This document shows, piece by piece, positions 1 to 40,000 of a stretch of 40,000 nucleotides of DNA (position 1 is the stretch's first letter; each line of letters opens with the position of its first letter). Origin of the DNA: Myxococcota bacterium (GTDB lineage Bacteria; Myxococcota_C; UBA6777). The position numbers and the translations under genes are program-made. Under the pieces are notes generated by a model. That model did not search any database. It was not told the origin of the DNA and saw only the letters and a list, made by a program, of their open reading frames with translations. The stretch is from the NCBI GenBank assembly GCA_023150835.1, contig JAKLKB010000079.1, positions 1 to 40,000 of the forward strand. Direction: 5' to 3'.

Positions 1-325
1 GCCCTCCCCCGTGAACAGGGGAGGGAGCGAAAGTCGGAAGCAGCGGGGATTTTGTTTTTTCATGACGCACGCTGTTTGCACGAGACGCAGACGCTGCCCG
101 TTCCAACTTCCCCCCGTTCACGGGGGGATTGAGGGGGGGGTAGAAAAAGAAACGGCGATCAGGCTAGACTATCCGGTGTTTCCACCTTAACAAGGCGCGT
201 ATGGGGCGTGGCCCCATACCCCACAAGGGAACGTCGTCCCCTTGACCCCGACATGGCGGAGCGAGCAGAGGTTTTCAAACAAACAACGCCTCCGCTTCAA
301 GCGGCACGAACACGGGGCTTTTGTC
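1..325 (-). repeat. Family G dispersed GC-rich repeat, left-end copy
   Basis: About 320 bp without coding capacity. It holds two strong hairpins: CCCTCCCC (2-9) with GGGGAGGG (18-25), and a perfect palindrome CCCCCCGT-TC-ACGGGGGG (110-127). A stretch around 200-260 has inverted GGGGC/GCCCC motifs and CCCCTTGACCCC. The first ~145 bp are almost identical to the reverse complement of the last ~145 bp of the window. More diverged homology continues to about 325, ending near AACACGGGGCTTTT. Partial copies lie at 8517-8665, 9290-9640, 15586-15620 and 26085-26210. The copy ends 23 bp from the stop of the response-regulator gene, so its hairpins could also end that transcript (inference). No transposase ORF is visible, so it is either non-autonomous or a non-mobile repeat. 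Confidence 0.85.
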
Positions 326-347
326 GTTCGCGAGAGTTCTTTGTGGA

Positions 348-1742
348 TTAGGAGATGCCGTATTTTTCGAGTTTGTAGTAGAGAGCAGAGGTTTTGATGC
401 CGAGGATGCGGGCGGTTTCGGCTTTGACTTTGAGGGCTTTTTCGTAGGCTTCGAGGATGAGGGCTTTTTCGATATCATCGAGGATCTGGGGGAGCGTTTG
501 ATCGCCAAGGGCAAAGGAGAGGCCGTCGACTTTGGCGGGGATGGGCGTAGGGCGTTGGTGGAGGTGGGGAGGGAGATCGTCGACGCGGAGTTCTTTCCCT
601 TCGGAAAAGACGAGGGCTTGTTCCATGACATTTTCGAGTTCACGGACATTGCCCGGCCAAGGGTAGGTGCGGAATGTGGCGAAGACTTCGGGGTGGATCT
701 GCTCGACTCCATGCAGGGTGCGTGGCTGGAGCTTTTTGAGGAAGTGATCGACCAAAAGCGCCAAGTCATCGAGGCGCGCACGAAGTGGCGGCAAAGACAC
801 AGGCAAGATGTGGAGGCGATAGAACAAGTCTTCGCGGAAACGACCTGCATCGACTTCTTTTTGGAGGTCTTTGTTGGTTGCGGAGATGATGCGCACGTCT
901 ACTTTGATCGGCTGTTCACCGCCAAGGCGCTCGAATTCTTTTTCTTGGAGGACGCGCAAGAGCTTGACTTGGACAGTTTGAGAGATGTCGCCGATCTCAT
1001 CGAGAAAGATCGTGCCTTTGTCTGCAAGTTCAAAACGCCCAAGCTTGCGTTTGATGGCGTTGGTGAACGCCCCTTTCTCGTGACCAAACAACTCGCTTTC
1101 CAACAAAGTTTCTGGCAAGGCGCTGCAATTGATCTTGATGAAGGGGCCGTCGTGTCGGGGGCTGAGATCGTGGATCGCTCGTGCGACGAGCTCTTTGCCA
1201 GTCCCTGATTCGCCAAAGATGTGGACGGTGGAGTCGGAGGCAGCGACTTTTCGCAGCAATTTGAACACCCGCTGCATCGGTTCGCTGTCTCCGATGATCT
1301 CCTTTGTGCCGTAAGGTGCGGCGATCTCGTCACGCAACAGCTTGTTTTCTTCGTTGAGGCGAGCGTTCTTTTGTACCCATTCGCGGGCTTCGAGGGCTTT
1401 GTTGACTTTTACGCGCAACAACTCCATCGAAAAAGGCTTGGTGATAAAGTCGAACGCCCCTGCTTTCATCGCATCGACAGCGACTTCGATCGTGCCAAAG
1501 GCAGTCACGACCATCACAAGGACTTCGGGATCTTTGGCTTTGATCGTCTTTAGTACGCTCAATCCGTCCATATCGTCCATCTTGAGATCGGTGATCACAA
1601 AGTCCGTTTCTTCGGGGCGAAACAGAGCGACGCCTTCTTTTCCGCCCGAAGCAACATCGACTTTGTGTCCCATCTTGCGGATGGTGTAGGCCATGCCCTC
1701 GCGCATGGTGTCGTTGTCGTCGATCACCAAGATTCTCGCCAT
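348..1742 (-). CDS. NtrC-family sigma-54-dependent response regulator
   Basis: Two-component response regulator that activates RNA polymerase-sigma54 promoters when phosphorylated; 464 aa. Receiver domain 1-120 with the acidic pair DD (8-9), phospho-acceptor Asp52 in VITDLKM, Thr80 and Lys102 (TKPF). AAA+ domain follows, with Walker A GESGTGKE (177-184), the sigma54-contact loop GAFTNA (224-229) and Walker [10 protein letters not shown] (244-252). A Fis-type helix-turn-helix lies at the C-terminus ([17 protein letters not shown]). The loop reads GAFTNA instead of the canonical GAFTGA. The start at 1742 is preferred over the in-frame ATG at 1754 because GGAG lies 6 nt before it and the protein then begins directly with the receiver strand [10 protein letters not shown]. 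No histidine kinase is adjacent, so it is an orphan here and its target genes are unknown. Confidence 0.95.
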
Positions 1743-1792
1743 ATCGGTCTCCATGATGCCGTTCGTCAGGGCCTGTCGGCAGGCTTGACGTT

Positions 1793-1910
1793 ATACGATA
1801 TCCGAGTGATGTGTACGTACACAAAGGAGAGTACACAGACGCCCTGTCGCTTGGGCAGCCACATCTGCCTGCCCCTACCTCTTTACGATCGTACAACGGG
1901 CGGATCTCGT
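1793..1910 (-). repeat. Family M palindromic element (MITE-like), reversed copy
   Basis: Runs from ATACGATATCCG to CGGATCTCGT, the diverged terminal inverted repeats of family M, with the core GGGCAGCC...GGCAG hairpin between. It fills the gap between the response-regulator gene and the small gene that ends at 1912. On the minus strand the element's first base coincides with the last base of that gene's TAA stop. Confidence 0.8.
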
Positions 1911-1911
1911 C

Positions 1912-2187
1912 TTAACTGGCTGCGATATCGAGGCGCTCGGAGTCTTCGGAGCTTTCTTCGGGGATGGCTTCGGGCGGGTAGATGCAGACGGTGTAGATCT
2001 TGTCAGCACGGAAGATCCACGACTGGCTTTTGACATCCACACAGCTCCACATCGACGGTTCAGGCCGCTGCATCGCACTTTGGATCTCGTTCATGATCTC
2101 TGCGGGGCTTTTGTCGGATTGGATCTTGATGTAGGCGGGTTGGGCTTCTGATTCGTGGCGGATAAAGATGCGGTAGATCTGGCTCAC
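1912..2187 (-). CDS. Small conserved-looking protein of unknown function
   Basis: 91 aa, read from a GTG start with AGGAG 6 nt upstream. An ATG farther upstream (2268) has no comparable ribosome site. The protein begins VSQIYRIFIRHESEAQPAY. It contains a segment KSPAEIMNEIQSAM that looks helical and an alternating hydrophobic stretch WIFRADKIYTVCIYPPEA. The tail is acidic (EESSEDSE). There is no signal peptide, membrane segment or recognised domain. It probably forms a small alpha/beta cytoplasmic protein. I do not recognise the family. It lies upstream of the response regulator on the same strand but is separated from it by a family M element, so co-transcription is doubtful. Confidence 0.65.
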   Translation of the reverse strand: MSQIYRIFIRHESEAQPAYIKIQSDKSPAEIMNEIQSAMQRPEPSMWSCVDVKSQSWIFRADKIYTVCIYPPEAIPEESSEDSERLDIAAS

Positions 2188-2396
2188 GGTGGTCTCCTCA
2201 AGGCTAGGTGGATCGGGAATCATACGCGGCTTTTGTGCGACGCGCCGCTTGGCCCTTGCGACGTGCATTTACACAGTTGTTTTGCATCGTCTTTTACGCA
2301 AAGAGACCGACAGCCTACTCGTTTTGCGAGGGGAAGACAAGGCGGCACCTTGTGATCTTGGGAGGACGGGGGCATTTGGTGAGAAAGAAGTGAGTG

Positions 2397-4661
2397 TTAG
2401 GGGGATTGGGGAGAGAGTAAGAGTGTTTGATTGGGCGAAGGGTTGGGGATATCGCGTTCGATCTTGTCGCCCCAAGAGATCGAGAGTCGGCCCAATTGTT
2501 TGGTTTCGCCAAGCGGGATGGGCAGAAAGATATCGGGTTGATCGGGTCCTGTGGCCCCTGCTCCGATCTCGCGCAATAGCCGCAGCCCATCCATCTGCAA
2601 GCGCACACGTGCGCCCCATGCAGAGCGGTTGCCTTGGATGCCACGCAAGGCCAAGCGCAAAGAAGGGTGCGTTGAGGGCGGTGTGATCGCCTTCACGGTG
2701 TTTGGGGCTTGGACACCATACAGCGAGGCGCGCCCTGTGACAAGCGGATCTCCAAGACCCAACGCGCCCATCCCTTGGGGAGTACCGACGATCTTTGTGG
2801 CATCGAGCCATGTGGCCCCGCGAAGGTTTTTCCACAAGAGAGGTGGGCCAGACTCTCGCAAGCACAAGAGATCCATGTACGGGTCTCCATCGGCATCCAT
2901 CCACATCAAGCCTCGGATATCTTGGGCCTCGTGAGTGACCCGCGAGCCAAAGCGCCAGCCACGTCCCGGGATCTGATGCAGCGTGACGAGATGCAAACGC
3001 GCATCGGGTGGGGCTTTGGGAGCGCGGCCTACTGTGGCGTCGGCATCGGCTTCTCCGACTCCTACGAACACAAGATCCAGATCGCCGTCGAGATCGACAT
3101 CGTAGCGCCCGACATGCAGCCAGCGTACACGCGCAAGCCCGGGCAGAGCGGGCTGGAGTCCTGTGCGTTCAAATCCGCCCTTACCATCGCCCCAAAGCAC
3201 ATAGGGTTCGCCTTCTTCGGGCAAGACCACCAGATCAGCGTAACGATCGCCATCAAGATCGCTTGCGAGGGCTTGGCGAGGGGAGCCGATCTCTTTGGGG
3301 GTTGGGCCTGCCTCATAACGCCCACCACGTCGCCACAAAAGCCGACTTGTCGCAGGGCGCTTGTCCAACAAAAGCAGATCCAACTGGCCGTCGCCATCAA
3401 AGTCCCCCGCCAAGACATCCAAGATCTCGGAGGTCAGCCACGCGCCAAACGTCGAGAGATCGACGCTGTAGCGATCTCCTCCCAACGAACGCCAATACTC
3501 CCATCCCAAGGCGCGGCGCACCAAGATATCCGCTACACCGTCCCCATCCATATCCCACACACGCAACCGCTCTGGCTGTGTACTGGCGTCTTGTCCGATC
3601 ACAACGGGCTTTCCGCCGCTTTCCATATCGCGCCAAATCAACAACCGCGAACGCTCTGCAATCAACCATGCGGGTTGTCCGAATCCTTCGGGATCAAGCA
3701 TCGCACTCACCACGGGAACGATCGGTTGTTTGGGGAGATATCGATCTTTCCAAGGCTCGATCACGCCGTAGTAGGCGGTTTCTAGGTTCGAGAGCAGATT
3801 TTGTAGATCAAAGGCGCGTACCGTCATGATCAGATCGCGTTGGAGGCCGAAGGGACCGACATAACGCAGCCAAGGGCCATCCATCAAGCTGTATTCGATG
3901 CGTCCAGACTCCGAGGATTCGATCTGTATATCGGTGGTGTTGGGCAAGTATACTCCCGATACTGGGGAGATTTGAAAGCGCGGAGGAAAGTTGTAGGTGG
4001 CTTCTTGGATCGGCTCACGGTTTCCCCACGGATCGAGCGAGAAAAAGCGCAGCGTGGTATCGGTGGTGATCGCTATGGGAGCGAGATAACGAGCGGAAGA
4101 CTCGTTTGGATCGCTGCCGTCGAGTGTGTAATAGACGGTGGCGGGTTTGTCGGTGCGTAGCGTGATCTGTTGGACGGTGCGGTAGTTTCCTGTGCCGGGT
4201 TCGGCCCAGCTTTGCGCAAATAGCCCATCAATCGAGTAGTCGGCTTGTCCTACAAAACCGCGCCTTCCTTCGGCGTCGATCGCAACAAATCGCAAGGTTG
4301 TCGAGGCCCAGATCGCAAGCGGCGAAGAGTAGAGACTTCCGCGCTTTTCATCAGGTGTGCTGCCGTCGACGGTGTAATAGATGTTTGCGGGCCGCTCGCT
4401 TTGCAACGTGACGGTGGCTCCGATACGAAGGCGACCTCCTGCGGGGCGCGCTTCGCTGCGCGGCCCGATCTCGGTTGGAGTGGTGGGGCCGCAAGCCCAC
4501 ACACCCCACAACGCGAGCAGTCGCAAAAGCCCCATCACGCGGGAAGCTGTGGCGTGGCGTGCGGAAAAAGGCTTTTTGTGTTGGCGTGGTGCGTGTGTTG
4601 GGAGGCCACCGGATCGGAGTGAGCGGTGGTGCATGGCGAGCGCTTGTTTTTGAGTCGCCAT
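2397..4661 (-). CDS. Large lipoprotein with chitobiase-C-like, FG-GAP/VCBS and ASPIC/UnbV-like domains
   Basis: Predicted surface or periplasmic lipoprotein of about 750 aa. A hydrophobic stretch MGLLRLLALWGVWACG ends in a plausible lipobox (VWAC). Two modules of chitobiase/hexosaminidase C-terminal type follow (IYYTVDGSTPDE and VYYTLDGSDPNES). Then come at least five FG-GAP/VCBS-type calcium-binding repeats (DMDGDGVADIL, DFDGDGQLDLLLLD, DLDGDRYADLVV, DVDLDGDLDLVFVG, DADGDPYMDLLCL), consistent with a beta-propeller. The last ~100 residues resemble the ASPIC/UnbV domain (GNRSAWGARVRL, ISWGD). The start is uncertain. 4661 has AAGG 4 nt upstream, 4700 lies just after the crp-like stop, and 4535 would begin directly at the signal peptide but has no ribosome site. 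It is probably co-transcribed with the upstream Crp-type regulator. Ligand unknown; a binding or adhesion role is inference. Confidence 0.85.
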   Translation of the reverse strand: MATQKQALAMHHRSLRSGGLPTHAPRQHKKPFSARHATASRVMGLLRLLALWGVWACGPTTPTEIGPRSEARPAGGRLRIGATVTLQSERPANIYYTVDGSTPDEKRGSLYSSPLAIWASTTLRFVAIDAEGRRGFVGQADYSIDGLFAQSWAEPGTGNYRTVQQITLRTDKPATVYYTLDGSDPNESSARYLAPIAITTDTTLRFFSLDPWGNREPIQEATYNFPPRFQISPVSGVYLPNTTDIQIESSESGRIEYSLMDGPWLRYVGPFGLQRDLIMTVRAFDLQNLLSNLETAYYGVIEPWKDRYLPKQPIVPVVSAMLDPEGFGQPAWLIAERSRLLIWRDMESGGKPVVIGQDASTQPERLRVWDMDGDGVADILVRRALGWEYWRSLGGDRYSVDLSTFGAWLTSEILDVLAGDFDGDGQLDLLLLDKRPATSRLLWRRGGRYEAGPTPKEIGSPRQALASDLDGDRYADLVVLPEEGEPYVLWGDGKGGFERTGLQPALPGLARVRWLHVGRYDVDLDGDLDLVFVGVGEADADATVGRAPKAPPDARLHLVTLHQIPGRGWRFGSRVTHEAQDIRGLMWMDADGDPYMDLLCLRESGPPLLWKNLRGATWLDATKIVGTPQGMGALGLGDPLVTGRASLYGVQAPNTVKAITPPSTHPSLRLALRGIQGNRSAWGARVRLQMDGLRLLREIGAGATGPDQPDIFLPIPLGETKQLGRLSISWGDKIERDIPNPSPNQTLLLSPQSP

Positions 4662-4702
4662 CGTACCTTGTTTGATCTGTCGCGCAAACAGGTGGTGCAT
4701 GG

Positions 4703-5407
4703 CTAGAGTTTGCTTTCGATCTCCAGATCAAGAGAGGCGTGAGAGAGGATGCGCAAGGCTCGGCCATCGCGTTCGAGGATGCCGCGTTTTTCGAGTTCGG
4801 ACAGAACGCGGTTGATGGTTTCGCGGCTGGTGCCGAGCATGGAGGCGATCTCTTGTTGGGAGGGGAGTTTGGGGATGACGAAGCCTTCTTCGGTTTCTTG
4901 GCCTTGTTCTTTGGAGAGATCGAGGAGGTAACGTGCGACACGCCCGTATACATCGAGCAAGACGAGATCGCTGATCACAGCGTCAGCTTTGCGCAGGCGT
5001 TCACAGAGCTTTTGCATGACGTTGAGCAGGATGCGGGGGTTGTCTTCGACGACGCGCATAAAGTCTTCGCGTTCGAGGGCATAAAGCAAGGTGGATCTGA
5101 GTGCGATCACGCTCGCAGAGCGGGGGTTTTGATCGAGCAAGGACAGCTCGCCAAAAAAGTCCCCTTCGTCGAGGATCGAGAGGATGACTTCGCGACCTTG
5201 GTTATCGGAGAGGGCGACTTTGACGCGGCCTTCGGCGATCAAGTAGAGTGTTTGGCCGAGGGTTCCGACTTCGACGACGGGCTGGCCGCGTACGCACTTT
5301 TTAGGCCGAAGCATGGGGATCATCGGTCCGAGATCTTCTGCGCTGATCCCTTCAAACAGCGTGACACGAGAAAGCAAGTCGCGTGGTTGAAAACCTTTTG
5401 TACTCAT
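4703..5407 (-). CDS. Crp/Fnr-family transcriptional regulator
   Basis: 234 aa, typical length. The N-terminal cyclic-nucleotide-binding beta-roll (about 15-130) contains GQTLYLIAEGRVKV and the phosphate-binding-cassette region GDFFGELSLLDQNPRSASV. That PBC (FGELSLLD...RSASV) keeps the Gly-Glu and Arg-Ser of cAMP-binding members, so a nucleotide ligand is plausible. A long connecting helix leads to the winged helix (about 165-215), with recognition sequence LPSQQEIASMLGTSRETINR. No Fnr-type N-terminal cysteine cluster is present. The ATG has AAGGA 10 nt upstream. The gene ends just before the FG-GAP lipoprotein gene on the same strand, so the two may form an operon. Regulon not visible. Confidence 0.92.
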   Translation of the reverse strand: MSTKGFQPRDLLSRVTLFEGISAEDLGPMIPMLRPKKCVRGQPVVEVGTLGQTLYLIAEGRVKVALSDNQGREVILSILDEGDFFGELSLLDQNPRSASVIALRSTLLYALEREDFMRVVEDNPRILLNVMQKLCERLRKADAVISDLVLLDVYGRVARYLLDLSKEQGQETEEGFVIPKLPSQQEIASMLGTSRETINRVLSELEKRGILERDGRALRILSHASLDLEIESKL

Positions 5408-5534
5408 GGTTTTGTCATCCTTCTAAAAAAAGAAGCGCAGCAGCGACCGAAGGAAAAGGCACACAGCCAGAAAGAGCGTGGTGAGCGCTTGGGTCTCTTG
5501 GCCCGTGTTGTGTGGGAGCGTGAAAAAGGGGTGC

Positions 5535-5645
5535 GTTGCATCGGTTGTGGTTTCCGTACGTCTTTTGGAAGGCGCTATATCGAGCTTGTGTTTGGGCCTC
5601 CGTCGAGTTGCATCGGTTGTGGTTTCCGCACGTCTTTTGGAAGGC
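5535..5645. repeat. 39-bp direct repeat, two copies, 72-bp period
   Basis: Copies at 5535-5573 and 5607-5645 share GTTGCATCGGTTGTGG...CGTCTTTTGGAAGGC with one mismatch (GTACG versus GCACG). The phrase GCATCGGTTGTG also occurs in the 72-bp array at 21346, whose period is likewise 72 bp, so the two may be related. Confidence 0.8.
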
Positions 5646-5902
5646 TGAAAGCCAGCAAAGCACCCCCCCGTTGTAGCCGATGTTGTGCGGATTGCAAAGA
5701 GGAATGCGCGGCCTCGCTGCAAAAAGGCAATCCCTTGTGCTTGCTTGTCGTGGGCAACGGTGTTAATCATCAGCGCGTTTTGGGACGGTGGGCCTGCGGG
5801 CCTATTCTTTGGGCTGTGCGTTGTGATGTGTTGGTTGCGTCGATGGGCAGATCACGAGCATCTTTAAGAATGGGCGGCGAGTACAAGCCTTTTGGAGGTT
5901 GA

Positions 5903-6008
5903 GTCGAAATCCGCCCGTTGCGTGATCGTAAAGGTGTAGGGGCAGCCCCCTGTGGCTGCCCGATAATCGGGCGTCTACGCACAATCCTTTGTGTACCAGA
6001 TATCGTGT
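5903..6008 (+). repeat. Family M palindromic element
   Basis: Begins TCGAAATCCGCCCGTTG and ends AGATATCGTGTG. The core has the perfect stem GGGCAGCC...GGCTGCCC preceded by GTAGG, and a second arm AATCGGGCGTCTACGCACA. It sits about 50 bp upstream of the lipA start, so it lies in or next to the lipA leader and could influence its transcription (inference). Confidence 0.85.
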
Positions 6009-6060
6009 GAGTCGAGAGCCTTCTTTGCGATGGAGTGCGGAAGGCGTGGAGCATAGAAAA

Positions 6061-7011
6061 ATGACACAAATCGAAAAGAAAACAGTGGATATCCGTGCAG
6101 AGCGTTCGAGGCGACAGCCGTTGTTGCGCAAGCCGGCTTGGTTGCGCAGTCAGATCCCTGCGGGAGAAAACTTTGCAGTAATCAAAGAGCGCCTGCATTC
6201 GGGCGGATTGCATACCGTCTGTGAAGAAGCGCGTTGTCCGAATCTTGGGGAATGTTGGAGCGGCGGAACCGCCACGTTTATGGTGATGGGCGACGTTTGC
6301 ACGCGAGGTTGTCGATTTTGTGCGGTCAAGACGGGCAAACACGGCGTTGTGCTGGATCAGGATGAGCCTCGTAAGGTTGCAGAATCCGCACAGGCGATGA
6401 AGCTAGATTATGTGGTGATCACTTCGGTGGATCGGGATGATCTGCCAGATGGCGGAGCCGAACACTTTGCCAAGGTGATCCGAGAGGTGTTCGCGCTCTC
6501 TCAAGATCGCATCATGGTCGAAGTCTTGACACCTGATTTTCAAGGTGATCTCGCGGCCATTGAACTTGTCGCCGCTGCTCAACCCACCGTCTTTGCCCAC
6601 AACATCGAGACGGTTCGCCGTTTGACACGGCGCATCCGTGATGCCCGTTGCAACTACGATCAATCGTTGCAGGTGTTGGCTCATGTCAAAAAGGTGCAGC
6701 CTCAGATCGTGACCAAGTCTGCGTTGATGCTCGGTTTGGGCGAACAAGACGACGAGATCTACCAATCGATGGATGATCTGTTGGCCGCAGGCGTGGAGAT
6801 ATTGACCATCGGGCAATATCTGCAACCCACCCTCAAGCATCTCGCGGTCGAGTCCTTTGTGCCTCCCGAAAAATTCGATGCGTTTGCAGAAGAAGGCCGC
6901 AAGCGCGGCTTTGCCTTTGTTGCCGCAGGACCGATGGTGCGGAGCTCGTATCGTGCGGGTGAATTGTTCATCCAGCACCTTGTCCACGAGCGCAAGACGA
7001 CACAAGCATAA
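6061..7011 (+). CDS. lipA: Lipoyl synthase
   Basis: Radical-SAM enzyme that inserts two sulfurs into protein-bound octanoyl groups to make lipoyl cofactors for pyruvate and 2-oxoglutarate dehydrogenases and the glycine cleavage system. 316 aa, usual length. The auxiliary 4Fe-4S cluster motif CEEARCPNLGEC is followed by the radical-SAM motif CTRGCRFCAV. The C-terminal RSSYRAGE supplies the conserved serine ligand of the auxiliary cluster. Other family signatures are VVITSVDRDDLPDGGA, VFAHNIETV, KSALMLGLGE and LTIGQYLQPT. The start at 6061 has GGAG 9 nt upstream; an in-frame start at 5989 would run into a family M element. No lipB lies in the window. Confidence 0.97.
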   Translation: MTQIEKKTVDIRAERSRRQPLLRKPAWLRSQIPAGENFAVIKERLHSGGLHTVCEEARCPNLGECWSGGTATFMVMGDVCTRGCRFCAVKTGKHGVVLDQDEPRKVAESAQAMKLDYVVITSVDRDDLPDGGAEHFAKVIREVFALSQDRIMVEVLTPDFQGDLAAIELVAAAQPTVFAHNIETVRRLTRRIRDARCNYDQSLQVLAHVKKVQPQIVTKSALMLGLGEQDDEIYQSMDDLLAAGVEILTIGQYLQPTLKHLAVESFVPPEKFDAFAEEGRKRGFAFVAAGPMVRSSYRAGELFIQHLVHERKTTQA

Positions 7012-7125
7012 ACAGCTTTGTTTGAAGCTTTAGATGGGCTGTTTTGCTCGGAGTGTTTCGTGGAGTGAGCGCGTTGGTGGTTCATACGCGCCGAAGATCC
7101 GTGAGATCGGCTTGGGTGAAAGACG

Positions 7126-8136
7126 ATGCAAACTCTTCGTTTTGGGTTCTTTGCGGTGGTGGCTTGGCTTGGAGGGGCTTGGACGCCTGTTTGTGCGCAG
7201 TCTCAAACCACTCCGCCTCCCTTGAAGCCGAACACACAGATCACTCCGCCTCCCTTGAAGCCGAACACACAAATGGCTGCCCCCCCCTTGAACTCTGTCA
7301 CACAAACGACTCCACCCCTCTCCCCAAAACCAACGACACAACCGACCTCCCAAAAGGCTGATGCTTTTGCGGTGGGCGTGCAGCACTGCCGCGATTCAGA
7401 ATGGGAAAAGGCGTTGAGCTTTTTTTTGATGCAAAAGCGCCGATCTTTGTTGGAGCTTTCGTTGCCTGATCGTGTGCGGCTGTTTGCTTTTTTGGGTGTG
7501 ATCTACGCGAATCTGTTGCAGTCTGTCGAAAGTCGGGATGCTTTTGAAAAGGCGTTGCTGTTGGATCCCTGCGCACGTTTGCCAGCGTTGCGCTCCATCG
7601 CTCCGCAGATCCGTGTTGCGTTTGCTTCGGTACAATCGGGGTTTGCGCGAGCTTGTGCGCGGCAGATCCAAGAGCAAGCCCAAGTCTTGGCACGAAAGCA
7701 TCGCCCCAAAACTCCCCTCGAATCAAATCCCCCTCCGCAAAAAGCACTGATCGATCCGATCCTTCGGCCTTCAAAAGCCATGCACCTCTCGGCTTGGATC
7801 GTGACGGCTGTGGGTGGTGCTGCCTTGGCTGTCGGCTGTACCTTCGGTGGGCTGGCGCTTTTGGATGATGTCCAGCGTCAACAATCCCCGTACACCCTCG
7901 ACGGCACACAACAATACCTTCGACTCGCACAGCAAGCCCAAGAGCGCGCATGGACCGCCAACGTGCTGTATGGTGTCGCGGGCGCTTTGTTGTTCACAGG
8001 CTTTGCGCTGCATATCTCCAAGTGGGTCCAAGAAAGCACAGCTTCTTCGGAGCGCACGCTGTCATCCCCTCAGCCTCAAACAGTGCTGTACGGCACACAC
8101 GAAAAGCCTCGGACGGTGCTGTATGGCAGTCACTAA
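7126..8136 (+). CDS. Exported TPR-like protein with two C-terminal membrane segments (module copy 1)
   Basis: 336 aa. Signal peptide about 1-24 (VVAWLGGAWTPVCAQ). A proline/threonine-rich linker has a 14-residue tandem repeat (TTPPPLKPNTQ, ITPPPLKPNTQ). A helical region (about 80-185) follows whose pattern EKALSFFLMQKR...GVIYANLLQSVESRDAFEKALLLDP resembles TPR repeats. Two hydrophobic helices lie near 224-246 and 275-294, separated by about 30 polar residues. The C-terminal tail has two TVLYG(T/S)H motifs. GGTGA lies 7 nt before the ATG. Its stop overlaps the start of the next gene, so the pair is translationally coupled. The gene at 24102 has the same layout and also precedes a Cys-rich lipoprotein. 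Function unknown; envelope assembly or sensing is only a guess. Confidence 0.85.
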   Translation: MQTLRFGFFAVVAWLGGAWTPVCAQSQTTPPPLKPNTQITPPPLKPNTQMAAPPLNSVTQTTPPLSPKPTTQPTSQKADAFAVGVQHCRDSEWEKALSFFLMQKRRSLLELSLPDRVRLFAFLGVIYANLLQSVESRDAFEKALLLDPCARLPALRSIAPQIRVAFASVQSGFARACARQIQEQAQVLARKHRPKTPLESNPPPQKALIDPILRPSKAMHLSAWIVTAVGGAALAVGCTFGGLALLDDVQRQQSPYTLDGTQQYLRLAQQAQERAWTANVLYGVAGALLFTGFALHISKWVQESTASSERTLSSPQPQTVLYGTHEKPRTVLYGSH

Positions 8137-8464
8137 ACTCCATCCCATCGGGCTGATTTTGTTCAGCGCTTCAGCATCGACAGATCGCCGTCGCTTGTTC
8201 TCTCGGTTTTTGGGGGCCTTGATCGGGTTAGGCTTGATCTGGGCTTGGGGGGCAGGATGCTTTATCTCGCCCATCGATACGAGGTGCCGGCCTTGTGCAG
8301 GACAGATCGCCTGTGGGGAAGCCTTTTTGTGTATCGCAGGGCGCTGTCAACCCCGTGAACAGGAGCCTATCGACTGCACGACGTGGGAGTCCCCTGTTTC
8401 CGATGCCGCAGAGTCCGTCCTCCCGCACGACACCGACGCACATGATACCGAACGCGATGGTTAG
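8123..8464 (+). CDS. Small Cys-rich putative lipoprotein (module copy 1)
   Basis: 113 aa, overlapping the preceding gene by 14 bp, with no ribosome site of its own visible, so translation by coupling is likely. A hydrophobic segment LIGLGLIWAWGAG ends at Cys46 in a weak lipobox (GAGC). Beyond it is a compact Cys-rich patch (TRCRPCAGQIACG, FLCIAGRCQP) followed by an acidic Asp/His-rich tail (HDTDAHDTERDG). The N-terminal 30 residues before the hydrophobic core are long for a lipoprotein signal, so the true start may be downstream. Domain unknown. It resembles in layout and position the lipoprotein at 25229-25672. Confidence 0.7.
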   Translation: MAVTKLHPIGLILFSASASTDRRRLFSRFLGALIGLGLIWAWGAGCFISPIDTRCRPCAGQIACGEAFLCIAGRCQPREQEPIDCTTWESPVSDAAESVLPHDTDAHDTERDG

Positions 8465-8516
8465 GTTTTGTCGGTCAAGCGGGGTCGGCTTGGTTTTGTG
8501 GGGCACTGCTTGAAGC

Positions 8517-8665
8517 CTGCGGGATGGGGTGGGGTTTGTGGGGCGCTGCCCCACGCCCCGCAAGGGACCAATGGCCCCTTGACCCCCTATCGGCGGAAAG
8601 AGCAGGCGTTTTTCAACACAACGTCTGCGCCGCTTGAAGGGCTGCGAACACGGCTTTATTTTTGG
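8517..8665 (-). repeat. Family G fragment
   Basis: Contains GGGGTTTGTGGGGCGCTGCC, CGCCCCGCAAGGGACC, GGCCCCTTGACCCC and, at the end, GCGAACACGGCTTTAT, in the same order as positions 190-320 of the left-end copy. The CCCTCCCC hairpin half is missing. Confidence 0.7.
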
Positions 8666-8760
8666 CGCGACGCAAGAACATGGTTGTTTGCGTGGTGATG
8701 GGTTTTGGGTGGGAGGGCGGTGTGGCGCACCGAGCAAGGAGACTCGGACAACGAGAGATG

Positions 8761-8884
8761 ATACGAAATCCGCCCGTTGTGTGATCGTAAACATGTAGGG
8801 GCAGCCCCCCGTGGCTGCCCAAGAATAGGGCGGTTCGCGAACCGCCCCTGCATCATGCGATCATACATTACGCGGAGATCGTCT
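8761..8884 (+). repeat. Family M element with inserted GGGCGGTTCGCGAACCGCCC palindrome
   Basis: Left terminal repeat ATACGAAATCCGCCCGTTG and core GGGGCAGCC...GGCTGCCC are typical. The right arm carries a perfect 20-bp palindrome (8828-8847) also present twice at 15450-15469 and 15530-15549. The right end (GCGGAGATCGTC) is degenerate and runs directly into the 21-bp tandem array. Confidence 0.8.
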
Positions 8885-8989
8885 GAACCTTGGACAACGA
8901 GAGATGAACCTTGGACAACGAGAGATGAACCTTGGACAACGAGAGATGAACCTTGGACAACGAGAGATGAACCTTGGAGAACGAGCAAC
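8885..8989. repeat. 21-bp tandem array, five units
   Basis: Units start at 8885, 8906, 8927, 8948 and 8969, each GAACCTTGGACAACGAGAG plus AT. The last is diverged, and a single unit-like fragment (ACTCGGACAACGAGAGAT) lies at 8743-8760. The array therefore brackets the family M element on both sides. No gene is supported here. Confidence 0.9.
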
Positions 8990-9289
8990 GAGCCTTGGAT
9001 TTTGAAAAAGGGCTTGCTTGGATCGCTGAGAGGATTTTTCTAAGCTCAAAAACCTAGATAGATCAAAGGTGTACCAATGTACGAAAAAAGTAGACGTGGG
9101 GGAAGAAGCGGCAGTGATAGTTGGGCCAAGTGAGAGTCTGAGTCCAACCCCTACAGAGACAGGGCTTTTTGGTGGGTGGCGAAGCTTCATTTGTGGCGAT
9201 CCAAGCCTGTGGATTGGAAAACCAAGGTCGAGCAAAACGGCACATGATCCCCATCGGCTTTGTTGGAATCGTAGCCACACCGTTAAAAG

Positions 9290-9640
9290 CCCCGTGTTCG
9301 CGTAATTTCAAGCGGGGCCGCTGTTTGTTTGAAAAATGTCTGCTCGCTCCGCTTACACGGGGTCAAGGGAGCCGCGCTAAGGGGGCGGGGTGTGGGGTGG
9401 AACCCCATACGCGCTAGGTTAGCGCTTGTTGGCCCCCCCACCCCAGCCCTCCCCCGTGAACAGGGGAGGGAGCGAAAGTCGGAGGCAGCGAGGTTTTGGT
9501 GTTCCATGACACACGCTGTATGCACGACGCGCAGACGCTGCCCACGGGGGGATTGAGGGGGGGCGACAAAAGAAACGGCGATCAGGCTAGACTATCCGGT
9601 GTTTCCACCTTAACCTAGCGCGTATGGGGTGGAACCCCAC
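9290..9640. repeat. Family G composite: two partial copies in opposite orientation
   Basis: 9290-9440 matches the right-end copy in plus orientation (ACACGGGGTCAAGGGAGCC, GGGGTGGAACCCCATACGCG). 9446-9640 matches the left-end copy in the other orientation (CCCTCCCC...GGGGAGGG hairpin, GACTATCCGGTGTTTCCACC, GCGTATGGGG). The two halves abut head to head at GGCCCCCCCACCCC. Some internal sequence of the second half is deleted relative to the left-end copy. Confidence 0.8.
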
Positions 9641-9755
9641 AAAAACCATCAATAAGCGACCAAAGGACTATCCAAAAAGCGGTTATAAAGGACCATCCAA
9701 CAAACGGCTGGCTGCGTTGTATGCGTGGGGGAGGGCGGTGTGGACAACAAATCAG

Positions 9756-9784
9756 TTGACAGGTGGAGGAAAGTTCCTTATATC
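9756..9784 (+). promoter_or_regulatory. Candidate sigma70 promoter for the rpmH cluster
   Basis: TTGACA (9756-9761), 17-bp spacer, TATATC (9779-9784). This is the only good sigma70-like pair I found in the 345 bp before rpmH and would give a leader of about 195 nt. Prediction from sequence only. Confidence 0.45.
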
Positions 9785-9985
9785 TGTTTCCCCATTTGAA
9801 GCGGACGAAGACCCGCACTTGCAAGGTGATGATCTTGCAGCGTTCTCTGGAGTCTTCCCATCAGATCGGCGATCTTGACGGTACGCTTCGTTTGTCCAAC
9901 CCAAGTCTGATTTCAATCTATCTCCGCTTTGCCCGATTATCGCAGAGTATGAGAGATCGACCATACCACGAGAAAGAGGAATGTC

Positions 9986-10135
9986 ATGAAACGTACCTTT
10001 CAACCTAGCAAACTGAAACGCGCTCGCACCCATGGTTTTCGTGAGCGTATGAGCACCCGCAACGGTCGCGAAGTGTTGCGCCGTCGCCGTGAAAAGGGCC
10101 GCAAGCGCCTGACCGTTGAAGTCTACAAGAAATAG
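9986..10135 (+). CDS. rpmH: 50S ribosomal protein L34
   Basis: 49 aa, very basic, with the family signature [20 protein letters not shown] at the N-terminus and [16 protein letters not shown] near the end. It is a structural protein of the large ribosomal subunit. AGGA lies 5 nt before the ATG. First gene of the conserved rpmH-rnpA-yidD-yidC-jag order. The usual upstream dnaA is not in the window; a repeat-filled interval lies there instead. Confidence 0.98.
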
Positions 10136-10260
10136 TTTTTGCCTCGTACGATCCTCCTACAGCCAACGACCCGACACCTCCTCGAATGGGGCGCTGTATC
10201 TTCTCTTGATGCGGTCGTTTCTCTCGAAGAGAAGGGCGCACCAATCCTAAAGGTCGTTTC

Positions 10261-10665
10261 GTGACCTCTGCCTCTTCACCTCCCGCCTTGCCTGCTGCCA
10301 CGTTTGGTTTCCCCAAAACACGCCGATTGTTGAAAAGAGCGGAGTTTTTGCGTGTCCAGCAGGGCGGTCAACGCATCGAGGCAGGCCCCATGTTGGTGTT
10401 CTATCTGCCAAGCGAGCAGCCCCTTCGGATCGGCATCACCACCAGTCGAAAGGTCGGAAATGCGGTCTTTCGCAATCGTATGCGGCGTCTGGTTCGAGAA
10501 GCCGCTCGGCGGATCTTGATCCCCCAAGCCGGGGCGTTGTGCTTCGATATCGTTGTGGTCGTCAAAAAAGATCTGCCTGACACCCTCGAACAGCAGGCGT
10601 TTGATCGAGCGATGGTCTCTCTGCACAAGCGGCTGCAAAAAGCTACTGCACGCAATCGGCCTTGA
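10261..10665 (+). CDS. rnpA: Ribonuclease P protein component
   Basis: Protein subunit of RNase P, which helps the catalytic RNA mature tRNA 5' ends. 134 aa from a GTG start. The basic signature [16 protein letters not shown] contains the RNR motif of the family, preceded by [13 protein letters not shown]. The N-terminus [20 protein letters not shown] matches the usual FPKxxRLxxxxEF opening. About 14 extra Ala/Ser/Pro residues precede it. An AAAGGT stretch lies upstream of the GTG. It follows rpmH by 125 bp and its stop lies about 60 bp before the yidD start. Confidence 0.95.
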
Positions 10666-10724
10666 TCTTTGGAGCGGTTCTGTGTATGCAAGGCGCGCTC
10701 AAGGGCCGCACAAAGGAGGCGTCG

Positions 10725-11159
10725 ATGAAGCATCCACAAGATCGGTCGCCCGCGACTCCTCGATCCTCCTCCTTTGCAAACGGCGAAGCATCCGCACAGA
10801 TCGCGGAACCCGCAACTTTTTCGGATATCGCACGGGCGAGGGATGCAGCACAGACGAGGGTTGCAGCACAGGCGACGGGCGCGCCATCCCTCCCACACCA
10901 AACAGAGGCTCCGTTTGAGAAAGACACAGCGAGCGTGGGTGTTGGTCCGATCGAGCGGGTGATGCTTGGAGCGATCCGTTTTTATCAGACGCGGATCTCG
11001 CCTCGAACACCGCCGGCTTGCCGTTTTCAACCGACGTGTTCAGAGTATGCGCGCCTTGCGATCTTGCGTTATGGTGGGTTCAAAGGTGTCTGGCTCGGTG
11101 CTTGTCGGATCGCACGCTGTCATCCCCTTCATCCCGGGGGAATTGACCCTGTTCCTTAG
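10725..11159 (+). CDS. yidD: Membrane protein insertion efficiency factor YidD, N-terminally extended
   Basis: 144 aa. The last ~70 residues are the YidD domain: [33 protein letters not shown], then [20 protein letters not shown]. It keeps the conserved cysteines of PTCS and ARCHP. Known members assist YidC-mediated insertion at the inner membrane. The preceding ~75 residues are Ala/Ser/Thr-rich and probably disordered; family members are usually 70-85 aa in total. The start at 10725 is chosen because AAAGGAGG lies 5 nt upstream. A TTG at 10662 overlapping rnpA would lengthen the protein by 21 residues and has no such site. Confidence 0.95.
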
Positions 11160-11257
11160 ATTTCGTTGGATCGTCGTCTCTTTATGATTTCTTGCTTTTT
11201 TCGTTTTCCTTACCGCTTTGGCGGGAGGTTTGGCGCAAACATCGAAGGGTTCTGTTT

Positions 11258-13144
11258 ATGGATGGAATGGACAATACCAAACGCCTGATCGCTTTTTTGG
11301 TGCTCAGCATCGGCCTGCTGTTCATGTGGTCGAATCTTTTTCCGCCGCCTCCGCCTGTGCAACCAAAACGGGCCAAGAAACACAAAGCGACTTCGCGCCC
11401 GACCTCTCTTGCGGCCTCGCAGCCGTCTTCTTGGCTGGCGGCCTCATCGCGCCCGACCTCTCTTGCGGCTTCTAAAGCAGCACCCCGCCCTCGGGTGCTC
11501 CCCGCTCTTCCACGCAAAGAAGCCTCTTACAAACACGATCTGTTTACGGTTCGCGTCTCGAATTATGGCGGTGGGATCGTAGGGATGAAGATCCACGCTT
11601 TTCGCGATCCTGACAACAAAAAGCAGCGCGTACCGTTGGAGATCCTGCCCAAAGAGCTCGCCAAGATGCCTCCCTTTAGCGAGCGTTTCTTGGATGCGAC
11701 CTTGCGCAATCGCCTGCCCGCAGATGCTCTCACTCCCGAAGGTTTGGTGGTGTATGAGACTGTACGCGCCGAAAAAGACGGAGTGGTCTTGCAGCGCCGT
11801 TTCGATCTGCAAGGCGGCGGTGCTTTGGTGCTTGAGAAGCGGCTGCAATTTCAAAAAGAAGCCTATGACTTCCGCGTGACGTACCGTTTGCAAAACCAGT
11901 CCACACAAGCGATCCAAACAGGGATGAGCTTTGTGCTGACGGATTATGTGGATCCAAGCAAGATGCAATCAGGTGGTTTTTTTAGCGGACCCGCCGATAC
12001 CTTCGAGGCGTTGTGCTTGTCGAGCAAAGAAAAAACACCGACGCGCTCCGATATCAACGCGCTCAAAAAACAACCCCAAATCTTGAAAGGGGATGTGGAC
12101 TTTGTGGCGGTGGATCGGCGTTATTTTATGATGGCGTGGGTTCCTGCGTGGAAAACACCCGGCAGTGGGATGGGATGCTCGCTGCAAGAGACGTTGGGCG
12201 GTTGGATCATGGCGACCACCACTCATCGCGGAGCGCAGCTCGAACCGCAGAAGATCGCAACCCTCGAACTCAAGGGCTTTTTGGGACCGAAGTATTATCA
12301 AAAACTGGCCGCAGTTGGCCATCGTCTCGATCAATCCATCGACTTTGGGATCTTTGCCTTCATCTCCAAGCCGATGTTGTGGTTTATGCAGTTCATCTAC
12401 AACAGCTTCGGGCGCTTCGGAAACTGGGGTATCGCGATCATCTTGTTGACGGTCTTCGTCAAGATCTTGCTGTGGATCCCGACCACACGGCAGATGCAGT
12501 CGATGAAGAAGATGACCAAGCTTGGCCCCGAACTGCAACGCCTCAAAGCCAAGTACGGCGACGACAAAGAAAGCCTACAGCGCGAAACGATGGCCTTGTA
12601 CACACGCGAAGGCATCAACCCCTTGGGGGGATGCTTGCCGATGTTGCTGCAAATGCCGATCTGGATCGCACTTTACAACACGCTGTTTTACGCAGTGGAG
12701 TTGTACCAAGCTCCCTTCATTTCGGGCTGGATCGATGACCTTTCGCTCAAAGATCCCTTCTATATTATGCCCGTCGTCCTCGGCGCTTCGATGTTCTTGC
12801 AGCAAAAGATGTCTCCCACAACGGGCATGGACGAAGTCCAAGCCAAGATGCTCAAGATCTTTATGCCGATCTTTTTCACCGCCATTATGCTGTTCTTGCC
12901 GTCTGGATTGACGCTTTACATCCTGATCAACACGGGCATCAGTATACTCCACCAATGGATCGTGTATAACCAGCCCGATGTTCCTGTCGATCCCAAAAAG
13001 GTCAAACCCAACTGGCTCACTCGTATGAATTCTGCTGTCGAAGAATACCAAAAGCTCGAAGAGCAAAAGAAAACCAGCGGCTCCAACAACCCACAAAAGA
13101 AAACCAGCGGCTCCAACAACAACAAGCCCAAGTCCTCCCGCTAA
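11258..13144 (+). CDS. yidC: Membrane protein insertase YidC
   Basis: Inner-membrane insertase and chaperone, Gram-negative type, about 628 aa. TM1 is LIAFLVLSIGLLFMW, followed by a Pro/Ala/Ser-rich linker containing the duplicate SRPTSLAAS. The large periplasmic P1 domain follows (about 90-375), then the conserved C-terminal core with TM2 (NWGIAIILLTVFVKILLW), the coiled cytoplasmic hairpin (MQSMKKMTKLGPELQRLK), TM3 (MPIWIALYNTLFYAVEL), TM4 (FYIMPVVLGASMFLQQ) and TM5 (LPSGLTLYILINTGISILHQ). A Lys (VKILL) appears to take the place of the conserved hydrophilic-groove arginine. The tail carries a tandem KKTSGSNN repeat. The start at 11258 has AAGGG 8 nt upstream; ATG 11267 is the alternative. 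Confidence 0.97.
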   Translation: MDGMDNTKRLIAFLVLSIGLLFMWSNLFPPPPPVQPKRAKKHKATSRPTSLAASQPSSWLAASSRPTSLAASKAAPRPRVLPALPRKEASYKHDLFTVRVSNYGGGIVGMKIHAFRDPDNKKQRVPLEILPKELAKMPPFSERFLDATLRNRLPADALTPEGLVVYETVRAEKDGVVLQRRFDLQGGGALVLEKRLQFQKEAYDFRVTYRLQNQSTQAIQTGMSFVLTDYVDPSKMQSGGFFSGPADTFEALCLSSKEKTPTRSDINALKKQPQILKGDVDFVAVDRRYFMMAWVPAWKTPGSGMGCSLQETLGGWIMATTTHRGAQLEPQKIATLELKGFLGPKYYQKLAAVGHRLDQSIDFGIFAFISKPMLWFMQFIYNSFGRFGNWGIAIILLTVFVKILLWIPTTRQMQSMKKMTKLGPELQRLKAKYGDDKESLQRETMALYTREGINPLGGCLPMLLQMPIWIALYNTLFYAVELYQAPFISGWIDDLSLKDPFYIMPVVLGASMFLQQKMSPTTGMDEVQAKMLKIFMPIFFTAIMLFLPSGLTLYILINTGISILHQWIVYNQPDVPVDPKKVKPNWLTRMNSAVEEYQKLEEQKKTSGSNNPQKKTSGSNNNKPKSSR

Positions 13145-13198
13145 CACGACCCGACGACTACGCGATCACGCCCGTCCGACCAGAGGTAAGGAGATCCC

Positions 13199-15271
13199 AT
13201 GAGTACACGCATCCGTATCTACCAGATCGCAAAGGATCTTGGCGTTGACAGCAAAGACATGTTGGAGTTCTTGCAACACAACGGCTACGAGAAATTCCAA
13301 AGCATCCAAAAAACCCTTGATGCCGAAGAAGTCGAAGCCGTCCGTCAAGCTTGGCTCGCCGCTCATGCCCCCAAACCTGCCTCCAGCAAAACCACCGCTG
13401 CATCGGCAAAAACCACCGCTTCACCCACCAAAACATCCTCAGCATCGGCCAATGCCACCGCAGCGCCAACGAAAGAAACATCATCTTCTGTGAAGACCGC
13501 TCCTGCGGTCGTTGAAGCGCCTGCGGTTGAAACTGTCGCAGAACCTTCTCGCACAAAGAAAACCAAAAAAACCGCTGAACCCGCCGTGAGTACGGCTCCT
13601 GTGGTTGTCGCGCCTGCCCCCGTTGTTGTCGCGCCTGCCCCCGTTGTTGTCGCGCCTGCCCCCGTTGTTGTCGCGCCTGCCCCCGTTGCTGTCGCGCCTG
13701 TCCCCGCTGCTGTGGTCAAGACGGAGACCGTCGCTGTGGCTCATGCTGCGCCCGTTGCTGCGGCTAAGACAGAAGCCCTCACAGAAGAGGCTGCCCCCAA
13801 AACCTCTGCTCGTGGGCGAAAACCCATCAAGAAAAAAGCAGAGGAAGCCGCTGATCCTTCCGTAACGTCAGACACTACCGAAGCCGCCACAACCGCTTCT
13901 CCCGAAAAAGAAGCCCCAACAAGATCTGTGGAGGCCCCCAAAAAGGCCGAAGTGGCTGCAAAAGAAGCGACGGCCCCCAAAAAGGCCGAAGTGGCTGCAA
14001 AAGAAGCGACGGCCCCCAAAAAGGCCGAAGCGGCTGCAAAAGAAGCGACGGCTCCTGTTACAAAAGAAGCGACGGCTTCGGCAGCCAAAACAACGCCATC
14101 GATCTCATCAAGCGAAGAAGACGCCTTTGAAGCTCCTGACAGCGAAGAAGACGAAGAAGACGAACAACAAATCGGCGTTGCTTCGGGTGTACTCGAACAA
14201 GCGATGTTGCGCTACGCTGTGGACTTTGTGTGGCGCTGTTTTACTTCTTCTGGTTTCCCTGTGCGCGTTGCGCTTGGAGATCGTCGAACAAGCGGGCAAG
14301 AACTCTTGTTGTATTCCAACGAGATCATCGCGTCGTTGAACGGTGACGAACACGCCCTTGTCACCGAGCTTTACCAAAATGTGGGTTATCTGCTTGCAAA
14401 AGCCCTGCGTTATCGTTTTCGGTCGGGTAGTGCGATCCGCTTCATCTTTACGCCCCTTCAAGAGATCGATATCTCACCTGCTGCCGAGGTTCAACAAACC
14501 ACCGCCACGAAACCAGTCGCCGCCGCTGCACCAAAGCCCGAAGCAGCGGCAGTTCGCCAAAAGCCCGAAGCAGCGGCAGTTCGCCAAAAGCCCGAAGCAG
14601 CGGTAGTTCGCCAAAAGCCCGAAGCAGCGGTAGTTCGCCAAAATCCCGAAGCAGCGGTAGTTCGCCAAAAGCCCGAAGCAGAAACGCCGATTGTTCCTTC
14701 AAAGCCCGAAAAACTCAAACCTCTTGTTGAAGAAAGACTCATTCCTTCTGCCCAAGCAAAACACGCAAACGCCGATCACATCGAAGAGATCGACGAAGAA
14801 GATGAGATTGAAGAGTTCCATGCGGATGCGGAAGGGTTTGATGTCGACGTCGAGGGGTTTGTTGGGGACGAGAGCGAGGAGGAGATCGAAGGACTCGTCG
14901 AGGATTCGAGCGAAGAGCTTGATGCAGATATCTCCGAGGTTCAGGAAGAGGCGGACGAACGGCCTTCTGCTCAAGACACGCGCCCCCGTCGCGATGCCAT
15001 CGTTGATGGAAAGCCTTTGCACGACGATTCCTCTGAAGATGCTCGGTTTGCGCGGATATCGGCTCTGCTCGCAGAGCGCGCACAACATCTCGGAAAATCC
15101 ATCCTGATCGATATGCTGAATTCACACGAACGACGCCAAATCCACACGCATATCGGAAACTCACACGGCAAGATCCGCACCTTTTCGGATGGCGAAGGCA
15201 TCTTCCGCCGCCTTGTCCTATCGCCCCCCGGGATCACTCCCCGTCAACGCCCAAGTCAAGGGCGTCGTTAA
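13199..15271 (+). CDS. KhpB/Jag-like RNA-binding protein with IF2_N-like N-terminus and long repeat linker
   Basis: 690 aa in the genomic slot of jag/khpB; usual members are about 200-350 aa. AAGGAG lies 5 nt before the ATG. Residues 1-55 (RIRIYQIAKDLGVDSKDMLE...LDAEEVEAVRQAW) look like the translation factor IF2 N-terminal domain, not the usual Jag_N. Then come ~265 low-complexity residues, with VVVAPAP (7 aa, 4 copies) and KKAEVAAKEATAP (13 aa, 3 copies). A KH-like fold follows (about 325-420), but the place of the GxxG loop reads NGDEHALV. Six copies of KPEAAVRQ-type 9-mers (446-494) and an acidic stretch (526-587) lead to a clear R3H domain at 620-679 ([30 protein letters not shown]). KhpB homologues bind RNA and affect cell division. 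Function here is inferred from position and R3H. Confidence 0.85.
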   Translation: MSTRIRIYQIAKDLGVDSKDMLEFLQHNGYEKFQSIQKTLDAEEVEAVRQAWLAAHAPKPASSKTTAASAKTTASPTKTSSASANATAAPTKETSSSVKTAPAVVEAPAVETVAEPSRTKKTKKTAEPAVSTAPVVVAPAPVVVAPAPVVVAPAPVVVAPAPVAVAPVPAAVVKTETVAVAHAAPVAAAKTEALTEEAAPKTSARGRKPIKKKAEEAADPSVTSDTTEAATTASPEKEAPTRSVEAPKKAEVAAKEATAPKKAEVAAKEATAPKKAEAAAKEATAPVTKEATASAAKTTPSISSSEEDAFEAPDSEEDEEDEQQIGVASGVLEQAMLRYAVDFVWRCFTSSGFPVRVALGDRRTSGQELLLYSNEIIASLNGDEHALVTELYQNVGYLLAKALRYRFRSGSAIRFIFTPLQEIDISPAAEVQQTTATKPVAAAAPKPEAAAVRQKPEAAAVRQKPEAAVVRQKPEAAVVRQNPEAAVVRQKPEAETPIVPSKPEKLKPLVEERLIPSAQAKHANADHIEEIDEEDEIEEFHADAEGFDVDVEGFVGDESEEEIEGLVEDSSEELDADISEVQEEADERPSAQDTRPRRDAIVDGKPLHDDSSEDARFARISALLAERAQHLGKSILIDMLNSHERRQIHTHIGNSHGKIRTFSDGEGIFRRLVLSPPGITPRQRPSQGRR

Positions 15272-15400
15272 CGCGACCTAACTTTCTCTGCTCCTAGCTC
15301 TTCATCACCACCCCGCTTTCTCTCCTCCCTAGCTCTTCGTCTCCACCCCAAAACGCAAAAAAGCGGATGTTCCTTGCTCGAACAACTGCTGATACAAACT

Positions 15401-15549
15401 TCTGTTGTTGTGTGAGCCTATCCGTTCGCTGCGCGATGTCCCGATACACGGGCGGTTCGCGAACCGCCCCTACGCAGACATCTGTTGTTGTGTGAGCATC
15501 TCCGTTCGCTGCGCGATGTCCCGATACACGGGCGGTTCGCGAACCGCCC
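15401..15549. repeat. 80-bp direct repeat with perfect palindrome GGGCGGTTCGCGAACCGCCC
   Basis: Two copies start at 15401 and 15481 (TCTGTTGTTGTGTGAGC...). Each ends with the 20-bp perfect palindrome at 15450-15469 and 15530-15549. The same palindrome occurs at 8828-8847. The repeat follows the khpB-like gene and faces the convergent pcnB-like gene, so the hairpins could terminate transcription from both sides. No T-run is seen. Confidence 0.85.
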
Positions 15550-15585
15550 GCGCCGGAAAAGAAAGAGCGATCCTCCTCGACTCTC

Positions 15586-15662
15586 CGGTATTTCCGCCAT
15601 AACAAGGCGCGTATGGGGGTTGCCCCTACGTTTTACGCTCACACAATGAGCGGATTCCGATC
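15586..15662 (-). repeat. Fused fragments of families G and M
   Basis: 15586-15620 matches family G (CCGGTATTTCCGCCATAACA, GGCGCGTATGGGG). 15615-15662 matches one half of family M (GCCCCTACGTTTTACGCTCA, GAGCGGATTCCGAT). On the minus strand the family M end lies only about 4 bp beyond the stop of the pcnB-like gene. The fusion point uses a shared GGGG/CCCC run. Confidence 0.65.
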
Positions 15663-15664
15663 TG

Positions 15665-17017
15665 TCAGAAGACCCAACGAAACGAAGCGACAGGATCGAG
15701 TTCGGCGATACGGATGTTGTCGAGCCATCGGGGGATGGGGAGTTCGTTGGCTTCGAGTTCAAAGCGAAACAATTCGACCATCAGCGAGAAGTGAGGGAGG
15801 TCGCGCAAGGCCAGAGGGATCGTGGGTTGTTCGCTAAGACTGGGGAGTTGCCAGTATTCGTGGAGCGAAAGATAAAAAGACTCGCGGCGTTGCGCGCCAA
15901 GCCCAAAGCTTGCGAGAAGGGGATCAATGCTTTGCCAAAAAGCATCACGCCACAAGCGTTGGAGTTTTCGGGGGGTTTCAGCATGGAGAGAGAAGGCGGC
16001 TCTCCACCACAGCGGCAAGAAAAAAGCGCACAACAGCGCATCATCGGGGAAGATGTTGTCGCGGGATATGCGGTCGTCGAGTTGGCGGAGGTGATTCCAA
16101 AAAGCGTCTTGGGTTCCCCAATAGGCCGTTACAGTCGGGCCTAATTGCCATGTCAGATCGGCCCCTTCGTCGTTGTCGTCGCGTTGCAGCCAGCGTTCCA
16201 GTTCGGGAAGCCAGCCCCGCAACAAGCCTGTTTCCCACATCAGACGCAGCGAGGCTGCCGAGGAGCCGCCGCGCAGTTCGCGCAAAAACTCTTCGAGTAC
16301 GCGGGCGGTTGAGCTTGTGTTGAGTAGATGCGCTTGTTTGCGGATCTCGTTGCGGGTGTGGGGTTCGATGGTAAAGTCGTTGCGAGCGGCGTGTCGGACA
16401 GCGCGCATCATACGAACGGGATCTTCTTGAAAGCGCACTCTGGGATCGCCGATGATACGGACGATCCGCGCATCGAGATCGACGAGACCTTGGACGTGAT
16501 CGAGGATGCGTTGGGAGCGCAGGTCGTAGAACAGTCCGTTGATGGTGAGATCGCGGCGCAGAGCGTCTTCTTCGGGGGTACCGAACTCGTTGTCTTCGGC
16601 GCGGGGTCCGTGGGAGCGGTGTCCGGGAGGGGGGAGACTGCGGAAGGTGCTGACTTCGACCACATCGCCATCGCGGAAATAAATGTGCGTGATCAAGAAG
16701 CGGCGGCCGATCGTGCGGCTGTTTGCAAAGAGCCTCTTGATCTCCGAAGGCGTGGCGTCTGTGGAGATATCGAAGTCTTTGGGGGTGCGTCCAAGCAGTA
16801 GATCGCGCACGCTCCCTCCGACAAGATAGGCGGTGTGTCCGAAAGAATTGAGGCGCTCAAGCACCCAAACAGCTTTGGGATCGATCTTTGATGGATCGAG
16901 GGAGTGATCACCGATGTCGAGGATGGTGGTCTTGGGTGCAAGTGGCGAGGGACGGGCGGGGGAGCCTTGCGAAGCGGAGGCTCGGGGGGTTGGGTGTCGT
17001 CGGGAAGATGGCTGCAT
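15665..17017 (-). CDS. pcnB: Poly(A) polymerase, class II nucleotidyltransferase
   Basis: Adds 3' poly(A) tails to RNA, aiding its decay in the cytoplasm; about 450 aa. The head domain has VGGSVRDLLLGRTPKDFDIS with the catalytic DxD (about 66-85). The poly(A)-polymerase signature RTIGRRFLITHIYF distinguishes it from CCA-adding enzymes. Other family motifs are EEDALRRDLTINGLFYD and RFQEDPVRMMRAVRHAA. The C-terminal half is helical and diverged. The start is uncertain. ATG 17017 gives a basic Ser/Pro-rich leader of about 30 residues and lacks a clear ribosome site, and a start at 17122 is possible. It lies downstream of the Ser/Thr kinase gene on the same strand, with a 157-bp gap. Confidence 0.9.
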   Translation of the reverse strand: MQPSSRRHPTPRASASQGSPARPSPLAPKTTILDIGDHSLDPSKIDPKAVWVLERLNSFGHTAYLVGGSVRDLLLGRTPKDFDISTDATPSEIKRLFANSRTIGRRFLITHIYFRDGDVVEVSTFRSLPPPGHRSHGPRAEDNEFGTPEEDALRRDLTINGLFYDLRSQRILDHVQGLVDLDARIVRIIGDPRVRFQEDPVRMMRAVRHAARNDFTIEPHTRNEIRKQAHLLNTSSTARVLEEFLRELRGGSSAASLRLMWETGLLRGWLPELERWLQRDDNDEGADLTWQLGPTVTAYWGTQDAFWNHLRQLDDRISRDNIFPDDALLCAFFLPLWWRAAFSLHAETPRKLQRLWRDAFWQSIDPLLASFGLGAQRRESFYLSLHEYWQLPSLSEQPTIPLALRDLPHFSLMVELFRFELEANELPIPRWLDNIRIAELDPVASFRWVF

Positions 17018-17174
17018 GGATCTTATGCTCGTGATGGGAAGAAAAAATCGGCCTCGTGTGGCGCGCAGTATAACACGCTGTACGCGGCACGCAAGCATAC
17101 GTTCGATCCATCTGCCCGTCAACGTTCCCGCCCCGCTGCTTCGGACGCATGGGCCTCTAAAAAAAGCCGTGTGT

Positions 17175-18875
17175 TTAACCTACGTGAAAGATCGCGAGCA
17201 ACCACCGAGCGGTTTGGAACAAGCCGATGCCGAGGACGATCGCGAGCAAGCAAAACAAGACCACACCGAGAACGCGATGGTTGTCGAGGTAGCGGCCATA
17301 TTCGTGAGCGCCGCGTTTGAGGAAAGTCGAAGGACAATAGACACAGATGCGGCCTTCGAGGTTGGCTTGCATCTCTTCGATCATCTCGGGGATGCTTTGG
17401 AATCGATCTTCGGGTTTTTTCTGCATACCCTTGCGAAGGAAGAAGCAGATCTCGCGTGGGGTCGGGCCTTGGTGGGCATTCGAGATCTGCTCGGAGTCGA
17501 TCGGCGGTTCCATCACGATGCCCATCAACAGTTCGGTGAGGTGGGTCTTGTGTTCGAGATAATGGCGGAGGTTGACGAATTCATACAACAAGACGCAAAG
17601 GCTGTAGATATCGCTGCGTTCGTCGATCGCATAGCCCATCGCTTGTTCGGGAGACATGTAGGCGGGGGTACCGATCAGTTGGCCTTGTTGGGTTTGAAAG
17701 ACGCGCTCGCCCCATGCGTCGCCAAGTTCGCTTTTGATCCGATCGATCATCTCTTGGGTGCTTTGGGAGACTTGGGGGGTGGGGAATTGGGGCGAGTGAC
17801 GGATCTTTTTGGCGATACCCCAATCCATGACTTGGACTTCGCCGTACTCGCCGATCATGATATTTTCGGGTTTGATATCGCGATGGATGTAGCCGTGTTT
17901 GTGGGCGAAATGGATCGCGTGCAGGATCTCGATAAAGATCTGGATGCGTCGCTCGAAAGAGTAGCGCTTGTGAAAAGCAGGATCGCCTGCCCGCAGTTTT
18001 TCGATCACACCCGAGAGCGTCTCGCCTTGCACGAACTTCATCGTGAAATAGTAGTTGTTGTTGTCGTCGATCCCGACATCATGGATCGGAACGATGTTGG
18101 GATGTTCGAGTTGTCCGACAGTTTGGACTTCTTCGAGAAAGCGCATGATCTGAGAAGCGTTGCGGCGATCTTCTTTGATCCGTTTCATGGCGACCATGCG
18201 GCGGATATCGTTGTCTTTGACCAAGACGACTTCGCCAGCGCCGCCTTCTCCGAGCTTTTTTAACGTCTGATAGCGTTCTTCTTCGAGGTGGACGAGTTCC
18301 ATCGCGCCCGTTGCTGTCGTGTTGATGCGTGGCAGCGAGGTGGTGTTTCTTGATGCGGCAGGTGTATTCGTGATCTTGAGCGGGTTCGCTGCTTGAGGAC
18401 TGGGTGGAGGCGTCGAGGGCCGAATGGATGGAGAAGGTGCGATAAGGGCGGAAGATGGGGTTTGTATGGAAGGCTGGATCTGTGCGGAAGGTTGGGCCTG
18501 TGTGGGAGAGGGCTGATGGGGTGCAAGGGGCGCTGGAGGTGGCATATTGGGGTAAGGTGAGCGCGTGGGCATCGGTGGATGGGGCGGGATCTTGGGAGAG
18601 AGTGGTGGTGGAGAAGGTTGAGGAAAAGAGGAACCTGTGGGGATCGCGAGAGGCGGTGGTTGGGCGGGTAGCCAAGGGGAGATCAGGCCCATTACGGTTT
18701 GATCGCCCATGCCTTCGGCGATTGCGGTTTGATCGCCGAGGTCTTCACTGTCTTGTTCGTTTTCCCAAGCACTTGGGGGATCGTGCGTGGGACTTGTGGA
18801 TGGGGGAGAAAACGCTGAGGGGGGGGCTTGTCGGAGAAGAGGGCGAGGCGGAGAGAGGTGGGGGTACTCTGCCAT
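17175..18875 (-). CDS. Membrane-anchored eukaryotic-like Ser/Thr protein kinase
   Basis: 566 aa. The first ~195 residues are Pro/Ser-rich and carry two GDQT(A/V) motifs (LGDQTAIAEG, MGDQTVMGL) that may be phosphorylation or FHA-docking sites (inference). The kinase domain spans about 200-475: Gly-loop LGEGGAGEVVLV, catalytic Lys in VAMKRIK, HRDIKPENIM (about 328), metal-binding DWG in place of DFG (VMDWGIAK), and activation-segment end GTPAYMSPEQA. There is an insertion of about 40 residues before that segment. A single TM helix (VVLFCLLAIVLGIGLF) lies at the very C-terminus, so the kinase is cytoplasmic with almost no outer part. The start at 18875 is set by GGAGG 6 nt upstream. Substrates unknown. 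Confidence 0.92.
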   Translation of the reverse strand: MAEYPHLSPPRPLLRQAPPSAFSPPSTSPTHDPPSAWENEQDSEDLGDQTAIAEGMGDQTVMGLISPWLPAQPPPLAIPTGSSFPQPSPPPLSPKIPPHPPMPTRSPYPNMPPPAPLAPHQPSPTQAQPSAQIQPSIQTPSSALIAPSPSIRPSTPPPSPQAANPLKITNTPAASRNTTSLPRINTTATGAMELVHLEEERYQTLKKLGEGGAGEVVLVKDNDIRRMVAMKRIKEDRRNASQIMRFLEEVQTVGQLEHPNIVPIHDVGIDDNNNYYFTMKFVQGETLSGVIEKLRAGDPAFHKRYSFERRIQIFIEILHAIHFAHKHGYIHRDIKPENIMIGEYGEVQVMDWGIAKKIRHSPQFPTPQVSQSTQEMIDRIKSELGDAWGERVFQTQQGQLIGTPAYMSPEQAMGYAIDERSDIYSLCVLLYEFVNLRHYLEHKTHLTELLMGIVMEPPIDSEQISNAHQGPTPREICFFLRKGMQKKPEDRFQSIPEMIEEMQANLEGRICVYCPSTFLKRGAHEYGRYLDNHRVLGVVLFCLLAIVLGIGLFQTARWLLAIFHVG

Positions 18876-19045
18876 CTGGAACCTCCAAAAAAAGAAAAAA
18901 GGAGAAAGCTGATCCATGCGGTGTGGTCGATGAGGAGGGTTCCATCCCACCTCAAAAAGGATGCAAGCAAACAGGATATCAAAAGTGTGAACAAAAGCGG
19001 TGCGGTAGAAACCTAAAGAGGATAAGGAGGCAGGGACCGTATCGC

Positions 19046-19074
19046 AAGAGGCCATGCAAAAGCAGCGGCCTCTT
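19046..19074. terminator. Strong inverted repeat between the 24-Cys gene and the kinase gene
   Basis: AAGAGGCC (19046-19053) pairs perfectly with GGCCTCTT (19067-19074), with an inner TGC/GCA pair around an AAAA loop. It lies about 50 bp beyond the stop of the minus-strand 24-Cys gene and 170 bp before the kinase start. No T-run follows on the minus strand, so it is either a non-canonical terminator, an attenuator or an RNA-stability element. Confidence 0.4.
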
Positions 19075-19121
19075 CTCATACGAGATACGCAGCGTGTGTG
19101 AGCGAAAAAGGTCGGGGGGAG

Positions 19122-19847
19122 TTATTTTTTGGCGCAGTTGTCTTTGGCGGCTTTGGTGCAGCGTTGATAGAGGGCGGTGTTGTTGCGTGCGCAGGTGCGG
19201 TATTCGTCGGCAGCACGGTGATAACAAGCGCTTTGTTGATCCCAGATCTCGTTTTGGCAGCGCATGGTTTGAAGGGCGCGATCACGGGTGCAGTTGTAGT
19301 AGGTTTTGTAAGATTTGAGGGTGAAGTGGTTTTTGCACTTGCGTTCTTGGGCGGAAGCGTTGCGTTGGCATCGGATAAAGGCATCTTCCGATTTTTGAGT
19401 GCAGAGGACTTGTTGTTCTTCACAGCCTTCGACGCAGGGGCGGACACCTTCGAGGGTGCAAACCCGACAGTTTCGCATGCAGTTTTGCTTGCAAGCGTTG
19501 ATGGCTTGAGCGCATCGCGGATCTTCGTTGGGTTTGACGCAGGCGGCGAGAGCGTCGGTCTTTTTTTGTTGACAAGCGGCGGTTTGGAGGGGAGTAAGTT
19601 TTTGGCGTTCGCAGAGGGTGGCTTTTTTCTGTTCAGCGCAGCGTTCGTTGGCTTGTTTGCGCTCGGCTTTACAACGCGGGTTGGAGGCGCTGTAGGCGTC
19701 TTTGCAGGTTTTTTTTTGCTGTGTGAATTGGGCTTTGCAGGCTTGGATAGCTTCTGCATAACAAGAACTGGTTTTGGCGGCGTGGAGGGTGTGGGGCATG
19801 GACAAAAAGGCGAAGGCAAGGCAGATCGGGAAAAGAGAGAGGCGCAT
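19122..19847 (-). CDS. Secreted protein with 24 cysteines
   Basis: 241 aa. Signal peptide about 1-23 (LSLFPICLAFAFLSMPHTLHA), then a charged, helix-prone, Lys/Gln/Arg/Ala-rich mature protein with 24 cysteines, an even number. They are spaced mostly 5-13 residues apart (for example CYAEAIQACKAQFTQQKKTC). The centre has a dense patch CKQNCMRNCRVC. No CxxCH haem motif, zinc ribbon or known toxin scaffold is evident. The pattern suggests helical hairpins stapled by disulfides, as in twin-CxnC proteins, but that is inference. AGGAGA lies 7 nt before the ATG. It is upstream of the Ser/Thr kinase on the same strand and divergent from the LRR gene. I do not recognise the family. Confidence 0.85.
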   Translation of the reverse strand: MRLSLFPICLAFAFLSMPHTLHAAKTSSCYAEAIQACKAQFTQQKKTCKDAYSASNPRCKAERKQANERCAEQKKATLCERQKLTPLQTAACQQKKTDALAACVKPNEDPRCAQAINACKQNCMRNCRVCTLEGVRPCVEGCEEQQVLCTQKSEDAFIRCQRNASAQERKCKNHFTLKSYKTYYNCTRDRALQTMRCQNEIWDQQSACYHRAADEYRTCARNNTALYQRCTKAAKDNCAKK

Positions 19848-20056
19848 GGGTTGATCTCCTGTTTGGTGTGGTGAGAGGCAAGGATGTGCGAACCTTGCGG
19901 CTGTGTATCATGTTGCACCGTAAAGTGATCCACCGCGAAGTGGTGAGAGGCAAGGGTGTGCGAGCCTTGCGAGGGTGGAGCAAACACAGACATGGCTACA
20001 TACCGGCAGCATAGCCTGTGCGTCTGCAAACACGCAAGAGTCGGAGGAGTGCGGTG

Positions 20057-21298
20057 ATGGAGCGATGGGATCGGTTGTATCCGTGGAAACGCTGGTCGCA
20101 GGCGGAGAAAGACGCGGCAGGAGGCGGTGGGTACTGGGATCTCTCGGGAAGTGTGGGGGTGGAAGAGGGCTTGCGCGTGTTGGAGGCGCGTGGTGGGGTG
20201 GTCGGTTTGGATCTTTCGTGGTATCGGGGAGATACGACGCTGCTCGAATCGTTGCTTGAGGATGGATGGGAGGGGTTGTGTTGTTTGCGCCTGCGGGGAT
20301 GGCGGATGGACGACGGTGTCAAAGGCGTGTTGCGTCGGCTGAAAAGATTGCGGATGTTGGATCTTTCACAGACGCGGTGGGGCGGGGACTTTCGCCCGTT
20401 GGCGGGAGCTTGTGTGGAAGAGATGGAGTTGGCGTGGGCTTCGATGTATCCGGGAGGATTGCAGGGGGTAGAAGGGTTGCCGCGATTGAAGCGTTTGGGA
20501 TTGCGTGGCAACAAGCTGACGGGGGCCGCGTTGCATCCGCTCGAAGGGAGCGCGGGGTTGGAGTCGTTGGATATCTCGTACAATCCGCTGCGGGACGATG
20601 CGGTGGTGATCTTGTCGAAGCTGGTGGGGTTACGAAAGCTGTGGGCTTCGGCGACGGAGATCCGTTTGGAAGGTTGGGAACAGGCGATGGGATGGCCGTT
20701 GTTGGAAGTGCTGCATCTCGATCAGCACCGTGTGGGCGGAGAGTCGGTGGCTTGGGTGACAAAGTGTCCGAACCTGCAAGAGTTAAGCTGGCAAGCCACA
20801 GAGGTGGGGGATCGGGAGTTGCGTTGGTTGTGCGGTTTGCGGCGGTTAGAGCGTTTGTATCTTTCGGATACACGGGCAACAACGGAAGGGATGCGCTCCG
20901 TCTCGTTGTTGTCGGGATTAAAGGAGTTGACGTTGGCGCGAACGGCTTGTGACGATCTCGCGTTGTGGCTTTTGAGCGGATTGACGGGTTTGACGCATCT
21001 GTCTTTGCAGGGGACGATCATCCGTTCGGAAGGGTTGCGTCATCTGGCGTTGTTGCATCGCCTCCAAGAGTTGCGTTTGGGGCAGACGGCGGTGGATGAT
21101 ACAGCGATCCCGTGGTTGCGACGTTTACAATGGCTGCGCTTTTTGGAGATGGAAGACACAGAGTTGACCGAAGAAGGGCTGATCGGCTTGATCTCGATGC
21201 CTCGTTTGGAAAAGCTCGCTTTGCTCGGCACTTCGATCAGCGAAGAGGCCCGTCAACGCTTTCGGATCGCTTCGCCGCATTGTGCGTTGTTGTCGTGA
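20057..21298 (+). CDS. Leucine-rich-repeat protein, probably cytoplasmic
   Basis: 413 aa, no signal peptide or membrane segment. GGAGGAG lies 7-9 nt before the ATG. The N-terminus is Trp-rich (MERWDRLYPWKRWSQAEKD). From about residue 60 to the end it is made of leucine-rich repeats of about 23-24 residues with the pattern LxxLxLxxTxxxxxGLxxL (for example LKELTLARTACDDLALWLLS and LQELRLGQTAVDDTAIPWL). This resembles the GALA/ribonuclease-inhibitor style of bacterial LRR. Such proteins usually bind other proteins; the partner is unknown. The upstream neighbour is the divergent 24-Cys gene and the downstream neighbour is a convergent Ser/Thr kinase. The final base of the TGA stop is also the first base of a family M end. 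Confidence 0.88.
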   Translation: MERWDRLYPWKRWSQAEKDAAGGGGYWDLSGSVGVEEGLRVLEARGGVVGLDLSWYRGDTTLLESLLEDGWEGLCCLRLRGWRMDDGVKGVLRRLKRLRMLDLSQTRWGGDFRPLAGACVEEMELAWASMYPGGLQGVEGLPRLKRLGLRGNKLTGAALHPLEGSAGLESLDISYNPLRDDAVVILSKLVGLRKLWASATEIRLEGWEQAMGWPLLEVLHLDQHRVGGESVAWVTKCPNLQELSWQATEVGDRELRWLCGLRRLERLYLSDTRATTEGMRSVSLLSGLKELTLARTACDDLALWLLSGLTGLTHLSLQGTIIRSEGLRHLALLHRLQELRLGQTAVDDTAIPWLRRLQWLRFLEMEDTELTEEGLIGLISMPRLEKLALLGTSISEEARQRFRIASPHCALLS

Positions 21299-21637
21299 TA
21301 CGATCATCCGAGAGAAGTGCGATCGAAAGGTAGGTGCGATCCGCTGTAGACGCCCTGTTGTTGGGCAGCCACAGGGGGCTGCATCGGTTGTGCATTGTTG
21401 CGGTAATGGATATTTCGGTAGACGCCCTGTGGTTGGGCAGCCACAGGGGGCTGCATCAGTTGTGCATTGTTGCGGTAATGGATATTTCGGTAGACGCCCT
21501 GTGGTTGGGCAGCCACAGGGGGCTGCATCAGTTGTGCATTGTTGCGGTAATGGATATTTTGGTAGACGCCCTGTGGTTGGGCAGCCACAGGGGGCTGCCC
21601 CTACATCTTCCGCTTGCACGATGGGCGGATTTCGTAT
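21298..21637 (-). repeat. Family M element with core amplified as a 72-bp tandem array
   Basis: Starts ATACGATCATCCGAG at the LRR stop codon and ends GGGCGGATTTCGTAT. The core is repeated at 21346, 21418, 21490 and 21562, an exact 72-bp period. Each unit opens GTAGACGCCCTG, carries the GGGCAGCC/GGGCTGC arm and ends GTAATGGATATTT. Units differ by one to three bases. The period is a multiple of three and lacks stops in one frame, which makes a false repeat protein. Confidence 0.9.
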
Positions 21638-21700
21638 GAGGTCTGGGGTGTTGTCGCTGTGCGTTGCGGTGTGTTGTTGCGGGGGTGCGTTGTTGTCGTG

Positions 21701-21815
21701 ATACGAAATCCGAGTCACGTGTACACGAAGGGTTGTGCGTAGACGCCCTATGGTTGGGCAGCCACGCCTTGCTGCCGCCTACGTTTTGCGATCACACGAT
21801 GGGCGGATTTCGTAT
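21701..21815 (-). repeat. Family M element, complete copy with perfect terminal repeats
   Basis: 115 bp from ATACGAAATCCG to its exact complement CGGATTTCGTAT, with the GACGCCC and GGGCAGCC arms inside. Its left flank GTGCGTTGTTGTCGTG repeats the last 16 bases of the LRR gene before its own element. It ends 16 bp from the stop of the minus-strand kinase gene. Confidence 0.88.
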
Positions 21816-21831
21816 GAGATCTCGGTGGGGC

Positions 21832-23901
21832 CTAGCGACGGAGACAATAGGTGGGATCAAGGGGGGGTTCGTTTTCTTGTTCGCGTTCTTGTTCGCGTAG
21901 GCGGAGATGGATAGTGGTGAGGGCGGATGGAAGGGAAACTTGGCAGGAATGAAAGCCTGTTTGATCGAGGATGATCATGGTGGCAAGGGCGGGGATACAG
22001 ACACCGCCCTTGTGCATCTGCGGGGTGGCGTGTGGGCGGAGGTGGAGGCTGAGGGTCTTGGGGCGAAAAGGCGTGATCCGCACAAAGCGCATGGTGGAAG
22101 GACACAGCGAAGGCGTTGCGGTCTGGGGTGGCTGGAGCGAAGGCGTGGGTTGAAGGGTCGGTCGATGGTGTGCAGGGCGTGGTGTGCTGAGAAGGCGAGC
22201 CTCGGGAGACGGACGGCGGGAGCGGGCTTTGCGTCTTGCGCGTTTGCGAGGCGTCGCAGCGATATCGCGAACGGACGATGGATCGGGGCGTTGGGTGGTT
22301 CCCGATGCACTGTTTGGATCGGGTGGTTTGGATGGATGAGAAGGGGCCGATGGGTCGGGTGGTTTGGATGGATGAGAAGGGGCCGATGGGTCGGGTGGTT
22401 TGGATGGATGAGAAGGGGTCGATGGATCGGGTGGTTTGGGTCGGAGCAGTCCATGAGAAGAGGTGGGATGAAAGAGGGCGGAGAGATGGGTGCGGAGGAA
22501 GAGGGCGGAGAGTCCGCCAAAGACAAAGAGGGCAAGCAGCAGCAAGAATGGAGCGGCTCGGCGGAGAGGGGGTTTGCGTTGGGTTGGGCGGTTTTCGCCG
22601 AGGAAAGTGTGTTCATCAAAGGGGGTGGGGAGTGGGGAGGGTTCGGTTTTTTTGAAGTCAAGGGCGTCTAGATCGGTGGCGGCGAGGGTGGCGGCATAAG
22701 CGAGGGGAGGGGCTTGGTGAGTGGAAAGGATATCGCTTTGAGAGAGGGATTGGGCGGAGGATTCGAGGGTGGTGGGGGAAGGTCGGAAAGCGTCGGCGAC
22801 AAGGGTGGGTGTGTTGTCGATGGCTTGTTCTTGGGGACGGGTGAGGGCATAGGACGGTCCATCGGGTTCTGCGAGAGGTTTGGAGGCAAAGGTGGGAGGG
22901 GGAGCCTCGCCTTGATAAAAAGGAGCGATGGCATTCCAGAAGGCTTCGGCGGAGCGGTAGCGTTTGTGGGGGTTGCGGTGCAGGGCTTTTTGAAAGATCG
23001 CATCGAGGGCATGGGGGAGATGGAGGTGGGGGTAGGCTTGGGAGGGCGGGGGCATGGTTTCGTATTCGAGCCGCATCTGGAGGATCTGAACCAAGGTGAT
23101 CTCGCGGCGTTTTTGGGGAGGGATCAGCGGGAGTTCGCCAGTGAGCATCTCGTGAAGTAGGATCGCCATCGCGTACAGGTCGGTGTGTGGGCCGATCTGT
23201 TGGTTGGTGGCTTGTTCGGGGGCGATGTAAAAGGGCGTGCCAAGGATGCCTTTGGTCGAGATCTCAAGGGAGCCTGATCGGAGCGTTTCGCTGAGCAGGG
23301 GCTTGGCGATACCGAAGTCGATGATCTTCACGAAATTATCGCGCCCGCGCAGGGAGATCAGCATCACATTGTCGGGCTTGAGGTCGCGATGGACGATCCC
23401 TTCGTTGTGGGCGGACTGCATGGCATCGCAGATCTGTCCGAAGACTTCGAGGCTCCAATCAAAAGGCAGAGCCGCGTTGGTTTGGCGTAAGAAGTGTGTG
23501 AGCGGCAATCCACGCAGGTATTCCATGACGTAGAAATAACCGAGATCTGGAACTTCGCCAAAGTCATCAAACACACGGACGATATGGGGGTTGTGTTGAG
23601 AAAGGATCGACGTAAGCTGAACTTCGCGAAGGAAGCGTGGTTTCATCCCGGGTTTGTCGATCAGATCAGGCTTGAGTACCTTGATCACACGGTCGGGATC
23701 GCGTTTGATCAGGGTGTGTTGTGCGCGATAGACGGTCCCGAAACCTCCTTTTCCCAACACGTCGATCAGTCGGTATTTTCCAGCGATCTCAAGGAGCGGA
23801 AAGTGGCAGTGGATGCAAAAGCGCAGCGGTCGGCTTGGATCGTGATAGGGAGCGAGATTCATCTCGCAATGAGGGCAAACAGCAAGGGGAGTGTTCGTCA
23901 T
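21832..23901 (-). CDS. Eukaryotic-like Ser/Thr kinase with N-terminal zinc ribbon and outer proline-rich domain
   Basis: 689 aa. Residues 9-32 form a CPHC...CIHC zinc ribbon. The kinase domain starts directly after it: LGKGGFGTVYRA (about 49-60), RVIKVLKPD, HRDLKPDNVM (about 168), IDFGIAKP (about 195), GTPFYIAPEQATN. A low-complexity region and a TM helix (FLLLLALFVFGGLSALFL, about 452-470) follow. Outside the membrane is a Pro-rich segment with three to four 12-residue repeats DPSAPSHPSKPP (36-bp DNA units) and then a basic stretch. A C-terminal domain of ~110 residues contains MRFVRITPFRPKTLSLHLRP and ends in ITIHLRLRE-like strands. ATG 23901 fits the zinc-ribbon start but has only a weak ribosome site; ATG 23940 is possible. 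Divergent from the two-TM module at 24102. Confidence 0.92.
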   Translation of the reverse strand: MTNTPLAVCPHCEMNLAPYHDPSRPLRFCIHCHFPLLEIAGKYRLIDVLGKGGFGTVYRAQHTLIKRDPDRVIKVLKPDLIDKPGMKPRFLREVQLTSILSQHNPHIVRVFDDFGEVPDLGYFYVMEYLRGLPLTHFLRQTNAALPFDWSLEVFGQICDAMQSAHNEGIVHRDLKPDNVMLISLRGRDNFVKIIDFGIAKPLLSETLRSGSLEISTKGILGTPFYIAPEQATNQQIGPHTDLYAMAILLHEMLTGELPLIPPQKRREITLVQILQMRLEYETMPPPSQAYPHLHLPHALDAIFQKALHRNPHKRYRSAEAFWNAIAPFYQGEAPPPTFASKPLAEPDGPSYALTRPQEQAIDNTPTLVADAFRPSPTTLESSAQSLSQSDILSTHQAPPLAYAATLAATDLDALDFKKTEPSPLPTPFDEHTFLGENRPTQRKPPLRRAAPFLLLLALFVFGGLSALFLRTHLSALFHPTSSHGLLRPKPPDPSTPSHPSKPPDPSAPSHPSKPPDPSAPSHPSKPPDPNSASGTTQRPDPSSVRDIAATPRKRARRKARSRRPSPEARLLSTPRPAHHRPTLQPTPSLQPPQTATPSLCPSTMRFVRITPFRPKTLSLHLRPHATPQMHKGGVCIPALATMIILDQTGFHSCQVSLPSALTTIHLRLREQEREQENEPPLDPTYCLRR

Positions 23902-24101
23902 CGGCGTGGTGAGCCTCGCGGTGAACGCATGGTGGTGCATGCAGGGCAGTGTGGGTTGCGGGCATGGCCTTGGTTATTTCGTTCCGATGCGACCGCGCTG
24001 TCAAGAGCGCGTCCGTCTTGTGGGCCGTCCTATCGCTCTCATCCCACTCTTCGACAAGATGTGGGCGCATGGTCTTTGCCCATAAATCGTAGGAGATCGC
24101 G

Positions 24102-25232
24102 TTGAAAGGCACATCAAAGAACAGACAGCACTTGTTGTTTCAAAGAGGCGGGCGATGGCGGGGATGGAACCGTCGAGCGATGGGATGGTGTTGGGGCGTT
24201 TTCTGGGGCCTCTGGATCGGTGTTTTACACGCACAGGCCGCCAAGGACGCCAACTCATGCTCGGACAGGATGAAGCGCGGTGCATGGAAAGAAGCAGCGG
24301 CTTGTTTTTCGGCTCTTGTTGAAGCCATCCCAAAAAACAACACAGACCCTTTTTTACGCAGACAGAAAGCGCTTTATCTGCAATACGCCGCTCGCTCTTA
24401 TGCTGCTTACGCCAAGATGCAAGAAGGTATCCCACAGCGCGCTTATTATTATGAACTTGCGGCAGCGCAGCTTCACCGCTACCTCGATGAGAAGCTGTGC
24501 GACAAACTCTATCAATGCCGCGATGCGCGGGGGCTGCTCCAAGAAAACGAATCCAAGATCGGGTATGCCACGCTGGTGTTTGCAGGGGGCGAACAGCCCG
24601 TTCGTGTCGAGATATCGGGGTTTGAAACCAAGATCACGTTGGTGGTTGAAAAGCAAGCCAGCCAACGCTTGCGCCCGGGCTCTTATCTGTTGCAGATCGC
24701 CGAAACGGCCCAAGCACCGAGCCAAAAGAACCTTGTCTTGTCCCCCGGGCAAACCCAACTCGTCCAATTCGGTCGCGTGGCCGTCGCCGAGCGCAAGCCC
24801 CCCGTCCTTCCGACACCTCCAACCAACACAAGTCCTCCCACAGGAGCTTATGTCTTGATGGCGGTGGGCGGTGGATTGGTCTTGATCGGGGTTGGGATGG
24901 GCATCGGAAGCATCGTTCGCGGAGGACAGTTGGCTCCTTTGATCGAAGCCGAACATGTCAAACTCAACCGCCGAGAAATCGACCCCTTCAACCCCACAGT
25001 AATCCGTCGTGTCGATGCTCTGGTCGATGAACACGATGCGATGGAGGTGATCAACCTTGTGGGTTGGATCGGGGCAGGTGTTGGCGGAGCGTTATTGCTG
25101 GGGGGGGTGATCTGGTTCTTGGTCCATCCCAAGGCTCCCGCAGCCGCCAAGACCGCTTCCACAAGCTCTCATGGGGCTGCCGCAAAAACTGTGATCTTGT
25201 GGCGCTCGTCGTTCGAAGGGAGGCCATTTTGA
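24102..25232 (+). CDS. Exported helical protein with two C-terminal membrane segments (module copy 2)
   Basis: 376 aa from a TTG start with GGAG 6 nt upstream. ATG 24180 would begin directly at the signal peptide (GWCWGVFWGLWIGVLHAQA) but has no clear ribosome site. The mature part has a helical, TPR-like region (KRGAWKEAAACFSALVEAIP, KALYLQYAARSYAAYAK). A beta-rich PEGA-like segment follows (VRVEISGFETKITLVV, LRPGSYLLQIAET, KNLVLSPGQTQLVQF), then a Pro/Thr linker. Two hydrophobic helices (AYVLMAVGGGLVLIGVGMGI and IGAGVGGALLLGGVIWFLV) are separated by about 55 polar residues. The layout and the downstream partner match the pair at 7126-8464. Its stop overlaps the next start. Function unknown; probably in the periplasm or envelope. 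Confidence 0.85.
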   Translation: MKGTSKNRQHLLFQRGGRWRGWNRRAMGWCWGVFWGLWIGVLHAQAAKDANSCSDRMKRGAWKEAAACFSALVEAIPKNNTDPFLRRQKALYLQYAARSYAAYAKMQEGIPQRAYYYELAAAQLHRYLDEKLCDKLYQCRDARGLLQENESKIGYATLVFAGGEQPVRVEISGFETKITLVVEKQASQRLRPGSYLLQIAETAQAPSQKNLVLSPGQTQLVQFGRVAVAERKPPVLPTPPTNTSPPTGAYVLMAVGGGLVLIGVGMGIGSIVRGGQLAPLIEAEHVKLNRREIDPFNPTVIRRVDALVDEHDAMEVINLVGWIGAGVGGALLLGGVIWFLVHPKAPAAAKTASTSSHGAAAKTVILWRSSFEGRPF

Positions 25233-25672
25233 GCATCTTGCAAACGCTGTTGAGAGGGTGTCGCGGGTGGGGGATGGTGTTGGGATGTTGTTCGGTGTTC
25301 GGAGGCTTTGGTTTGAGCGGGTGTGTTGTCGAACCCAACGTGATCTACTGCGACCGCAAACCAGACATCTGCCCCACAGGTACATTTTGCTGGAATGAAA
25401 CCTTTTGTGTCGATGGTGCGGGCGAAAGCAACGGAGGACGATCAGAAACTCCACCCGAACTTCCCGCATGGGAAGAGGCTCCGCCCTTTGATGCAGGGGA
25501 AACATCTCCCGAGTTCGATGTCGGGCTTCCCGAAACCACAAACTGCTCGTTGGGTCTTACGAATTGTGGAGGGGCGTGTGTGGATCTTTCAAACGACTCA
25601 ACAAACTGCGGTGTCTGCTTTGTAAAGTGCGAAGCCAAACAGGTCTGCGCGGCGAATGTCTGTGTTCCGTAG
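25229..25672 (+). CDS. Cys-rich lipoprotein (module copy 2)
   Basis: 147 aa from a TTG start that overlaps the previous stop, with GGGAGG 5 nt upstream. The lipobox LSGC ends the signal (VFGGFGLSGC), giving a lipidated Cys32. Next is a Cys-rich patch (YCDRKPDICPTGTFC), then an acidic Pro/Glu linker. The C-terminal motif reads TNCGGACVDLSNDSTNCGVC followed by KCEAKQVCAANVCV. That motif is frequent in secreted proteins and lipoproteins of myxobacteria and relatives. It is likely disulfide-bonded and surface-exposed. The coupling to the two-TM protein suggests the two products act together. Confidence 0.85.
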   Translation: MSILQTLLRGCRGWGMVLGCCSVFGGFGLSGCVVEPNVIYCDRKPDICPTGTFCWNETFCVDGAGESNGGRSETPPELPAWEEAPPFDAGETSPEFDVGLPETTNCSLGLTNCGGACVDLSNDSTNCGVCFVKCEAKQVCAANVCVP

Positions 25673-25698
25673 GGTGTGTTGTTGCAACCAACGTAACT

Positions 25699-25990
25699 GG
25701 TTTCGGATGGGCTGTCTGGAAAAGCAAAGAGCTTGTTCTGGTTTCGGACGAGCTGTCTGGAAAGTCAAACAGCATATTCTGGTTTCGGATGAGCTGTCTG
25801 GAAAGTCAAACAGCGTATTCGGGTTTCGGATGAGCTGTCTGGAAAGTCAAACGGCGTATTCGGGTTTCGGATGAGCTGTCTGGAAAGTCAAACAGCGTAT
25901 TCTGGTTTCGGATGAGCTGTCTGGAAAGTCAAACAGCGTATTCTGGTTTCGGATGAGCTGTCTGGAAAAGCAAAGAGCGCATTCTGGTTT
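25699..25990. repeat. 41-bp tandem array, seven units
   Basis: Units begin GGTTTCGGA at 25699, 25740, 25781, 25822, 25863, 25904 and 25945, with an eighth partial at 25986, an exact 41-bp period. Each contains GAGCTGTCTGGAAAGTCAAA then CAGCGTATTC; GCTGT and ACAGC can pair as a small stem. Units differ by one to five bases and the first and last are most diverged. It follows the Cys-rich lipoprotein gene. No spacers are present, so it is not a CRISPR array. Confidence 0.93.
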
Positions 25991-26084
25991 CGGACGGGCG
26001 ATCGAGCCGCCAAGGCCAAACCTGTTGCGTGGGGTTTTGTATGTGAACTTGGGATAGGAGTGACGCAGTTGCCAAAAAAAGCCG

Positions 26085-26210
26085 TGTTCGCGAACGCTCA
26101 AGCGACAGAGTGGTTGTCTTGAAAAACCTGTGTTCGCTTCGCCAACACGGGGTCAAGGGAGCCGCGCTAAGGGTGCGGGGTCTGGGGCAGCGCCCCACAA
26201 ACCATCGAAC
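26085..26210 (+). repeat. Family G fragment
   Basis: Begins GCCGTGTTCGCGAACGCTCA and contains CGCCAACACGGGGTCAAGGG and GGGGCAGCGCCCCAC, as in 9290-9420 and 39690-39820. The CCCTCCCC hairpin half is missing. It lies about 220 bp before nadA. I see nothing else recognisable in 26211-26432 apart from the expected nadA leader. Confidence 0.7.
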
Positions 26211-26432
26211 TGCGTAAGTCCTATCAAGAGAGGAGAAGTCGGTTGCTTTTCTTTTGGGCGGACCCTATAAGGGGTTGAAACAATCGCCTCCCAAACCTGC
26301 TCCTCTCGCTGTGCGACGTGCATCCGAAGAAGCATCCTAGACGTGGGGGGCGTGGTGTCTTGCCATCGCGAGGCACTCACCAAGGCGCGTTGTGATGGGC
26401 GATGCGCCATTATCCGACGGAGCGAGGGAACG

Positions 26433-27470
26433 ATGCAAGTCGAACAGATGTATGAGATGTTGAAGACCAAACTGGGGGATATCGTGCCGGAGGTCGAACT
26501 TGCGATCAAAGCCGAAGTTGCGGTCGAAGTGCTGGAACTCAAAAAGGCCAGAAATGCCGTGATCTTGGGACACAACTACATGGAACCAGCGTTGTTTCAT
26601 TCGGTTCCGGATTATGTGGGCGATTCCTTGGGGTTGAGTCATCTTGCTGCAAAGACCGACAAAGATATCATCGTTTTTTGCGGTGTGGAGTTTATGGCCG
26701 AGACCGCAAAGATCCTAAATCCCAAAAAGATCGTGCTTTCGCCCGCCGAAAAGGCGGGATGTTCGTTGGCTGCAAGCATCACCGCCGAAGATGTGCGACA
26801 ACTCAAAGCCCGCTACCCGGGCGTCCCTGTGATCACCTACATCAACACGTATGCCGACGTCAAAGCGGAGTGCGATATCTGCTGCACATCAGGCAACGCT
26901 GCGGCTGTGGTGAATTCTTTCCGCGAACAAACCGTGATCTTTTTGCCTGACGAATACCTTGCGCGCAACGTCGCCGCTGAAACGGGCAAACATATCATCG
27001 TCCCTTCTCGCGATCCCCGCCTCAACACCAAAGACTCTGTGGTCGATGTGCAGATCATCGGATGGCATGGCCGCTGCGAAGTCCACGAACAATTCACGGT
27101 CGAAGATATCGCGTCGGTTCGTGCCCAATTCCCCGATGTTGTGGTTCTTGCGCACCCCGAATGCAGTCCCGAAGTCGTTGCGGCTTCGGATTTTTCGGCC
27201 AGCACCACCGCCATGATCAAGTATGTCGAGCAAGTCAAAGCCCCGCGCTTCTTGTTGTTGACGGAGTGTGCGATGGGCGACAACATCGCAGGAGCCCTTC
27301 CTGACAAGGAGATGTTGCGGATGTGCAGCATCCGTTGCCCACACATGGCGCAGATCACGCTCGAAAATACACGCGATGCCCTCAAATACACGCAGTATAT
27401 GATCAACGTCCCCGAAGATATCCGTATCCGAGCCGAACGCTCTGTTCTGCGGATGCTTGAGATCCAATAG
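26433..27470 (+). CDS. nadA: Quinolinate synthase A
   Basis: 4Fe-4S enzyme that condenses iminoaspartate with dihydroxyacetone phosphate to quinolinate, in de novo NAD synthesis. 345 aa, usual length. Key motifs are ILGHNYM (44-50), GVEFMAETAKIL, the cluster cysteines Cys110 (EKAGCSLA) and Cys244 (HPECSPEV) and the C-terminal MCSIRCPHM (Cys298/Cys302). The segment TYINTYADVKAECDICCTSG holds the active-site NTYADVK. GAGGG lies 4-5 nt before the ATG at 26433; an upstream in-frame start at 26343 adds 30 residues of no family likeness. nadB follows by 207 bp. The 3' end, including the stop codon, is part of a 33-bp tandem repeat. Confidence 0.97.
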   Translation: MQVEQMYEMLKTKLGDIVPEVELAIKAEVAVEVLELKKARNAVILGHNYMEPALFHSVPDYVGDSLGLSHLAAKTDKDIIVFCGVEFMAETAKILNPKKIVLSPAEKAGCSLAASITAEDVRQLKARYPGVPVITYINTYADVKAECDICCTSGNAAAVVNSFREQTVIFLPDEYLARNVAAETGKHIIVPSRDPRLNTKDSVVDVQIIGWHGRCEVHEQFTVEDIASVRAQFPDVVVLAHPECSPEVVAASDFSASTTAMIKYVEQVKAPRFLLLTECAMGDNIAGALPDKEMLRMCSIRCPHMAQITLENTRDALKYTQYMINVPEDIRIRAERSVLRMLEIQ

Positions 27471-27590
27471 GCGGGACTCTCTCGCAAAATTGAGATCCAA
27501 TAGGCGGGACGCTCTCGCAAAATTGAGATCCAATAGGCGGGACGCTCTCGCAAAATTGAGATCCAATAGGCGGGACTCTCTCGCGAAAGA
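27459..27590. repeat. 33-bp tandem array containing copies of the nadA stop region
   Basis: Units at 27459, 27492, 27525 and 27558 each begin GAGATCCAATAGGCGGGAC. In the first, GAG ATC CAA TAG is the real end of nadA (Glu-Ile-Gln-stop). The period is a multiple of three, so each extra unit repeats the same stop in the same frame. Confidence 0.93.
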
Positions 27591-27606
27591 CAGGGGCTTT
27601 GTCTCG

Positions 27607-27663
27607 CAGGTGTTCAACACCTGTTCGCGATAACGGAGTTCAACACCTGTTCGCGATAACGGA
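27607..27663. promoter_or_regulatory. Palindrome CAGGTGTTCAACACCTG and 26-bp duplication before nadB
   Basis: 27607-27623 is a perfect 8-bp inverted repeat around a single C (CAGGTGTT-C-AACACCTG). A 26-bp unit beginning GTTCAACACCTGTTCGCG occurs at 27612-27637 and again at 27638-27663, ending 14 bp before nadB. It could be an operator or a short RNA hairpin; there is no direct evidence for either. Confidence 0.4.
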
Positions 27664-27677
27664 TAGGAAAAACAGCC

Positions 27678-29249
27678 ATGCAAGGCGAATCGATCGTTGC
27701 AGAGGTCTTGGTGCTTGGGAGTGGGATCGCGGGCGCAACAACAGCGCTGCAACTGGCGGATGCAGGGGTCGATGTGTTGTTGGTGACACGCGCTCGTGAA
27801 CCCGAAGAGTCGAACACGTTTTATGCACAAGGTGGCATTATTTACGAAGGGAAGGGGGACTCCGCAGCGCTGTTGATCGAGGACTTGGAGCGTGCGGGAG
27901 CAGGGCATTGCAACCCCGAAGCTGTCGCGGTTTTGGCCGAGGAAGGGCCGCGTCTGGTGCGTGAGATATTGCTGGAAAAAGTCGGCGTACACTTCGATTT
28001 GACGGGTGATGGGGACTTGTCGTTGGTGCGCGAAGGCTCACATGCCGCGTCGCGGATCATTCACGCTGCCGATGCGACGGGAAAAGCTATCGAGATCGCG
28101 TTGTTGCAAAAGCTCAAGCAACACCCAAACATTCGGATCTTGAGCGCGCATACGGCTGTGGACTTGCTCACTCCGTCGCATCATTCGCGCAATCGTTTGG
28201 CGGTGTACGAGCCGCAAAGCTGCGTTGGGGCTTATGTCCTCGATCAAGCAGGGGATCGCGTCTTGACTTGCGTCGCCAAAAAAACGGTTTTGGCGACGGG
28301 GGGGCTTGGGCAGATCTTTTTGCGCACCACCAACCCCCAAGGATCACGCGGTGACGGCTTGGCGATGGCTTATCGCGCAGGGGCGCGTGTGATCAATGCC
28401 GAGTTTGTGCAGTTTCATCCCACCGCTTTTTATGCCCAAGATGCCGCTCAGTTCTTGATCTCGGAAGCTGTTCGTGGTGAGGGAGCCCGTCTGGTCGATG
28501 CCCACGGAGTCCCTTTTATGCAGCGCTACGACGAGGAATGGAAAGACCTTGCTCCCCGCGATGTGGTGGCCCGTAGCATCCACCGCGAGATGCTCCAACA
28601 CGCCATCCCCCACGTCTACCTCGACTTGCGCTCTTTTCTCGAACCTGAACACATCCTCAAGCATTTCCCCAACATCCACCAAAAAAGCCTGACCTTCGGC
28701 GTGGACATCACCAAAGATCTTGTTCCCGTCGTTCCTGCCGCGCATTACGCTTGCGGTGGTGTCTGGGTCGATATGTGGGGGCGTACCACGCTCCAACACC
28801 TGTACGCCGTCGGCGAAGTCTCTTGTACAGGGGTTCATGGAGCCAATCGCCTTGCGAGTGCCTCTCTTCTTGAAGCCCTCGTCTGGGGGGCTCGTGCTGC
28901 CGAGGATATCCTTGCAACATTGCCCCACGCCCGCTCCTCTCATCACGCTTCGATCCCTCCTTGGTCTTATCTTGGCGTCGATCCCCCTGACCCCGCCCTG
29001 ATCAGCCAAGATATGTCCTCGATCAAAAGCATCATGTGGAATTATGTGGGCCTCGTCCGTACCACCCAACGCCTCGAACGCGCCATCCGCGAACTGCGCA
29101 ACCTCGAAACGGAGATCGAAGAATTCTATCGCTCTGCACGCATCCAAGATAGCCTTCTCGGACTCCGAAATGCCGTCCGTACCGCCTTGATCGTCGCCCA
29201 ATCCGCTTGGGCCAATCGGCAAAGTATGGGCTGCCACTACCGCGAATAG
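27678..29249 (+). CDS. nadB: L-aspartate oxidase
   Basis: FAD enzyme that oxidises L-aspartate to iminoaspartate, the substrate passed to NadA. 523 aa, usual length. The dinucleotide fold is at the N-terminus (VLGSGIAGATTALQLADAG). Family motifs are SNTFYAQGGI, EGSHAASRIIHAADATG, LATGGLGQIF, FVQFHPTAFY, SEAVRGEGARLVD, PAAHYACGGVWVD and GEVSCTGVHGANRLASASLL, and the protein ends in GCHYRE. AGGA lies 9 nt before the ATG. It is downstream of nadA in the same orientation; nadC is not in the window. The last codons lie 23 bp from the convergent ligA stop. Confidence 0.97.
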   Translation: MQGESIVAEVLVLGSGIAGATTALQLADAGVDVLLVTRAREPEESNTFYAQGGIIYEGKGDSAALLIEDLERAGAGHCNPEAVAVLAEEGPRLVREILLEKVGVHFDLTGDGDLSLVREGSHAASRIIHAADATGKAIEIALLQKLKQHPNIRILSAHTAVDLLTPSHHSRNRLAVYEPQSCVGAYVLDQAGDRVLTCVAKKTVLATGGLGQIFLRTTNPQGSRGDGLAMAYRAGARVINAEFVQFHPTAFYAQDAAQFLISEAVRGEGARLVDAHGVPFMQRYDEEWKDLAPRDVVARSIHREMLQHAIPHVYLDLRSFLEPEHILKHFPNIHQKSLTFGVDITKDLVPVVPAAHYACGGVWVDMWGRTTLQHLYAVGEVSCTGVHGANRLASASLLEALVWGARAAEDILATLPHARSSHHASIPPWSYLGVDPPDPALISQDMSSIKSIMWNYVGLVRTTQRLERAIRELRNLETEIEEFYRSARIQDSLLGLRNAVRTALIVAQSAWANRQSMGCHYRE

Positions 29250-29272
29250 CCCCCCGCTGGTTTCGCTTTGGC

Positions 29273-31396
<2,124 letters not shown>

Positions 31397-31543
31397 TCAA
31401 GGCTTTCGGTGTAGCGCAATTGAGGCGGAGAAGCAAGGATGGGGGGTTGTGTCGGAGGGAAGGGGCGAAGAGACGCATGTTCTCTTGTGGCAAGGGAGTG
31501 TGATAGAAGGGGTGGGCTGTTCGAGAGCGAAGGAGAGAGCGAG

Positions 31544-32152
31544 ATGATCGGTCGTTTGCGCGGGAAAGTCTGGGAAAAGAAAGTGGATGCGGTGTTGTTG
31601 GATGTGGGTGGGGTGGGGTATGACGTGCAGATATCGTTGACGACGTACAATGATCTACCCGAAGAGGGGAAAGAGGCGGTGTTGTATATCCACACGCATG
31701 TACGGGAAGATCAGTTGGTGTTGATGGGATTTTCGACGCCCCAAGAGCGGGTGTTGTTTCGGCTGTTGTTGTTGGTGTCGGGGATCGGGCCACGGATGGG
31801 GTTGAATATCTTGAGCGGGATCACGCCGCCCGAGTTGGTGGATGCGTTGAAGCGGGGCTTGCATGTGCGGCTGACGGCGATCCCGGGGGTTGGGCAGAAA
31901 AAGGCCGAGCGGTTGGTGGTGGATCTGCGAGACAAGGTGATCGATCTGGATCTGGGTTGGGCCTCGGAAGAAACGAAGCAAGCGGATAAGGTCAAGGAGA
32001 CGACAGAAGACCTCAAGTCGGCGTTGTTGAATATGGGTTACAGAGCAGCCCAAGTGGAGCAAGTGGTGGGGCTGTTGCGCCGCGAGATCGAAGATGGCGT
32101 ATCCTTGGGCGAGTTGGTGCGCATCGGTTTGCAAAAGCTGACAAAAGGTTGA
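31544..32152 (+). CDS. ruvA: Holliday junction branch-migration protein RuvA
   Basis: DNA-binding tetramer that loads RuvB on Holliday junctions. 202 aa, usual length. The OB-fold domain I starts MIGRLRGKV. Domain II has two helix-hairpin-helix motifs, LLLVSGIGPRMGLNIL and LTAIPGVGQKKAERLVVDL. A linker leads to the RuvB-binding domain III (DLKSALLNMGYRAAQVEQVV). AAGGAG lies 8 nt upstream of the ATG. ruvB follows after 136 bp; ruvC is not in the window. The last bases of the gene and the stop are partly duplicated downstream (32199-32223). Confidence 0.97.
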   Translation: MIGRLRGKVWEKKVDAVLLDVGGVGYDVQISLTTYNDLPEEGKEAVLYIHTHVREDQLVLMGFSTPQERVLFRLLLLVSGIGPRMGLNILSGITPPELVDALKRGLHVRLTAIPGVGQKKAERLVVDLRDKVIDLDLGWASEETKQADKVKETTEDLKSALLNMGYRAAQVEQVVGLLRREIEDGVSLGELVRIGLQKLTKG

Positions 32153-32223
32153 GGTTCGAGGCAAGGGCACAAAGAGCGAAGGGCTGAGGCACACCGACAC
32201 AAAGGTTTGAGGTTCGAGGCAAG
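32142..32223. repeat. Duplicated ruvA 3' end
   Basis: CAAAAGGTTGAGGTTCGAGG at the ruvA stop (32142-32165) recurs as CAAAGGTTTGAGGTTCGAGG at 32199-32223. GCTGACAAA, from the last ruvA codons, also recurs directly after the second copy. The interval to ruvB contains little else. Confidence 0.7.
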
Positions 32224-32288
32224 CTGACAAAGGCCGAGGGGAAGGCCAAAGCAAGCAAGATCGGCGGGCGTCGCCGTAGGAGGTTGAG

Positions 32289-33353
32289 ATGGCAAAGTCA
32301 CAACAAGCGCAGCATGAAGCAGCGGTCGATCAAGGGCGATCGGTGTTGCAGCCTGTGGCGACACGAGAAGAGCGAGTGTTGGATCGGACGCTGCGTCCGC
32401 GATCATTTGACGACTATATTGGGCAGGATGAGTTGAAAGAGAACTTGCGGGTGTTTGTGGCAGCGGCGAAGCTACGGGGGGAACCATTGGATCACTTGCT
32501 GTTGTGCGGTCCGCCCGGGTTGGGGAAGACATCGATGGCGCGGTTGATCGCAGAAGAGTTGGGGGTAGGGATTCAGATCACGAGCGGTCCGGCGTTGGAG
32601 CGCAAGGGCGATTTGGCGGGTTTGCTGACGAACTTGCAGGCGCGGGATATCTTGTTTATCGACGAGATCCATCGGTTGAATGCGGTGGTGGAAGAGAACT
32701 TGTATCCGGCGATGGAGGACTTTGAATTTGATTATGTGGTGGGGGAAGGGCCGCATGCGCGGAGTTTGAAGTTGCCGTTGGCTCCGTTTACGTTGATTGG
32801 TGCGACGACACGGACGGGATTGTTGACGTCGCCGATGCGGGATCGCTTTGGGATCATCAGCCGCTTGCAATACTACAGCATGGAGGCATTGAAGCAGATC
32901 GTGCAGCGGAGCGCATCGCTGTTGGAGATCGAAGTGGAAGAGGGCGGAGCGACGGAGATCGGGAAGCGAGCGCGAGGAACGCCGCGTATCGCGAATCGAT
33001 TGTTGCGGAGGGTGCGAGACTTTGCGCAAGTGAAAGGTCAAGGCAGCATCAACCAAGAGATCGCGGATCATGCGTTGTGGCGTTTGGGGATCGATGCGTT
33101 GGGTTTGGACGCGATGGATAGGCGTCTTTTGTTGACAATTGTCGAGAAATTTGACGGTGGACCCGTAGGGGTGGAGAGTTTGGCTGCAGCGGTAGGTGAA
33201 GAGGCTGGAACGATTGAGGATGTGTATGAACCGTTTTTGATCCAGCAAGGTCTATTGCAGCGGACCCCACGGGGTCGTGTGGTGACACGCGGCGGCTTGG
33301 CGCATATCGAGAAAGAGACCGTCACAGCAGGACAACAAGCCATGTTGTTCTAG
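32289..33353 (+). CDS. ruvB: Holliday junction branch-migration ATPase RuvB
   Basis: AAA+ motor that drives branch migration with RuvA. 354 aa. Opens with the conserved [16 protein letters not shown]; Walker [10 protein letters not shown]; Walker [11 protein letters not shown]; sensor region [22 protein letters not shown]-terminal winged helix with [49 protein letters not shown]. About 25 extra residues precede the conserved start. AGGAGG lies 5 nt upstream. It forms an operon with ruvA. Confidence 0.98.
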
Positions 33354-33518
33354 GCGGATGGGCGCAAACGTGCGGAGGTCGAAGCCAGCGTCAAACACAC
33401 GATCCTTCTTTGACTTGGAGAAAGAGAGATCGCAAAAAGCACAGACAGCAGAGGGCCGTTTTGTGAACGGAAGGCTCGGTTGGTTCGGCTTTTGAGGGTC
33501 GGATGGAGGATTTTGGTG

Positions 33519-34211
33519 ATGGTACAGAAGATGTGGCAACAACGACCTCGCCCGCAGTGGAGTGTGGCGATGGGAGCGGTGATGTTTCTCGTGGCATGTG
33601 CGTTATCGGGTTGTGCGACGACACCGCCTGTGCGTCAACAAGAAGGGTTGGATCTGGGGAGCCATCGTTTGACGGTGTATTGGTTGGCGCAAGAGACCAA
33701 GCGTCGTCGTCAGGTGGCGTTGTACAAGCAGAATCGGCGTTGGATGTGGGTTTCGCAGCGATTTGCGTCATCGTTGCGGATACAAGGGACAGGGCGGTTG
33801 AGGGATGGGCGTTTGGTGCAGTATGCGGGTCCGTGTAGGCCGTCGGGAGATCGTTGTATGGTGGTGAGACAGATCGATCGGCGGTTGTTTCCGATGGGGG
33901 TGGGGGCATCGGGGATGCCGTTGGCGGCGTTTCGTTCGGTGGCGGTGGATACAGCGCGCATACCGTTGGGGACGCGGTTGTATATTCCTGCGGTGCGGCG
34001 ATTGTTGCGAAAGGCGGGCGTTCCGCATCATGGTTGTTTTTTGGCGGATGATCGGGGTGGGCGGATCAAGGGAGCGAGAATCGACTTGTTTGTGGGGAAC
34101 CGCGCCTTATTTGAGCGTTATTTAGGGGAGCGGATGCCGCGTGATGTGCGGGTGTATACGCGCCATCCTCGATGTGAGCGATTGCCCGAACGCTCGGTCG
34201 CCAAACGATAA
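33519..34211 (+). CDS. 3D-domain lipoprotein (MltA-C/YuiC-like)
   Basis: 230 aa. The signal peptide ends in a strong lipobox, LSGC. The C-terminal half is a 3D domain, with RSVAVDTARIPLGTRLYIP and CFLADDRGGRIKGARIDLFV. These contain the three aspartates (AVD, ADD, RID) of the double-psi beta-barrel active site found in MltA-type lytic transglycosylases and YuiC/Sps proteins. A cell-wall (peptidoglycan) cleavage role is likely from the family. GGAGG lies upstream, 9 nt before ATG 33519 and 6 nt before GTG 33516, so either may start it. The TAA stop shares its last base with a family M element. Confidence 0.9.
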   Translation: MVQKMWQQRPRPQWSVAMGAVMFLVACALSGCATTPPVRQQEGLDLGSHRLTVYWLAQETKRRRQVALYKQNRRWMWVSQRFASSLRIQGTGRLRDGRLVQYAGPCRPSGDRCMVVRQIDRRLFPMGVGASGMPLAAFRSVAVDTARIPLGTRLYIPAVRRLLRKAGVPHHGCFLADDRGGRIKGARIDLFVGNRALFERYLGERMPRDVRVYTRHPRCERLPERSVAKR

Positions 34212-34326
34212 TACGAAATCCGCCTGTAGTGTGATCGTTAAAGATGTAGGGGCAGACAGGTGTGGCTGCCCGATCACAGGGTGTCTCCGCGCCCATCTTC
34301 GATAACACATCTCGCGGATATCGTAT
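34211..34326 (+). repeat. Family M element
   Basis: 116 bp from ATACGAAATCCGCC to GCGGATATCGTAT. The core here reads GGGGCAGACAGGTGTGGCTG, so the stem is reduced to GGGCAG/CTGCCC. It begins on the last base of the 3D-lipoprotein stop codon. The remaining 220 bp before the next gene hold no recognised feature. Confidence 0.88.
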
Positions 34327-34545
34327 AAGGCCCGCCTTGGCGTCTGTTTTGGGTGGTGAGTGCATCGTGCTTGACAGGTGTGTGGTCCTGTCGCAATATC
34401 CCGCATGTTTTTTCAGAGCTTGCCTGCGCTTGGCGTGGTTTCGTGCGTTGTGTTCGGTGTATTCGAGACTTGGAGGCAGGGACACGGAGCAAAAGAAACT
34501 GCGCGAGGTCGGTCTGTTAACGTTAGCCATGACGAGGTTCGTGCG

Positions 34546-36183
34546 ATGTCGATGCAAGATGTACTCAAGAAGATCAACAAAGATCCAAAACTCAAGCAGG
34601 CGATGGAGACGTTGCAACTCAACGAAAAGAGCTTTCGGTTTTTGCCGATCTTTCCGTTGATTTATGTAGCGTGGGCGGATGGTTCGTTTCAAGAGAAAGA
34701 GATGGAAAAGATCCTTGAGATCGTGGAAGAAAACGGTCTGATGAACGCGGATGGCGCGGGGATCTTGAAGGTGTGGTTGGATCGCAATCAACGTCCGTCG
34801 GATGAGTTTTTTGTGAGCGGCTTGCGTTTGGTGGCTGCCGTGTTGAAGCACATCCGTCCTGAGCACAAAGGAAACTTGTTGCATCTGTGTGAGGTGGTGG
34901 CGGATTCTTCGGGCGGAGTGGGCGGTGTCGGTCGAGTGAGCAGCGAAGAGCGCAAAGCGATGGGACAGATCGCGGAGTTGTTGGGCGTGGGAGATGAGAA
35001 AGCGCTGGATCGGATGCTCGAAAAGATGCGTCACGAGCTTTCTCCCGAAGAGTTGGAGTGGTCTCCCACCCAAGTGAGTCCGAAGTGGATCGCGATCAAC
35101 GCGGTGATGGCGTCGTTGGTGACGGGTGGCGTGTTTTTTGGTTTGTCGCGTTGGTATGGGGAATTTGTGGTTAGCGAAGGTCATAACTTTATCTTTTTGA
35201 TGGCCGCGCTGATCCTTCCGCAGGTCGGTTTCTTTTTGGGCAGTATGTTGACGGCGCGCCTGAGTACGGGCAACACCGCTCGCGAAGGTGTGTTTGGGAC
35301 AGCGGTGGCGATCATCGCCGCTTCGTTGATTGGGGTGTTCTTTTTGGGAGCGACCTCCAAGAAATACGCAGGCTACAACGTGGTGGAGCCAGATCCGCTG
35401 TTGTTTCCGTTGTGTTCGGCCACCAAAGTGACGGGCCAGCGATGTTTGCGTCTGGAGGACAACGGGGGCAAAAAGATCTGTCGCTTGATGAAGGATCACC
35501 AAGCCGATCCAAAGAAAGAGCGACTGGGCCGTCGTCATCGCGACTGGTTCCCTTCCGAAGATTGCAAACAAGACAGCCAATCGAAGGATCTGTATCAAGT
35601 GAGTTTGCGCCCCGAACGTGTCTTGTCCAAGGGCTACTATCCGTTGTGTTCAGAGTCCGATGATGCGACACAGCCTTGTATCCGCGTGGGCGCAATCGAA
35701 GATCGCGCCAACATGTACTGCCGTGTGATGCCCAACAAAAATGCAGAACTCAGCAAAGTCGCAAAAGGCGAGAAGTTCAAGGATTGGTTCCCTGCGCCGC
35801 GTTATTGTCGAGCGTTGTTTGCGCGGGTCTACAAAGTCTGGCGCAAGGACGGCGCAGCGACGAGCTTTGCGGGCTTCTATCCGTTGTGCAGTGATGTCTC
35901 GGGAGCCAACCAACCGTGCCTCTACCACAAGCGCCGCCCCCAACCCGGTCAGGCCCTTGGCGAATCAGTTTGTGTGGTGTCGGATAGTCCGACGATTCCG
36001 CGAGATGATATCAAGCTTGCAGAACAACCCTACGAAAACTGGTACCCCCAAGATCTGTGCAAAGAAACCGAAGGCACAACCTTCTTTTATGTGTTGTTTG
36101 CTTTCTTTGGGTTTGCGATCACAGCCTTCTTTGCGTCTTACTTTGGCGGATGGGTGGGCGAACGCTGGCAAGGAACTGTTTGA
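34546..36183 (+). CDS. TerB-like membrane protein with three Cys modules
   Basis: 545 aa; GAGG lies 8 nt before the ATG. The N-terminal ~165 residues are helical and resemble TerB/tellurite-resistance folds (LPIFPLIYVAWADGSFQEKE). Three membrane helices follow (about 183-200, 215-236, 248-268). A soluble loop of ~240 residues is built of three copies of a module: (F/Y)PLCS...Q(R/P)C(L/I)...C(R/V)...(D/N)W(F/Y)P...C, at about 285-340, 362-422 and 442-505. A fourth helix closes the protein (VLFAFFGFAITAFFASYFGGW). Each module has four cysteines, which could form two disulfides if the loop is outside. I do not recognise the module. An in-frame upstream start (34378) lacks a good ribosome site. 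Confidence 0.85.
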   Translation: MSMQDVLKKINKDPKLKQAMETLQLNEKSFRFLPIFPLIYVAWADGSFQEKEMEKILEIVEENGLMNADGAGILKVWLDRNQRPSDEFFVSGLRLVAAVLKHIRPEHKGNLLHLCEVVADSSGGVGGVGRVSSEERKAMGQIAELLGVGDEKALDRMLEKMRHELSPEELEWSPTQVSPKWIAINAVMASLVTGGVFFGLSRWYGEFVVSEGHNFIFLMAALILPQVGFFLGSMLTARLSTGNTAREGVFGTAVAIIAASLIGVFFLGATSKKYAGYNVVEPDPLLFPLCSATKVTGQRCLRLEDNGGKKICRLMKDHQADPKKERLGRRHRDWFPSEDCKQDSQSKDLYQVSLRPERVLSKGYYPLCSESDDATQPCIRVGAIEDRANMYCRVMPNKNAELSKVAKGEKFKDWFPAPRYCRALFARVYKVWRKDGAATSFAGFYPLCSDVSGANQPCLYHKRRPQPGQALGESVCVVSDSPTIPRDDIKLAEQPYENWYPQDLCKETEGTTFFYVLFAFFGFAITAFFASYFGGWVGERWQGTV

Positions 36184-36325
36184 AGTTCATTCGTTGCGGG
36201 GACTTTTTGTTGGGCAAGGGACGGCTTTTTTCAAAAAGTGAACAACATCTTCACCCACGCCAAGCTACGCTCCGCACTTGAGGTGTTGCGCCTGTCAGAC
36301 CAAATCCGCCCGTTGTGTGATCGCC

Positions 36326-36526
36326 ATACGAAATCCGCAGGGCGCGATCGTAAAAATGTAGGAGCAGACAGGTGTGGCTGCCCAAGAATCGGGCGTCTTC
36401 GCACTATCCTTGGCTGTGTACATCACTCGGATATCGTATAAAGAGGTAGGGGCAGACAGGTGTGGCTGCCCAAGAATCGGGCGTCTACGCACTATCCTTG
36501 GCTGTGTGCATCACTCGGATATCGTA
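36326..36526 (+). repeat. Family M element with duplicated right part
   Basis: Full copy 36326-36439 (ATACGAAATCCGC to CGGATATCGTAT). Then 36446-36526 repeats the core and right arm almost exactly (GTAGGGGCAGACAGGTGTGG to CACTCGGATATCGTA). The two right parts differ at only a few bases, so the duplication looks recent. Confidence 0.85.
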
Positions 36527-36685
36527 GAAGTCGCGAAGAGGCGTTTGCCGCCTGTGATACACAGGTCTTGTGCGAAGTTCTTGCATGAGGACGCGCTGTT
36601 GAAGTAAGATGCGCCTTTTCGTCTTACAAAAGCGTGTGGAGTTTTAAGAGATCGAACGCATCGCTCGACAAAATATTTTGGAGAT

Positions 36686-36775
36686 CAGACGAACCATCGG
36701 ACGAAACGATCCGAGAACAGACCAGACGAACCATCGGATGAAACGATCCGAGAACAGACCAGACGAACCATTTGA
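36686..36775. repeat. 37-bp tandem repeat, about 2.4 units
   Basis: Units begin CAGACGAACCATCGGA at 36686 and 36723, with a partial at 36760. Each contains GAAACGATCCGAGAACAGAC. Inside a unit, ATCGGA and TCCGAG can pair as a short arm. Confidence 0.85.
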
Positions 36776-36900
36776 GAAACCAGATCATCGCTGCGATAGT
36801 TGGACCGACGATAGAGACTCGCCTCAAGTGATAGCATCCAAAAGAATATCTTCCTTGTTCGACGAAGCGATACGTTTTTGAGCAGGAAAGGGAATCCGTT

Positions 36901-39621
36901 GTGTGGGAGATAGAAAAGGAGTTGTTGAGGGCATGCGAGCGCCTGATCCAGCAGGGCGCGTTGCAAGAGGGGTCTTTTCTTGCGGCGCGTGCGATCCAAG
37001 ACGTCAACGGAGAAGATCTCGGATTGATCTTGGAGCGGATGGGTGGGGTGTCAAGCGAGACGTTGCAGATGACCCTTGCCGAGCGATGGGGATGTCGGTT
37101 TTTGTCGGACGAACAAGTGATGCTGTTGTGGGAAGAAGCCGCGATCCAACCGCCCCGACAAGTGGCGCTGGCTTGGATGCGGCAAGGCCGATTTGTGCCG
37201 TTGCGCTTCGCAAATGGCTCGCTGTCGCTGTTGGTGTGGCGGCCCTTGTCGGAGGCGACGCAAATGAGGCTGTGTGAGGCGGTGGGCTGCGCTCACCTCG
37301 AATACATCTTGATCTCCTCGTATGCGTTGGGGGCGCTCCTCGAACGCTTAGAACCCGGGAAAGAAGAGATGTCGATCACTTCGGGGGAATTGGATGTGAT
37401 CGTGCCTGCGGAGCAGAGCCTTGGGTCCACAGAACGGCCTGTGGGATTGCAGATCGGCTCTTCTTTGGGGATGGGATCGTCCTCCTTGACTCAAGGACTG
37501 CCTGTGGTGCGGACGATCTCTTCGGACGATCTGTTGCCTTCGGCCAAAGAACCGACGATGCTGGATTCTCTCGATCACAACGCCAAAGAAGGGGCCTCTC
37601 AAAGCTTGAGCGATCTGATCGCAGCCCCCGAAGATCTAAGCGGTGATGCTTTGCCTCGCGCCTCGGGTGGATCGGGTGATGCGTTGCCCCGTACTGCGGG
37701 TGGATCGGGTGATGCGTTGCCCCGTACTGCGGGTGGATCGGGTGATGCGTTGCCCCGTACTGCGGGTGGATCGGGTGATGCGTTGCCTCGTACTGCGGGT
37801 GGATCGGGTGATGCTTTTCCTTTGGGTTTGGGTATGGAGGTGCCCAACGCCGCCGCGCCGTTCAACACCAAGCAACAATCGGATTCATCGGAGCGTTTGG
37901 GTTCTGCTGCGTCGTCCTCAGACAAGCGAACGATCCCTCCGCCCTCGTTTTCTTCGCCTGCTGCGGAGAAATCTCCGCATCAACTGCTCGTGACGAATCC
38001 GATGTCTTTGGTGTCACCGGGGCCTTTGGCGACCATGTCGCTGGATACGATCTCGGGGCGGAAAAAATCTCCGCTCGATCCGATGACCTTTTTGGAAGAG
38101 ATGGCATTGCCTGCCGCGCCGACATCTTCTGCGAGGATTCTCTCTTCTGCGGCAAGCCAAATAACGCAACGCACAGAACCCAAGACATCGCAGAGTTCGG
38201 AGCTTCTGTCGGCTTCTTCGATCCGTTCTCGCAGCGAAAGCGGCGATGTGGCGTTTTTTGGTGCGGCGACGCCGCGTGGTGTGTTGATGCAAGGCGCAAA
38301 GCAAAAGTCGGGAGGGGCGTTGGTGATCGGAGGTTTGGAGCGCTCGACGTTGGGGGGGATACCGACGTTGTCTTCGGCTTCTGCGCCGATCGATCCGCTG
38401 GCATTGTTGCCAAAAGCTGATCCCTCTGAGCGTTCAAAAGAAGCTTCGGCCTTTTTTGACGAAGCCGTGAACAGCGCGGTGGCAGGGCGAGAACAAGCCC
38501 AAGCTTGGCTTTCTTCTGAGCAGGTCGCCGTTTCTTCGGATGCGTTGGAGGCGATCGGATCGAAAGGAGAGATCCGTAAACAACCTGTGGGTTCGGTGTA
38601 TACGCCTGAATCCTTGGACTCTTTGGAGGCTTCCCGTCCTTACAAAAACACCAACGCCCAAGCCGATGCGACCGAGGCTCCGACTTCTGCGGATCTGATT
38701 TGGGCGAGCCAAATCAAACCAATGTTCGTCGAAGAAGAACCCACCTCGGTCGACAACGAACCGCTCTTTCCACAAGAAGCCAAGCGGCGTGCTGCACAAA
38801 AAGATACCAACACACAACCTCCACAGATCCCCCACCCATCGACGCAATCGGCCACAGATGAGACTCTCGACCCACACCGCAACGCGCAATCGGTCACACA
38901 CGAGACTCCTGCATCGCATCGCATCAAGCTTTCAGAGGCCGCAGACGATCCCAAGCCATTGATGCGGACAGGGCGGGATTATCGCACCCTTCCTGTGGGA
39001 GTTGTGCCGTCTTTGATCCGCAGCCTCGAACAGGAAGAACCAAGCTTTGCCCTGTTTGAGCGCGATCCTCGTGGTGCGGAAACCGCCCGCGCCAAACTGC
39101 CCTCACGCGCACGACACGCGGAAAAAGAAGAACCCTCCGCCCCGTCAAGTCAAGCTTCTCCGTCTGGAAAGCTCGAATCATCCGAGGCGATCGAACCCCG
39201 TCCGCGCATTCCAAGTTCTAGCGCACTCAAGCCCGTCCCTTCGCGAACGAACGTGCTGTTGTTGCGCATCGGCATGGCCCTCGGGATCGTCGTTGTTTTG
39301 AGCCTTGGTTTGTGGTATTTCTTGTTGCGCAATCAGTCGGAAAATGCCTATAATACGGACGAACCATCGACAAAGCGTTCTTCCCAAGAAACCCCTCCAA
39401 ACGTCGATCCCTCGCCACCCAATTCCACAAGAACCTCTGTTCCGACTCGATCTGCTGTGGCGTTGCCTCCCGCACAGCGCCTTCCCGCTCAAGCCTCCCC
39501 TCGCAAAAAACCCGAAGAGGCCCATCCAACTCCCACCCTTCCACGCGAAGAACAAGAATCGTTGTGGCGTTGGGACCCCCAACAAGGAAAGCTGGTTCCG
39601 AAACGCCCCGAACCTCGGTAA
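36901..39621 (+). CDS. MshEN-like N-terminal domain protein with long linker and C-terminal TM
   Basis: 906 aa from a GTG start with GGGA 7 nt upstream. Residues ~1-155 look like the GspE/MshE N-terminal (MshEN) domain, made of two copies of a helical motif (LIQQGALQEGSFLAARAIQ and LGLILERMGGVSSETLQMTL) followed by FVPLRFANGSLSLLVWRPLS. Some such domains bind cyclic-di-GMP. The usual ATPase part is absent. The next ~600 residues are Ser/Ala/Pro/Glu-rich and probably disordered, with five copies of GGSGDALPRTA (33-bp units, 37660-37815). A TM helix (LLRIGMALGIVVVLSLGLWYFLL, about 784-806) is followed by a ~95-residue Pro-rich outer tail ending WRWDPQQGKLVPKRPEPR. A signal receptor or scaffold role is inference. 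Confidence 0.8.
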   Translation: MWEIEKELLRACERLIQQGALQEGSFLAARAIQDVNGEDLGLILERMGGVSSETLQMTLAERWGCRFLSDEQVMLLWEEAAIQPPRQVALAWMRQGRFVPLRFANGSLSLLVWRPLSEATQMRLCEAVGCAHLEYILISSYALGALLERLEPGKEEMSITSGELDVIVPAEQSLGSTERPVGLQIGSSLGMGSSSLTQGLPVVRTISSDDLLPSAKEPTMLDSLDHNAKEGASQSLSDLIAAPEDLSGDALPRASGGSGDALPRTAGGSGDALPRTAGGSGDALPRTAGGSGDALPRTAGGSGDAFPLGLGMEVPNAAAPFNTKQQSDSSERLGSAASSSDKRTIPPPSFSSPAAEKSPHQLLVTNPMSLVSPGPLATMSLDTISGRKKSPLDPMTFLEEMALPAAPTSSARILSSAASQITQRTEPKTSQSSELLSASSIRSRSESGDVAFFGAATPRGVLMQGAKQKSGGALVIGGLERSTLGGIPTLSSASAPIDPLALLPKADPSERSKEASAFFDEAVNSAVAGREQAQAWLSSEQVAVSSDALEAIGSKGEIRKQPVGSVYTPESLDSLEASRPYKNTNAQADATEAPTSADLIWASQIKPMFVEEEPTSVDNEPLFPQEAKRRAAQKDTNTQPPQIPHPSTQSATDETLDPHRNAQSVTHETPASHRIKLSEAADDPKPLMRTGRDYRTLPVGVVPSLIRSLEQEEPSFALFERDPRGAETARAKLPSRARHAEKEEPSAPSSQASPSGKLESSEAIEPRPRIPSSSALKPVPSRTNVLLLRIGMALGIVVVLSLGLWYFLLRNQSENAYNTDEPSTKRSSQETPPNVDPSPPNSTRTSVPTRSAVALPPAQRLPAQASPRKKPEEAHPTPTLPREEQESLWRWDPQQGKLVPKRPEPR

Positions 39622-39679
39622 AAAACGCGCAAGAGCGTCGCGCTTCATCGACCGCCGAAAAAAGAAAGGAGGCGGCATA

Positions 39680-40000
39680 GTGACCAAAAAACCCCGTGTT
39701 TGCGCCCGTTGCGAGCGACAGTACCGTCGGTTTGAAGAACGGTGATCTCTTCGCCAACGTGGGGTCAAGGGGCCTTCGGTCCCTTGCGGGGCGTGGGGCG
39801 GTGCCCCATACGCGCCTTGTTAATGTGGAAACATCGTAGAGTCGGTCTTGATCGCCTTTTTTTTTCTACCCCCCCTCAATCCCCCCGTGAACGGGGGGAA
39901 GTTGGAACGGGCAGCGTCTGCGTCTCGTGCAAACAGCGTGCGTCATGAAAAAACAAAATCCCCGCTGCTTCCGACTTTCGCTCCCTCCCCTGTTCACGGG
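39680..40000 (+). repeat. Family G dispersed repeat, right-end copy
   Basis: Inverted counterpart of 1-325. Order: GTGTTTGCGCCCGTTGCGAG, GTGGGGTCAAGGGGCCTTCG, GCGCCTTGTTAATGTGGAAA, the palindrome CCCCCCGTGAACGGGGGG (39881-39898), then the near-identical final ~145 bp. The sequence is cut inside the CCCTCCCC hairpin by the window end. It starts about 60 bp after the stop of the MshEN-like gene. Confidence 0.85.

Follow-up and report, generated by a model that had tools for sequence, protein, structure and literature searches.

Why do the ends of one small repeat fall exactly at the stop codons of genes? The question is raised by the window (the whole 40-kb stretch of DNA that we analyzed), in which a preliminary description had noticed stop codons directly abutting copies of a repeat, family M. 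It had proposed that the hairpins of these repeats serve as portable terminators or 3' stabilizers, or that the element targets stop-codon contexts. The features in the window are the following.

1794..1911, − strand: family M next to the TAA (1912-1914, minus strand) that ends ORF 1912-2268; read on the + strand, each flank is TTA
5903..6007, + strand: family M with TGA/TGA flanks; no real gene end there
8762..8883, + strand: family M with TGA/TGA flanks, intergenic
15616..15662, − strand: partial family M end; ORF 15665-17122 (poly(A)-polymerase family) has its TGA stop 2 bp away
21299..21636, − strand: expanded family M copy between two TGA, of which the left one is the stop of ORF 20018-21298 (LRR protein)
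21702..21814, − strand: family M with TGA/TGA flanks; the kinase ORF 21832-23940 has its stop 17 bp away
34209..34211, + strand: TAA, stop of ORF 33480-34211 (3D-domain protein) and at once the left-hand TNA of the target-site duplication; a single TAA at the empty site of the relative KLAP109
34212..34325, + strand: full-length family M, TACGAAATCCGCC...GCGGATATCGTA (nhmmer, model positions 1-113, 103 bits)
34326..34328, + strand: TAA, right-hand TNA of that duplication
36327..36526, + strand: family M (36327-36438), then a tandem, 5'-truncated second copy (36439-36526)

The three contacts described earlier are real: stops adjoin the elements at 34212 (TAA, 34209-34211), 21299 (TGA, 21296-21298), and 1911 on the minus strand (TAA, 1914-1912). 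The last base of the stop had been taken for the first base of the element, which was off by one: the two have no base in common, and the stop is the 3-bp duplication that precedes the first element base. Likewise, the gaps given as about 4 bp at 15665 and 16 bp at 21832 measure 2 and 17 bp. Pfam domains were found in two of the genes concerned (3D in ORF 33480-34211, leucine-rich repeats in ORF 20018-21298); ORF 1912-2268 has no Pfam domain and a good coding score. ORF 4739-5902, next to the 5903-6007 copy, runs antisense to a CRP-family gene. The 34212-34325 copy folds as a single long branched hairpin (−47 kcal/mol, z −4.7). The expanded copy at 21299-21636 contains internal 72-bp tandem repeats with a GGGCAGCC hairpin in each.

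Family M and its TNA target-site duplication

We built a family M profile on 43 copies and matched it with nhmmer to a sample of 2.385 Mb (32%) of the 7.56-Mb genome, obtaining 365 matches, of which 195 are full length. The family is a MITE, a non-autonomous DNA transposon: a short, non-coding unit of ∼113 bp with terminal inverted repeats (TACGAAATCCGCCC...CTCGGATATCGTA; end sequences TACGAAATCCG / CGGATATCGTA), duplicated target sites, and filled versus empty orthologous sites. Both strands fold as a long branched hairpin, and the interior holds inner hairpins of the form GTAGGGGCAG...CTGCCC. None of 190 copies lies inside a called gene; the calls came from a simple codon-model caller whose starts are unreliable, and the analysis uses stops.

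Identical TNA trinucleotides stand on both sides of 69 of the 190 full-length copies, where chance predicts 0.05% (0.0005), and TAA, TTA, TGA, and TCA all occur. The conserved ends of the element exclude the flanking stop, which lies outside them. Flanks away from stops form a weak palindrome, with G at −3 and C at +5, T being avoided at −1 and A at +3. Compared per site, TAA/TTA is used at about twice the rate of TGA/TCA.

Filled and empty sites in a close relative

We compared stop-adjacent copies with the same-genus MAG Myxococcota KLAP109. Nine of the 11 tested sites, some judged from alignment coordinates only, are empty in KLAP109 with the gene end intact, and two (L147 and L055) are shared, the L055 copy with a different interior. 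The empty sites carry a stop at the homologous codon; the element thus entered pre-existing stops precisely. At L093, for example, this genome reads AAATAA[M]TAACCTGCG and KLAP109 reads AAATAACCTGCG. At the two sites of the window that could be aligned, the KLAP109 flank alignments overlap by 3 bp, TAA (1794-1911), or by TAA plus one chance base (the 34212 copy); for the 21299 copy, KLAP109 has no orthologous flank to align. The L084 site is also empty, and its flanks stand 7 bp apart. At L165 and at the 6554 site of L141 the TAA is intact in KLAP109 and the downstream DNA has diverged, while at the 3284 site of L141 KLAP109 has TGA versus TAA in this genome. KLAP109 also holds a copy, L181, without counterpart in G000.

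These sites bear on whether the element itself supplies the stop, insertions upstream of the original end having truncated the genes. There is a precedent, as GTAG-type REP repeats are reported to give TAG stops to flanking ORFs (PMC3733652). However, element-free relatives end at the same codon and the stop lies outside the conserved ends, so that this explanation has almost no chance of being right; truncation by family M is refuted at the tested sites by the KLAP109 orthologues.

The distal side of the insertions is less regular. In many stop-adjacent insertions the distal duplicate is unlike the stop copy, which counts against a simple TNA explanation. L155 and L100 are as clean as L093 except for this copy: their targets, known from KLAP109 to be TAA, have the distal duplicates GAA (L155:7521-7633) and TCA (L100:11028-11140). 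Two further known TAA targets, L165:18703-18815 and L141:6554-6675, have TGA. Changes at these four sites far exceed what the ∼6% genome divergence predicts, and altered duplicates often retain the T and the A while the N differs. They look as if the donor flank had been carried along, or as if gap repair had been inaccurate.

Family M copies are mostly just 80–85% alike, and most tested insertions are younger than the split from the ∼94%-identical relative. Together these figures imply either that many diverged source copies are active or that turnover is fast.

Stop codons as targets

How strong is the coincidence with stops across the genome? We measured the distances from element ends to stops, as the preliminary description had proposed, over the 32% sample, and the distribution peaks at zero. 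Of 206 element ends oriented toward the 3' end of a gene, 44 are at distance 0, versus about one per bp at 1–50 bp. Placement thus exceeds what random insertion into gaps would give, as had been claimed. In a control family that duplicates TA, none of the 15 ends within 50 bp is at distance 0 (Fisher p = 0.0003). The stops concerned are 39 TAA, 5 TGA, and no TAG. TAG accounts for 227 of the 1290 stops (17.6%), so about 8 would be expected among 44 (P(0 of 44) = 0.0002). The uncorrected peak is ∼40-fold per bp over 1–50 bp, and correction for the availability of TNA takes away most of it: the coincidence is far above chance placement, yet mostly expected because the target is TNA.

The main cause of the coincidence is very probably the TNA duplication together with selection that spares coding DNA. 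A transposase acting in trans on family M would make a 3-bp staggered cut at TNA, and the TNA would be duplicated. Since each of the four targets (TAA, TGA, TTA, TCA) is a stop codon when read on one of the two strands, an element could occupy a gene's stop, duplicate it, and spare the protein: insertion at a TAA or TGA would yield a stop-element-stop copy and leave the product unchanged. Insertions within coding regions would normally be lost by selection, and TAA and TGA stops would offer guaranteed harmless targets at each gene end that uses them. The roughly twofold TAA/TTA preference, the weakly palindromic flanks, and avoidance of promoters and operon gaps are probably added factors.

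Is the stop favored beyond its availability as a TNA? The preliminary description had considered targeting of stop-codon contexts. This holds insofar as the target TNA is a stop on one strand; it fails insofar as TAA/TTA sites in the vicinity that are not stops receive insertions at about the same rate and convergent regions have no significant excess. Among exact-duplication copies, in small counts, occupancy per 1000 available sites is 34.9 for TAA stops versus 31.2 for TAA/TTA sites 0–30 bp downstream, and for TGA-type sites 4.7 at stops versus 18.4 at 0–30 bp downstream; the downstream denominators omitted positions within 12 bp of genes, which makes the downstream rates approximate and somewhat too high. 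For expected counts, we redistributed each element among the TNA sites of the intergenic region in which it lies. In convergent regions 21 copies are at stops versus 17.7–18.7 expected (z about 1, not significant). Tandem regions have 18 versus 8.7–10.7 expected (z 2.8–3.8), an excess of ∼1.5–2-fold at TAA stops (z about 2–3 when sites near the next start are omitted). We attribute this tandem residue mainly to selection against other positions, and a real preference for stops could also lie behind it.

A transposase, or its complex, with an active attraction to translation-termination or 3'-end contexts over and above the TNA preference would account for that residue. It would also account for the contrast between TAA stops (38 of 459 occupied) and TGA stops (4 of 401), a difference of ∼8-fold, of which a twofold target preference falls short. 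However, TAA/TTA sites 0–30 bp downstream are used at about the same rate as the stops, and the convergent regions show no significant excess. On balance active targeting seems distinctly unlikely.

In an extended form of the portable-terminator proposal, the elements are bidirectional terminators or mRNA-protecting 3' hairpins that are retained, with selection for the position at the stop. The strong folds of both strands, the residual tandem excess, and the distribution over intergenic regions all speak for it: a family M copy is present in 30% of convergent regions versus 12% of tandem and divergent ones. Among regions of equal length, up to 300 bp, the convergent ones have 3–4-fold higher occupancy for each TNA site. 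The difference in regional occupancy fits avoidance of promoters and operons and a bidirectional 3' role equally well. Two convergent pairs with stops at both element ends (TAA...[M]...TTA; L080:11857-11969 and L047:6724-6828) also favor it, although one TNA cannot be both stops. On the other hand, an intrinsic terminator, a GC hairpin followed by a U-tract, is not what we found: only 4 of the 44 stop-abutting copies have at least 5 T in the 9 nt past the distal end, and no terminator-like site was called at the element. TAG stops are wholly excluded, which a benefit from termination would not bring about. A terminator role is thus not supported. Moreover, the zero-distance excess is insignificant in convergent regions, where termination would matter most, and the gene end is intact at the nine sites that lack the element in the close relative. 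We therefore consider the proposal improbable.

About as improbable is a reading in which family M duplicates TNA and has in addition specialized in stops as safe harbors, either through an active preference for TAA stops or because a hairpin after the stop benefits the host transcript. If this were true, family M would be a dispersing 3'-end module.

Known systems and other repeats

Under the explanation that we favor, duplication of TNA and selection on coding DNA, we infer that the mobilizing enzyme is a DDE transposase, IS5/IS1031-like. The IS1031 group of the IS5 family targets TNA and makes a 3-bp duplication (PMC12016507). This group and family M have in common an exclusive 3-bp TNA duplication and terminal inverted repeats; family M differs in that the element contains no transposase gene and none with matching ends was found. 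Its inverted repeats also differ from those of ISLrh, the sole IS1031-group repeat compared. No transposase-bearing copy was present in 2.4 Mb, and a search for an autonomous partner, as paired matching ends at most 4 kb apart with equal TNA, found none. Across the whole genome, the Pfam families DDE_Tnp_4 and DDE_Tnp_1 gave no element with family M ends (PF13359, 0 matches; PF01609, 5 matches, none in a full-length element with matching ends). Some MITEs outlive their autonomous partner. The plant Tourist/PIF-Harbinger MITEs have a 3-bp TWA duplication and IS5-related transposases, and their duplication can be likened to that of family M, although their hosts are eukaryotic.

Among bacterial repeats, the Correia/NEMIS, RUP, and ERIC MITEs resemble family M in their size of ∼100–150 bp, inverted repeats, target duplication, hairpin transcript, and many intergenic copies (PMC2229807). 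They mostly use TA, whereas family M duplicates TNA, and because of this family M, unlike the TA-using MITEs, can occupy a stop and leave it intact. GTAG REP repeats have similar-looking hairpins, lie downstream of genes, and also have ends at stops (PMC3733652). However, REPs are linked to tyrosine transposases and carry the TAG in their own end (PMC3733652), whereas the stop at family M is target DNA and never TAG. GTAG REP/RAYT mobilization, which proceeds without target duplication, was rejected on account of the clear TNA duplication.

A general rule follows: wherever a TNA-duplicating transposon inserts, its border has a stop codon on one of the strands, and it can enter gene stops without damage. 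The rule accounts for repeat ends at stops with no need for a regulatory role, predicts that TAG-ending genes are spared, and lends itself to checks on any IS1031-type or Tourist-like element; in open-licence papers we found no statement of this consequence of TNA duplication. Insertions at stops alter the 3' untranslated regions of many genes together, between close relatives.

Other repeats were also seen. A second small family, mostly 112 or ∼165 bp long with TA flanks, has the ends GGACTTACGCAGTT...AACTGCGTAAGTCC (L093:18772-18883 and 32 other pairs); this GGACTTACGCAGTT-ended family served as the control in the zero-distance test. In the window, positions 8-151 and 39857-40000 form a 97% inverted repeat at both contig ends, so that the break in the assembly lies within a repeat. 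Many short tandem repeats (21, 27, 33, 36, and 41 bp), mostly within called genes, lie at 13595-13713, 14506-14708, 22279-22439, 25658-26040, and 37609-37853.
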